From Amia ocellicauda (Eukaryota; Chordata; Actinopteri; Amiiformes; Amiidae), in NCBI RefSeq assembly GCF_036373705.1, contig NC_089863.1:9531357-9595356 (forward strand): DNA of 64,000 nt. The letters are read 5' to 3'. The notes below the pieces were generated by a model, which was not told where the DNA came from, made no database searches, and saw only the letters and a program-made list of their open reading frames with translations. The translations under genes were made by a program, and so were the position numbers. Of this stretch, positions 1 through 64,000 are shown piece after piece. How positions within the stretch are numbered: position 1 is the first letter of the stretch; each line of letters begins with the position of its first letter.

Positions 1-471
1 CTGTGTGTGTTGGCTGTGCTGGCGATCGGCCCCGTCCAGAGCCAGCCCTGCATCAACCGAGTACCTATAGGTCGATACAATACATTCATCAGGAGGCACG
101 TACCATCAGGCTTCCCCAAGACCAACAACATACAGCGATGGAGAAGCTTCTTAATTTCCAGGGGACTCTGCGGCCGAGTCCCAACCCAGACCTTCATTGA
201 CTCGTCTCGGGCGAACGTCGACAACGTTTGCAGGGCAGGAGGCAGGAGATTCTCGCAGAACAACCAGGGGAACCTGTGTGTGAGCGCTAACATGTTCACA
301 GTGTACAGCGTGCAGAGCAGCAACATACGCAGGAGGTGTAGTGTCACTAGAGTCAGTCGTACCCAGAGCTTCATCACGCTGGCCTGCGACAACATCGACA
401 ACCTCTGCCGGCCCGACCACTTCCAGACCACCAACAACCGGCCCAATGCAGCGAACGGACGCTGCCAGTGA
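1..471 (+). CDS. RNase A-superfamily protein, gene A (5' partial)
   Basis: Secreted ribonuclease of the RNase A superfamily. The window opens inside the signal peptide, so the start codon, intron and promoter lie outside; the frame begins at base 1 and ends at a TGA at 469-471. The mature part shows the RNase A landmarks in order: helix-1 histidine in FIRRHV (His12 equivalent), CGRVPTQTFI where RNase A has the CK..NTF motif, eight cysteines, and CRPDHF carrying the His119 equivalent. It differs from copies B and C by one residue visible here, GPVQSQ instead of GPGQSQ in the signal peptide. Poly(A) signal AATAAA lies at 724-729. Family assignment is from recognised motifs and spacing; substrate and role (digestive, antimicrobial or angiogenin-like) cannot be told from sequence. 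Confidence 0.88.
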   Translation: MCVLAVLAIGPVQSQPCINRVPIGRYNTFIRRHVPSGFPKTNNIQRWRSFLISRGLCGRVPTQTFIDSSRANVDNVCRAGGRRFSQNNQGNLCVSANMFTVYSVQSSNIRRRCSVTRVSRTQSFITLACDNIDNLCRPDHFQTTNNRPNAANGRCQ

Positions 472-760
472 TTCTAACATCACACGTGTATTATTGTGAT
501 TTAGTTTTCTGTTTCCCCACAATAACCAGCAATAATGATCGATGATTTCCTGTGAGATCTTATGCTTTTAAAACTGTATCTGTGATTTTAACTATATCTG
601 CCTTTACACTGTCTCTCTGCTGTGTGACGCGCTGGGTGTGTCAGTCTCCTGAGAGCTGCGTCTCTCACTCTGACACCCCCCCGCTGTCTCTGTCCTGCAT
701 CGCAGAAAGTATAAAATATATAAAATAAAGTATTTTGCAGAGCAGCTGGAGTTGTGGAGA
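472..760 (+). promoter_or_regulatory. RNase A gene 3'UTR and poly(A) signal
   Basis: Sequence downstream of the stop is conserved beside every RNase copy in the window (also 9010, 17564, 43979 on +; left of 30192, 53290 and 62612 on -). It ends with AATAAA at 724-729 followed by a short conserved GCAGAGCAGCTGG stretch, which fits a cleavage and polyadenylation region. Conservation among copies that diverge outside the gene supports it being transcribed UTR. Confidence 0.6.
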
Positions 761-2360
761 GAGTTGTGTAACAGAGGACTGGGCTGTATAGCACACAGGG
801 CCTGGGGGGGCACTAGAGGGCCGATTTAGTTTCAATCCAGTGGCAGTTGTTGGCCACTGCTCCCGTGAGTTCCTGTTCTTGTCGTTTGTCGTATTGATCA
901 AATGTTCAATACCTCTCTCAGTCTCTCTCTCCCTCGCTACCTCTATTTTTCTGTATGTAATGATGAATTTAAAACTAACAAGATACTTTGTCTGCATGCG
1001 ACACTACTTTTGGCATGATATAATATTGGATATATAATTTTTATGGCAGTATGCAGGTTACAGTTTTTCAAGTCAATGTGAATGAAACTGTGGTCCACAT
1101 GACCAACACCATAACCGAAATGAGCAGAAAAGGATACATTTCTGCAAAACAGCTAAACACAACTCTCTACACAAGACACAAACATCAATTAGGTAAGTCT
1201 TGTCAAACAAAATTAGAACATGTGTTCAGGGTCCGTAACTCACACTCCCACAAGTGTGAATCTCTACTGCACATGTGCAAATCCTCATTGCTCAATTGTT
1301 CAATCAGCCATCAGCCCATAATCACAACCCCATGGTGGCCAAGGAAGAGTCAAACACTGAACAGGAGGCGGCCATAGATACAGTGTCTTCAAACAACTCA
1401 GTATGTTTGAGGGAGATCCAGACTACAAATATACAAGAACATCAAATATCTCACAATGTACAGAGTGTCAGTCTGGCAGCTGCTGACCAGGTCTTGAATC
1501 GACACCAGTTAAGGATGAAACGGCTGTACAGGTACCTGTGACAGGAGCAGTGGCAGAGTGAAGGAGATCGGGTTCCAGTCTGTGCAGGTCAGGGCTCGTC
1601 ACAGTAATGCATTTCCATACACTGTTTAGATGCAGACAGTTACAATGGCTACCCATGTTCATGTTGTGTTTCTCTTGAGGCACACGTGTTGCCACATGAA
1701 TTCATACACGTGGATGAAGCGATTACATGTTTTGCTGTTGAGTGAAATTCTTTCTGCTTTGGTCTTCATGATCTTCATGAGTCACTCAGAGAACATGAGT
1801 GCAGCTCATGTTGGGGTGAAATGTTTACGGACCATTAACGCTTATTTTACAAGCAAGCAGAGGACGACAAAGAGAGCAGTACAGGGCTGACCATGTCATA
1901 TTGATGCTCATGGTTGGTGTGTATTGTGCCATTGTGAAGTGGCTGATGGAAATAATTTCTCATTAGATGACAAATTATACTGTTTTGATGGACTGATTTG
2001 ATTTTGTGACGTGTATTTGCTGTTTTGAGAGTCTGCGTGCATTTTGTAAAGGATTTGTGTCATTTTGGCCAAACGTGTTTCAGTTTGGAGCCGGTGCTCA
2101 TTGTTTTGAAATGTTTGGAGAAATGTGCTCAAGCAATAGACAAAGAGTAAGATTATGAGATCGCTGCCCCCTTGGAATTGAATGAAATTGCAATGGAAAA
2201 TGTAGTCTTGGAATACCATAACTTTCATCAGTACTGGACTTTACATAATGCTACCTCCCTCTGTCTTCCTATTTCTCACCCTCTCTCCATCTCCCTCTCA
2301 AATTCAAATGGTGGTTTCTCATCACAACCACTTGAAGCTTTGCCGAAGCAAGTACATACA
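761..2360. other. RNase downstream flank, no gene recognised
   Basis: About 1.6 kb with only short open frames (up to 108 codons) that are preserved among copies merely because the whole block is duplicated. Part of it (about 950-2180) recurs at 50,800-52,000 without an RNase gene. The block near 1050-1190 resembles the end of a DNA transposon but I could not classify it. Confidence 0.5.
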
Positions 2361-3025
2361 TACACCGATCAGCCATAACATTATGACCACCTGCATAATA
2401 TTGTGTAGCTGCCCGTACTCTTTAGCTGCCAAAACAGCCCTGACCCGTCGAGGCATGGACTCCACTAGACCTCTGAAGGTGTGCTGTGGTATCTGGCACC
2501 AAGACATTAACAGCAGATGTCCTATGAGTTGCAAGGTGGGGCCTCCATGGATCGGACTTGTTTGTTCAGCACATCCCACAGATGCTCGATTGGATTGAGA
2601 TCTGGGGAATTTGGAGGCCAAGTCAACACCTTGAACTCGTGATTCATCAGACCAGGCCACCTTCTTCCATTGCTCCAAGGTCCAGTTCTGATGCTCGCGT
2701 GCCCATTGTAGGCGCTTTCAGCGGTTCACCGCTTTGACCACTTCTGATAGGTACTGACCACTGCAGACCGGGAACACCCCACAAGAGCTGCAGTTTTGGA
2801 GATGCCCTGACCCAGTCGTCTAGCCATCACAATGTGGCCCTTGTCAGAGTCGCTCAGATCCTTACTCTTGCCCATTTTTCCTGCTTCTAACACATCAACT
2901 TTGAGGACAAAATCTTCACTTGCTGCCTAATATATCCCACCCACTGACAGGTGCCATGATAACGAGAATATTAGTGTCATTCACTTCACCTGTCAGTGGT
3001 CATAATGATATGGCTGATCGGTGTA
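2361..3025 (-). mobile_element. Deleted Tc1-like transposon (unit 1)
   Basis: The TA target duplicates at 2361 and 3024 flank terminal inverted repeats beginning CACCGATCAGCC; the right end mirrors it (GGCTGATCGGTG). The minus strand keeps transposase shreds, including WKKVAWSDES (first catalytic Asp region) and the C-terminal LVESMPRRVRAVLAAK, but most of the DDE domain is missing. It is a non-autonomous, internally deleted Tc1/mariner copy. Confidence 0.85.
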
Positions 3026-3058
3026 TATCAACAGTAACAATAGTATATTCTTAAAATA

Positions 3059-3489
3059 TGTCACCGCCTAGTGGGTAATTAGGGGGCGTCTACGCAAGAC
3101 CACGCCACCTCCTTTGATTAACGAGGGAGGAGCTCGTGTTACCCGCGCTTTCTCCCCGAGCAGGCTCGACAGAATCCCAAGACAAATTCCACACAAACTG
3201 GTAACAATAACAATATTGTAACGACACTCGTTAATGAGAAATAAGTTAGAAACAATAAAGAAAATTGTCTGTACCAATAATAAAGTTACGAATAACCGGT
3301 TTATTTAAACACAGTTCACCTATTCCGGCCAGTGAACACAGCCCAAGAAATAAAAGGAAAACATGGCTTTCTACTGGAGTCCGTATAAAGGGCTCCCGCT
3401 GCAGTTGTAAAAGTCCGCCGAGCAGCCAAACCCCGACGACTAAATAGACTGCCGGTCCGACCCATCTGACCCGGCAGGTCCAATCAACA
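3059..3489 (-). mobile_element. Truncated LTR fragment (unit 1)
   Basis: The left end TGTCACCGCC is the reverse complement of an LTR end GGCGGTGACA also seen at 47,392. The interior resembles LTR copies at 5424-6189 and 54,784-55,510. The right side is cut off at 3489 where the longer unit 3 continues, so the truncation is a deletion breakpoint and not an LTR end. Confidence 0.55.
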
Positions 3490-4034
3490 TTCACTGCCAC
3501 GTTAACGCTCACTGACGAACACGCTGAGTGTGTGTGTGTGTCCTTCTCATGATCTGTCTTTCAAAATGTCACACTTCTTTTGAGAGTTCCTCTCTCAACC
3601 AAAACATCTGAAAAGAAGTAGTCAGTGTAATAGCAAAGCAGGCATCTTCACACAGTGTGAAAAACCTTCCCCCAAATAAGGTAGTGAACCAACTGTAGCG
3701 ACAAGAACAGGAACACACGGGAGCAGTGACCGACTGTCGCTGGATTGAAATGTCTTAACAGTCAGGATGGCAAGTCCACATACAATAGTCCGTAATACAA
3801 TTGTTTTCAGGCGGCGCTGGCAGCTGTCTTCGACACACAGACCACCCATGAGCCCCTGCGCTGCACTGCTGCTGGGCTGCAGCCCTCACTGCTTGTTCAC
3901 ATCAGCAAAGGCGATACAGTATTAAATGCTGGACAACTGGCACCATCCGTGACGTGTACATGTGCGTGTGTGTGCGTGCGTGATAAGACAAATCTTGAAT
4001 TTATCAAAAGCTGTCTTACAAAATGTCATGCGTG
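3490..4034. repeat. LINE remnant plus unclassified interspersed repeat (unit 1)
   Basis: The first about 40 bp are the tail of a minus-strand LINE fragment that is complete in unit 3. The rest (about 3545-3900) is an unclassified repeat also present at 12,083, 24,315, 45,230-45,395 joined to 47,393-47,480, and 52,565-52,790. No coding capacity is evident. Confidence 0.5.
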
Positions 4035-4037
4035 TAT

Positions 4038-4867
4038 ATACAGATTAACAAATTAAAGGATAAACCTGAATAAATGAATGGAGGAACATAACAAACAGGT
4101 GTACTGCATGATACAATTAAGCAATTTACATCCTATCATGCTCTGTGGCAGGTATACAAATGCTGAGCATACCCAGTTGACCTCGATTTTGGATCAAAAT
4201 GGCAAGACGAAAGGATCTAAGTGACTTTGAAAGAGGGGTCATTATTGGGGAACGAATGGCAGGAGCTTCAGTCACAAAGACGCTCAACTGGCTCGTGTTC
4301 TGGACAAGTGGGCGAGTGCATGTGAGGCAACACCAAGAGAACAGTACAGGCCTGACTGCTGGACCCCTACAGTGAGGGGGTCCGGAGGATCTGTTATGCT
4401 GTGGGGGGCATTTTCCTGGCATGGTTTGGGTCCACTTGTCCCCTCAGAGGGAAGGGTCGTTGCAAATCATTGCAGAGTTATTCTGAGTGATCACCTTTAT
4501 CCTATGGTGACACATTTCTATCCTGATGGGAGTGGACTCTTCCAGGATGACAATGCCCATCCACAGGGCACGAGGGCTCACTGAATGGTGTGATGAGTAT
4601 GAAAATGATGTGACTCATATGCTATGGCCTTCGCAATCAACAGATCTCAACCCAATTGAACACCTATGAACGTGTTAGACAGCGCTCTCCACCACCATCA
4701 TCAAAACACCAAATGAGGGAATATCTTTTGGGAGAATGGTGTTCATCCCTCCAGTAGAGTCCAGACACTTGTACAATCTGTGCCAAGAGCATTGAAGCTG
4801 TTCTGGTGGCTTGTGGAGACCAACACCTCACTGAGACACTTTATGTTGGGTTTTCCGTTACTTTGTC
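4038..4867 (+). pseudogene. Tc1-like transposase relic, second family (unit 1)
   Basis: A start at 4199 gives MARRKDLSDFERGVIIGERM, a Tc1 N-terminal helix-turn-helix region. The middle is deleted, and the DDE part resumes near 4372 with GSVMLWGAFSWHGLGPLV and the GLFQDDNAHPQGTRA second-Asp motif. Frameshifts and stops break the frame, for example after 4584. A better preserved inverted relative lies at 40,489-41,325. The element cannot encode transposase. Confidence 0.8.
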
Positions 4868-5128
4868 AATTGAAATTCTGCTGGGATTATCTATATGTTG
4901 ACATGTCCTTGTGGGACAGACTAAAACAGCACTTTAGATTCGGATTGCTGAACACAATGCAGCAATTAGAAATCAAAATGCAGAGTACTCTATAGCAGAA
5001 GGCTGGGCATGGATCTTCACCACACTCATTTTGTGGGTCTGGAGAAGATTAGACCTGAAAGAGGAGGGAATCTCGTAAATTTCCTACTGAGGAGAGAGGC
5101 ATATAGGATATTGGCATTAAAGACATGA
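4868..5128 (+). pseudogene. Penelope-like GIY-YIG relic (unit 1)
   Basis: Decayed version of the better preserved minus-strand fragment at 40,171-40,443. The C-terminal half is readable here as FVGLEKIRPERGGNLVNF and LLRREAYRILALKT, the conserved end of the GIY-YIG endonuclease domain of Penelope-like retroelements. The N-terminal half is frameshifted. Confidence 0.65.
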
Positions 5129-5423
5129 GAACCACTCTTAGAAGTAATGTGTTCAAATTCTACACAAAAACTGTTATTTTCTACACAATATGTGCAGGGT
5201 ACAGTCTTTCTGCTAACACAATCGAAGTGTGTTATTTATTTCTAACCATAATACTCTGTAAAATGTATCTCAACCAACCACTTCCACATGCCCTTCGCTG
5301 GAGGACAGCGCTGAGCGTTTGAACTTTCTACAAAACTTGTTCTGTGGCCTCAAAATTATGAGAGTTGAGTATCATTATTGTAATCCTTAGTTTGAGTTCT
5401 GTTTGGGTTAATTTTACAATTTA
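5129..5423. other. Spacer, no gene recognised
   Basis: AT-rich sequence between the Penelope relic and the LTR, possibly the relic's 3' untranslated tail. It is present in all units and in the inverted block. Confidence 0.35.
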
Positions 5424-6189
5424 CGCCACCACCTATGGGGTGGTTAGGGGTGACACGCTTCACGACCATGCCACCTCCTTCATTAATGAGAGAGGACCTG
5501 GTTAGCCCTGACTGGACCCCACAGCACCACCACACAAATGAAAGTAACAAAGACAGGGCATGAAGACTGTACCAGCACGAATACAATAAGGAATTGGGAT
5601 TTGAAATATAACCTACCATAACATTGCCTTTAATAAAACCAGGCACTAAAACTACTAAAAACCCTACTCAACAATGACACCAAATAGTAGGAAAAAAGAG
5701 CCAACTAAGAATCAATAAAACCCAATTTCCTCATCTAAAGTACAGATAGCAGCAACCAGAAACCCCCCGTCCCCTCAGGGGATATAAACAAGTCTCTTGT
5801 CTGCCGCGCTGCTGTTAAGACGAATTCAGTGACCGCTCGGATTCATGTGAAGTTACCCAGCTGTATAAATGTGTACAAATGTATTTTACTGGAGCAATGT
5901 AACCCTTGCTCAAGGGTACAACAGCATTGCATTGCACTGGTTATGAGTCCAGAGCCCTAACCACTACTCCACAGTTATGCCTACTTCCCTCTCCAGCCCT
6001 GCGCCTTGGTTTGGCTGTGGGTCATGTGGGCTGTGAGTGTCCTGCTCCGTGTGCTCAGTAGTAGGTTGCGCTGCTGACTGACCGTGTCTCTGGGTTTAAC
6101 CAATTAGTAAGTGAAAATAAGTCATAATACATAAATAAATAAAAGTGATCAATCAACTGTTAATTGCCCGTCACGCCCCGCCCCTGACA
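5424..6189 (-). mobile_element. Solo LTR with nested SINE (unit 1)
   Basis: About 770 bp in reverse orientation. The plus-strand right edge reads CCCCTGACA (LTR start TGTCAGGGG) and the left edge CACCACC matches an LTR end GGTGG. The interior contains AATAAA-type and TATA-like boxes on the minus strand and shares segments with LTR-like copies at 54,784-55,510 and 45,396-47,392. No internal gag-pol region adjoins it. Confidence 0.6.
5850..5974 (-). mobile_element. tRNA-derived SINE fragment nested in the LTR (unit 1)
   Basis: Read on the minus strand it begins GTGGAGTAGTGGTTAGGGCT, similar to a tRNA A-box, and continues with the TACCCTTGAGCAAGGGT and CTCCAGTAAAATACA segments typical of fish SINEs. 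The copy is short and its B-box is degenerate. Confidence 0.5.
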
Positions 6190-6218
6190 TTAACTGAAGT
6201 AATTCATTATCGTATTAG

Positions 6219-6358
6219 TACGGAAGAGCCCTGGGGGCATTGAAACAAAACCCCTCCGAAATTCAACTCAAAATTTTAACTTGAAATCTCTAAAGTCTGG
6301 GTTTAACATGAATTCTTGTTTAGATTTTTCTTTCACATGGCCCCAGGGCTCTTCCGTA
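6219..6358. mobile_element. 140-bp MITE (unit 1)
   Basis: Perfect terminal inverted repeats TACGGAAGAGCCCTGGGG and CCCCAGGGCTCTTCCGTA bound a non-coding AT-rich core. TA at each outer edge suggests a Tc1/mariner-type target duplication. Copies are at 14,757, 27,023 and (inverted block) 39,058. Confidence 0.8.
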
Positions 6359-6379
6359 CATTAGATATGAAGACGACTA

Positions 6380-7539
6380 TTATTAGTATTTTTTAATGTT
6401 TTTATTAAGGACACCTTATAGTAGTAGTATATAATAGTTATATACCCACCATTACAAAATAATATTAAAGTGCAATATGCCGGTAATGTAATGTTGTGGG
6501 GATTGTGAAGCCAGTCCTCAGTGACGCGGCGGGTCGCTCAGTGTTTATTTATGTATTATTTATGTATTCATTCGTGTTATTTAAACCTAAAATATCCAGA
6601 TTTAGATGCTTAACAGATGTTAACTTCATTTATAAAGTGGATTATTCCACAGATGTTTAATGCATAATATGCTGTATATAAAAAAATTGTATATATATGT
6701 ATATATATATTATTTGACATTACTCATTTTCAGAAAAGTTAAAAAGTACAATTAATTCAAATTATTGCATTTTTTCTACTGTACTATGTCTTACAGTCTT
6801 ACATACATTGTCTGTGATTGTAATTTAGTTTTGTACTGAATAAAGAAGGTTTCTCTGTTTACATTAAACAACTACCACATAGTTTCCTTTGTTAAATTAA
6901 TATTTTGTTTAGCTTAAATAAGCCAACGTGTTGAGTAAAACTAACATATTACAGTGTTCATGAAATAACACATTATTTGTGCTAATATTCCTACACAAAA
7001 CCTGTGTTAACTTTAACACAACATGTGTTGTCCGTAATCACACTCAGTAATGTGTTAAAAAACAGCACATCATGTGTTGTTTTTAACACATTTGTTCTAA
7101 GAGTGCACCGGGACTTAATGAGGATCTTCATTTTTGTCCTTTTATTTGAAAATGTATGTCTAACCTGCTGGAATTAATTGCCAATTGTCTAATAATTGAT
7201 TGAAAGAGTTACAAATTAATTTTAATGATTGTACTATATATATATTTTTAAATGTAATTGCATGTAGAATTTGTCTTGCTTATAATGAAATGTTCACACT
7301 TTGTTGAAATAATAGTGAGTTTGCATGATTGTTAATTGAATATAGAATGATGGTGCTAATGATTCATTTATATCAGATGTATTGAAGAGATTCAGGAAGA
7401 TAAGTCGAAACAAATAAGCATCATGATAAATTAAGTATTTTTTTGTGACATCGGTGAATGTGGCCTGTTTTTAGCCGGGAGCTGCTGTCCATCCTTCCTT
7501 GAATGGTTTTCCATTAGAGGACAATCTGTTTCATATATA
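6380..7539. repeat. AT-rich spacer with TGTGTTAA palindromes (unit 1)
   Basis: No gene. Positions about 6990-7110 hold repeated inverted TGTGTTAA and ACACATGATGTGTTG motifs typical of a hAT-type MITE end. The remainder is simple AT-rich sequence shared by all units and the inverted block. Confidence 0.5.
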
Positions 7540-7623
7540 TACAGCTCTGGAAAAAATTAAGAGACCACTCCCAGTTCAGGACTCAGTGTTAAGTGGTCTC
7601 TTTTTTTTTTTTCCAGAGCTGTA
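7540..7623. mobile_element. 84-bp MITE (unit 1)
   Basis: Inverted ends TACAGCTCTGGAAAAA and TTTTTCCAGAGCTGTA with an inner inverted GAGACCACT and AGTGGTCTC pair, bounded by TA. It recurs at 16,078-16,163, shrunken at 29,563-29,596, and truncated at 37,728-37,792. Confidence 0.8.
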
Positions 7624-7756
7624 TATCCCACGTCTGTGTTAACTTTAAAATAAAATTATTCATAACATCACACCTGAACTTGACCCCCCTGCTATCTGTC
7701 CCACTCAAAGATTCGGGTACAGACTTTTACTGACGCAAATTTCAAGGCCTTGCAAG

Positions 7757-7803
<47 letters not shown>

Positions 7804-7860
7804 AGGAATCAAAATGTTGAATCTTTATCTGACCAGGAACTGTATATTTGTATTCATACA
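7624..7860. repeat. Ancestral RNase-flank block with (TA)n tract (unit 1)
   Basis: The block resembles sequence lying just 3' of genes D, E, F and G (near 29,620, 44,400, 52,830 and 62,200). The (TA)n tract is at 7759-7797 and longer in unit 2 (16,299-16,350). No coding content. Confidence 0.5.
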
Positions 7861-8041
7861 TTTTATTCATAATACATTTATTCTGGACATGCATGTACAA
7901 GAACTGTACACTTGTAAAAGCAGTAAAGCTATTTCATTTTGTTATTTCATTAACGTATTTATTTTCTCTTTGCTGTATCTGTAAATGCTTTGGCAACACT
8001 TGTGTAAACTTGTCATGTCAATAACGCTTGTTTTGAATTTG
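7861..8041 (+). mobile_element. LINE 3' tail upstream of gene B
   Basis: Contains TTTGGCAACACTTGTGTAAA and a terminal ATTTGAG, matching the 3' end of the LINE at 30,735-34,625 (CTTTGGCAACACTACG and ending TTGAATTGAAATTGAG). A (GT)n/(GA)n tract follows directly. The same tail sits upstream of C, D and G, so it predates the duplications. Confidence 0.65.
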
Positions 8042-8119
8042 AGTGTGTCTGTATGTATGTGTGTGTGTGTGTGAGTGAGAGTGTGTGTGAGTGAGTGTTA
8101 GAGAGAGAGAGGGTCAGTA

Positions 8120-8286
8120 TGTGTGATAGAGATTGTGTTGAGTTGTGAAATTCACACTGAGTCCTTACTGGCAGTGTGAGCTCAGAGGGGCAGTATATAA
8201 GCACACAGACCCTCAGTGCTGCACTCACACTCGACCGCTTCAGACCAGACCCACCGCCAGCGAACTCTCTCTGCGTTTCTGTCCAG
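8120..8286 (+). promoter_or_regulatory. Gene B promoter and untranslated exon 1
   Basis: TATATAA at 8194-8200 with a conserved upstream block (TGAAATTCACACTGAGTCC). Transcription probably starts about 25-30 bp downstream, and exon 1 ends CTGTCCAG at 8286. The donor reads GTCAAG (C at +3), whereas D, E, F and G have GTGAAG. The block is conserved before every RNase copy visible. Confidence 0.75.
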
Positions 8287-8523
8287 GTCAAGTGTCTCCA
8301 TTAGAACATGTATTTAATCTCTGTTAGAACATGGATTTCTCTCTCTCTGTCTGTCATTCTGTCTCTCTCTCTCTGTATGGCTCTCTGAGTGTGTTAAAGT
8401 ACACTTCACAGGCACAGTAACCCTCTCTCTCACCATCTCTCCTTCTCCCTGTCTGTCTCTTTCTCTCCATCCCTGTCCATCCCTCCCTGTCTCACTCTCT
8501 CTGTCTTGTCTCCCCAGGTGAAG

Positions 8524-9009
8524 ATGTTGATGTCAGTGCTGTGTGTGTTGGCTGTGCTGGCGATCGGCCCTGGCCAGAGCCAGCCCTGCATCAACCGAGT
8601 ACCTATAGGTCGATACAATACATTCATCAGGAGGCACGTACCATCAGGCTTCCCCAAGACCAACAACATACAGCGATGGAGAAGCTTCTTAATTTCCAGG
8701 GGACTCTGCGGCCGAGTCCCAACCCAGACCTTCATTGACTCGTCTCGGGCGAACGTCGACAACGTTTGCAGGGCAGGAGGCAGGAGATTCTCGCAGAACA
8801 ACCAGGGGAACCTGTGTGTGAGCGCTAACATGTTCACAGTGTACAGCGTGCAGAGCAGCAACATACGCAGGAGGTGTAGTGTCACTAGAGTCAGTCGTAC
8901 CCAGAGCTTCATCACGCTGGCCTGCGACAACATCGACAACCTCTGCCGGCCCGACCACTTCCAGACCACCAACAACCGGCCCAATGCAGCGAACGGACGC
9001 TGCCAGTGA
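8524..9009 (+). CDS. RNase A-superfamily protein, gene B
   Basis: Secreted ribonuclease-family protein of 161 residues. The ATG at 8524 is chosen because the splice acceptor CCCCAG ends at 8517, so the apparent upstream Met at 8506 is intronic. Residues 1 to about 20 (MLMSVLCVLAVLAIGPGQSQ) form a signal peptide. Landmarks: His12 equivalent in FIRRHV, CGRVPTQTFI in place of CK..NTF, VDNVC (Cys58), NLC, RRRC (Cys95), LAC (Cys110) and CRPDHF (His119). Cys26, Cys65 and Cys84 are absent. Extra cysteines occur near the mature N-terminus, before the His119 motif, and at the C-terminus. The protein is strongly arginine-rich. Gene structure: exon 1 to 8286, intron 8287-8517, poly(A) signal 9262-9267. 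The translated product is identical to gene C. Catalytic competence is uncertain without Lys41. Confidence 0.9.
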   Translation: MLMSVLCVLAVLAIGPGQSQPCINRVPIGRYNTFIRRHVPSGFPKTNNIQRWRSFLISRGLCGRVPTQTFIDSSRANVDNVCRAGGRRFSQNNQGNLCVSANMFTVYSVQSSNIRRRCSVTRVSRTQSFITLACDNIDNLCRPDHFQTTNNRPNAANGRCQ

Positions 9010-9300
9010 TTCTAACATCACACGTGTATTATTGTGATTTAGTTTTCTGTTTCCCCACAATAACCAGCAATAATGATCGATGATTTCCTGTGAGATCTTA
9101 TGCTTTTAAAACTGTATCTGTGATTTTAACTATCTCTGCCTTTACACTGTCTCTCTGCTGTGTGACGCGCTGGGTGTGTCAGTCTCCTGAGAGCTGCGTC
9201 TCTCACTCTGACACCCCCCCGCTGTCTCTGTACTGCATCGCAGAAAGTATAAAATATATAAAATAAAGTATTTTGCAGAGCAGCTGGAGTTGTGGAGAGA
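9010..9300 (+). promoter_or_regulatory. Gene B 3'UTR and poly(A) signal
   Basis: Copy of the conserved RNase 3'UTR; AATAAA at 9262-9267. Confidence 0.6.
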
Positions 9301-10898
9301 GTTGTGTAACAGAGGACTGGGCTGTATAGCACACAGGGCCTGGGGGGGCACTAGAGGGCCGATTTAGTTTCAATCCAGTGGCAGTTGTTGGCCACTGCTC
9401 CCGTGAGTTCCTGTTCTTGTCGTTTGTCGTATTGATCAAATGTTCAATACCTCTCTCAGTCTCTCTCTCCCTCGCTACCTCTATTTTTCTGTATGTAATG
9501 ATGAATTTAAAACTAACAAGATACTTTGTCTGCATGCGACACTACTTTTGGCATGATATAATATTGGATATATAATTTTTATGGCAGTATGCAGGTTACA
9601 GTTTTTCAAGTCAATGTGAATGAAACTGTGGTCCACATGACCAACACCATAACCGAAATGAGCAGAAAAGGATACATTTCTGCAAAACAGCTAAACACAA
9701 CTCTCTACACAAGACACAAACATCAATTAGGTAAGTCTTGTCAAACAAAATTAGAACATGTGTTCAGAGTCCGTAACTCACACTCCCACAAGTGTGAATC
9801 TCTACTGCACATGTGCAAATCCTCATTGCTCAATTGTTCAATCAGCCATCAGCCCATAATCACAACCCCATGGTGGCCAAGGAAGAGTCAAACACTGAAC
9901 AGGAGGCGGCCATAGATACAGTGTCTTCAAACAACTCAGTCTGTTTGAGGGAGATCCAGACTACAAATATACAAGAACATCAAATATCTCACAATGTACA
10001 GAGTGTCAGTCTGGCAGCTGCTGACCAGGTCTTGAATCGACACCAGTTAAGGATGAAACGGCTGTACAGGTACCTGTGACAGGAGCAGTGGCAGAGTGAA
10101 GGAGATCGGGTTCCAGTCTGTGCAGGTCAGGGCTCGTCACAGTAATGCATTTCCATACACTGTTTAGATGCAGACAGTTACAATGGCTACCCATGTTCAT
10201 GTTGTGTTTCTCTTGAGGCACACGTGTTGCCACATGAATTCATACACGTGGATGAAGCGATTACATGTTTTGCTGTTGAGTGAAATTCTTTCTGCTTTGG
10301 TCTTCATGATCTTCATGAGTCACTCAGAGAACATGAGTGCAGCTCATGTTGGGGTGAAATGTTTACGGACCATTAACGCTTATTTTACAAGCAAGCAGAG
10401 GACGACAAAGAGAGCAGTACAGGGCTGACCATGTCATATTGATGCTCATGGTTGGTGTGTATTGTGCCATTGTGAAGTGGCTGATGGAAATAATTTCTCA
10501 TTAGATGACAAATTATACTGTTTTGATGGACTGATTTGATTTTGTGACGTGTATTTGCTGTTTTGAGAGTCTGCGTGCATTTTGTAAAGGATTTGTGTCA
10601 TTTTGGCCAAACGTGTTTCAGTTTGGAGCCGGTGCTCATTGTTTTGAAATGTTTGGAGAAATGTGCTCAAGCAATAGACAAAGAGTAAGATTATGAGATC
10701 GCTGCCCCCTTGGAATTGAATGAAATTGCAACGGAAAATGTAGTCTTGGAATACCATAACTTTCATCAGTACTGGACTTTACATAATGCTACCTCCCTCT
10801 GTCTTCCTATTTCTCACCCTCTCTCCATCTCCCTCTCAAATTCAAATGGTGGTTTCTCATCACAACCACTTGAAGCTTTGCCGAAGCAAGTACATACA
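9301..10898. other. RNase downstream flank (unit 2), no gene recognised
   Basis: Duplicate of the unit 1 flank. Short ORFs are shared only through duplication. Confidence 0.5.
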
Positions 10899-11563
10899 TA
10901 CACCGATCAGCCATAACATTATGACCACCTGCATAATATTGTGTAGCTGCCCGTACTCTTTAGCTGCCAAAACAGCCCTGACCCGTCGAGGCATGGACTC
11001 CACTAGACCTCTGAAGGTGTGCTGTGGTATCTGGCACCAAGACATTAACAGCAGATGTCCTATGAGTTGCAAGGTGGGGCCTCCATGGATCGGACTTGTT
11101 TGTTCAGCACATCCCACAGATGCTCGATTGGATTGAGATCTGGGGAATTTGGAGGCCAAGTCAACACCTTGAACTCGTGATTCATCAGACCAGGCCACCT
11201 TCTTCCATTGCTCCAAGGTCCAGTTCTGATGCTCGCGTGCCCATTGTAGGCGCTTTCAGCGGTTCACCGCTTTGACCACTTCTGATAGGTACTGACCACT
11301 GCAGACCGGGAACACCCCACAAGAGCTGCAGTTTTGGAGATGCCCTGACCCAGTCGTCTAGCCATCACAATGTGGCCCTTGTCAGAGTCGCTCAGATCCT
11401 TACTCTTGCCCATTTTTCCTGCTTCTAACACATCAACTTTGAGGACAAAATCTTCACTTGCTGCCTAATATATCCCACCCACTGACAGGTGCCATGATAA
11501 CGAGAATATTAGTGTCATTCACTTCACCTGTCAGTGGTCATAATGATATGGCTGATCGGTGTA
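10899..11563 (-). mobile_element. Deleted Tc1-like transposon (unit 2)
   Basis: Copy of the unit 1 element with the same TIRs and internal deletion, so it was duplicated together with the unit and did not insert separately. Confidence 0.85.
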
Positions 11564-11596
11564 TATCAACAGTAACAATAGTATATTCTTAAAATA

Positions 11597-12027
11597 TGTC
11601 ACCGCCTAGTGGGTAATTAGGGGGCGTCTACGCAAGACCACGCCACCTCCTTTGATTAACGAGGGAGGAGCTCGTGTTACCCGCGCTTTCTCCCCGAGCA
11701 GGCTCGACAGAATCCCAAGACAAATTCCACACAAACTGGTAACAATAACAATATTGTAACGACACTCGTTAATGAGAAATAAGTTAGAAACAATAAAGAA
11801 AATTGTCTGTACCAATAATAAAGTTACGAATAACCGGTTTATTTAAACACAGTTCACCTATTCCGGCCAGTGAACACAGCCCAAGAAATAAAAGGAAAAC
11901 ATGGCTTTCTACTGGAGTCCGTATAAAGGGCTCCCGCTGCAGTTGTAAAAGTCCGCCGAGCAGCCAAACCCCGACGACTAAATAGACTGCCGGTCCGACC
12001 CATCTGACCCGGCAGGTCCAATCAACA
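11597..12027 (-). mobile_element. Truncated LTR fragment (unit 2)
   Basis: Same truncation point as unit 1 (CAATCAACATTCACTG junction), showing that units 1 and 2 share one deletion event. Confidence 0.55.
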
Positions 12028-12575
12028 TTCACTGCCACGTTAACGCTCACTGACGAACACGCTGAGTGTGTGTGTGTGTCCTTCTCATGATCTGTCTTTC
12101 AAAATGTCACACTTCTTTTGAGAGTTCCTCTCTCAACCAAAACATCTGAAAAGAAGTAGTCAGTGTAATAGCAAAGCAGGCATCTTCACACAGTGTGAAA
12201 AACCTTCCCCCAAATAAGGTAGTGAACCAACTGTAGCGACAAGAACAGGAACACACGGGAGCAGTGACCGACTGTCGCTGGATTGAAATGTCTTAACAGT
12301 CAGGATGGCAAGTCCACATACAATAGTCCGTAATACAATTGTTTTCAGGCGGCGCTGGCAGCTGTCTTCGACACACAGACCACCCATGAGCCCCTGCGCT
12401 GCACTGCTGCTGGCCTGCAGCCCTCACTGCTTGTTCACATCAGCAAAGGCGATACAGTATTAAATGCTGGACAACTGGCACCATCCGTGACGTGTACATG
12501 TGCGTGTGTGTGCGTGCGTGATAAGACAAATCTTGAATTTATCAAAAGCTGTCTTACAAAATGTCATGCGTGTAT
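12028..12575. repeat. LINE remnant plus unclassified repeat (unit 2)
   Basis: Duplicate of 3490-4034; no coding content. Confidence 0.5.
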
Positions 12576-13405
12576 ATACAGATTAACAAATTAAAGGATA
12601 AACCTGAATAAATGAATGGAGGAACATAACAAACAGGTGTACTGCATGATACAATTAAGCAATTTACATCCTATCATGCTCTGTGGCAGGTATACAAATG
12701 CTGAGCATACCCAGTTGACCTCGATTTTGGATCAAAATGGCAAGACGAAAGGATCTAAGTGACTTTGAAAGAGGGGTCATTATTGGGGAACGAATGGCAG
12801 GAGCTTCAGTCACAAAGACGCTCAACTGGCTCGTGTTCTGGACAAGTGGGCGAGTGCATGTGAGGCAACACCAAGAGAACAGTACAGGCCTGACTGCTGG
12901 ACCCCTACAGTGAGGGGGTCCGGAGGATCTGTTATGCTGTGGGGGGCATTTTCCTGGCATGGTTTGGGTCCACTTGTCCCCTCAGAGGGAAGGGTCGTTG
13001 CAAATCATTGCAGAGTTATTCTGAGTGATCACCTTTATCCTATGGTGACACATTTCTATCCTGATGGGAGTGGACTCTTCCAGGATGACAATGCCCATCC
13101 ACAGGGCACGAGGGCTCACTGAATGGTGTGATGAGTATGAAAATGATGTGACTCATATGCTATGGCCTTCGCAATCAACAGATCTCAACCCAATTGAACA
13201 CCTATGAACGTGTTAGACAGCGCTCTCCACCACCATCATCAAAACACCAAATGAGGGAATATCTTTTGGGAGAATGGTGTTCATCCCTCCAGTAGAGTCC
13301 AGACACTTGTACAATCTGTGCCAAGAGCATTGAAGCTGTTCTGGTGGCTTGTGGAGACCAACACCTCACTGAGACACTTTATGTTGGGTTTTCCGTTACT
13401 TTGTC
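12576..13405 (+). pseudogene. Tc1-like transposase relic, second family (unit 2)
   Basis: Duplicate of 4038-4867 with the same internal deletion and broken frame. Confidence 0.8.
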
Positions 13406-13666
13406 AATTGAAATTCTGCTGGGATTATCTATATGTTGACATGTCCTTGTGGGACAGACTAAAACAGCACTTTAGATTCGGATTGCTGAACACAATGCAG
13501 CAATTAGAAATCAAAATGCAGAGTACTCTATAGCAGAAGGCTGGGCATGGATCTTCACCACACTCATTTTGTGGGTCTGGAGAAGATTAGACCTGAAAGA
13601 GGAGGGAATCTCGTAAATTTCCTACTGAGGAGAGAGGCATATAGGATATTGGCATTAAAGACATGA
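13406..13666 (+). pseudogene. Penelope-like GIY-YIG relic (unit 2)
   Basis: Duplicate of 4868-5128; only the C-terminal domain end is readable. Confidence 0.65.
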
Positions 13667-13961
13667 GAACCACTCTTAGAAGTAATGTGTTCAAATTCTA
13701 CACAAAAACTGTTATTTTCTACACAATATGTGCAGGGTACAGTCTTTCTGCTAACACAATCGAAGTGTGTTATTTATTTCTAACCATAATACTCTGTAAA
13801 ATGTATCTCAACCAACCACTTCCACATGCCCTTCGCTGGAGGACAGCGCTGAGCGTTTGAACTTTCTACAAAACTTGTTCTGTGGCCTCAAAATTATGAG
13901 AGTTGAGTATCATTATTGTAATCCTTAGTTTGAGTTCTGTTTGGGTTAATTTTACAATTTA

Positions 13962-14727
13962 CGCCACCACCTATGGGGTGGTTAGGGGTGACACGCTTCA
14001 CGACCATGCCACCTCCTTCATTAATGAGAGAGGACCTGGTTAGCCCTGACTGGACCCCACAGCACCACCACACAAATGAAAGTAACAAAGACAGGGCATG
14101 AAGACTGTACCAGCACGAATACAATAAGGAATTGGGATTTGAAATATAACCTACCATAACATTGCCTTTAATAAAACCAGGCACTAAAACTACTAAAAAC
14201 CCTACTCAACAATGACACCAAATAGTAGGAAAAAAGAGCCAACTAAGAATCAATAAAACCCAATTTCCTCATCTAAAGTACAGATAGCAGCAACCAGAAA
14301 CCCCCCGTCCCCTCAGGGGATATAAACAAGTCTCTTGTCTGCCGCGCTGCTGTTAAGACGAATTCAGTGACCGCTCGGATTCATGTGAAGTTACCCAGCT
14401 GTATAAATGTGTACAAATGTATTTTACTGGAGCAATGTAACCCTTGCTCAAGGGTACAACAGCATTGCATTGCACTGGTTATGAGTCCAGAGCCCTAACC
14501 ACTACTCCACAGTTATGCCTACTTCCCTCTCCAGCCCTGCGCCTTGGTTTGGCTGTGGGTCATGTGGGCTGTGAGTGTCCTGCTCCGTGTGCTCAGTAGT
14601 AGGTTGCGCTGCTGACTGACCGTGTCTCTGGGTTTAACCAATTAGTAAGTGAAAATAAGTCATAATACATAAATAAATAAAAGTGATCAATCAACTGTTA
14701 ATTGCCCGTCACGCCCCGCCCCTGACA
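13962..14727 (-). mobile_element. Solo LTR with nested SINE (unit 2)
   Basis: Duplicate of 5424-6189; the nested SINE lies at about 14,388-14,512. Confidence 0.6.
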
Positions 14728-14756
14728 TTAACTGAAGTAATTCATTATCGTATTAG

Positions 14757-14896
14757 TACGGAAGAGCCCTGGGGGCATTGAAACAAAACCCCTCCGAAAT
14801 TCAACTCAAAATTTTAACTTGAAATCTCTAAAGTCTGGGTTTAACATGAATTCTTGTTTAGATTTTTCTTTCACATGGCCCCAGGGCTCTTCCGTA
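14757..14896. mobile_element. 140-bp MITE (unit 2)
   Basis: Same perfect 18-bp inverted ends as the copy at 6219. Confidence 0.8.
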
Positions 14897-14917
14897 CATT
14901 AGATATGAAGACGACTA

Positions 14918-16077
14918 TTATTAGTATTTTTTAATGTTTTTATTAAGGACACCTTATAGTAGTAGTATATAATAGTTATATACCCACCATTACAAAATAA
15001 TATTAAAGTGCAATATGCCGGTAATGTAATGTTGTGGGGATTGTGAAGCCAGTCCTCAGTGACGCGGCGGGTCGCTCAGTGTTTATTTATGTATTATTTA
15101 TGTATTCATTCGTGTTATTTAAACCTAAAATATCCAGATTTAGATGCTTAACAGATGTTAACTTCATTTATAAAGTGGATTATTCCACAGATGTTTAATG
15201 CATAATATGCTGTATATAAAAAAATTGTATATATATGTATATATATATTATTTGACATTACTCATTTTCAGAAAAGTTAAAAAGTACAATTAATTCAAAT
15301 TATTGCATTTTTTCTACTGTACTATGTCTTACAGTCTTACATACATTGTCTGTGATTGTAATTTAGTTTTGTACTGAATAAAGAAGGTTTCTCTGTTTAC
15401 ATTAAACAACTACCACATAGTTTCCTTTGTTAAATTAATATTTTGTTTAGCTTAAATAAGCCAACGTGTTGAGTAAAACTAACATATTACAGTGTTCATG
15501 AAATAACACATTATTTGTGCTAATATTCCTACACAAAACCTGTGTTAACTTTAACACAACATGTGTTGTCCGTAATCACACTCAGTAATGTGTTAAAAAA
15601 CAGCACATCATGTGTTGTTTTTAACACATTTGTTCTAAGAGTGCACCGGGACTTAATGAGGATCTTCATTTTTGTCCTTTTATTTGAAAATGTATGTCTA
15701 ACCTGCTGGAATTAATTGCCAATTGTCTAATAATTGATTGAAAGAGTTACAAATTAATTTTAATGATTGTACTATATATATATTTTTAAATGTAATTGCA
15801 TGTAGAATTTGTCTTGCTTATAATGAAATGTTCACACTTTGTTGAAATAATAGTGAGTTTGCATGATTGTTAATTGAATATAGAATGATGGTGCTAATGA
15901 TTCATTTATATCAGATGTATTGAAGAGATTCAGGAAGATAAGTCGAAACAAATAAGCATCATGATAAATTAAGTATTTTTTTGTGACATCGGTGAATGTG
16001 GCCTGTTTTTAGCCGGGAGCTGCTGTCCATCCTTCCTTGAATGGTTTTCCATTAGAGGACAATCTGTTTCATATATA
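14918..16077. repeat. AT-rich spacer (unit 2)
   Basis: Duplicate of 6380-7539, including the TGTGTTAA palindromes at about 15,530-15,650; no gene. Confidence 0.5.
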
Positions 16078-16163
16078 TACAGCTCTGGAAAAAATTAAGA
16101 GACCACTCCCAGTTCAGGACTCAGTGTTAAGTGGTCTCTCTTTTTTTTTTTTCCAGAGCTGTA
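16078..16163. mobile_element. 86-bp MITE (unit 2)
   Basis: Copy of 7540-7623 with two extra bases in its CT/T run. Confidence 0.8.
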
Positions 16164-16296
16164 TATCCCACGTCTGTGTTAACTTTAAAATAAAATTATT
16201 CATAACATCACACCTGAACTTGACCCCCCTGCTATCTGTCCCACTCAAAGATTCGGGTACAGACTTTTACTGACGCAAATTTCAAGGCCTTGCAAG

Positions 16297-16298
<2 letters not shown>

Positions 16299-16350
<52 letters not shown>
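16299..16350. repeat. (TA)n microsatellite (unit 2)
   Basis: 52 bp of TA against 39 bp in unit 1; this accounts for most of the length difference between the units. Confidence 0.95.
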
Positions 16351-16357
<7 letters not shown>

Positions 16358-16414
16358 AGGAATCAAAATGTTGAATCTTTATCTGACCAGGAACTGTATA
16401 TTTGTATTCATACA

Positions 16415-16595
16415 TTTTATTCATAATACATTTATTCTGGACATGCATGTACAAGAACTGTACACTTGTAAAAGCAGTAAAGCTATTTCATTTTGTTATT
16501 TCATTAACGTATTTATTTTCTCTTTGCTGTATCTGTAAATGCTTTGGCAACACTTGTGTAAACTTGTCATGTCAATAACGCTTGTTTTGAATTTG
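16415..16595 (+). mobile_element. LINE 3' tail upstream of gene C
   Basis: Duplicate of 7861-8041, ending at the (GT)n/(GA)n tract. Confidence 0.65.
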
Positions 16596-16673
16596 AGTGT
16601 GTCTGTATGTATGTGTGTGTGTGTGTGAGTGAGAGTGTGTGTGAGTGAGTGTTAGAGAGAGAGAGGGTCAGTA

Positions 16674-16840
16674 TGTGTGATAGAGATTGTGTTGAGTTGT
16701 GAAATTCACACTGAGTCCTTACTGGCAGTGTGAGCTCAGAGGGGCAGTATATAAGCACTCAGACCCTCAGTGCTGCACTCACACTCGACCGCTTCAGACC
16801 AGACCCACCGCCAGCGAACTCTCTCTGCGTTTCTGTCCAG
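16674..16840 (+). promoter_or_regulatory. Gene C promoter and untranslated exon 1
   Basis: TATATAA at 16,748-16,754; exon 1 ends CTGTCCAG at 16,840 with donor GTCAAG as in gene B. One base just after the TATA box differs from B (GCACTC for GCACAC). Confidence 0.75.
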
Positions 16841-17077
16841 GTCAAGTGTCTCCATTAGAACATGTATTTAATCTCTGTTAGAACATGGATTTCTCTCTCT
16901 CTGTCTGTCATTCTGTCTCTCTCTCTCTGTATGGCTCTCTGAGTGTGTTAAAGTACACTTCACAGGCACAGTAACCCTCTCTCTCACCATCTCTCCTTCT
17001 CCCTGTCTGTCTCTTTCTCTCCATCCCTGTCCATCCCTCCCTGTCTCACTCTCTCTGTCTTGTCTCCCCAGGTGAAG

Positions 17078-17563
17078 ATGTTGATGTCAGTGCTGTGTGT
17101 GTTGGCTGTGCTGGCGATCGGCCCTGGCCAGAGCCAGCCCTGCATCAACCGAGTACCTATAGGTCGATACAATACATTCATCAGGAGGCACGTACCATCA
17201 GGCTTCCCCAAGACCAACAACATACAGCGATGGAGAAGCTTCTTAATTTCCAGGGGACTCTGCGGCCGAGTCCCAACCCAGACCTTCATTGACTCGTCTC
17301 GGGCGAACGTCGACAACGTTTGCAGGGCAGGAGGCAGGAGATTCTCGCAGAACAACCAGGGGAACCTGTGTGTGAGCGCTAACATGTTCACAGTGTACAG
17401 CGTGCAGAGCAGCAACATACGCAGGAGGTGTAGTGTCACTAGAGTCAGTCGTACCCAGAGCTTCATCACGCTGGCCTGCGACAACATCGACAACCTCTGC
17501 CGGCCCGACCACTTCCAGACCACCAACAACCGGCCCAATGCAGCGAACGGACGCTGCCAGTGA
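17078..17563 (+). CDS. RNase A-superfamily protein, gene C
   Basis: Encodes a 161-residue protein identical to gene B: signal peptide, helix-1 His (FIRRHV), CGRVPTQTFI, eight cysteines in the altered pattern, and CRPDHF. The start at 17,078 follows the acceptor AG at 17,070-17,071; intron 16,841-17,071. Poly(A) signal 17,815-17,820. It is the first gene of the longer third unit, and its 3'UTR lacks one C in a C-run compared with A and B. Protein identity between B and C, together with near-identical non-coding flanks, points to very recent duplication or gene conversion and does not by itself indicate purifying selection. Confidence 0.9.
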   Translation: MLMSVLCVLAVLAIGPGQSQPCINRVPIGRYNTFIRRHVPSGFPKTNNIQRWRSFLISRGLCGRVPTQTFIDSSRANVDNVCRAGGRRFSQNNQGNLCVSANMFTVYSVQSSNIRRRCSVTRVSRTQSFITLACDNIDNLCRPDHFQTTNNRPNAANGRCQ

Positions 17564-17850
17564 TTCTAACATCACACGTGTATTATTGTGATTTAGTTTT
17601 CTGTTTCCCCACAATAACCAGCAATAATGATCGATGATTTCCTGTGAGATCTTATGCTTTTAAAACTGTATCTGTGATTTTAACTATCTCTGCCTTTACA
17701 CTGTCTCTCTGCTGTGTGACGCGCTGGGTGTGTCAGTCTCCTGAGAGCTGCGTCTCTCACTCTGACACCCCCCGCTGTCTCTGTCCTGCATCGCAGAAAG
17801 TATAAAATATATAAAATAAAGTATTTTGCAGAGCAGCTGGAGTTGTGGAG
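17564..17850 (+). promoter_or_regulatory. Gene C 3'UTR and poly(A) signal
   Basis: Conserved RNase 3'UTR with AATAAA at 17,815-17,820. Confidence 0.6.
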
Positions 17851-19451
17851 AGAGTTGTGTAACAGAGGACTGGGCTGTATAGCACACAGGGCCTGGGGGG
17901 GCACTAGAGGGCCGATTTAGTTTCAATCCAGTGGCAGTTGTTGGCCACTGCTCCCGTGAGTTCCTGTTCTTGTCGTTTGTCGTATTGATCAAATGTTCAA
18001 TACCTCTCTCAGTCTCTCTCTCCCTCGCTACCTCTATTTTTCTGTATGTAATGATGAATTTAAAACTAACAAGATACTTTGTCTGCATGCGACACTACTT
18101 TTGGCATGATATAATATTGGATATATAATTTTTATGGCAGTATGCAGGTTACAGTTTTTCAAGTCAATGTGAATGAAACTGTGGTCCACATGACCAACAC
18201 CATAACCGAAATGAGCAGAAAAGGATACATTTCTGCAAAACAGCTAAACACAACTCTCTACACAAGACACAAACATCAATTAGGTAAGTCTTGTCAAACA
18301 AAATTAGAACATGTGTTCAGAGTCCGTAACTCACACTCCCACAAGTGTGAATCTCTACTGCACATGTGCAAATCCTCATTGCTCAATTGTTCAATCAGCC
18401 ATCAGCCCATAATCACAACCCCATGGTGGCCAAGGAAGAGTCAAACACTGAACAGGAGGCGGCCATAGATACAGTGTCTTCAAACAACTCAGTCTGTTTG
18501 AGGGAGATCCAGACTACAAATATACAAGAACATCAAATATCTCACAATGTACAGAGTGTCAGTCTGGCAGCTGCTGACCAGGTCTTGAATCGACACCAGT
18601 TAAGGATGAAACGGCTGTACAGGTACCTGTGACAGGAGCAGTGGCAGAGTGAAGGAGATCGGGTTCCAGTCTGTGCAGGTCAGGGCTCGTCACAGTAATG
18701 CATTTCCATACACTGTTTAGATGCAGACAGTTACAATGGCTACCCATGTTCATGTTGTGTTTCTCTTGAGGCACACGTGTTGCCACATGAATTCATACAC
18801 GTGGATGAAGCGATTACATGTTTTGCTGTTGAGTGAAATTCTTTCTGCTTTGGTCTTCATGATCTTCATGAGTCACTCAGAGAACATGAGTGCAGCTCAT
18901 GTTGGGGTGAAATGTTTACGGACCATTAACGCTTATTTTACAAGCAAGCAGAGGACGACAAAGAGAGCAGTACAGGGCTGACCATGTCATATTGATGCTC
19001 ATGGTTGGTGTGTATTGTGCCATTGTGAAGTGGCTGATGGAAATAATTTCTCATTAGATGACAAATTATACTGTTTTGATGGACTGATTTGATTTTGTGA
19101 CGTGTATTTGCTGTTTTGAGAGTCTGCGTGCATTTTGTAAAGGATTTGTGTCATTTTGGCCAAACGTGTTTCAGTTTGGAGCCGGTGCTCATTGTTTTGA
19201 AATGTTTGGAGAAATGTGCTCAAGCAATAGACAAAGAGTAAGATTATGAGATCGCTGCCCCCTTGGAATTGAATGAAATTGCAACGGAAAATGTAGTCTT
19301 GGAATACCATAACTTTCATCAGTACTGGACTTTACATAATGCTACCTCCCTCTGTCTTCCTATTTCTCACCCTCTCTCCATCTCCCTCTCAAATTCAAAT
19401 GGTGGTTTCTCATCACAACCACTTGAAGCTTTGCCGAAGCAAGTACATACA
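17851..19451. other. RNase downstream flank (unit 3), no gene recognised
   Basis: Duplicate of the unit 1 flank. Confidence 0.5.
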
Positions 19452-20116
19452 TACACCGATCAGCCATAACATTATGACCACCTGCATAATATTGTGTAGC
19501 TGCCCGTACTCTTTAGCTGCCAAAACAGCCCTGACCCGTCGAGGCATGGACTCCACTAGACCTCTGAAGGTGTGCTGTGGTATCTGGCACCAAGACATTA
19601 ACAGCAGATGTCCTATGAGTTGCAAGGTGGGGCCTCCATGGATCGGACTTGTTTGTTCAGCACATCCCACAGATGCTCGATTGGATTGAGATCTGGGGAA
19701 TTTGGAGGCCAAGTCAACACCTTGAACTCGTGATTCATCAGACCAGGCCACCTTCTTCCATTGCTCCAAGGTCCAGTTCTGATGCTCGCGTGCCCATTGT
19801 AGGCGCTTTCAGCGGTTCACCGCTTTGACCACTTCTGATAGGTACTGACCACTGCAGACCGGGAACACCCCACAAGAGCTGCAGTTTTGGAGATGCTCTG
19901 ACCCAGTCGTCTAGCCATCACAATGTGGCCCTTGTCAGAGTCGCTCAGATCCTTACACTTGCCCATTTTTCCTGCTTCTAACACATCAACTTTGAGGACA
20001 AAATCTTCACTTGCTGCCTAATATATCCCACCCACTGACAGGTGCCATGATAACGAGATTATCAGTGTTATTCTCTTCACCTGTCAGTGGTCATAATGAT
20101 ATGGCTGATCGGTGTA
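19452..20116 (-). mobile_element. Deleted Tc1-like transposon (unit 3)
   Basis: Same TIRs and deletion as the unit 1 copy, with a few private substitutions towards its right end (about 20,057-20,075). Confidence 0.85.
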
Positions 20117-20149
20117 TATCAACAGTAACAATAGTATATTCTTAAAATA

Positions 20150-21780
20150 TGTCACCGCCTAGTGGGTAATTAGGGGGCGTCTACGCAAGACCACGCCACC
20201 TCCTTTGATTAACGAGGGAGGAGCTCGTGTTACCCGCGCTTTCTCCCCGAGCAGGCTCGACAGAATCCCAAGACAAATTCCACACAAACTGGTAACAATA
20301 ACAATATTGTAACGACACTCGTTAATGAGAAATAAGTTAGAAACAATAAAGAAAATTGTCTGTACCAATAATAAAGTTACGAATAACCGGTTTATTTAAA
20401 CACAGTTCACCTATTCCGGCCAGTGAACACAGCCCAAGAAATAAAAGGAAAACACGGCTTTCTACTGGAGTCCGTATAGAGGGGGGACAAGGGCTCCCGC
20501 TGCAGTTGTAAAAGTCCGCCGAGCAGCCAAACCCCGACGACTAAATAGACTGCCGGTCCGACCCATCTGACCCGGCAGGTCCAATCAACAGCCCCCCTCC
20601 TTCTGGAACACCCCTCCTTCTTGCATCAATGTGGGGAAATCAATCTTGAACTCTGACTGACCCCGCCCGTCCGCTCTCCTCCCGCCGAACAGGTGACTCG
20701 GAAAGAGCATTCAGGACGGGGGTGGCTACTATATTTATTAATACAAGTCCAGTCAGGGCACGAAGACTGTTCTGGAGATTCACAAAAGAGTACAATTTGA
20801 ATTACAAATAACACAACTAAAATCACCTTTAATCCCCGGCGCTAAAATAGAACCCCCCCCCACCCAAACTACTAACAAAAAAGGAAAAAGCAAAAAGACT
20901 ACTAAAACAGAATAAAATGATTCATTTGATAGAAATACTAATTACAATATACTAAAAATACTAATCCTACTTCTCTCTTTACCCCCACAGATACCGGCAT
21001 CACTCAACCCTCCCAGGTACAGTAAGTACACAGTTCTTCCCATAAGTCCTTTTTCCCCCAGGAACCCAGCCGGCGCTTCGTTGGCCAAACAGGCACCGAC
21101 AGACTGGAAGCAAAGGAAAGTTAAGGTGAGCAAATAGTTAAACTCCCGAATCAACCTGCCACAACGGCAGTCATGAAGATAAAGTAACTCAATGTCAACA
21201 TCCTGCCATACTAAATGTCTTGTGCTTTCTTTCTCCACAGACAGTTTCGCACCGAACAATCCCCAAAAGAGAAGGTGGAGACCAGGAGATCGAGGTGCCA
21301 AATTCGATAAAAGCCGTTCTCAAAAATACCACTGTCTAGATCTCTTGATTGCCGGTTTAACGTCTCTTCCAGTTCCTTTTAATGCATAACCGCTACTGCA
21401 CCCTCGCTACTCAACCCCAGACACCAAACCCATTTAGCTGCCAAGTCTTCTGTGGATATCGTCGCCGCCCCCAGGTTGCAGCTCCGCGTTATTATTTGTA
21501 ATCCGCTAGAAGACAATGAACAATGTAGCTCCAAAGATCTCCTTCTTCCACCTCTCCAGCACTGGCTCTTCCTCCTTCCCTCCAACACGGGCATTCAGTT
21601 CCTGTCTCTCTTTCTCCCGTCTGTCTCTCCCGAATGTCCAGCGGTGCAGGTGATGGTGATTAAGAGAGAATGTGCAGGTAAGTCCAGGTGAGAGCGGCTG
21701 GTGGCGTGCCCTCGGTAAAACTAAACAACCAAATAAAACCCAATAAACCAATAACACAAGAAAAGTGCTTCAAACAAAAT
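20150..21780 (-). mobile_element. LTR-like composite (unit 3), minus orientation
   Basis: Continues past the breakpoint that truncates it in units 1 and 2. The interior includes the GGGCACGAAGACTGT motif, which in reverse (AGTCTTCATGCCCT) recurs in the LTRs at 47,205 and 55,345. No gag or pol frame was found, so I treat it as one or more degraded LTRs. Confidence 0.45.
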
Positions 21781-22402
21781 GAGGAAGAAAAAAAAAACAG
21801 TTTGCCATTGGTTCTCTAACTAGTGTCCCTCTGACTCTATCTTGGTCATTTACAAAAATCAAGTCAATACTTGCGCTCTCTCTGGTTGGTTCCCTGACAG
21901 ATTGAGTTAGAAAGCAGTCATTTACCATCTCAGCCATTTCTATTTCTGCTTCTGTAGTCCCAGCTGGGCTTTCCCAGTCTAAGTTTGGGAAATTGAAATC
22001 CCCCATTATAACAGCCACATCCTTGCTACATGCAGTCCTGATTACACTGTACAATGCAGCATCTTTCTGAATATCTGAGTTTGGTGGCCTGTAACACATT
22101 CCTACCACTAATCCTCCAGATCTCTTGCTCAAAAGTTTCACCCACTAAGATTCTGTTCCGTTACTGGGAACTAATTTGAGTTCTTCTGCCTCAATGTCAT
22201 TTTTCACATATAATGCTACCCCACCCCCTCTTCGATTTTGCCTGTTTCTCCTAAACTGTGTGTATCCTTCCAACTTGTATTTATCCCCATCATTAAGCCA
22301 TGTTTCTGTCACTCCTACAACATCATAGTCACACGCCAGCACTGTGGCTTCTAGGTCTAACATCTTGTTCCTTATACTCCTGGCATTGAGGTACAAACAC
22401 TT
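21781..22402 (-). pseudogene. LINE endonuclease-domain fragment
   Basis: Two minus-strand frames encode an apurinic-type endonuclease of a CR1/Rex-like LINE. The N-terminal part (22,396 downwards) has YLNARSIRNKM and VGVTETWLND; the C-terminal part (22,141 to 21,770) has MCYRPPNSD, VIMGDFNFPNLDW and SIDLIFVND. The frame is interrupted at about 22,142 and there is no adjacent reverse transcriptase, so it is a truncated fragment. It lies in the segment missing from units 1 and 2. Confidence 0.8.
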
Positions 22403-22672
22403 CAGGACTTTCCTACTAGCAGTTTCCCTTGGTGTCTTTCCTTAGTGGAACATCTCCCATTGTCAGAGCTCCCTGCCCCCCTGGTCACTAGTTTAAAAGA
22501 TTCTCAATTCTCAAGATTCTTTGAAAACAATTGTGCCGTGCTGCGTGCATGGACGTGTGATGCAGAAAGCACTCGTCCGTGCGCGCAGCTCGTCCATATT
22601 ATTGGCCATAATACAGTCAGAAATATCAGCTGATTGTACAGTATTATTGGGGGGGGGGGGTCTCCAAGGTGA
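22403..22672. other. Unassigned segment with G-run
   Basis: Mostly the upstream edge of the LINE fragment and unclassified sequence; a run of about 10 G lies near 22,650. No gene. Confidence 0.3.
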
Positions 22673-23113
22673 GCATTCAGTTATAGGGCCCGAAGCTGTG
22701 GAATGATCTTCCAGACAAAGTAAGAGATGCCCCCTCTGTCTTAGCCTTTAGTCTGTTTAGTCTCTGTTTTTCTAGCCCATAGTGCCGCCGGTGTGCCATG
22801 GACATGCAATTGCACAGCTGTCTTTGGAAATGTCCTGCACTGCATGACCAGTATCTGAGCACGACTGCCTTCTTGTCTTCTAGCAACAGCCCCCTCCAAG
22901 GGTCCAACGAGGCACCTAAATGGTTTATTTACTTAAATGTTCACTCACTTTATTATAGATCATGTCAAATGTATACAGGTCTATATTTTATTGTATTGTA
23001 TTTATGTATTTTATTTTGCTGTATGTTTGTTGTATGTTTACCAGTCTGTAAAGCACTCTGTGGCTACCCTGCGAAGGGCGCTATACAAATAAAAATGGAT
23101 TGTTTGATTGAAA
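22673..23113 (+). mobile_element. L2-type LINE 3' end
   Basis: Starts within the last codons of an L2 reverse transcriptase ORF (GGCCCGAAGCTGTGG...) and ends with CTATACAAATAAAAATGG, the classic L2 tail. It matches 48,420-49,196 but lacks about 370 bp of the 3'UTR. Confidence 0.8.
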
Positions 23114-23164
23114 TGTGCCCATGCTCAACTATACATACAGTATACAGGCAAAGGGTCAGAAAGA

Positions 23165-24290
23165 TCAGGCCGACAGCATGACAGCAAGTAAGTGCAGAGC
23201 AATGCTGAACTCTCCTCCTCTGTCCCAGCAGCGCCCCTGTGTGTCTCTCAGGCTGTGAGAGGCTCTAACAGGACTGACATTTTCTCTGGGTCTGTCATGT
23301 GTGAGAATTGTGGGAGGGAAATTGTGTGTCCACCTCTCCTGTCTCACAGTGACCGCAGCGCCGGTCCTCTCTGTGTCCACCTCTCCTGTCTCACAGTGAC
23401 CGCAGCGCCGGTCCTCTCTGTGTCCACCTCTCCTGTCTCACAGTGACCGCAGCGCCGGTCCTCTCTGTGTCCACCTCTCCTGTCTCACAGTGACCGCAGC
23501 GCCGGTCCTCTCTGTGTCCACCTCTCCTGTCTCACAGTGACCGCAGCGCCGGTCCTCTCTGTGTCCACCTCTCCTGTCTCACAGTGACCGCAGCGCCGGT
23601 CCTCTCTGTGTCCACCTCTCCTGTCTCACAGTGACCGCAGCGCCGGTCCTCTCTGTGTCCACCTCTCCTGTCCACCAGATGTGTCTCTGCTTCATATCTC
23701 TGACAGTGGAGAGATACTCTGCTGGGTGTATTCTCTCTTTGCAAGGTTGTTTTGTAATTTAATTTCTTTGCCCCAATGTTCCAGAGAGGAGTTCTTGATG
23801 TGTTCTGCAGTTTGTCTGACTCTGATTGGAGGCTGGTTAGCACTGCTGAGCTGAAGCTGCTTAGTGTTAGTGGGGTGAGTGCAGTGAGCTTCAGGGCCAG
23901 CTGGCTGAGGGGACTCTTTTCTGGGCTGAGCTCTTGGGTTGGCAGGACCTTGTGCTGGAGCAGGTCTGGGTCACTGTTCTTCAGATGTGTCCAGATTCTG
24001 ACCTGCATGCCTGCTTTGGGCTTTTCTGTTGTACTTGTGATCTTCTTTTGTACAGTTTAGCTTGCAGGGTTTCCATTGGGTGTTGATCCAATTTCCTGTA
24101 GTCCTGTTGACTGACTGGGCCCCATACCTCACTCACATACAGCTCGATGGGCTGGATAACACAGTCTATTATTTTCAACCTGATTTTGACAGGTATACTA
24201 TTCTGTGTAGCTTCCGTTATATTGTGTTAAAAGCTCTTTTTGCTTCTCCTTTTCATACATTCACTGCCACGTTAACGCTCACTGACGAAC
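23165..24290 (-). pseudogene. Degraded LINE C-terminal fragment
   Basis: Minus-strand frames match the C-terminal part of the LINE at 30,735-34,625: VIQPIELYVSEVWGPVSQQD, METLQAKLYK, LSPEKSPLSQLALKLTAL and a CGHCETGEVDTER zinc-knuckle piece. Stops and frameshifts abound. In units 1 and 2 only the last about 40 bp survive. Confidence 0.75.
23327..23680. repeat. 47-bp minisatellite within the LINE fragment
   Basis: Seven full copies and a partial eighth start every 47 bp at 23,327, 23,374, 23,421, 23,468, 23,515, 23,562, 23,609 and 23,656, virtually identical. The unit derives from LINE sequence encoding the CGHCETGEV zinc knuckle. Confidence 0.95.
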
Positions 24291-24807
24291 ACTCTGAGTG
24301 TGTGTGTGTGTCCTTCTCATGATCTGTCTTTCAAAATGTCACACTTCTTTTGAGAGTTCCTCTCTCAACCAAAACATCTGAAAAGAAGTAGTCAGTGTAA
24401 TAGCAAAGCAGGCTTCTTCACACAGTGTGAAAAACCTTCCCCCAAATAAGGTAGTGAACCAACTGTAGCGACAAGAACAGGAACACACGGGAGCAGTGAC
24501 CGACTGTCGCTGGATTGAAATGTCTTAACAGTCAGGATGGCAAGTCCACATACAATAGTCCGTAATACAATTGTTTTCAGGCGGCGCTGGCCGCTGTCTT
24601 CGACACACAGGCCACCCATGAGCCCCTGCGCTGCACTGCTGCTGGGCTGCAGCCCTCACTGCTTGTTCACAACAGCAGAGGCGATACAGTATTAAATGCT
24701 GGACAACTGGCACCATCCGTGACGTGTACATGTGCGTGTGTGTGTGTGCGTGATAAGACAAATCTTGAACTTATCAAAAGCTGTCTTACAAAATGTCATA
24801 TGTATAT
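24291..24807. repeat. Unclassified repeat (unit 3)
   Basis: Equivalent of 3531-4034; no coding content. Confidence 0.5.
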
Positions 24808-25636
24808 ATACAGATTAACAAATTAAAGGATAAACCTGAATAAATGAGTGGAGGAACATAACAAACAGGTGTACTGCATGATACAATTAAGCAATTTACA
24901 TCCTATCATGCTCTGTGGCAGGTATACAAATGCTGAGCATACCCAGTTGACCTCGATTTTGGATCAAAATGGCAAGACGAAAGGATCTAAGTGACTTTGA
25001 AAGAGGGGTCATTATTGGGGAACGAATGGCAGGAGCTTCAGTCACAAAGACGCTCAACTGGCTCGTGTTCTGGACAAGTGGGCGAGTGCATGTGAGGCAA
25101 CACCAAGAGAACAGTACAGGCCTGACTGCTGGACCCCTACAGTGAGGGGGTCCGGAGGCTCTGTTATGCTGTGGGGGCATTTTCCTGGCATGGTTTGGGT
25201 CCACTTGTCCCCTCAGAGGGAAGGGTCGTTGCAAATCATTGCAGAGTTATTCTGAGTGATCACCTTTATCCTATGGTGACACATTTCTATCCTGATGGGA
25301 GTGGTCTCTTCCAGGATGACAATGCACATCCACAGGGCACGAGGGCTCACTGAATGGTGTGATGAGTATGAAAATGATGTGACTCATATGCTATGGCCTT
25401 CGCAATCAACAGATCTCAACCCAATTGAACACCTATGAACGTGTTAGACAGCGCTCTCCACCACCATCACCAAAACACCAAATGAGGGAATATCTTTTGG
25501 GAGAATGGTGTTCATCCCTCCAGTAGAGTCCAGACACTTGTACAATCTGTGCCAAGAGCATTGAAGCTGTTCTGGTGGCTTGTGGAGACCAACACCTCAC
25601 TGAGACACTTTATGTTGGGTTTTCCGTTACTTTGTC
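24808..25636 (+). pseudogene. Tc1-like transposase relic, second family (unit 3)
   Basis: Copy of 4038-4867 with one base lost in the G-run near 25,175; otherwise the same internal deletion and broken frame. Confidence 0.8.
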
Positions 25637-25897
25637 AATTGAAATTCTGCTGGGATTATCTATATGTTGACATGTCCTTGTGGGACAGACTAAAACAGCA
25701 CTTTAGATTCGGATTGCTGAACACAATGCAGCAATTAGAAATCAAAATGCAGAGTACTCTATAGCAGAAGGCTGGGCATGGATCTTCACCACACTCATTT
25801 TGTGGGTCTGGAGAAGATTAGACCTGAAAGAGGAGGGAATCTGGTAAATTTGCTACTGAGGAGAGAGGCATATAGGATATTGGCTTTAAAGACATGA
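25637..25897 (+). pseudogene. Penelope-like GIY-YIG relic (unit 3)
   Basis: Copy of 4868-5128 with a few substitutions; GGNLVNLLLRREAYRILALK is readable at the end. Confidence 0.65.
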
Positions 25898-26192
25898 GAA
25901 CCACTCTTAGAAGTAATGTGTTCAAATTCTACACAAAAACTGTTATTTTCTACACAATATGTGCAGGGTACAGTCTTTCTGCTAACACAATCGAAGTGTG
26001 TTATTTATTTCTAACCATAATACTCTGTGAAATGTATCTCAACCAACCACTTCCACATGCCCTTCGCTGGAGGACAGCGCTGAGCGTTTGAACTTTCTAC
26101 AAAACTTGTTCTGTGGCCACAAAATTGTGAGAGTTGAGTATCATTATTGTAATCTTTAGTTTGAGTTCTGTTTGAGTTAATTTTACAATTTA

Positions 26193-26993
26193 CGTCACCG
26201 CCTATGGGGTGGTTAGGGGTGACACGCTTCACGACCATGCCACCTCCTTCATTAATGAGAGAGGACCTCGTTCACCCCTGACTGGACCCTACAGCACCAC
26301 CACACAAAGGAAAGTAACAAAGACAGGGCATGAAGACTGTACCAGCACGAATACAATAAGGAATTGGGATTTGAAATATAACCTACCATAACATTGCCTT
26401 TAATAAAACCAGGCACTAAAACTACTAAAAACCCTACTCAACAATGACACCAAATAGTAGGAAAAAAGAGCCAACTAAGAATCAATAAAACCCAATTTCC
26501 TCATCTAAAGTACAGATAGCAGCAACCAGAAACCCCCCGTCCCCTCAGAGGATATAAACAAGTCTCTTGTCTGCCGCGCTGCTGTTAAGACGAATTCAGT
26601 GACCGCTCGGATTCATGTGAAGTTACCCAGCTGTATAAATGTGTACAAATGTATTTTACTGGAGCAATGTAACCCTTGCTCAAGGGTACAACAGCATTGC
26701 ATTGCACTGGTTATGAGTCCAGAGCCCTAACCACTACTCCACAGTTATGCCTACTTCCCTCCCCAGCCTACTTCCCTCCCCAGCCTACTTCCCTCTCCAG
26801 CCCTGCGCCTTGGTTTGGCTGTGGGTCATGTGGGCTGTGAGTGTCCTGCTCCGTGTGCTCAGTAGTAGGTTGCGCTGCTGACTGACCGTGTCTCTGGGTT
26901 TAACCAATTAGTAAGTGAAAATAAGTCATAATACATAAATAAATAAAAGTGATCAATCAACTGTTAATTGCCCGTCACGCCCCGCCCCTGACA
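26193..26993 (-). mobile_element. Solo LTR with nested SINE and 17-bp VNTR (unit 3)
   Basis: Copy of 5424-6189 carrying three copies of the 17-mer CCTACTTCCCTCCCCAG-like motif near 26,750-26,800; units 1 and 2 have one. The left edge reads GTCACCGCC, closer to a complete LTR end than in unit 1. Confidence 0.6.
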
Positions 26994-27022
26994 TTAACTG
27001 AAGTAATTCATTATCGTATTAG

Positions 27023-27162
27023 TACGGAAGAGCCCTGGGGGCATTGAAACAAAACCCCTCCGAAATTCAACTCAAAATTTTAACTTGAAATCTCTAAAGT
27101 CTGGGTTTAACATGAATTCTTGTTTAGATTTTTCTTTCACATGGCCCCAGGGCTCTTCCGTA
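27023..27162. mobile_element. 140-bp MITE (unit 3)
   Basis: Same inverted ends as the copy at 6219. Confidence 0.8.
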
Positions 27163-27182
27163 CATTAGATATGAAGACGACT

Positions 27183-28349
27183 ATTATTAGTATTTTTTAA
27201 TGTTTTTATTAAGGACCCCTTATAGTAGTAGTATGTAATACTTATATACCCACCATTACAAAATAATATTAAAGTGCAATATGCCGGTAATGTAATGTTG
27301 TGGGGATTGTGAAGCCAGTCCTCAGTGACGCGGCGGGTCGCTCAGTGTTTATTTATGTATTATTTATGTATTCATTCGTGTTATTTAAACCTAAAATATC
27401 CAGATTTAGATGCTTAACAGATGTTAGCTTCATTTATAAAGTGGATTATTCCACAGATGTTTAATGCATAATATGCTGTATATACAAAAAATTGTATATA
27501 TATGTATATATATATTATTTGACATTACTCATTTTCAGAATAGCATCTTTAAGGTTAAAAAGTACAATTAATTCAAATGATTGCATTTTTTTCTACTGTA
27601 CTATGTCTTACAGTCTTACATAAATTGTTTGTGATTGTAATTTTGTTTTGTACTGAATAAAGAAGGTTTCTCTGTTTACATTAAACAACTACCACATAGT
27701 TTCCTTTGTTAAATTAATATTTTGTTTAGCTTAAATAAGCCAACGTGTTGAGTAAAACTAACATATTACAGTGTTCATGAAATAACACATTATTTGTGCT
27801 AATATTCCTACACACAACCTGTGTTAACTTTAACACAACATGTGTTGTCCGTAATCACACTCAGTAATGTGTTAAAAAACAGCACATCATGTGTTGTTTT
27901 TAACACATTTGTTCTAAGAGTGCACTGGGACTTAATGAGGATCTTCATTTTTGTCCTTATATTTGAAAATGTATGTCTAACATGCTGGAATTAATTGCCA
28001 ATTGTCTAATAATTGATTGAAAGAGTTACAAATTAATATTAAGGATTGTACCATATACTTTTATAAAATGTAATTGTATGTAGAATTTGTCTTGCTTATA
28101 ATGAAATGTTCACACTTTGTCGAAATAATTGTGAGTTTGCATGTTCATTGAATATAGAATGATGGTGCTAATGATTCATTTATATCAGATGTATTGAAGA
28201 GATTCAGGAAGATAAGTCGAAACAAATAAGCATCATGATAAATTAAGTATTTTTTTGTGACATCGGTGAATGTGGCCTGTTTTTAGCCGGGAGCTGCTGT
28301 CCATGCTTCCTTGAATGGTTTTCCATTAGAGGACAATCTGTTTCATATA
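27183..28349. repeat. AT-rich spacer (unit 3)
   Basis: Copy of 6380-7539 with more substitutions and small indels (near 27,540, 28,060 and 28,140) than between units 1 and 2; no gene. Confidence 0.5.
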
Positions 28350-29562
28350 TACACTCACCTAAAGCATTATTAGGAACACCTGTTCAATTTCTCATTAATG
28401 CAATTATCTAACCAACCAATCACATGGCAGTTGCTTCAATGCATTTAGGGTTGTGGTCCTGGTCAAGACAATCTCCTGAACTCCAAACTGAATGTCTGAA
28501 TGGGAAAGAAAGGTGATTTAAGCAAGTTTGAGCGTGGCATGGTTGTTGGTGCCAGACGGGCCGGTCTGAGTATTTCACAATCTGCTCAGTTACTGGGATT
28601 TTCACGCACAACCATTTCTAGGGTTTACAAAGAATGGTGTGAAAAGGGAAAAACATCCAGTATGCGGCAGTCCTGTGGGCGAAAATGCCTTGTTTATGCT
28701 AGAGGTCAGAGGAGAATGGGCCGACTGATTCAAGCTGATAGAAGAGCAACTTTGACTGAAATAACCACTCGAGGTATGCAGCAAAGCATTTGTGAAGCCA
28801 CAACACGTTCAACCTTGAGGCGGATGGGCTACAACAGCAGAAGACCCCAGGTACCACTCATCTCCACTACAAATAGGAAAAAGAGGCTACAATTTGCACA
28901 AGCTCAGCAAAATTGGACAGTTGAAGACTGGAAAAATGTTGCCTGGTCTGATGAGTCTCGATTTCTGTTGAGACATTCAGATGGTAGAGTCAGAATTTGG
29001 CGTAAACAGAATGAGAACATGGATCCATCATGCCTTGTTACCACTGTGCAGGCTGGTGGTGGTGGTGTAATGGTGTGGGGGATGTTTTCTTGGCACACTT
29101 TAGGCCCCTTAGTGCCAATTGGGCATCGTTTAAATGCCACGGCCTACCTGAGCATTGTTTCTGACCATGTCCATCCCTTTATGACCACCATGTACCCATC
29201 CTCTGATGGCTACTTCCAGCAGGATAATGCACCATGTCACAAAGGTCGAATCATTTCAAATTGGTTTCTTGAACATGACAATGAGTTCACTGTACTAAAC
29301 TGGCCCCCACAGTCACCAGATCTCAACCCAATAGAGCATCTTTGGGATGTGGTGGAACGGGAGCTTCGTGCCCTGGATGTGCATCCCACAAATCTCCATC
29401 AACTGCAAGATGCCATCCTATCAATATGGGCCAACATTTGTAAAGAATGCTTTCAGCACCTTGTTGAATCAATGCCACGTAGAATTAAGGCAGTTCTGAA
29501 GGCGAAAGGGGGTCAAACACAGTATTAGTATGGTGTTCCTAATAATCCTTTAGGTGAGTGTA
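28350..29562 (+). mobile_element. Intruder-type (DD36E) Tc1/mariner transposon
   Basis: TA at 28,350-28,351 and 29,561-29,562 flanks inverted ends CACTCACCTAAAG and TTTAGGTGAGTG, with GGAACACC and GGTGTTCC inside them. The element proper is 28,352-29,560 (1,209 bp). The equivalent sites at 7540 and 16,078 are uninterrupted, so the insertion is private to this unit. Confidence 0.92.
28500..29528 (+). CDS. Intruder/DD36E transposase
   Basis: Open frame of 342 codons on the + strand; the first codon at 28,500 is ATG. It would act in the nucleus to bind the TIRs and cut and paste the element. The N-terminal half has paired helix-turn-helix regions (LSISQSAQLLGFSRTTISRV near residues 25-45). The catalytic triad is visible: Asp in AWSDES, Asp in YFQQDNAP and Glu in DLNPIEHLWD. 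The last two are separated by 36 residues, against 34 in Tc1 or Sleeping Beauty. The stretch EITTRGMQQ looks a few residues short compared with relatives as I remember them. The frame is intact, so activity is possible but unproven. Confidence 0.85.
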   Translation: MGKKGDLSKFERGMVVGARRAGLSISQSAQLLGFSRTTISRVYKEWCEKGKTSSMRQSCGRKCLVYARGQRRMGRLIQADRRATLTEITTRGMQQSICEATTRSTLRRMGYNSRRPQVPLISTTNRKKRLQFAQAQQNWTVEDWKNVAWSDESRFLLRHSDGRVRIWRKQNENMDPSCLVTTVQAGGGGVMVWGMFSWHTLGPLVPIGHRLNATAYLSIVSDHVHPFMTTMYPSSDGYFQQDNAPCHKGRIISNWFLEHDNEFTVLNWPPQSPDLNPIEHLWDVVERELRALDVHPTNLHQLQDAILSIWANICKECFQHLVESMPRRIKAVLKAKGGQTQY

Positions 29563-29596
29563 TACAGCTCTGGAATGTTTTTTTTCCAGAGCTGTA
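29563..29596. mobile_element. Shrunken MITE (unit 3)
   Basis: Only the ends TACAGCTCTGGAA and TTCCAGAGCTGTA of the 84-bp MITE remain, forming a near-perfect 34-bp hairpin next to the Intruder insertion. Confidence 0.75.
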
Positions 29597-29849
29597 TATC
29601 CCACGTCTGTGTGAATTTATAACCTCACACCTGAACTTGACCCCCCTGCTATCTGTCCAACTCAAAGATTCAGGTACAGACTTTTACTGAAGCAAATTTC
29701 AAGGCTTTGCAAGCTTATATAGTTAGGAATCAAAATGTTGAATCTTTTCCCGACAATGAATTAAATATTTGTATTCATACATAATTTTCCAGTGATCTTG
29801 TGAGTAGCACTGACTGTATTATTGCTGACCTCTGTGTCCACTCTAGTGC

Positions 29850-30191
29850 CCCCCCCAGGCCCTGTGTGCTATACAGCCCAGTCCTCTGTTACACAACACT
29901 CTCCACAACTCCAGCTGCTCTGCAAAATACTTTATTTTATATTTTTTTTATACTTTTTGTGATGCAGTACAGAGACAGCGGGGGGTGTCAGAGTGAGAGA
30001 CGCAGCTCTCAGGAGACTGACACACCCAGCGCGTCACACAGCAGAGAGACCGTGTAAAGGCAGAGATAGTTAAAATCACAGAAACAGTTTTAAAAGCATA
30101 AGATCTCACAGGAAATCATCGATCATTATTGCTGGTTATTGTGGGGAAACAGAAAACTAAATCACAATAATACACATGCATGATGTTAGAA
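29850..30191 (-). promoter_or_regulatory. Gene D 3'UTR and poly(A) signal
   Basis: Reverse-orientation copy of the RNase 3'UTR; AATAAA on the minus strand at 29,931-29,936. Confidence 0.6.
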
Positions 30192-30677
30192 TCACTGGCA
30201 GCGTCCATTCGCTGCATTGGGCCGGTTGTTGGTGGTCTGGAAGTGGTCGGGCCGGCAGAGGTTGTTGATGTTGTCGCAGGCCAGCGTGATGAAGCTCTGG
30301 GTACGACTGACTCTAGTGACACTACACCTCCTGCGTATGTTGCTGCTCCGCACGCTGTACACTGTGAACATGTTAGCGCTCACACACAGGTTCCCCTGGT
30401 TGTTCTGCGAGAATCTCCTGCCTCCTGCCCTGCAAACGTTGTCGACGTTCGCCCGAGACGAGTCAATGAAGGTCTGGGTTGGGACTCGGCCACAGAGTCC
30501 CCTGGAAATTAAGAAGCGTCTCCATCGCTGTATGTTGTTGGTCTTGGGCATGCCTGACGGAACGTGCCTGGTGAGGAATGTATTGTATCGACCTATAGAT
30601 ACTCGGTTGACGCAGGGCTGGCTCTGGCCGGGGCCGATCGCCAGCACAGCCAACACACACAGCACTGACATCAACAT
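30192..30677 (-). CDS. RNase A-superfamily protein, gene D
   Basis: 161-residue secreted RNase-family protein on the minus strand. The ATG is at 30,677, just downstream of the acceptor (intron ends at 30,684 on this strand). It keeps the signal peptide, helix-1 His (TRHV), CGRVPTQTFI, all eight cysteines and CRPDHF. It differs from B and C by about ten residues (VNRVS, NTFLTRHVPSGM, WRRF, VRSS, NINNL among them). The intron, 30,684-34,824, is 4.1 kb against about 0.2 kb in other copies because a LINE sits in it, antisense to the gene. Splice sites and promoter look intact (donor GTGAAG), so the gene may be expressed. Confidence 0.88.
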   Translation of the reverse strand: MLMSVLCVLAVLAIGPGQSQPCVNRVSIGRYNTFLTRHVPSGMPKTNNIQRWRRFLISRGLCGRVPTQTFIDSSRANVDNVCRAGGRRFSQNNQGNLCVSANMFTVYSVRSSNIRRRCSVTRVSRTQSFITLACDNINNLCRPDHFQTTNNRPNAANGRCQ

Positions 30678-30694
30678 CTTCACCTGGGGAGACA

Positions 30695-30705
<11 letters not shown>

Positions 30706-30734
<29 letters not shown>
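30706..30734. repeat. (GA)n tract at LINE 5' junction
   Basis: GA microsatellite in gene D's intron; the same tract resumes at 34,624 beyond the LINE. Confidence 0.9.
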
Positions 30735-30736
<2 letters not shown>

Positions 30737-33700
30737 TCACTGAAAGTATGAGCCCCACCGAGCTGGGGGAGATCAAGCAGCTGCTCAGCCTCATCTGCTC
30801 CAGACTGCTGAGCTGAGCCAGAGCACTCGGGTAGGGACGGACAACCCCACTTGTAAATAATTAAAAATAAATACCTGTGTACATACAATGTAACCATACT
30901 TTACATAAAACTAATAATTATTATATGTTAGCTAAAATGAGCTCATTTACAGTCAGCTGCTGGAACATTCAGGGTCTGAACTCCTCGGCTTTCGGGCTAA
31001 AGAGCACAGACCCTGAATTCATTAAAAGCATTAAGAAATTAGATATCATAGTTCTGTTGGAGACATGGTGCCGTGCAGAGGTGCCCACACACTGCCCCCT
31101 GGGCTACAGGGAGGTTATTGTGCCCTCAATTAAACTGAGCACAGTGCGGCGTGGCAGGGACTCTGGGGGGATCATAGTGTGGTACAAAGAGGAGCTGGCC
31201 AACCACATCAGCCCAGTCAAACAGGGCCCAACGCACATATGGCTTCAAATTAAGAAGGGAATAGCCCAGTGTGAGAACTATATATACCTGTGTGCAGCGT
31301 ATACCCCCCCCTCTGAATCCCCCTATTACAATGAGTAATTTTTTAACACCCTCCACACAGAGATCAGCCATTTCCAGGCCCAGGGGAATGTGCTGCTCTG
31401 TGGGGACTTCAATGCCCGGACAGGCACCGAGCCCGACTGCATCGACACACAGGGAAACAGCCACGTGTTCGGCCAGGCCCCTCTGTACCTCACCCCCACC
31501 ACAACCCAGAGGAACAACCCCGACGGGGCGGTGAACAAGAACGGGAGAGAGTTAGTGCATCTCTGCCAACCCATGGGCCTGTACATCCTTAATGGCAGGA
31601 TCAGAGGGGACTCTTTAGGGAGGTTCACGTATTGCTCAGCTCTTGGGACTAGTGTAGTCGACTACGCCCTCACTGACATGAACCCCTCCTTCATCAGTGC
31701 ATTCACTGTCAGGCAGCAAACCCCCCGTCAGACCACAACCAAATCACAGTGTTCCTGAAAAGAAGAAGTCAGGCCAGCAACACACAGACACAGCCCAGTA
31801 AGCTGTACAACCTTAATCAAACATACAGATGGGCTCCAAACAGCACAGAGGAATTTAACAAAGCAATCAGTTCTACAGAAATAACAGACATCATCAACAC
31901 TTTCCTCAGCTCACAGTACCAGCCTGACGTGACAGGACTAAAGCTGGCCATAAATGATATCAATCAAATATATCAAATTGCAGCCACAATGGCAAATCTT
32001 AAAAAGACAAAGAAAAAGACCAACCAGAATCACACACACACACAGACATGGTTTGATGATGAGTGTAAATCAATACGAACAAATTTAAGGCACCTATCCA
32101 ATCAAAAACATCATCAACCACAAGACACAGAACTATGCCAGCAGTACTGTGAGACCCTAAAACACTACAAACACACCCTTAAAAATAAAAAACAGAAACA
32201 CACAAACAAAACACTGACAGACATATAGAAATCTGTTGACCAAAACCAGTTCTGGGAAATGTGGAACAATTTAAATTCAACAAACCAACAAGAATTGGCA
32301 ATACAAAACAGAACCATTTGGAAAAAATACTTTGAAAACCTTTATAAAGATATCCAACAAAATGATCTGACACACAAACAAATTGAAACCAGGGAAAAAC
32401 TGAAATTACTCGAACAATCAATTAAAGATAATCAAAACCCAATTGACCCTCCAATCACCCTACAGGAACTATCTAAAAAGCTACAGGCACTTCCACTCAG
32501 AAAAGCCTGCGGCCCGGACAGCATCAGCACTGAGATGCTCAAACACAGCAGCGCACAACTGCAGGAGGCTGTGCTTAAATTGTTCAACATGGTCCTCAGT
32601 ACTGGTTACTTCCCTGACATCTGGAAGCAGGGGCTGATCACCCCAATCTATAAGAGTGGAGACAAATTCGACCCTAACAACTACCGGGGCATCTGTGTGA
32701 GCAGTCACCTGGGGAAGGTGTTCTGCAGTATCATCAACGCCCGGATACTGGCCTTCCTTACCGAGCACAGTGTCCTGAGTAAGAGTCAGATTGGCTTCCT
32801 CCCAAATCACCGCACTACAGATCATATTTACACCCTGCACACCCTCATAGACAAACACGTCCACCAAAAAAGTAAAGGCAAAATCTTTGCCTGTTTCATT
32901 GATTTCAAAAAGGCATTCGACTCCATTTGGCACGAGGGACTTTATTACAGAATTCTTCAAAGCGGTGTAGGGGGTAAAGTCTATGATATTATAAAATCAA
33001 TGTACACCGAAAACAAATGTGCAGTAAAAATTGGCAACAAAAGAACAGAATTCTTCACTCAGGGGTGGGGAGTGAGGCAGGGCTGCAGTCTGAGCCCAAC
33101 ACTGTTCATCATCTACATCAAGCAGTCTGATGCCCCTGGCCTCACCCTAAATGACACAGAAGTCAAATTCCTGCTCTATGCAGATGACCTAGTCTTGCTG
33201 TCGCCCACAGAGCAAGGGCTTCAGCAAAACCTGGCACTACTAGAGCAGTACTGTCAGTCCTGGGCCCTGGCAGTAAACATGAAGAAGACAAAGATCATGA
33301 TTTTCCAAAAAAAAGGCCAGACCTCAGGGAAACAAATACCACTTCACGCTAGATAACACTACCCTAGAACACACCTCACACTACACCTACCTGGGCCTGA
33401 CTATTAGTGCGTCAGGGGGCTTTAACCTGGCAGTGAAGACGCTCAAAGACAAAGCAAGAAGAGCATTCTATGCAATCAGAAGAAGATTCTATAAAATTAC
33501 TATTCCAGTCAAAATCTGGCTCAAACTAATTGACAGTGTGATCCAGCCCATTGCGCTGTATGGTAGTGAAGTATGGGGTCCACTCAGTCAACAGGACTAC
33601 ACTAGGTGGGACAAACATCCAATAGAGACCCTGCATGCTGAACTCTATAAAAACATACTGCAGGTGCACAGGAACACACCAAACCACGCATGCAGGGCAG

Positions 33701-34625
33701 AATTAGGCCGCTTCCCAACCCTCATTAATATAAAGAAAAGAGCACTGAAATTCTGGATGCACCTGAAGAAAAGTGAGTCAGACTCACTCCAGTACAAGAG
33801 AGCCAAGAGCTCAGCCCTGAAAAGAGTCCCCTGAGTCAGCTGGCCCTGAAGCTCACGGCACTGACCCCCGCTAATACTGCGAACAGAGACCAGCTTCAGG
33901 TCAGCACTGCTTACCTGCCCCCAATTAGAGTCAACCAAATCATAAAGATAACCAAAACCTCCTATCTGGAACATAGGAACAATGAAACCAAATCCCAAAG
34001 TCAACTGGATTGCTATCGGGCCCTAAACAGAGAATACACCCTGGCAGAGTCTCTCTTCACTGTCAGAGATACGAAGCAGAGACGGATCCTGACCAAGTAC
34101 AGGCTCAGTGACCACAGCCTGGCCATAGAGACGGGCCGACACAGGCAGAGCTGGCTGCCCAGAGAGGAGCGGCGCTGTGGTCACTGCGAGACAGGAGAGG
34201 TCGAGACAGAGATGCACTTCCTCCTCCACTGCAATAAATATGCCAAATTAAGGGACACATTCTTTAATAAATTCATAAATATTACAAAATCATTCTCTGA
34301 ATTGATAAATGAAAAAAAAATAGCTATCCTCATGGGGGAGGGACACACAGCCCCCCTGGCTGCCCAATATGTAGCTGCCTGCCACAGCCTGAGGGGCTCA
34401 CTGTGAAAACATACATGAGCACCAGCTGTAACCTGATAACTATAAATAAAGTAAATGTACATGTCTATTAAGATTTTATTTATAAATTATAATGTTACTG
34501 TTTCATTTTTTATTTATTTTTTCTTACCTTTTATTATTTTTCAATGTATGTATATAATATCAACTGCTTTGGCAACACTACGAAACTGTTTGCCATGCCA
34601 ATAAAGCACCCTTGAATTGAAAATT
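30735..34625 (+). mobile_element. Near-complete ORF2 LINE in gene D intron
   Basis: About 3.9-kb non-LTR retrotransposon between two halves of a GA microsatellite. The 5' edge holds a possible ORF1 end (MSPTELGEIKQLLSLI). The long ORF2 runs 30,916-34,406: endonuclease, reverse transcriptase, then a C-terminal CGHCETGEVETEMHFLLHC zinc knuckle. The 3' end is CAATAAAGCACCC followed by TTGAATTGAAATTGAG. I did not assign a clade with confidence. Confidence 0.85.
30916..34406 (+). pseudogene. LINE ORF2 (endonuclease-reverse transcriptase), broken
   Basis: The endonuclease domain starts near 30,934 (FTVSCWNIQGLNS) with LLCGDFNARTG at about 31,390. The reverse transcriptase at 32,600-33,350 shows LITPIYKSGDK, FIDFKKAFDSIWHEGL, GVRQGCSLSPTLF and the catalytic LYADDLVLLSPT. 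Damage: in-frame stops at 31,336 and 32,226, frameshifts in the C-run near 31,722 and the A-run near 33,306, and another near 33,805. It cannot make a full protein. It is antisense to the RNase gene that hosts it. Confidence 0.85.
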
Positions 34626-34824
34626 GAGAGAGAGAGAGACAGAGGGAAGGAGAGATGGAGAGAGAGGGTTACTGTGCATGTGAAGTGTGCTTTAACAAAC
34701 TCAGAGAGGAAGAGAGGGAAACAGAAAGTCACACAGAGAGAGAAAGAGACAGAATGACAGACAGAGAGCAAGCAATCCATGTTTTAACAGAGATAAGATA
34801 CAAGCTCAGATGGAGACACTTCAC

Positions 34825-34970
34825 CTGGAGAGAAACGCAGAGAGAGTTCGCTGGCGGTGGGTCTGGTCTGAAGCGGTCGAGTGTGAGTGCAGCACTGAGG
34901 GTCTGTGTGCTTATATACTGCCCCTCTGAGCTCAGCCAGTAAGGACTGACCGCAAATTTCACAACTCAAC
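34825..34970 (-). promoter_or_regulatory. Gene D promoter and untranslated exon 1
   Basis: Minus-strand TATATAA at 34,911-34,917. Exon 1 ends at 34,825 with CTCCAG and donor GTGAAG. The sequence is closely similar to the promoter blocks of B, C, F and G. Confidence 0.72.
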
Positions 34971-35052
34971 ACAATCTCTATCACACATACTGACCCTCTC
35001 TCTCTCTAACACTCGCTCACACACACACACACACACACATATACATACAGAC

Positions 35053-35185
35053 ACACTCAAATTCAAAACAATCATTATTGACATGACAAGTTTACACAAG
35101 TGTTGCCAAACCAAAGTAAATAAATACATTAATAAAATGAAAGAACAAAATTAAATAGTTTTACAAGTGTACAGTTCTTGTACAT
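35053..35185 (-). mobile_element. LINE 3' tail upstream of gene D
   Basis: Reverse complement of the tail upstream of B and C (TTTACACAAGTGTTGCCAAA), adjoining a (CA)n tract at 35,020-35,040. Confidence 0.6.
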
Positions 35186-35520
35186 GCATGTCCAGACGTC
35201 CACAGGGCTGCTGGGCTGTGTTGGAGCTAAAGCCACCATTGAAGAGTCAATGCTGCTGTCAGATTGCTGGACAAAGGCCGGCTCTCTGGCGTCTCTTCCC
35301 ATTATCAATGCATTACAGAAGCACAAGGGACAGCCCTGACCCCTGCTAGTAAACCTGTATAAAGAGGTCCTGGAGACTCAGAGCCTCTCTCCTGCCCGCG
35401 TCTGGCACTGGGATGAAACCAGAATTGCCATGAAACTGCGCCAGTGAAGGGGCTGGAAAGTCCCCTGAGTCCCCTGAGTTACCTTGTCTGCTCTGGTCTG
35501 TAACTGATACAACGACAACC
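35186..35520. repeat. Unclassified block shared with 63,690-64,000
   Basis: Almost identical to the sequence upstream of gene G, including a short frame with ATIEESMLLSDCWTKA that I do not recognise. The end CTGCGCCAGTGAAGGGGCTG resembles repeats at 50,440 and 60,880. Confidence 0.5.
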
Positions 35521-35790
35521 AACAGTGTTTAATCTGTTTCTCCCACCCTACTCTTACATTTCAACAAATCCTCATGTATTCAACATTCATGAACATAGTG
35601 GATATCAAACCAAGCAATTTACGTGGCTCAAATAACATTAACTTAGTTGGGTAAACTAAAATAAATGAATTAAACATTACTTGTTTATAATTATTATTCA
35701 TTTTACTTACTTTTCTTGTTTTGTTCAAATATTTTAAGTAATTCTGATCTGTCACAATTTAAGTTTGTCTTACTTAAGTGATTTTAGTAA
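35521..35790. other. Spacer, nothing recognised
   Basis: AT-rich sequence without a convincing ORF or repeat match inside the window. Confidence 0.3.
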
Positions 35791-36712
35791 AAGCAGAAAA
35801 AACTATGTTTAAAGTAATATTTAAGAATATTAAATATGTAGATGATACTAAAATAGGTGGCTCAGCAGATACAATCTCGGCAGCACAGGCTATTCAGAGG
35901 GACTTAGATAATATTCAGTTGTGGGCCGACACCTGGCAGATGAAATTCAATGTGGACAAGTGCAAGGTAATACACGCAGGTAACAAAAATGTCCACTATA
36001 ATTACAGTATGGGAGGAACAGAACTAGATGAAGTAACGCATGAGAAAGACCTAGGAGTCTATGTGGACTCCTCACTTTCTCCATCCAAACAATGTGGGGA
36101 AGCAATAAAAAAGGCAAACAGGATGTTAGGGTATATTGTCAAAAGTGTAGAATTGAGAACAAGGGCAGTGATGTTCAGACTGTACAATGCGCTAGTTAGA
36201 CCTCATCTGGATACTGTGTACAGTTCTGGGCTCCACACTTCAAGAAAGATATCGCTGCTCTAGAGGCAGTTCAGAGGAGAGCAACCAGACTTATTCCAGG
36301 TCTGAAGGGAAAGTCCTACTGAGAGACTGAGGAACTGAACCTTTTCACCCTGGAACAGAGGAGACTACGTGGGGACTTGATCCAAGTCTTCAAAATCATG
36401 AAAGGCATCAACTACATCAAACTAGAGGAGCTTTTCCAGATCAGCAGGGACACACGCACCCGGGACACAAATGGAAATTGGACTTCAAGGCATTCAAGAC
36501 AGAAAACAGGAGACGCTTCTTCACACAGAGAGTCGTCACAATCTGAACAAACTCCCCAGCGATGTGGCTGAAGCTGAAACTTTGTGAACATTTAAAAATA
36601 GACAGGATAGGATCCTTGGATCACTTAGATATTAATGGACACCAAACGAGCACGATGGGGCGAATGGCCTCCTCTCGTTTGTACACTTTCTTATGTTCTT
36701 AATGTTCTTATG
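35791..36712 (+). pseudogene. CR1-like LINE reverse transcriptase fragment
   Basis: Opens at the catalytic YVDDTKIGGSADT motif and continues through MKFNVDKCKVIHAG, KDLGVYVDSSLSPSKQC and RRLRGDLIQVFKIMKG, with stops near 36,261 and 36,320. It ends with CTCGTTTGTACACTTTCTTA and repeated ATGTTCTT, a typical CR1/L2-type 3' tail. The element is 5'-truncated. Confidence 0.82.
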
Positions 36713-36739
36713 TGTAATTTGCTTGACCTACAATTCATT

Positions 36740-37240
36740 TTTTTCAGTGCAGGTAGAAACCACTGCCATTCAATATACCAAACTCCAGTCACTAAGACTC
36801 AACACTATTACAGTTTTTCACAACCCTTTACATACATTTCCTGAAATTATTTTCTCAAAACTATAAACGCAAAACAAAAACCCCAGACCATACTGGCCAA
36901 ACCTCAGACAAAATGAGACTCTATTCAAAAACATATTCTGTTCCATCTAAATGCGCCTTTAAATGTCACTCAAAAGCCTTCAAATAAACAGACCCTACCG
37001 AATACCCATTTCACACAGCTGAGATCATAAAACATGCTTCCTCTGTATTTCCAGAATAAATCTTGCACTTTGCAACAGTGTGTTACTGTACTGTGTGTCA
37101 ATTGTGTTAGACAGTGGGCTCGAGTGAACACACAACACACACAAAACTGATTTTCCTACATTTTATTTTATTTTCAGAATTTGACAGCAGACAAGAAAAG
37201 TTGGGGAAACAAATGTAGCCCAAGTAAAAATACTTACACT
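36740..37240. mobile_element. IS630/Tc1-like element remnant
   Basis: Contains TTACAGTTTTTCACAACCC and CAAAACTATAAACGCAAAAC blocks; the same sequence occurs in reverse at 54,300-54,740. Non-coding, probably the terminal part of the transposon whose transposase scraps lie at 37,270-37,470 and 60,032-60,603. Confidence 0.45.
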
Positions 37241-37269
37241 AAAGTAAGAGACTATAATCTCATTATGTG

Positions 37270-37470
37270 TCCATTAGAACATGTACCACATAGAGGAGTT
37301 TTTCTCAGCATGGCAGTGGAAGGTCTATGACAGAAATCCCTATGAACGGGAAAACCGTCTCCAGGCTTGTGGGGACAGAGCTATGGAGTCCTGCCAGGGG
37401 TAGATAAGACACATCAGGGGTTTTTACCCCATTGTCTGCGCAGGGAAAACATGCATGAGAAAGATAGGAT
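37270..37470 (+). pseudogene. DDE (IS630-like) transposase C-terminal scrap
   Basis: Translates in pieces to EEFFSAWQWKVYDRNPYE and RAMESCQG, matching the transposase relic at 60,032-60,421 (EEFSSTWRWKVYDRKPHE). Stops interrupt it. Confidence 0.6.
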
Positions 37471-37678
37471 GCTGAGGCCGAATGAACTATTGTGTTTTCT
37501 TTCATTACCTACAATGAGTTTATATTCTCTTACTTTAGTTCAAGTATTTTTACTTGGGCTACTTTTGTTTCCACAACTTTTTTTGCCTGCTATCGAATTC
37601 AGTTTTGTGTGTGTTGTGTGTACACTTGAGCACACTCTCTAACACAGTGTACACACAGTACAGTAGCACGCTGTTGCA

Positions 37679-37726
37679 AACATCAACAACCTCTGCCTGC
37701 CCGACCACTTCCAGTGCACCAACCAT
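37679..37726 (+). pseudogene. RNase gene crumb
   Basis: About 48 bp encode NINNLCLPDHFQCTN, matching the RNase region around the His119 equivalent (NINNLCRPDHFQTTN in gene D). No other RNase sequence adjoins it; it abuts the inverted MITE. Confidence 0.7.
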
Positions 37727-37727
37727 A

Positions 37728-37792
37728 TACAGAGACCACTTAACACTGAGTCCTGAACTGGGAGTGGTCTCTTAATTTTTTCCAGAGCTGTA
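37728..37792. mobile_element. Truncated MITE (inverted block)
   Basis: Right end CCAGAGCTGTA is intact; the left end is lost at the junction with the RNase crumb. Confidence 0.7.
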
Positions 37793-39057
37793 TATATATG
37801 AAACAGATTGTCCTCTAATGGAAAACCATTCAAGGAAGGATGGACAGCAGCTCCCGGCTAAAAACAGGCCACATTCACCGATGTCACAAAAAAATACTTA
37901 ATTTATCATGATGCTTATTTGTTTCGACTTATCTTCCTGAATCTCTTCAATACATCTGATATAAATGAATCATTAGCACCATCATTCTATATTCAATTAA
38001 CAATCATGCAAACTCACAATTATTTCAACAAAGTGTGAACATTTCATTATAAGCAAGACAAATTCTACATGCAATTACATTTAAAAAATATATATATAGT
38101 ACAATCATTAAAATTAATTTGTAACTCTTTCAATCAATTATTAGACAATTGGCAATTAATTCCAGCATGTTAGACATACATTTTCAAATAAAAGGACAAA
38201 AATGAAGATCCTCATTAAGTCCCGGTGCACTCTTAGAACAAATGTGTTAAAAACAACACATGATGTGCTGTTTTTTAACACATTACTGAGTGTGATTACG
38301 GACAACACATGTTGTGTTAAAGTTAACACAGGTTGTGTGTAGGAATATTAGCACAAATAATGTGTTATTTTATGAACACAGTTATGGGTTAGTTTTACTC
38401 AGAAGATGTGTTGGTTTTGTGTAGGAATATTAGCACAAATAATGTGTTATTTCATGAACACTGTAATATGTTAGTTTTACTCAACACGTTGGCTTATTTA
38501 AGCTAAACAAAATATTAATTTAACAAAGGAAACTATGTGGTAGTTGTTTAATGTAAACAGAGAAACCTTCTTTATTCAGTACAAAACTAAATTACAATCA
38601 CAGACGATTTATGTAAGACTGTAAGACATAGTACAGTAGAAAAAAATGCAATAATCTGAATTAATTGTACTTTTTAACTTTTCTGAAAATGAGTAATGTC
38701 AAATAATATATATATACATATATATACAATTTTTTTATATACAACATATTATGCATTAAACATCTGTGGAATAATCCACTTTATAAATGAAGTTAACATC
38801 TGTTAAGCATCTAAATCTGGATATTTTAGGTTTAAATAACACGAATGAATACATAAATAATACATAAATAAACACTGAGCGACCCGCCGCGTCACTGAGG
38901 ACTGGCTTCACAATCCCCACAACATTACATTACCGGCATATTGCACTTTAATATTATTTTGTAATGGTGGGTATATAACTATTATATACTACTACTATAA
39001 GGTGTCCTTAATAAAAACATTAAAAAATACTAATAATAGTCGTCTTCATATCTAATG

Positions 39058-39197
39058 TACGGAAGAGCCCTGGGGCCATGTGAAAGAAAAATCTAAACAA
39101 GAATTCATGTTAAACCCAGACTTTAGAGATTTCAAGTTAAAATTTTGAGTTGAATTTCGGAGGGGTTTTGTTTCAATGCCCCCAGGGCTCTTCCGTA
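39058..39197. mobile_element. 140-bp MITE (inverted block)
   Basis: Same 18-bp inverted ends as the copy at 6219. Confidence 0.8.
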
Positions 39198-39226
39198 CTA
39201 ATACGATAATGAATTACTTCAGTTAA

Positions 39227-39874
39227 TGTCAGGGGCGGGGCGTGACGGGCAATTAACAGTTGATTGATCACTTTTATTTATTTATGTATTATGACTTATT
39301 TTCACTTACTAATTGGTTAAACCCAGAGACACGGTCAGTCAGCAGCGCAACCTACTACTGAGCACACGGAGCAGGACACTCACAGCCCACATGACCCACA
39401 GCCAAACCAAGGCGCAGGGCTGGAGAGGGAAGTAGGCTGGGGAGGGAAGTAGGCTGGGGAGGGAAGTAGGCATAACTGTGGAGTAGTGGTTAGGGCTCTG
39501 GACTCATAACCAGTGCAATGCAATGCTGTTGTACCCTTGAGCAAGGGTTACATTGCTCCAGTAAAATACATTTGTACACATTTATACAGCTGGGTAACTT
39601 CACATGAATCCTAGCGGTCACTGAATTCATCTTAACAGCAGCGCGGCAGACAAGAGACTTGTTTATATCCTCTGAGGGGAAGGTTTTTTTTCCTGTGTTA
39701 TTGGACTTTCCTGTGAATTAAATACTGTACATTCTCTGGTTGCTGCTATCTGTATTTTAGATTGAAATTGCCCGGGGAGAGAATTGACGGAGGTGAACGA
39801 GGTCCTCTCTCATTAATGAAGGAGGTGGCATGGTCGTGAAGCGTGTCACCCCTAACCACCCCATAGGTGGTGAC
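39227..39874 (+). mobile_element. Solo LTR with nested SINE (inverted block)
   Basis: Forward orientation, TGTCAGGGGCGGGG start and GGTGGTGAC end. It is shorter than the unit copies because of a deletion of roughly 200 bp near 39,780. The SINE lies at about 39,476-39,600. Confidence 0.6.
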
Positions 39875-40170
39875 GTAAATTGTAAAATTAACTCAAACAG
39901 AACTCAAACTAAGGATTACAATAATGATACTCAACTCTCATAATTTTGAGGCCACAGAACAAGTTTTGTAGAAAGTTCAAACGCTCAGCGCTGTCCTCCA
40001 GCGAAGGGCATGTGGAAGCGGTTGGTTGAGATACATTTCACAGAGTATTATGGTTAGAAATAAATAACACACTTCGATTGTGTTAGCAGAAAGACTGTAC
40101 CCTGCACATATTGTGTAGAAAATAACAGTTTTTGTGTAGAATTTGAACACATTACTTCTAAGAGTGGTTC

Positions 40171-40443
40171 TCATGTCTTTAATGCCAATATCCTATATGC
40201 CTCTCTCCTCAGTAGCAAATTTACGAGATTCCCTCCTCTTTCAGGTCTAATCTTCTCCAGACCCACAAAATGAAGTGAGTGTGGTGAAGATCCAGCCTTC
40301 ATGTAGTGTTTGGCTATAGAGTACTCGGCAATTTGATTTCTAATCGCTGCTTTGTGTTCAGCAATCCGAATCTTAAGTGGTCTTTTAGTCTGTCCCACAT
40401 AGACTAATCCACAAGGACACATATAGATAACCCCAGCAGAATT
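40171..40443 (-). pseudogene. Penelope-like retroelement GIY-YIG domain fragment
   Basis: Best preserved copy: 83 codons on the minus strand with CPCGLVYVGQTKRPLKIR (GIY-YIG core Tyr, Gly and catalytic Arg region), RIAEHKAAIRN, and the C-terminal FVGLEKIRPERGGNLVNLLL then REAYRILALKT with the conserved Glu. Penelope-like elements place this endonuclease after the reverse transcriptase, which is absent here. It is a 3' fragment. Confidence 0.8.
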
Positions 40444-40488
40444 TCAACTGATAAAACCATTTAAAATTATTTTTTCTACCAGAAAATA

Positions 40489-41325
40489 TATATAGATGGG
40501 TGACAAATTAACAGAAAACCCAACATAAAGTGTCTCAGTGAGGTGTTGGTCTCCACAAGCCGCCAGAACAGCTTCAATGCTCTTGGCACAGATTGTACGA
40601 GTGTCTGGACTCTACTGGAGGGATGAACACCATTCTCCCAAAAGATATTCCCTCATTTGTGTTTTGATGATGGTGGTGGAGAGCGCTGTCTAACACGTTC
40701 ATAGGTGTTCAGTTGGGTTGAGATCTGGTGACTGTGAAGGCCATAGCATATGATTCACATCATTTTCATACTCATCACACCATTCAGTGACCCTCGTGCC
40801 CTGTGGATGGGCATTGTCATCCTGGAAGAGTCCACTCCCATCAGGATAGAAATGTGTCACCATAGGAAAAAGGTGATCACTCAGAATAACTCTGCAATGA
40901 TTTGCAGTGACCCTTCCCTCTAAGGGGACAAGTGGACCCAAACCATGCCAGGAAAATGCCCCCCACAGCATAACAGAGCCTCCGGACCCCCTCACTGTAG
41001 GGGTCCAGCAGTCAGGCCTGTACTGTTCTCTTGGTGTCGCCTCACATGCACTCGCCCACTTGTCCAGAACACGAGCCAGTTGAGCGTCTTCGTGACTGAA
41101 GCTCCTGCCATTCATTCCCCAATAATGACCCCTCTTTCAAAGTCACTTAGATCGTTTCCTCTTGCCATCTTGATCCAAAATCGAGGTCAGCTGGCCCTGC
41201 TCAGCATTTGTATACCTGCCACAGAGCATGATAGGATGTAAATTGCTTAATTGTATCATGCAGTACACCTGTTTGGAGGCATCTGCATTCCTAATGTTCC
41301 TCCACTCATTTATTCAGGTTTATCC
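40489..41325 (-). pseudogene. Tc1-like transposase relic, second family (inverted block)
   Basis: Best preserved member: a 138-codon minus frame (41,115 to 40,702) runs from MNGRSFSHEDAQLARVLDKW through GSVMLWGAFSWHGLGPLV, GLFQDDNAHPQGTRVTEWCD to QSPDLNPTEHL. The N-terminal DNA-binding region is partly deleted and the frame closes soon after the catalytic Glu. A terminal GGGTGACAAATTAACAG lies at about 40,497. Confidence 0.82.
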
Positions 41326-41632
41326 TTTCATTTGTTAATCTGTATATATAAGAAGTGTGACATTTTGTAATACATGATATGTTTTTATCAAGATCTGTCT
41401 CATCAGGCATGCACACACACACATGTACACGTCATGGACGGTGCCAGTAGTCCAGCATTTAATACTGTATCGCCCTCTGCTGTTGTGAACAAGCAGTGAG
41501 GGCTGGAGCCCAGCAGCAGTGCAGCGCAGGGGCTCATGGGTGGTCTGTGTGTCGAAGGCAGCGGTCAGTGCCGCCTGAAAACACTTGTATGACGGACTAT
41601 TGTATGTGGACTTGCCATCCTGACTGTTCTAT

Positions 41633-43440
41633 ACCCTTGTGTGTGTTCCTGTGGAAGTGATATTGATTGTTTAATTATGCTTTATTGTTAGTACGTGTGT
41701 TTCACTTACTTGCTTTGCTGAGTGAAGTCCCAGAATGTACATTCCCAGCTGGACTAAACCACATTGCTAGACTGATTGCCTTCAGCTGCGCCCCTGACCT
41801 GAGAGACAGACTCTCAGTGGTCCTCAATGCTGGCCCTGGGGACCCCTGCTCTGCTGCTTCTTGTTCTAGCTGAGCCCTCAATTACTTCATTACTAGTAGG
41901 GTAGTTAACTGAACCTAATTTAACTAATCATTTGCCTAATAGGAGATCTTCAATTATTTTAAACAGTTTTAGAGTTCATGTTAAGTATGAAACTGCGGAA
42001 ATTGAAATCTCCAACTTTTTATAAGACACACAATTTAAAAAGTTAAATTGCAAATTGCAAATTGGTTCAATTGAGGGTTCAATTAAGTCATTGAGAGCTC
42101 GGTGGGACGAAAACCACCAGGGCACGGGGTCCCCAGGACCAGCATTGAGAGCCAGTGGACTGTATAGACTGGCTATTGCTGTTCAAACAGTGAACGGTGA
42201 TGAGTGTGGTGGTGATGCGCTGCTCAAAAAGAGGGGAAAAGAGTCTTCATTGTGCAGCTGTTTCATGATGTATAGGGGGGGAATTCTTATAGTCAATTTT
42301 ACTAGCTTTACGTAGGATCTTTTCTGATGCTCTCCTTATTAGGAAGTTTAGGGTTTTTTATTGCCCAAGCTTTTACTTAGGTTGTATTTTTCTAACCCCC
42401 TTTCAAATCGTGCGCCTGGGTGCAGCCTTTGGTCAGAGTATTGGTGTAAAAATAAATGTTACACTTACCTGTCTGATGTGGTGTCCTGGGGTCCTGATCT
42501 GAGACTGCGCACGGAGGGAACTGGGTGCCACCTCTCCCTCTCCCTCCAAAACATCACTGGGATGAACCGGCGTGTCTCTGAGCACCACAGGAAGCTCAAA
42601 GCCCTTTATACAACCTTACATACTGCCATGTTCAACATCCTATTAACCCTCAATGATTAAGCAACAGCAGACATGGAAAGTCTGTAGACAAGCCACTGAG
42701 ATGAAGAGAAAGGAGACGATGACACAGCAGTTCCTACCGGTCGCACACTGCACTGTCCCTGACTGGGGGCTCCAGCGCAATAAATCCATACATACATGTA
42801 CATGTAACATTGACTGTTGTAAAATGTAGTAGTATGTGTGCATGGTAAGGGGAGGGCATTAAACAACCCTGTGATCAACATACAATTATGGTGTAGCATA
42901 GTAAAAACATGGTCAAAATGTGAGAGAATAATGGTAAATTCATGGTAACGTGATGGTAAAAGCGTGGTAAAAAATGTAATCATATGGCAAAGTACAGTGT
43001 ACCATGTCAAATATGATTGCTTTCCAGGGAGACTAAACATCAGTTCCCTGGAATATCCGCTGCCCTTATTTTCATCTGCAAACGCATGGCTGAGCTCTGG
43101 GACTTGCTGTGTGTGCAGATGAGAGAGGCTCAGACTAACGAGGTCAGCTCGATACTACTCACACAGCACCTGCTTGAAGTACAGTGTGCATTTTGTGTTT
43201 CTTATATGACTCCTGCTTGACTGACAGATGCACACCCGCGTCATCTGTGATCACACAGCAGAGGAGCACAGCCCTCCGACATCGCTTCTGTTGCAGGGGG
43301 TCAATAAATACACATGAGCATCTCCCTTCCATGTCAGCGCGTCTTTGTGTCGGTTTCTGTTTGTGTGGGCGACAGTTCTGCAGAGCTGGCAGGGAGCAAC
43401 ACATTTACCAATGCGGCCTAAAGTGAAGTGAAGTCATTCA
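41633..43440. other. Spacer between inverted block and pseudogene E
   Basis: No convincing gene. A MITE sits at 41,814-42,160. Small frames near 42,361-42,660 and 43,017-43,220 are unrecognised, and a run of ATGGTAAA-like motifs lies at 42,890-42,970. Confidence 0.35.
41814..42160. mobile_element. hAT-like MITE
   Basis: Left end CAGTGGTCCTCAATGCTGG and GGGGACCCCTGC; right end GGGGTCCCCAGGACCAGCAT then TGAGAGCCAGTGG. These imperfect inverted repeats begin CA(G/C)TGG, as in hAT elements. The core is non-coding. Confidence 0.6.
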
Positions 43441-43499
43441 GCTGTGGGTACTTGGGTGTTAGTGTGAGTCTGAGAGTGTGTGTGTGTGTGTGAGAGAGA

Positions 43500-43638
43500 C
43501 AATGTATGTGTTGTGTTCACACTCAGTCCTTACTCTGAGCTCAGAGGGGCAGTATATAAGCACACAGACCCTCAGTGCGGCACTCACACTCAACCGCTTC
43601 AGACCAGACCAGCGAACTCTCTCTGCGTTTCTGTCCAG
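43500..43638 (+). promoter_or_regulatory. Pseudogene E promoter and exon 1
   Basis: TATATAA at 43,553-43,559; exon 1 ends CTGTCCAG at 43,638 with donor GTGAAG. It looks as intact as in the functional copies. Confidence 0.7.
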
Positions 43639-43745
43639 GTGAAGTGTCTCCATTAGAACATGTATGATATATCTGTAAGAGCATGTATTTCTCTCTGTCT
43701 GTCATTCTGTCTCTTTCTCTCTCTGTATGGCTTTCTGTTTCCCAT

Positions 43746-43978
43746 ACCTTCATTGACTCGTCTCGGGTGAATGTCGTCAACGTTTGCAGGGCAGGAGGCA
43801 GGAGATACTCGCAGAACAATCAGAGGAACCTGTGTGTGAGCACTAGTGTGTCACTAGTGTCATTCGTGCCCAGAGCTTCATCACGCTGGCCTGTGACAAC
43901 ATCGACAACCTCTGCCGGCCCGACCACTTCCAGACCACCAACCACCGGCCCAATGGGGCGAACGGACGCTGCCAGTGA
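43746..43978 (+). pseudogene. RNase pseudogene E
   Basis: The intron runs straight into the middle of the coding exon (TTTCTGTTTCCCAT then ACCTTCATTGAC), removing the acceptor, start codon, signal peptide, helix-1 His and first cysteines. A second internal deletion after NLCVS (about 43,845) removes the Cys95 region and shifts frame. The CRPDHF region and stop (43,976-43,978) remain in another frame. AATAAA at 44,221-44,226. Confidence 0.9.
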
Positions 43979-44329
43979 TTCTAACATCACACGTGTATTA
44001 TTGTGATTTAGTTTTCTGTTTCCCCACAATAACCAGCAATAATGATCGATGATTTCCTGTGAGATCTTATGATTTTAAAACTGTATCTGTATCTCTGCCT
44101 TTACACTGTCTCTCTGCTGTGTGACGCGCTGGGTGTGTCAGTCTCCTGAGAGCTGCGTCTCTCACTCTGACACCCCCCCGCTGTCTCTGTCCTCCATCAC
44201 AGAAAGTATAAAATATATAAAATAAAGTATTTTGCAGAGCAGCTGGTGTTGTGGGAGAGTATTGTGTAACAGAGGACTGTATATCACACAGGGCCTGGCG
44301 GGGCACTAGATATTCAGTTCACGCTCGGG

Positions 44330-45195
44330 AAAATAGTCGACATTTTGAGTCCTAACTATTGTATAAAAGCTTGCAAACCCTTGACATTTGGCTCCCCAAA
44401 AGCTATATCCTAATCTATGAGTAGGACAAAAAGCAGGGGGTTCGTGTTCAGGTGTGAGGTTATGATCACTAATACTCGGCCCAGTGCACAAACACATGGG
44501 ATTTCTAATATACATCTCTGGTCAAAGTTATCTTGTATTAACGCAATGTTGTCTCATATTTACACAGTCACAAGTCCTCTGTGTCACGGCTACAGTCCAG
44601 CAATCAATCAATCAACATTCCTGAACCCTTGTGCACTTGTTCAATCACCCTCTGCTCCCATTCGCCCTGCACCTCCCAACTTGGATTTCTGTTCCACATA
44701 TAAACCCCTCACTAATCCTCAGTCTTTGCAAAGTTTTGTCAGTACTTACTACATTTCCAAGCAGTCTCCTTGTGCCCGACAAAAACCGTTATATCCTTGA
44801 CCACGACCTTGGACTTCCCTTGATTCTCTGTTTGCCTGATCGACAGACCCTTGCTAGTGACCACGACCACGTCTTTGCCTTGCCCTTGATTGCCCTGTCC
44901 TGACCAACTCTGCCACGCACCCCAACTGGGTCCCCTGTTCCTGTGGCCCGTGGAGCGTCACACCCTGCTTTGGTATATTTACACAATCATTGGCACCTCA
45001 GAACTTGAGCTCCACTAGTCCCAGAAGCCAAATACACTGCCAAAAAAACCATAAGGCATCGAGACCAACTATTGAAGAGTTCAGCTGGTTTCCAATCATT
45101 TTTCTCCAATCCGAGTCGCAGAAAGAGCAGAAGAAGCCTTGAAAAAGGGGAAACCTGAGCTTTTAAATAGTTTGTCACGATCCCTTATGTTTCCT
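44330..45195. repeat. RNase-flank block shared in reverse with 61,840-62,290
   Basis: Two segments, 44,330-44,580 and 44,963-45,195, match the reverse complement of the region left of gene G, with a solo LTR between them here. Confidence 0.7.
44582..44962 (+). mobile_element. 381-bp solo LTR
   Basis: TGTCACGG start and GCGTCACA end; an internal CATATAAACCCC looks like an LTR promoter. The related locus at about 62,065 is uninterrupted with a single CCCTG, and here the flanks are CTCTG and CCCTG, consistent with a 5-bp target duplication that has mutated once. Confidence 0.7.
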
Positions 45196-45395
45196 TGTTA
45201 CAATCATATGGGGGAAAAAAAACACTTGCAGTCAAAGATTCCCCCACAGCGACTTTAATCATTTGCACTTTAGTTTTTATTAAAACGTCTCAGTTTCAAG
45301 CCAGCGACAGTGTGGTCCTGTTCTTGTCGCTACAGTTGGTTCACTACCTTCTCCGGGGAAGGTTGTTCACACGGTTAACACGCCTGCTTTGCTGG
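45196..45395. repeat. Unclassified repeat, left part
   Basis: Matches in reverse the repeat at 3545-3760. It is interrupted at 45,396 and resumes at 47,393. Confidence 0.55.
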
Positions 45396-47392
45396 TGTCA
45401 CGGGTGGGGCCTGACAAGCCATTAGCAGTTAATTTATCACTTTTTTTACTTATTTATTATGATTTATTTTCACTTCATTACTGTTGCCGTGCACTGATTT
45501 GGTTTTCACGATTGTTTATTTATAAAGTATGCTCCTTTACTTTCTTATTGTGTATAGTGTTGGGTTAATTGGTAGATTGATTGCTTTGGTTGTTAAGCGC
45601 ATTCCCCTGGACTTACCTGCACGTCATCCCAGTGATTGTCTTCACCTGTACAACCTGTCCTGCTATTATTTAAACCCAGAGAGACGCTCAGCCGGCCTGC
45701 AACCTCCCACGGAGCAGGACAGGGTCCGAGCCGATGCCCCGGTTCCGCTGGTCAGAGCCGGTTAACGGGCCGCTGCTGGACACGTCCGTCCACTGAGGAC
45801 ACGAGTCTCTATCAGAGGAGTGAGTCTGACTGAGACACAGGAGGACAGCAGACACATTGTGTCGGAAATATAATCTCAAGAGCCGAGCGATCACGAAGAA
45901 ATTACAGTTGTATTAGCAGCATGGAGTGAAATCCAGTACAGAGACAATGACTGATACAGTTCATATCAGTGCATTAAACACTGTGATTCACAGACTAGTG
46001 ACAATAAACTGAAGGATAATAATGTATTAAACTGTATGACAGCTGGCCGGTGTTCAGGCTGTGTGTGTGAATGTGTGCAGGACAATCCAGACACAGTCAG
46101 TGTGAAGAACACGAGTCATTAACGTGTCCATTTACAATTAAATTAATGAATAAATACATACAGCAGATCTGGGTTTCCTCTAAAACATAAGGACTGGTTT
46201 AATAAATGCGTCCATAAACGCCATGACTGAGACGCGCACTTTAGTTCAATTAAAGCTGCTATATTGTCTCTGGATGATTAATGTGAAACGTGTGTATTGT
46301 GTTTCAAGTGTAACTTGCCCTGGTTAAGGATCTGATAAGTACATTATAAATAATACGGCAAATAGTATCGTTTGCAGTTACAGATCTGTAGTAAGAGTAA
46401 TAAGTGAAGGGAGTCACTGTGCGTTTAAAATACATATATACCAGCACAAATGATGACGATAATAATATCAATACATATTCGCTATGTAGTATTATTGTTG
46501 CACATGAAACGTATTCTTATGGGAACATGCTTGTGTGAATATAATGTTGTCTCTACACGTCCAGCTCTTCTAGTATCTCTAACAGAAACGTGTATTTATT
46601 CGCTGTTTCCAGTCCTGTAAAGCACAAATAATAAAACAGACAGGTGAGTCGCTCGCAGTGTTTCTGTCTGTTTTTAACACAAATCCCCACGGAGCGACAA
46701 GTCCTCTGCTTTCTTCCGTGGGAAGGGAATAGTTAAGAGAAGCAGGACATTGTTTATTGAGACTTTGTCAGGGTTTCATCTGTCTGTTCACCTGGTGGAA
46801 AGGGTCCCTCTGCGGGGTGCTAGAGGCTGTTGCCTGCTGTGCTGCTGGACTAGGAGGATCATTGAACCACTGCAGTGGAGTCTGTGCGATTTGAGACTTG
46901 AGATTTGCTCTTCCCTGCAGTCACTGGGGTCCCAGTTGGCTGACTGGTCCCAGCACTACTGAACAGACTTGGTTATGTCCTCTGAGCAGAAGGGAGATTT
47001 CTTTCCTGTAGATGACACTGTAAAACTTGGTTGTGGCTATTTCTATTTTAGACGAGGAAACTGGGTTTTATCTATTTTAATTAGCTCTTTCTAATTTTCT
47101 TTGTTTTGGGTAGGGTTGTTAGTAGTTTTAGTGTGCGGTTTTATTAAAGGCAATTTTATTATAGGTTTTAGATGTAAATATTGCAATTAATGTATGCTAG
47201 TACAGTCTTCATGCCCTGTTCTAGCTAAATAAAATCAGTTTACTTTTTGTAAACTTGCCTTGTGTGTGGTGGTATTCTGGGGTCCAGTCGAGCCGCCCGG
47301 GGAGAGACTTGAGGGGGTGAACCAGGTCCTCTCTCGTCAAATAAGAGGTGTTGTGGTCATGACATGTCATAAGCACCCCGTAGGCGGTGACA
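45396..47392 (+). mobile_element. TG...CA LTR-type insertion of about 2.0 kb
   Basis: Begins TGTCACGGGTGGGG and ends GTAGGCGGTGACA. The first about 400 bp and last about 650 bp resemble the solo LTR family (TATTTAAACCCAGAGA promoter-like motif near 45,666, AGTCTTCATGCCCT near 47,205). The middle, about 45,800-46,740, has no match within the window and no ORF, suggesting a nested insertion or internal remnant. The repeat it interrupts continues on both sides. Confidence 0.55.
45800..46740. other. Unassigned 0.9-kb segment
   Basis: Single-copy within the window, no ORF of note, not recognised. Confidence 0.3.
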
Positions 47393-47490
47393 GTAATGCA
47401 GATGTTTTGGTTGAGAGAGGAACCCTCAGAAGAAGTGTGACATTTTGAAAGACGGATCATGAGCAGGGAGATTTAACCATTAAAAGAATA
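47393..47490. repeat. Unclassified repeat, right part
   Basis: Continuation of 45,196-45,395 (GATGTTTTGGTTGAGAGAGG). Confidence 0.55.
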
Positions 47491-47496
47491 AACACA

Positions 47497-49196
47497 AACC
47501 GCTTTGTCTCACAATGTGCTGTCATGGTTTAAATCATATCTGTCAAATGGACTCCAATATGTACAGATTAATGAGAACCACTCAGATTTAACTGAGGTTA
47601 AGTATGGAGTGCCACAAGGTTCAGTCCTTGGACCTATACTTTTTTCATTGTACATGTACTCCCTTTTGGTGATATAATTCAACGACATAATCGTAACTTT
47701 CACAGTTACGCAGATGACACAAAATTATATCTGTCAGTAAATCCTAACAACACCATAGACCTAGAAACACTAATCTGCTGTCTGTCCGAGATTAAAACAT
47801 GGATGACAAAAAAAGTTCTTATGCTTAATTCTGACATAATAGAAGTCCTCATTTTAGGGGACAAAAATCGAACTGTTCATCATGCACTGACAAATCTAAG
47901 TACTGATAACTTTAATTTCTCCCCAAAGGAAATAGCACAAAACCTGGGTGTCATCTGTGATCTAAATCCTTTGAACCACATATCCAGAATGTGTCGATCT
48001 TCATTTCTCCAGCTTAGAAACATCACTAGACTGAGACAATTCCTCTCGTTACAGGACACTGAGAAATTGATACACGCATTTGTCACATCTGGATTGGATT
48101 ACTGTAATGCCATTCTGTCAGGCAGCACAAACAGCTATTTCTGCACTTCAGTCCAAAATGCTGCTGCAGGAATTCTTACTAAAACAAAAAAACATGATCA
48201 CATCACTCCAGTATTGGCTTCTCTTCACTGGCTGCCCGTGCACTACAGGATAGACTTTAAAGTTCTCTTACTAACATTTAAAGCACTAAAGGGATTGGCA
48301 CCTCCCTACTTAAAATATCTCCTTATTCAAAACACTCCAGGTCAGCCATTGAGATCACAAGAAGCCAGTTACTTAGTGGTCCCTAAAATACACAAGAAAA
48401 CCACAGGTGGTAGAGCATTCAGTTATAGGGCCCCGAAGCTGATGAATGATCTTCCAGTCAAAGTAAGAGATGCCCCCTCTGTCTTAGCCTTTAGTCTGTT
48501 TAGTCTCTGTTTTTCTAGCCCATAGTGCCGCCGGTGTGCCATGGACATGCAATTGCACAGCTGTCTTTGGAAATGTCCTGCACTGCATGACCAGTATCTG
48601 AGCACGACTGCCTTCTTGTCTTCTAGCAACAGCCTCCTCTGAGGGTCCAATGAGGCACCTCGTCCCCCACCATGGAAGTCTGATGAGGCACAACCCTCCT
48701 CCAAGGCACCTCACCATGGAGGGCCAACGAGGCATCCACACCCAAGGTCTGACGAGCCATCGCCACCCAAAGGCTGTTGATGGTCCAACCCCCCCACCCC
48801 CGATGGCCGGCGAGAGGCATCCTCCAGAGGGAAGAGCACAGCCAGCAGCACCGAGCAAGAGCGTTCTGATCTCCTTGCTGCTGTAATAACTACACTGCCT
48901 GGAGGGGAGGCAACCATTAGGCCTAGGCCCTAAGCCGTGGACCCCCAGAGATTCATTTTCTCCTACATGCCATCCATAGGAGTTTTTTTGTTTTTCTCTC
49001 CTCCGTGCCTAAATGGTTTATTTACTTAAATGTTCACTTACTTTATTTTAAATCATGTAAACTGTTTACAGGTTTAGATTTATTTTACTTTATTGAATTC
49101 ATGTATTTTATTTTGCTGTACTTTGTATGTTTTCCAGTCTGTAAAGTGCTCTGTGGCTACCCTGCGAAGGGTGCTATACAAATAAAAATTGATTGA
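47497..49196 (+). pseudogene. L2-type LINE, 3' half
   Basis: Encodes part of the reverse transcriptase (GVPQGSVLGPIL near 47,610, then a frameshifted YADDTKLYLSV at about 47,708) and a 240-codon open frame at 47,803-48,525. That frame has LDYCNAILSG, ASLHWLPVHYRIDFKVLLLT and GRAFSYRAPKLMNDLP, the L2 C-terminal region. The 3'UTR ends CTATACAAATAAAAATTGAT at 49,196. A frameshift near 47,660 breaks the reverse transcriptase. Confidence 0.85.
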
Positions 49197-49229
49197 TTTT
49201 TACACAACATAAATCAGGTTAAAAATAAC

Positions 49230-49630
49230 ATACTGCATTTTCCAGCCCATCGAGCTGTATGGGACTGAGGTATGGGGCTCAGTCAGTCAACAGGACTACA
49301 GGAAATGGGATAAACACTCAATGGAAACCCTGCAAGCTAAACTATACAAAAGCCCAAACCAGGCATGCAGGTCAGAATTACACCACGATCCACGGCCCAT
49401 CAACATACAGAAAAGAGCACTCTGGACACATCTGAAGAACAGTGACCCAGACCTGCTCCAGCACAAGGTCCTGCCAACCCAAGAGCTCAGCCCAGAAAAG
49501 AGTCCCCTCAGCCAGCTGGCCCTGAAGCTCACTGCACAGTGGAGGCTGGTTAGCAAACTGCAGTACACATCAACATCTCCTCTCTGGAACATTGGGGCAA
49601 AGAAATTTAAATTACAAACCACCATTTAAA
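49230..49630 (+). pseudogene. LINE C-terminal fragment
   Basis: Same family as the LINE in gene D: PIELYGTEVWGSVSQQDY, METLQAKLYK, LSPEKSPLSQLALKLTA and SPLWNIGAKK. Deletions shorten it. Confidence 0.75.
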
Positions 49631-50225
49631 TTTGAGAGGGTGATGGAGAGAGGGAGGTCCAGTATTGTTGAAAATTATGAATTTGCCTGACTATATAATT
49701 CGGTTGCACTTTCATTCAATTCCACAAGGGAGCAGCGATCTCACAGTCTTAAGAGAGACTCTCTACCACTGTATGTACGCGAGTGTGACTGGCGCTATAG
49801 CGATAGATACAGTACCATATTAGAAAAGAGAAATTAGAATTGCAAATTGCGAACTACTTATTGATTTTTCACATTAATATTTCCCTTTTTTAATAATTCT
49901 AGATATTCATGGTTTTTGTTTTTCAATTTTAAATCAGAGCGTGTTGTGTAAAATTCCCACTATGACGTACTGGATGTTGCGTCACCCCTATTGGACTGAC
50001 AGGCTTCTAGTGACGCATTACACACACGAGGCTCATTCCCATCCAGAGCCGCACTGTCTTTCCCTCTCGTTCACCTGGCCCCTTTTTTATATTCATCCTT
50101 TGTGTTGTAATATGATATATGATAATATGATATTAGTTCCTTATGGAAGATGGGGATAAACTTTGGGTTACCTTAGTTGTATAGTAAGTTTTCATTAGGT
50201 TGCTGGTTGGATTATTGCTACATTT
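49631..50225. other. Spacer, nothing recognised
   Basis: No gene or clear repeat. Confidence 0.3.
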
Positions 50226-50277
50226 GAACATAAGAACATAACATAACTTGAACATAAGAAAGTATAGAGTAAAATAA
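50226..50277 (-). mobile_element. CR1/L2-type LINE 3' tail
   Basis: AACATAAGAACATAA and CATAAGAAAGTATA are the reverse complement of the TTTCTTATGTTCTTA tail seen at 36,690. Confidence 0.6.
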
Positions 50278-50324
50278 CATGATGCAGTGGGTTGGTTTTC
50301 CTCCTGTCCTCCCCAATTTTCTGA

Positions 50325-50535
50325 GTCACCAACCGTGTTGTTGTTGAGGTGCTGTGACCCGTCCAGAGCTCACAGCCTCCACACAGAGTCGGCACATCAC
50401 AGTGCTGGAGGGGCATCATGGCCACCAGACACCAGTAGCCAGGAACCTGCGCCAGTGAAGGAGCTGGAGAGTCACCTGAGAGAGAAGCAGCACGGCAGCA
50501 GCAACAGCACGATATGATCAGACCTGTCCAATAAT
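50325..50535. repeat. Interspersed repeat shared with 60,770-60,968
   Basis: About 200 bp nearly identical at both sites (CCGTCCAGAGCTCACAGCCT ... CAGCAGCAACAGCACGAT). Non-coding, class unknown. Confidence 0.6.
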
Positions 50536-50799
50536 TCACAAAATTACTGTACTCAATATTAATGCACTCAAATTATTTAGCCAATCGAAATCATACCTTT
50601 CAACAAAACTGTACATAATGTTATCTCTCTCTACCCCTCTGACTTCCTCTGCACCCCCACCCCCTATCTCTCTCTCTCTCTCCTCCCATTTCTTTCTCCA
50701 CCCCCCTTGCTCTATCTCCCTAATTACATATTTACACCATGTAATGTTAATTAGGATGATTAGTTTTGTATTGGGCCTCAGGTTGTCTGTACATAAATA

Positions 50800-52000
50800 A
50801 TAACATGAATTTAAAACTCACAAGATACTTTGCCTGCATGCGACACTACTTTTGGCACGATATAATATTGGATATGTATTATTTTTATGGCAGTATGCAG
50901 GTTACAGTTTTTCTCGATTGCCAAGTCAATGTGAATGAAACCGAGCAGAACAGGATACATTTCTGCAAAACAGCTAAACACAACTCTCTACACAAGACAC
51001 AAACATCAATTAGGTAAGTCTTGTCAAACAAAATTAGAACATGTGTTCAGAGTCCGTAACTCACACTCCCACAAGTGTGAATCTCTACTGCACATGTGCA
51101 AATCCTCATTGCTCAATTGTTCAATCAGCCATCAGCCCATAATCACAACCCCATGGTGGCCAAGGAAGAGTCAAACACTGAACAGGAGGCGGCCATAGAT
51201 ACAGTGTCTTCAAACAACTCAGTATGTTTGAGGGAGATCCAGACTACAAATATACAAGAACATCAAATATCTCACAATGTACAGAGTGTCAGTCTGGCAG
51301 CTGCTGACCAGGTCTTGAATCGACACCAGTTAAGGATGAAACGGCTGTACAGGTACCTGTGACAGGAGCAGTGGCAGAGTGAAGGAGATCGGGTTCCAGT
51401 CTGTGCAGGTCAGGGCTCGTCACAGTAATGCATTTCCATACACTGTTTAGATGCAGACAGTTACAATGGCTACCCATGTTCATGTTGTGTTTCTCTTGAG
51501 GCACACGTGTTGCCACATGAATTCATACACGTGGATGAAGCGATTACATGTTTTGCTGTTGAGTGAAAATCTTTCTGCTTTGGTCTTCATGATCTTCATG
51601 AGTCACTCAGAGAACATGAGTGCAGCTCATGTTGGGGTGAAATGTTTACGGACCATTAACGCTTATTTTACAAGCAAGCAGAGGACGACAAAGAGAGCAG
51701 TACAGGGCTGACCATGTCATATTGATGCTCATGGTTGGTGTGTATTGTGCCATTGTGAAGTGGCTGATGGAAATAATTTCTCATTAGATGATACTGCTTT
51801 GATGGACTGATTTGATTTTGCGACGTGTATTTGCTGTTTTGAGAGTCTGGGTGCGTTTTGTAAAGGATTTGTGTCATTTTGGCCAAACGTGTTTCAGTTT
51901 GGAGCCGGTGCTCATTGTTTTGAAAAATTTAATTCTGTTTGGAGAAATGTGCTCAAGCAAGAGATAAAAATTAAGACTGAGATCGCTGCCCCTTTGTGGA
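50800..52000 (+). repeat. Orphan copy of RNase downstream flank
   Basis: Matches unit 1 about 960-2180 with small indels, but no RNase exon or 3'UTR precedes it. It lacks the Tc1 insertion found at 2361 and continues instead into a LINE fragment (52,015). Confidence 0.85.
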
Positions 52001-52014
52001 ATTGAATACATTGG

Positions 52015-52128
52015 AATTGCATCTGAATAATTTTGACAGGTATACTATTCAATGTAGTTTCCGTTATATTGTGTTAAAAGCTCTTTGTGCTTCTCCTTTT
52101 CATACATTCACTGCCACGTTAACGCTCA
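52015..52128 (-). mobile_element. LINE fragment
   Basis: Matches 24,178-24,290 (minus-strand LINE sequence) and is followed by a (GT)n tract at 52,129-52,158. Confidence 0.6.
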
Positions 52129-52394
52129 CTGTGTGTGTGTGTGTGTGTGTGTGTGTGATGGTTATTGTGCGTGGGAAAATGTAATTTTTGTTTTATGGCA
52201 GTATGCAGGTTAATATCAGGGATAGTTTGTAATTGACCTAGTAATACTATAACAATATAATTAAGGGTAGAAGTTGTATGTATCAGGAATAGTCTGTAAA
52301 AGTAAGTAGGTTAGTATGTAAAATATGACAGCAGTCCTCAAAAGCCCACCCTGGACCCTACCTGTCTTTAGAAATACTGTGCTGTCTCCCTCCC

Positions 52395-52560
52395 TCTCTT
52401 ATTATTTTGTACAGTTCAGTATGCAGGGTTTCTATTGGGTGTTTATCTCATTTCCTGTTGACTGACTGGGACCCATACAGCTCGATGGGCTGGATAATGC
52501 GGTATGTTATTTTTAACCTGGTTTATATTGTGTAAAAAGCGGTTTGCGTTTATTCTTTTA
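52395..52560 (-). mobile_element. LINE fragment
   Basis: Contains the reverse complement of the VIQPIELYG region (CATACAGCTCGATGGGCTGG), same family as at 24,060-24,190. Confidence 0.6.
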
Positions 52561-52564
52561 ATGG

Positions 52565-52790
52565 TTAACCTGCTCATGATCTGTCTTTCAAAATGTCACA
52601 CTTCTTTTGAGAGTCCCTCTCTCAACCAAAACACCTGAAAAGAAGAAATAGTCTGTGCATTAGCAAAGCAGGTGTCTTAAAACAGGGTGAAAAACCTTCC
52701 CACAAAAAAGGTAGTGAAACAACTCTAGTGACAAGAACAGGAACACACGGGAGCTGTTGCTGGTTTGAAACTGAAATGTTTTAATGAAGT
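52565..52790. repeat. Unclassified repeat
   Basis: Diverged copy of 3545-3760. Confidence 0.55.
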
Positions 52791-52949
52791 GTGAATTATA
52801 AAACCCCTCTGACATTTGTCCTCAAAGTTTAGGGTATAGTCTTGGGGAGCCACATTTCAAGGTTTTGCAAGCTTTTATACAGTAGTTTTGAATCAAAATG
52901 TTGACTATTTTCCTGTCTGTGAACTGTATATTTTTATTTGTACCCTCTT

Positions 52950-53289
52950 GTGCCCCCCCAGCCCCTGTGTGCTATACAGCCCAGTCCTCTGTTATACAAC
53001 ACTCTCCCACAACACCAGCTGCTCTGCAAAATACTTTATTTTATATATTTTATACTTTCTGTGATGCAGGACAGAGACAGCGGGGGGTGTCAGAGTGAGA
53101 GACGCAGCTCTCAGGAGACTGACACACCCAGCGCGTCACACAGCAGAGAGACAGTGTAAAGGCAGAGATAGTTAAAATCACAGAAACAGTTTTAAAAGCA
53201 TAAGATCTCACAGGAAATCATTGTTCGTTATTGGTGATTATTGTGGGGAAACAGAAAACTAAATCACAATAATACACGTGGTGTTAGAA
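52950..53289 (-). promoter_or_regulatory. Gene F 3'UTR and poly(A) signal
   Basis: Minus-strand AATAAA at 53,035-53,040; conserved RNase 3'UTR. Confidence 0.6.
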
Positions 53290-53775
53290 TCACGGACAGG
53301 GTGGGTTTGCCGGATTGGGCCGGTTCCTGGTGCCATTGAAGTGGACGGGACGGCAGAGGTTGCTGATGTTTTCACAGGCCAGCGTGATGAAGTTCTGGGT
53401 ACGAATGACTCTACTGACACGACACCCATTCTGTGTGATGCTGCTCCGCACGCTGTACACCATGAACCTGCTAGAGCTCACACAAAAATTCCCCCGGTTG
53501 TTCTGCGAGTATCTCCAGCCTCCTGCCCCGCAAACGTTGTCGACGACCCCCGGAGTCGAGTCGATGAAGGTCTGGGTTGGGACTCGGCCGCAGAGTCCAC
53601 TGGCAGTTAAGAAGCGTCTCCATTGCTGTATGTTGACGCTCCTGGGGAAGTTGTTTGGTACGTGCCTGTCGATGAATGTCTGGTATCGAACATAAGGTAA
53701 TCGTTTCTGGCAGGGCAGGCCCTTGCTGGGGCCGATCGCCAGCACAGCCAACACACACAGGACTGACATCAACAT
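53290..53775 (-). CDS. RNase A-superfamily protein, gene F (diverged)
   Basis: 161-residue protein on the minus strand. ATG at 53,775, acceptor just upstream, intron 53,782-53,995, exon 1 from 53,996. The signal peptide start is conserved, but the mature N-terminus differs (LPCQKRLPYVRYQTF). Helix-1 His in IDRHV, CGRVPTQTFI, VDNVC, NFC, NGC, LAC, and CRPVHF (closest of all copies to the PVHFD motif of RNase A), with the C-terminal cysteine in PPCP. Eight cysteines match the other copies. It diverges from B throughout yet keeps frame and key residues, which suggests selection for function. Promoter intact. Confidence 0.88.
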   Translation of the reverse strand: MLMSVLCVLAVLAIGPSKGLPCQKRLPYVRYQTFIDRHVPNNFPRSVNIQQWRRFLTASGLCGRVPTQTFIDSTPGVVDNVCGAGGWRYSQNNRGNFCVSSSRFMVYSVRSSITQNGCRVSRVIRTQNFITLACENISNLCRPVHFNGTRNRPNPANPPCP

Positions 53776-53995
53776 CTTCACCTGAGGAGACAAGACAGAG
53801 AGAGAGAGAGAGAGAGAGGGAAGGAGAGATGGGGAGAGAGAGGGTTACTGTGCCTGTGAAGTGTGCTTTTACAAACTCAGAGAGGGAAACAGAAAGCCAT
53901 ACAGAGAGACAGACAGAGAGAAATACACATTCTAATAGAGATAAAATACATACTCTTACAGATATATCATACAAGCTCTAATGGAGACCCTTCAC

Positions 53996-54125
53996 CTGGA
54001 CAGAAACGCAGAGAGAGTTCGCTGGCGGTGGGTCTGGTCTGAAGCGGTCGAGTGTGAGTGCAGCACTGAGGGTCTGTGTGCTTATATACTGCCCCTCTGA
54101 GCTCAGAGTAAGGACTGAGTGTGAA
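53996..54125 (-). promoter_or_regulatory. Gene F promoter and untranslated exon 1
   Basis: Minus-strand TATATAA at 54,082-54,088; donor GTGAAG. Confidence 0.72.
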
Positions 54126-54239
54126 TTTCACAACTCAACACACACACATGCACTGACACTTTCTCTCTCTCTCTGCCAAGCACACACACTCTCTTTCACA
54201 CACACACCTACACTGACACTCACACCAGAGACAGGATGC

Positions 54240-54760
54240 TGGAGTTCATATTTTCTTACATTAGTTGAAATATTTTTATTTGGGATTCTTTTGTTTCCCC
54301 AACTTTTCTTGACTGCTTGCAAATTCAGATGAAATTCTGAAAATAACAATTAGGATTACATTTGTGTGTGTTTGTACACTTGAGCACACAATTGACACAC
54401 CGTACAGTAACACGCTGCTGCAAAGTGCAAGATGTATACTGGAAATACAGAGAAAGCATGTTTTATGATAGTGTTTCTCACTGATCTCAGCTGTGTGTAA
54501 TGGGTATTCAGTAGGGTCTGTTTATTTGATGGCTTTTGGGTGACATTTGAAGGTGAATTAAATGGAAGATAACGTGTATCTTATTTTGTCTGAGGTTTGG
54601 CCAGTACAGTGTGGGTTTATTGTTTTGTGTTTATAGTTTTGAGAAAATTGAGTATAATTTCAGGAAATGTGTGTTAAGCATTGTGAAAAACCATATTAGT
54701 GTTGAGTCTTATAGTGATTGGAGTTTGGTATATTGAATGGCAGTGCACTTGCATGAACAC
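54240..54760. mobile_element. IS630/Tc1-like element remnant
   Basis: Reverse-orientation relative of 36,740-37,240 and 37,500-37,675; ends near GTGAAAAACCATATTAGTG. Non-coding. Confidence 0.45.
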
Positions 54761-54783
54761 ACAAGGGTTCGCATTTAGATTTG

Positions 54784-55510
54784 TGTCACCGGCGGTGCGT
54801 GATCCCTAATTGATAAATTTTTTTTTTTTCACTTAATTAAATTGTTGTGTGCAATTTATTTTGTTGATCACGGTTGTTATTTTCTCTTATGAAGTATTTT
54901 TTTTTAAATGTTGCTTCTCTATTTGGTTGTATCACTTTCTTTGTATTATGGGTTTATTGTTTTTTTTTGTTGCTTTATTGTCTGTCCTCCCAAGTGCACG
55001 CTGCCAACCTACATTCTCGCCTGGACTTACCTGCCCTCTCTCCCCTAATCACCTTCACCTGCACCCCGGCTCTCCCTCTGTCTCGGTATTTAAGCTGAGA
55101 GGCCCTTCACTATATGACCAGTAGCAGGACCGAGGAAGGAGAAGCAAAGCCAGTGCTGGAGAGGGGAATCTGTGGAAACCATTGTGGCGACACCCCCCCG
55201 ACCACATTTACTCGTTTCCTTTTTCTTTGTTATATTTTTGGGTAGGGGTTGTAGTGTTTTAACGCCCAAGGATTTAAAGGCAGCTTTAGCTAGGTTGTGT
55301 ATATAGTGATTTTTCTATTTCTCCATACAACTTATCCAGGACAGTCTTCATGCCCTGACTGTAATTTAATTTAATACATATTTTCCTTTACCTGTGTGTG
55401 GGAGTGTCTTGGGGTTCTGTCGAGGAGAGAACAGGTGTGAGTAACGAGGTCCTCCCTTGTGTAACAAAGGAGGTGGCGTGGTCGTCGAGCGTAATCGCCC
55501 CTCAGCAGCC
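54784..55510 (+). mobile_element. Solo LTR, 3' end slightly truncated
   Basis: TGTCACCGGCGGTGC start, TATTTAAGCTGAGAGG promoter-like motif at about 55,087, AGTCTTCATGCCCTG near 55,345, and the AGGAGGTGGCGTGGTCGT block near the end. The final GGTGACA is missing where a CAGGGATGCC sequence begins. Confidence 0.65.
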
Positions 55511-55784
55511 ACTAGGGCAGGGATGCCGAACCTTTTTTTGGCTAGAGTGCCCAAAGTCTGGTTTGTATACTTTGCTAAGTGCCAAAGGGTGCCAATGATA
55601 AACTAGTGATATAAAAGTTTATACAGGGGCTAAAGGGCATTTTTCCTAAACCAATATTTATAAGTGTTATTAAGCAAACATGCCAACAAAACAAACCACA
55701 ATACAGACAATCTGAAAACTATAGACAGAAATGGTTATTTTTCAACCCTGATAAGTGACACTGATAATAAACCTTTATTGAAAA
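55511..55784. other. Possible hAT-type fragment
   Basis: Begins CAGGGATGCCGAACCTTTTT and GGCTAGAGTGCC, reminiscent of hAT ends. No matching inverted end was located with confidence. Confidence 0.3.
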
Positions 55785-56214
55785 TGTAGCGCCCGGGAGC
55801 TCGGCGGGGCGGCTACGGGTGCGAATGAGGGGAGCGACGTTGAAAATACGCTGTTTATTTAAAATTAAAATGTACACGTTTCTGTTTGATTAAAATCAAT
55901 TAAAATACAAAGTTTGAAATAGATTAAAAAAAAATACACAAAACACAAACAACCAGCGAGCAGTGCAGGCGAGAGGCTCAGCAGTGGGGATTATAAAACC
56001 AAAGCTGGTCGTCCATTGCGCCTCTGCTCTCCGTCCCAGGAGCGCCGCCCCTCACCGGCCACACAGGGGCTTTAAATACTCCAGTCAATTAATCAATTAA
56101 ACATGCACTGCACGGGGACTGCAGGGGGAGAACAAAGTAAAACGTGCAGACGTGAAAGGCGTGCATTTAATTGAAATCAAAGTGCAAAACGTGCAGTGGG
56201 CTGAGACCGCTACA
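55785..56214 (-). mobile_element. 430-bp solo LTR
   Basis: TGTAGCG...CGCTACA termini with AAAA on both sides (probable target duplication). On the minus strand a TATTTAAAG box (about 56,070) precedes an AATAAACAG-type poly(A) signal (about 55,850), the expected LTR order. No internal region adjoins it. Confidence 0.75.
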
Positions 56215-57356
56215 AAAAGCTAAAGATTTATTTTGTTAAAGATTTAAGTTAAATATCTATATCCGTTAAATGTTCAGTTTGTAAAGCCCATATCTAAGAT
56301 TTAGCTAAATATTTAGTAATAATAAATACAATAAATAAATAAACAAATTTTGCAAAACAGACTTAGCAGTTAAGTTTATATTTGAAATATGTGGGGGGGG
56401 GGGAAGTTTAATTGACTAAATGTGGGGAAAAAAACACAAAAAAACACAAGATTTAAATCTGTCATAAAGGACACACATAAAAGTGCGTGTTTTACATGTG
56501 TTGCTCCATATATTTTAAAACAAGGATTAGCTAAAGATACATAGCACTACTATTGAGCCCAGGCTCTGTGATAATGTCTATCCCTATTAGCATAGCTTAA
56601 TAATTGGAAAACCACTGAATTACATAATTATTTGATTCAGTTGAACACGGTCCAAACTGATACAGGGCTGTTCAGTTCGAAGCACAAAGTTAAACACGCA
56701 GGATTCATATAATGGTAATAATCATAATGAAACAAGCTAAAATGGATTCAGTGTATCTGGACAGACTGAAATCCTAACCAAAAACAACAAAGGAATAGAA
56801 GGAAACCAATAAAATCAGCACATTCAAGAGTCACCTGCGATTGACCAGAGAGCTAAATATTGTTATGTATCGAGATTTTAATCACATGAATTACAACCAC
56901 TCAGAAGCACATTTAACACCTGCTATCCAAGGGGTTGGCAACCCAAATGAGTCCGAGCCATTTCTTCAGTTCAACAATACCGCATCCCAACACCGCAAGA
57001 CAACCCGTTAGCACCCTACCCCCCCACCGCACCCATGCAGCCCCACAAAGCCCCCTAAAACTTGAAGTCTAGAACCGCCCCTGTTTGTATCTAACCTTTC
57101 TAACATTAGATCATATTACTGATTTATAATTGGAAGGCATTAGCTACAATGGAATGGATTCATTTTGTTTGGTTTGTTTGTTATGAATTGCACCATTTCT
57201 AGCATTGTGCCAAGCCTGTCAATTGGACCATTTGGGGTGTTCAACTTAGAATTACTCTACATTTATGAATACAATTCGCATTCCTGTTCGTGACTTATCC
57301 TAAATATATGTATTATTAGATATCTTAACTGTGTTTGAGCTGCACAACCGCCAAAA
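56215..57356. other. Spacer, no gene recognised
   Basis: AT-rich, single-copy in the window; the end near 57,060-57,080 (CTAGAACCGCCCCTG) resembles a hAT terminus. Confidence 0.3.
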
Positions 57357-57745
57357 TGAGATTATAAGCAGGTTTACCAAGAATCGCCAATACATGTGTA
57401 TTTATCTGATTTAGACTATTTGACCAAAGAGCAGGTCCTACATGTGATACGTGCTTTGAGCACATTGGAATGAACAAAGTTCCCAAACAAAGTTTCTGTC
57501 GAGTTGAGCTGACAGTGTTTGTCTGATGAAATGCACAGGCAGAGACCCACCACTCCAGCTTGAAAGTATAATGTCACCTACTCGGGTATTACCATTTTAG
57601 TTTTGCTTGATTTTCACTCGTGTTCAAAACACATATCATATGTAGGACCTCCTCTTTGGTCAAATAGGCTACATCAGATAAATACATATATATTGGCAAT
57701 TCTAGGTAAACCTGCTTAATATAGCCTAATCACATTTTTGCAGTC
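57357..57745. repeat. Imperfect inverted repeat (foldback)
   Basis: The left arm, about 57,357-57,470 (AAGCAGGTTTACC ... CTATTTGACCAAAGAG), pairs with the right arm, about 57,620-57,745 (CTCTTTGGTCAAATAGGC ... GGTAAACCTGCTTA), around a spacer of about 150 bp. Non-coding. Confidence 0.8.
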
Positions 57746-59160
57746 ATGCTGCTTTGAAATGCTGTTAGGATAGCTGAAACATATATTCAGCAAAAGTCAC
57801 AAAGGAGCATGAGAATTGCATTCAGAAATGGAGAGTAATTACAATTTGATCATCCCAAATTGTAAAATTGACCATCTTGGCACAGTTTCTCCCTATTGTT
57901 AACACACATTTGCTGAAACTACATCTCATGTATTAAAAACATTAAAAACTCTAAACACAAAACAGTTAGCCAGTTTCCCCAAACCCCACAGAAATCTTGC
58001 AAAATGAAACACTGTAATCAAAATCATGTACTTGTCATCAGGAGTGAGAAAGGGCCTAATGTGGGTTAATTTATTGTTCAAATTATTAGTTAAGTTAAGG
58101 CGAGCAGTGAGGAACTGAAGTGGTGCTTCTAGACCTGGTGAAGGAGGGACTGAAGTGTGGAGGGGCTACTGGATCGATGCCCCTGGAGCACCGGTGGCAG
58201 AGGACAGGACTACTGTTGTTGATACCCAAGCTAAGTATTTGGTTCTGGCCTTTACCTGGGTCTTGGTTTATCTATGAGGAAAGACAGACCCTGATTGAGA
58301 AGAGAAGCAACACTTAAATGGCTAGAGAAAAGGCCTGGTGGTCCACACTGATCCTGAGCTCAAAGCTGTGAGGAACGCCAGTTATAGGTGGTTGGATATT
58401 ATCTACAAAACCTATTGATCTGTAAAATGACTAGTAATGTCTGATGCCTATTCTGCTGCTCTTCGTTTTGATTAGTGATGCCTTTACCTTTTGTATGCCC
58501 ACAAAAACCTGTAGTAAAAGATCTTGAATTGCACTCCAATATTGTTTCTTGTGTGGTGTATTAAAGACAACATAGGTGAAGTGTATTTCTCTGTGCTAAT
58601 TGTGTGCTGGTGTATCATTAAGAAAGTGGAGACTGATAATAAAGACTGTTTATTGCACCCCTCCCGGCCTTCTGGTACTGTCTCACCTGCAGAGAGGAAG
58701 AAAAGCAAAGCTAAAAAGGAACGTAATTAATCCACTGACTTTGCAGCTGTGGTGGTGGGGGTCCGTCTGGGCAGGGCAGTTCGAAGAGAGCTGGGTCCAG
58801 TGCTGCAGCTGTGGAGAGGAACATTGGAATGGGTGGTGAGACAGGGATGTGGATTGGTGACTGATGGAGTGAATGGAAACTGTGTAACTTTCACCTAGCT
58901 GGACTGATGAACCTCCCCCAAGACCCTGATGCTCTTTCTCTGTGGTCGGCACGCTGGAGGATGAAATGCTGGGGAGCAGTGCCAGGAGGGATTGCTGCCC
59001 GGAGGGACCTGTGTGACCGCCCGAGCTGGGAGCGGTCCTGAAGAGAGTGTTGTGAGTTTTGTACATTGCTTGGAGGAGGAACAGCGATGGGACTGTGCTG
59101 AGCAGAGACTTATTTCCGTAGCAGTTTAATATTAGGTTAACGTTCAGGTCCTTTGCTTTT
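57746..59160. other. Spacer, no gene recognised
   Basis: Possible degraded LTR (AATAAAGACTG near 58,638). A minus-strand open frame of 180 codons (58,683-59,225) is low-complexity and unrecognised, and I do not call it a gene. Confidence 0.3.
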
Positions 59161-59164
59161 ATTT

Positions 59165-59320
59165 GCATTGGGTTAGGGCAGGGATTCCCAAACAAAATTC
59201 CCTGTCCTGCTAGGGTTTGTTCCAACTGAGATCATAATTGCTTAATTGAATCCTTAATTGAATGAATGCAATATAAGGCTCAATTATATAATTAATTAAA
59301 ACCCAGCAGGACAGGGGGTC
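59165..59320. mobile_element. Small hAT-like repeat
   Basis: CAGGGATTCCCAAACAAAAT with CCTGTCCTGCTAGGGTTTG at the left and AAAACCCAGCAGGACAGGG at the right form inverted ends. Confidence 0.5.
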
Positions 59321-59336
59321 ACAAAATACTTCCCGA

Positions 59337-59505
59337 CGGTATTTTCTCCAGTGAGAGCGGGGGTGGGGGGGGGGGGTGCTGATAATGTTTCCTCCGGTGA
59401 GAGTGGGGGGAGGGGGGGTGCTGACTGTGTTTTCTCTGGTGAGAACGAGGGGGGGGGTTGCTGACTGTTCTCTCTGGTGAGGGGGGGGGGCGATGGTGTT
59501 TTCTT
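59337..59505. repeat. G-run minisatellite
   Basis: Four degenerate units of about 40-60 bp, each with TTTTCTC(C/T)(A/G)GTGAGA followed by a run of 7-12 G and GCTGA. Confidence 0.8.
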
Positions 59506-60031
59506 CCAGCTCAGGGCTCCAGGTTGTACCTGTGTCCTATAGGTGCTACTGTATTCATGCCTGAGATTGAATGAGGTTCCTCTCCTCACTTGAATAAGGG
59601 GTGGCATAGCCAGTTGGGGTATAGGGTCACTCTCCCCCTTGGAATAACCCATTGACTTGGGGGGACTTGATTAGCCTGTAGGGGAAAATAATACACAGGG
59701 GGCGGATTGATGCCTATAACCTCATATTGCACAGAGCCCTGTCACTATCAGCCCCTGCTCACCACCGCTCACTTTACCTACCTCTGCTCCAAATGAGATG
59801 CACACAATCACATTAAAAGAACTTGGTGACAACCAATATTACAATAATGTACCATTTAAAACACTACTATCAGAGCCTTCAGTGTAAAGACTAAGACTGT
59901 GTTATATTAAGTTTATGTACTCAAACAAGAAAGGAACACAAATGCAAAAAAGGTTTATATTTCTGCATGACTCAATACATGCAAATGTACAGTAAATTAT
60001 ATTTTACATATGCAAAGGAAGATAAATAGGC
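59506..60031. other. Spacer, nothing recognised
   Basis: No gene or repeat identified. Confidence 0.3.
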
Positions 60032-60603
60032 CTACACTGTACTACTGAACATTGGAACAATGTTAGAAATTGGATAAAGAAACTGGGTAAATACAGGAAA
60101 AACTAAATCATAACTGTCAAGAAAATATGTCAGATGTTCATCAACGTCACAGGCGATGATCTCCCTGCCCAGACAGCGGGGGAGATATCGTCTGGTATGG
60201 TGCATCCACCCCTGACAGGACTCCGCTGGGATGTCTGGACAGACCACCTCCATTCCCTGAAGAAGAGCCATACGCTCATGGGGTTTGCGATCGTACACCT
60301 TCCACCGCCATGTGGAAGAGAACTCCTCTATGGGATTGAGAAATAGAGAAGTGTAAGTCTGGGATGGGCATGGAATCAGTTGCGGACCTGAGCAGCCCGA
60401 TAGAAACTCGTGTTGTCCCAAATGAGAACATGCATGTGCTGCTCAGGATCACCTTGCCCTCTCTGCTCTGGCTGAACAATATTGTTATATAGGGTGCTCA
60501 GGAAATGAAGGAGATCTGCAGTGTGGTCTGGACCCCATTGTGGTTCATAGCTGTGCATATGGTGATACTTGCCCCACGCTGGCCAGTACCTCAATGATAG
60601 CAC
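60032..60603 (-). pseudogene. DDE (IS630-like) transposase C-terminal relic
   Basis: Two overlapping minus-strand frames. HVLIWDNTSFYRAAQVRN (second catalytic Asp region) lies in 60,603-60,379, and LFLNPIEEFSSTWRWKVYDR (catalytic Glu) then CPDIPAESCQGW lie in 60,421-60,035. A frameshift near 60,350-60,390 separates them, and the N-terminal DNA-binding part is absent. Confidence 0.78.
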
Positions 60604-60769
60604 ACTGACAAATTAAGCTCTTTTCTCTTCTCCTCCTCCACCTCTCCCTCTCTCTGCCAATTTTGCTTCCATTGTTCTCCAAGCACAGGTGCTCGCATCT
60701 GTTGCCTTTTATCCGTACTAAAGGTCTGATTGCAAGTCAGTGGGGTATTCCAGCCCCAGTGGTGTGGGA

Positions 60770-60968
60770 TTGTTGTTGAGGTGATGTGGCCCGTCCAGAG
60801 CTCACAGCCTCCACAGAGAGTCGGCACATCACTGTGCTGGAGGGGCATCATGGCCACCAGACACCAGTAGCCAGGAACCTGCGCCAGTGAAGGGGCTGGA
60901 GAGTCACCTGAGAGAGAAGCAGCACGGCAGCAGCAACAGCACGATGTTATCGGTCCAATAATTCACAC
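60770..60968. repeat. Interspersed repeat shared with 50,325-50,535
   Basis: Nearly identical non-coding repeat of unknown class. Confidence 0.6.
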
Positions 60969-61101
60969 CCTGAGAAGGGACGTGCATCTCTCAGCGTGTG
61001 GCTTGCAAGATCTTTAGAAATCTGTCTGTGAATGGTAATTTTGCAAGATATTTAGAAATATGTTTTTGATGGAGGGTGGAGGAGCTGGAATATTTTGCAC
61101 A

Positions 61102-61803
<702 letters not shown>

Positions 61804-62340
61804 CTGCAAGTGGTTTATTACAAGGAGACATAATAAGGGATCACGACAAATTATTTAAAAGCTAAGGTTTGGCCTTTTTCAACACTCCTTTTACTCGTTC
61901 TGCGACTCCGATTGGAGAAGAAAATATTGTAAACAATCAAGTGAGCTGAACTCTTCAATAGTTGGTCTCGATGCCTTGTGTTTTGTTGTCAGTGTATTTT
62001 GCTTCTGGGACTAGTGGAGCTCAAGTTCTGAAGTGCCAATGTGTGCGATTGTGTAAATACCAAACCAGGGGACACGTGACTGCGAAATATGAGATAAGAT
62101 TGCGTTAATACGAGATAACTTTGACCAGAGATATATATATAAGAAATCCCACGTGTATGTGTACTGGGCTGTGTATTAGTGATCATAACCTCACACCTGA
62201 ACACGAATCCCCTGCTATTCATCCTACTCATGGATTAGGGTATAGACTTTTGGGGAGCCAAATTTCAAGCAATTTCAAGCTTATATACAGTAATTAAAAT
62301 GTCTACTATTTTCCTCTCCATGAACTCAATATTTTTATTT
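61804..62340. repeat. RNase-flank block left of gene G
   Basis: Reverse complement of 44,330-45,195 without the solo LTR; non-coding. Confidence 0.65.
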
Positions 62341-62611
62341 ATACACTCTAGTGCCCCCCCCCGGCCGTGTGTGCTATACAGTCCTTGGTTACACAACACT
62401 CTCCCACAACACCAGCTGCTCTGCAAAATACTTTATTTTATATATTTTTTATACTTTTTGTGACGCAGGACACAGACAGCGGGGGGTTGTCAGAGTGAGA
62501 GATGCAGTTCTCAGGAAACTGACACACAGCGTAAAGGCAGAGATAGTTAAAACCACAGATACAGTTTTAAGCATAAGATCTCACAGGAAATCATCGATCA
62601 TTATTGCTGAA
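62341..62611 (-). promoter_or_regulatory. Gene G 3'UTR and poly(A) signal
   Basis: Minus-strand AATAAA at 62,432-62,437; shorter and more diverged than other 3'UTRs. Confidence 0.6.
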
Positions 62612-63094
62612 TCACTGGCAGGGTGGGTTCGCCGGGTTGGGCTGGTTGGTGGTGCTCTGCAAGTGGTCGGGCCGGCAGTGGTTGTCAATGTTGTCGCAGC
62701 CCAGTGTGATGTAGCTCTGGATATGATTGACACTGGTGACAAGACACACATTGAGCCTGTTGCTGCTCCGTACGGTGTACACTGGGAACATCTTAGTGCT
62801 CACACACAGGTTCTCATTGGTGTTCTCCGAGTATCTCCTTCCTCCTCCCCTGCAAACGTTGTTGACGTCCTCCCGAGACGAGGCAATGAAGGTCTGGGTT
62901 GGGAATCGGCCACAGAGTCGTCTGGAAACTAAGAAGCGTTTCCATTCCTGTTTGTTTGTGTTCCTGGGAAAGTCCAGTACGTGCCTGTCGATGAATGTAT
63001 TGTATTGACCTATAGGTACTCGGTTGACGCAGGGCTGGCTCTGGCCGGGGCCGATCGCCAGCACAGCCAACACACACAGCACTGACATCAACAT
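62612..63094 (-). CDS. RNase A-superfamily protein, gene G (diverged)
   Basis: 160-residue minus-strand protein; ATG at 63,094 just after the acceptor (intron 63,101-63,302). Signal peptide identical to B for its first 20 residues. The mature protein has IDRHV (His12), CGRFPTQTFI, VNNVC, NLC, NVC, LGC, then CRPDHL in which the residue after the His119 equivalent is Leu where the others have Phe, and a C-terminal PPCQ. Eight cysteines are conserved. The region between helix 1 and CGRF is one residue shorter than in B. Together with F it is the most diverged copy, with intact promoter, splice sites and frame. Confidence 0.88.
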   Translation of the reverse strand: MLMSVLCVLAVLAIGPGQSQPCVNRVPIGQYNTFIDRHVLDFPRNTNKQEWKRFLVSRRLCGRFPTQTFIASSREDVNNVCRGGGRRYSENTNENLCVSTKMFPVYTVRSSNRLNVCLVTSVNHIQSYITLGCDNIDNHCRPDHLQSTTNQPNPANPPCQ

Positions 63095-63302
63095 CTTCAC
63101 CTGGGGAGACAGGACAGAGAGAGAGGAAGGGAGAGAGAGAGAGAGGGAAGGAGAGATGAGAGAGACGGTTACTGTTCCTGTGAAGTGTGCTTTAACAAAC
63201 TCAGAGAGCCATATAGAGAAAAACTATGACAGACAGAGAGAGAGAAATACAAATACATGTTCTAACAGAGATAAAATACAAGCTCAAATTGAGACACTTC
63301 AC

Positions 63303-63450
63303 CTGGAGAGAAACGCAGAGAGAGTTCGCTGGCGGTGGGTCTGGTCTGAAGCGGTCGAGTGTGAGTGCCGCACTGAGGGTCTGTGTGCTTATATACTGCC
63401 CCTCTGAGCTCACACTGCCAGTAAGGACTCAGTGTGAATTTCACAACTCA
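63303..63450 (-). promoter_or_regulatory. Gene G promoter and untranslated exon 1
   Basis: Minus-strand TATATAA at 63,389-63,395; exon 1 ends at 63,303 with donor GTGAAG. Confidence 0.72.
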
Positions 63451-63552
63451 ACACAATCTCTATCACACATACTGACCCTCTCTCTCTCTAACACTCACTC
63501 ACACACACTCTCACTCACACACACACACACACATACATACAGACACACTCAA

Positions 63553-63690
63553 ATTCAAAACAAGCATTATTGACATGACAAGTTTACACAAGTGTTGCCA
63601 AAGCATTTACAGATATAGCAAAGAGAAAATAAATACATTAATAAAATGAAAGAACAAAATGTACAGTTCTTGTACATGCATGTCCAGACG
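63553..63690 (-). mobile_element. LINE 3' tail upstream of gene G
   Basis: Reverse complement of the tail at 7861-8041, next to a (CA)n tract. Confidence 0.6.
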
Positions 63691-64000
63691 TCCACAGGGC
63701 TGCTGGGCTGTGTTGGAGCTAAAGCCACTATTGAAGAGTCAATGCTGCTGTCAGATTGCTGGACAAAGGCCGTCTCTCTGGCGTCTCTTCCCATTATCAA
63801 TGCATTACAGAAGCACAAGGGACAGCCCTGACCCCTGCTAGTAAACCTGTATAAAGAGGTCCTGGAGACTCAGAGCCTCTCTCCTGCCCGCGTCTGGCAC
63901 TGGGATGAAACCAGAATTGCCATGAAACTGCGCCAGTGAAGGGGCTGGAAAGTCCCCTGAGTCCCCTGAGTTACCTAGTCTGCTCTGGTCTGTAACTGAT
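63691..64000. repeat. Unclassified block shared with 35,186-35,520
   Basis: Nearly identical to the block upstream of gene D; runs off the window end. Confidence 0.5.

Follow-up and report, generated by a model that had tools for sequence, protein, structure and literature searches.

The window analysed here, a stretch of 64,000 nucleotides (C20:9531357-9595356 of the 988-Mb assembly of Amia ocellicauda), lies inside an RNase cluster that spans about 9.49-9.62 Mb on C20 and comprises 10 intact copies, which encode 8 distinct mature proteins. Six intact copies (A-D, F and G) are found within the window (Table 1), while one copy running into N, fragment E, a small remnant and one further fragment are counted outside the ten.

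Table 1. Coordinates of the RNase gene copies, of the signals and residues of copy B and of two relatives (positions in the window, unless a locus label is given).
Feature	Position	Strand	Remark
Copy A	1..471	+	truncated at its 5′ end by the window edge; full-length in the genome
Copy B, coding exon	8524..9009	+	exact ORF; 161-aa preprotein
Copy B, TATA-like box	8194..8200	+	inside 32-base element
Copy B, putative 5′-UTR intron	8287..8517	+	conserved GT and AG, by eye
Copy B, Arg37 (Gln11 site) and His38 (His12 equivalent)	8632..8637	+	invariant, 10/10 intact copies
Copy B, Trp52 at the Cys26 column	8677..8679	+	invariant, 10/10 intact copies
Copy B, CGRVPTQTFI (residues 62-71)	8707..8736	+	from alignments
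Copy B, Arg64, likely Lys41 homologue	8713-8715	+	from alignments including paralogues
Copy B, His145 (His119 equivalent), within CRPDHF	8956..8958	+	from alignment
Copy C	17078..17563	+	coding sequence identical to B
Copy D	30192..30677	-	protein 95% identical
Small 3′ coding-end remnant	37667..37753	+	E 4.7e-5
Copy E, pseudogene	43668..43978	+	promoter present; coding exon without 5′ part, frame broken
Copy F	53290..53775	-	protein 66% identical
Copy G	62612..63094	-	protein 69% identical; Phe for Val65
C24 161-aa gene	L010 4612-5097	-	LCRRNMNSF; same eight-Cys layout
Second C24 relative	L009 4453-5037	-	stop-interrupted; 46% identical to the first

The 32-base element around the TATA-like box occurs six times within the window, once upstream of each of copies B, C, D, E, F and G. 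Copies B, C, D, F and G keep this TATA-like element, a short 5′ noncoding exon and an intron (exon and intron recognised by eye), with an acceptor AG 6 bases upstream of the ATG and, in each case, an AATAAA at most 400 bases downstream. For copy D, the promoter element is at 34893-34924 and is separated from the coding exon by about 4 kb of LINE-like sequence with LINE-like ORFs; these frames (30925-31338 and 32259-33356, plus strand, typed by eye, in the region 30800-34900) fall within the putative 5′ intron of D and run antisense to the gene. The first 20 residues of copy B form a putative signal peptide, recognised by eye from the hydrophobic N terminus, and proteins of the copy B type are probably secreted. 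That copy B is a chance ORF is ruled out by its Pfam match, by the PDB profile match and by the matches of the fold models (see below). Long antisense open frames of 167-182 aa overlap the RNase exons (8430-8933, minus strand, and the corresponding positions in C and D); they were dropped as candidates for the true gene, as the homology and the gene signals sit on the sense frame, and they are probably explained by codon usage.

Copies A, B and C are carried by near-identical tandem units (window positions 1-28400, spacing 8538-8554 bases, about 100% identity) that either were duplicated very recently or result from the assembly. Segments of this unit are found again at 24-28 kb and, in inverted orientation, near 37.7-41.3 kb. 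A minisatellite lies at 23325-23672 (47-base unit, 7.4 copies, 100% match). At 28500-29528, on the plus strand, there is an intact frame of 342 aa for a Tc1-type transposase (typed by eye), a close relative of which adjoins the C24b gene (L033).

Judged by its sequence, the protein encoded at 8524-9009 is a member of the RNase A superfamily. Copy B matches PF00074 with an E value of 7.1e-5 and 23.6 bits, against a curated cutoff of 23.1 that is passed by four of the five window proteins scanned, copy F falling below it (22.3). A profile of four copies, compared with the PDB, matches the zebrafish RNase 2vq9 (E 1.4e-6), and 12 solved relatives were found; NCBIfam, a prokaryote library, returned nothing for the two cluster proteins tried. 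AlphaFold models (AF2 input alignments of four of the 8 distinct mature proteins) retrieve the RNase A family in all of the matches listed (50 per search), the top-ranked Foldseek match among those listed being an angiogenin. The residues beside His38 and His145 have pLDDT values under 50 in both models, or lie at their edge. The fold prediction for the cluster proteins is a modest one. As judged by residues, the set of Cys that forms the core disulfides (26-84, 40-95 and 58-110) is incomplete in the cluster copies: the Cys26 column has Trp, the Cys84 column has a gap (canonical-only alignment) or Val (with paralogues), and in the alignments the partner of Cys40 is displaced and Cys at 58 and 110 are kept.

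The earlier note had reported CGR(V/F)PTQTFI in every copy, and this motif is indeed present in all six intact frames of the window. Throughout the genome the 10 intact copies have CGR(V/F)P(T/N)QTFI, with PNQTF in a single copy outside the window, and none of them has the CKxxNTF signature with Lys41. CGR, QTFI, both catalytic His, the eight Cys, Arg37 and Trp52 are invariant in these ten copies, and Val65 and Thr67 are each found in nine. Nine of the 11 motif columns are invariant, compared with 60 of 141 overall (permutation value of 0.008 at the place of the motif); with four sequences, 10 of 11 are invariant, which gives 0.003 at the motif place and 0.15 for any place. The loss of the catalytic Lys41 and the change of Asn44 to Gln (Gln68 of copy B), together with the retention of both His, had likewise been proposed from the sequence, and they are confirmed: no Lys occupies the Lys41 position in the inspected alignments, whether made with canonical RNases only or with paralogues. 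His119 is outside the HMMER matches of the cluster proteins and is placed by MAFFT once paralogues are included.

The further proposal that the positive residue is an Arg at a shifted position stands for one kind of alignment and falls for the other. When only canonical RNases are aligned (7 fragments of solved relatives, compared with 12 found), Val65 (Phe in copy G) is opposite Lys41 in all three MAFFT modes and with hhalign, and MAFFT sets Arg64 opposite Cys40. When paralogues are included, Arg64 is instead opposite Lys41, with a one-residue insertion next to it, in three of three and two of three MAFFT modes; both sets of alignments, and the trees, cover five of the 8 distinct cluster proteins and the three intact paralogues, with 7 fragments of solved relatives in the first set and 6 in the second. 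A paralogue-only profile also puts Arg64 of copy B at Lys41, whereas a profile of canonical RNases plus paralogues gives Val65. HMMER alignments differ among themselves. The paralogues have Arg at position 41 and point to Arg64 as the counterpart of Lys41, with one extra residue inserted directly after it; from these alignments, we regard this assignment as likely. A hidden Lys41 was considered and rejected, as there is none in the MAFFT alignments and Lys41 faces no residue in the HMMER alignment to 3zbv. Replacement of Lys41 by Arg as a side effect of Lys depletion was also rejected, since C24b is rich in Lys and yet has Arg there.

Relatives elsewhere in the genome, the list of which is a lower bound, place the cluster in a wider context. 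The C24 161-aa protein is 27-36% identical to the cluster copies and scores 32.2 against PF00074. A second intact C24 paralogue, of 252 aa, has a DRDMNTF motif, and a C4 protein of 268 aa has GRPINTF; both carry an additional N-terminal domain. The RNase part of the C4 protein is devoid of Cys and below the Pfam cutoff (16.1 vs 23.1), and its nearest solved matches are angiogenins (E 1.1e-4). All three intact paralogues (two on C24, one on C4) keep His12 and His119 and combine Lys or Arg at position 11 with Trp at 26 and Arg at 41. Common to the cluster and paralogue lineages are the change of Gln11 to Lys/Arg, that of Cys26 to Trp and the loss of Cys84. The genome additionally contains frames of the canonical type on C20 (3.47, 3.50 and 3.83 Mb). 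These have Gln11 and Cys26 and read CKPTNMF, CKELNTF and CKEINTF; two of these three matches are flagged with one internal stop, and one has NMF in place of NTF. The tree separates noncanonical from canonical-type RNases with support of 98/94, and the split is retained (95/93) without the canonical frames of the Amia ocellicauda genome, both values being subject to a long-branch warning. On this sequence evidence, the altered centre is a property of a whole branch, and not the quirk of one tandem cluster, with canonical-type genes alongside.

Comparison with well-studied proteins indicates how far this branch departs from the canonical type. Zebrafish ZF-1, ZF-3 and ZF-5 and the angiogenins have the superfamily fold and His12/His119 in common with the window copies; low activity is reported for ZF-1a and angiogenin (PMC2582337). 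Zebrafish RNases and angiogenins have Gln11, Cys26, Cys40-Lys41, Asn44 and Cys84, residues that are all missing from the aligned positions of the window copies, which possess four other Cys and a C-terminal tail longer than in ZF-1a and ZF-3e. For nine bream RNases, and for zebrafish RNases compared with them, CKxxNTF and six Cys are reported (PMC5852591). Our search of the literature found no report of such a branch among its best-ranked matches, subscription journals being mostly outside its coverage.

The earlier note had predicted lower RNA cleavage from known enzymology, and published mutants support this. RNase A K41R and K41A are reported to have 0.1% and 0.01%, respectively, of wild-type activity on tRNA (PMC2443152), and angiogenin K40R keeps 6.3% of native activity and is likened to RNase A K41R, K40Q being reduced at least 2000-fold (PMC5296752). 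With 0.1% in one and 6.3% in the other, these sources differ on how severe an Arg at this position is. In zebrafish RNases, the pocket equivalents of His12, Val43, Asn44, Thr45 and Phe120 are described as universally conserved (PMC2582337); in the cluster copies, the Val43 position is Thr or Asn and the Asn44 position is Gln. As the third catalytic position would be Arg (or Val/Phe in the other register), cleavage of ordinary RNA is expected, by analogy with the published mutants, to be low or absent.

The same residues have nevertheless to be weighed as parts of a rebuilt, working RNase, in which Arg64 would replace Lys41 and Arg37 would add charge at the phosphate site, allowing slow cleavage or cleavage of a special substrate. 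We consider this somewhat unlikely. It is favoured by the invariance of both His, Arg37 and Arg64 in the ten intact copies and by the three intact C24/C4 relatives, which likewise combine Lys/Arg at 11 with Arg at 41. Frog onconase also has a Lys beside its first catalytic His, as the C20 cluster has Arg37 beside His38, and its C-terminal disulfide would be another likeness to the window copies; however, it carries CKDKNTF, with Lys, where the window copies have their own motif. The 6.3% left in angiogenin K40R (PMC5296752) would agree with a rebuilt enzyme, as would the description of angiogenin as very weakly active and yet cleaving tRNA (PMC11647505), but the fall of RNase A K41R to 0.1% in one study (PMC2443152) does not, and neither do the one-residue insertion after Arg64 in the C20 cluster (or Val/Phe at the site) and Gln in place of Asn44; moreover, Arg64 and Arg37 cannot be placed by the models. 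We think it unlikely that position 11 has taken over from Lys41 the charge that binds phosphate, with RNA or another phosphodiester still the substrate, a case in which Lys41 would be dispensable in nature.

Whether these proteins are maintained at all bears on another reading, a decaying family of drifting pseudogenes in which the motif change would mean function lost without replacement. Broken copies and fragments are present and omega is about 1, both of which favour decay: maximum-likelihood estimates are 0.96 (four sequences) and 1.02 (eight), with log-likelihoods about equal to those for omega of 1, so positive selection is not demonstrated. For the mature part, dN/dS between pairs of copies amounts to 0.62 for B-D, 2.02 (1.11-4.61) for B-F, 1.36 for B-G, 1.42 for D-F, 1.58 for D-G and 0.99 for F-G, the interval excluding 1 in only one of the six pairs (B-F). 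On the other hand, all 10 intact copies are free of stops and keep all eight Cys, although "intact" was the criterion by which they were chosen and their open frames are thus partly by choice; the five copies examined for gene signals (B, C, D, F and G) have retained them, and the C24 161-aa relative, distant as it is, has the same eight Cys. In a neutral simulation on four copies (5000 runs), frames without a stop arose in 1.2% of runs, all eight Cys were kept in 0.04% and the two together in none, which bears out the selected retention proposed earlier and renders decay very improbable. The two His were retained in 16% of runs, and their conservation within the window is thus weak evidence; judged on the alignments, their retention in the distant C24/C4 paralogues is the stronger evidence.

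The mature parts also differ more than their surroundings, the signal peptide and most of the flanks being better conserved among the copies. B and F have 67/327 nonsynonymous differences, vs 9/247 (p 7e-10) and 31/315 (p 2e-4) in the flanks, and the counts are 59/326 vs 22/315 for B-G and 74/326 vs 26/327 for F-G (all rounded). Copy D and the copy located at 9524 kb are exceptions, with 5′ flanks only 68% alike to that of B. The copies at 9610 and 9617 kb have a C-terminal half identical to A, B and C and a different N-terminal half; the shared halves point to conversion or to an exchange in the recent past, and gene conversion may have homogenised both flanks and C-terminal halves. The proteins are thus maintained while their mature part changes fast; the contrast with the flanks would stem either from positive selection or from conversion of the flanks.

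We favour, with a probability of about 0.5, the reading that the cluster belongs to a cationic, noncanonical branch of RNase A proteins that have little or no RNase activity left and that would most likely act in host defence, as binders or membrane disruptors. The probably secreted proteins would retain the RNase A fold and both catalytic His; with Arg (or Val/Phe) at the third catalytic site they would cut ordinary RNA barely or not at all, and would bind anionic extracellular targets (microbial surface or nucleic acid) and damage membranes, as do RNases 3 and 7 and angiogenin-4. The mature proteins of B, D, F and G (four of the 8 distinct ones) contain 14-21 Arg and only 1-3 Lys, with pI values of 9.2-11.6 and charges of +7 to +18, copy G (pI 9.2) being much less basic. 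This charge, the probable secretion, the expansion, the fast change and the RNase-independent killing in relatives make host defence the best guess, while the retention of both His argues against a pure binder, which needs neither. The antibacterial action of Ang4 is stated to be independent of RNase activity (PMC9207454), and RNases 3 and 7 are stated to kill bacteria without need for it (PMC6313885). RNase 3 (ECP), RNase 7 and angiogenin-4 are secreted, have the RNase A fold and resemble the window copies by predicted fold and secretion, but they are described as canonical, with a catalytic triad that the window copies lack.

An angiogenin-like or fertility-type ligand, neither RNase nor antimicrobial and with a role like that of the noncanonical mammalian RNases 9-12, is quite unlikely. 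The top Foldseek rank of an angiogenin among the matches listed fits such a ligand, as do the RNases 9-12, which lack the motif and showed no RNase activity and whose deletion is reported to lower some epididymal small RNAs (PMC11647505). Tandem expansion and a mature part that changes fast, however, fit defence genes better; expansion and fast change have been linked to defence in mouse eosinophil RNases (review PMC6313885). The mammalian RNases 9-13 are likewise described as superfamily members without the catalytic signature and are predicted to be inactive (PMC11647505 and PMC6313885), but RNases 9-12 are described as retaining three conserved disulfides (PMC11647505), whereas the window copies are without the Cys26-Cys84 pair.

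Lys41 is taken to belong to the triad that defines one of the most thoroughly studied enzymes. Here, a natural branch has kept both His and dropped Lys41, with other near-universal sites changed jointly, in a genome that also has genes of the canonical type; mammals, too, have RNase A proteins that are noncanonical. It provides a natural experiment both on what the triad requires and on how host-defence RNases depart from catalysis. If the branch is active, the textbook mechanism requires a footnote; if it is inactive, it apparently parallels the noncanonical RNases of mammals.

A minor observation concerns the long relatives. An N-terminal domain of about 100 aa is shared by three RNase A-like proteins, one canonical-type and two noncanonical, encoded at L029 1768-2574 (plus strand), L030 2228-2986 (minus strand) and by a minus-strand frame of L035. 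For this domain of the long relatives, Pfam gave no family above its curated cutoff. Its pattern (CA-L, C-L-LW and CxC, at 23-26% identity) is one that we take to be reminiscent of syncollin, and in the C4 protein RSKR directly precedes the RNase part.
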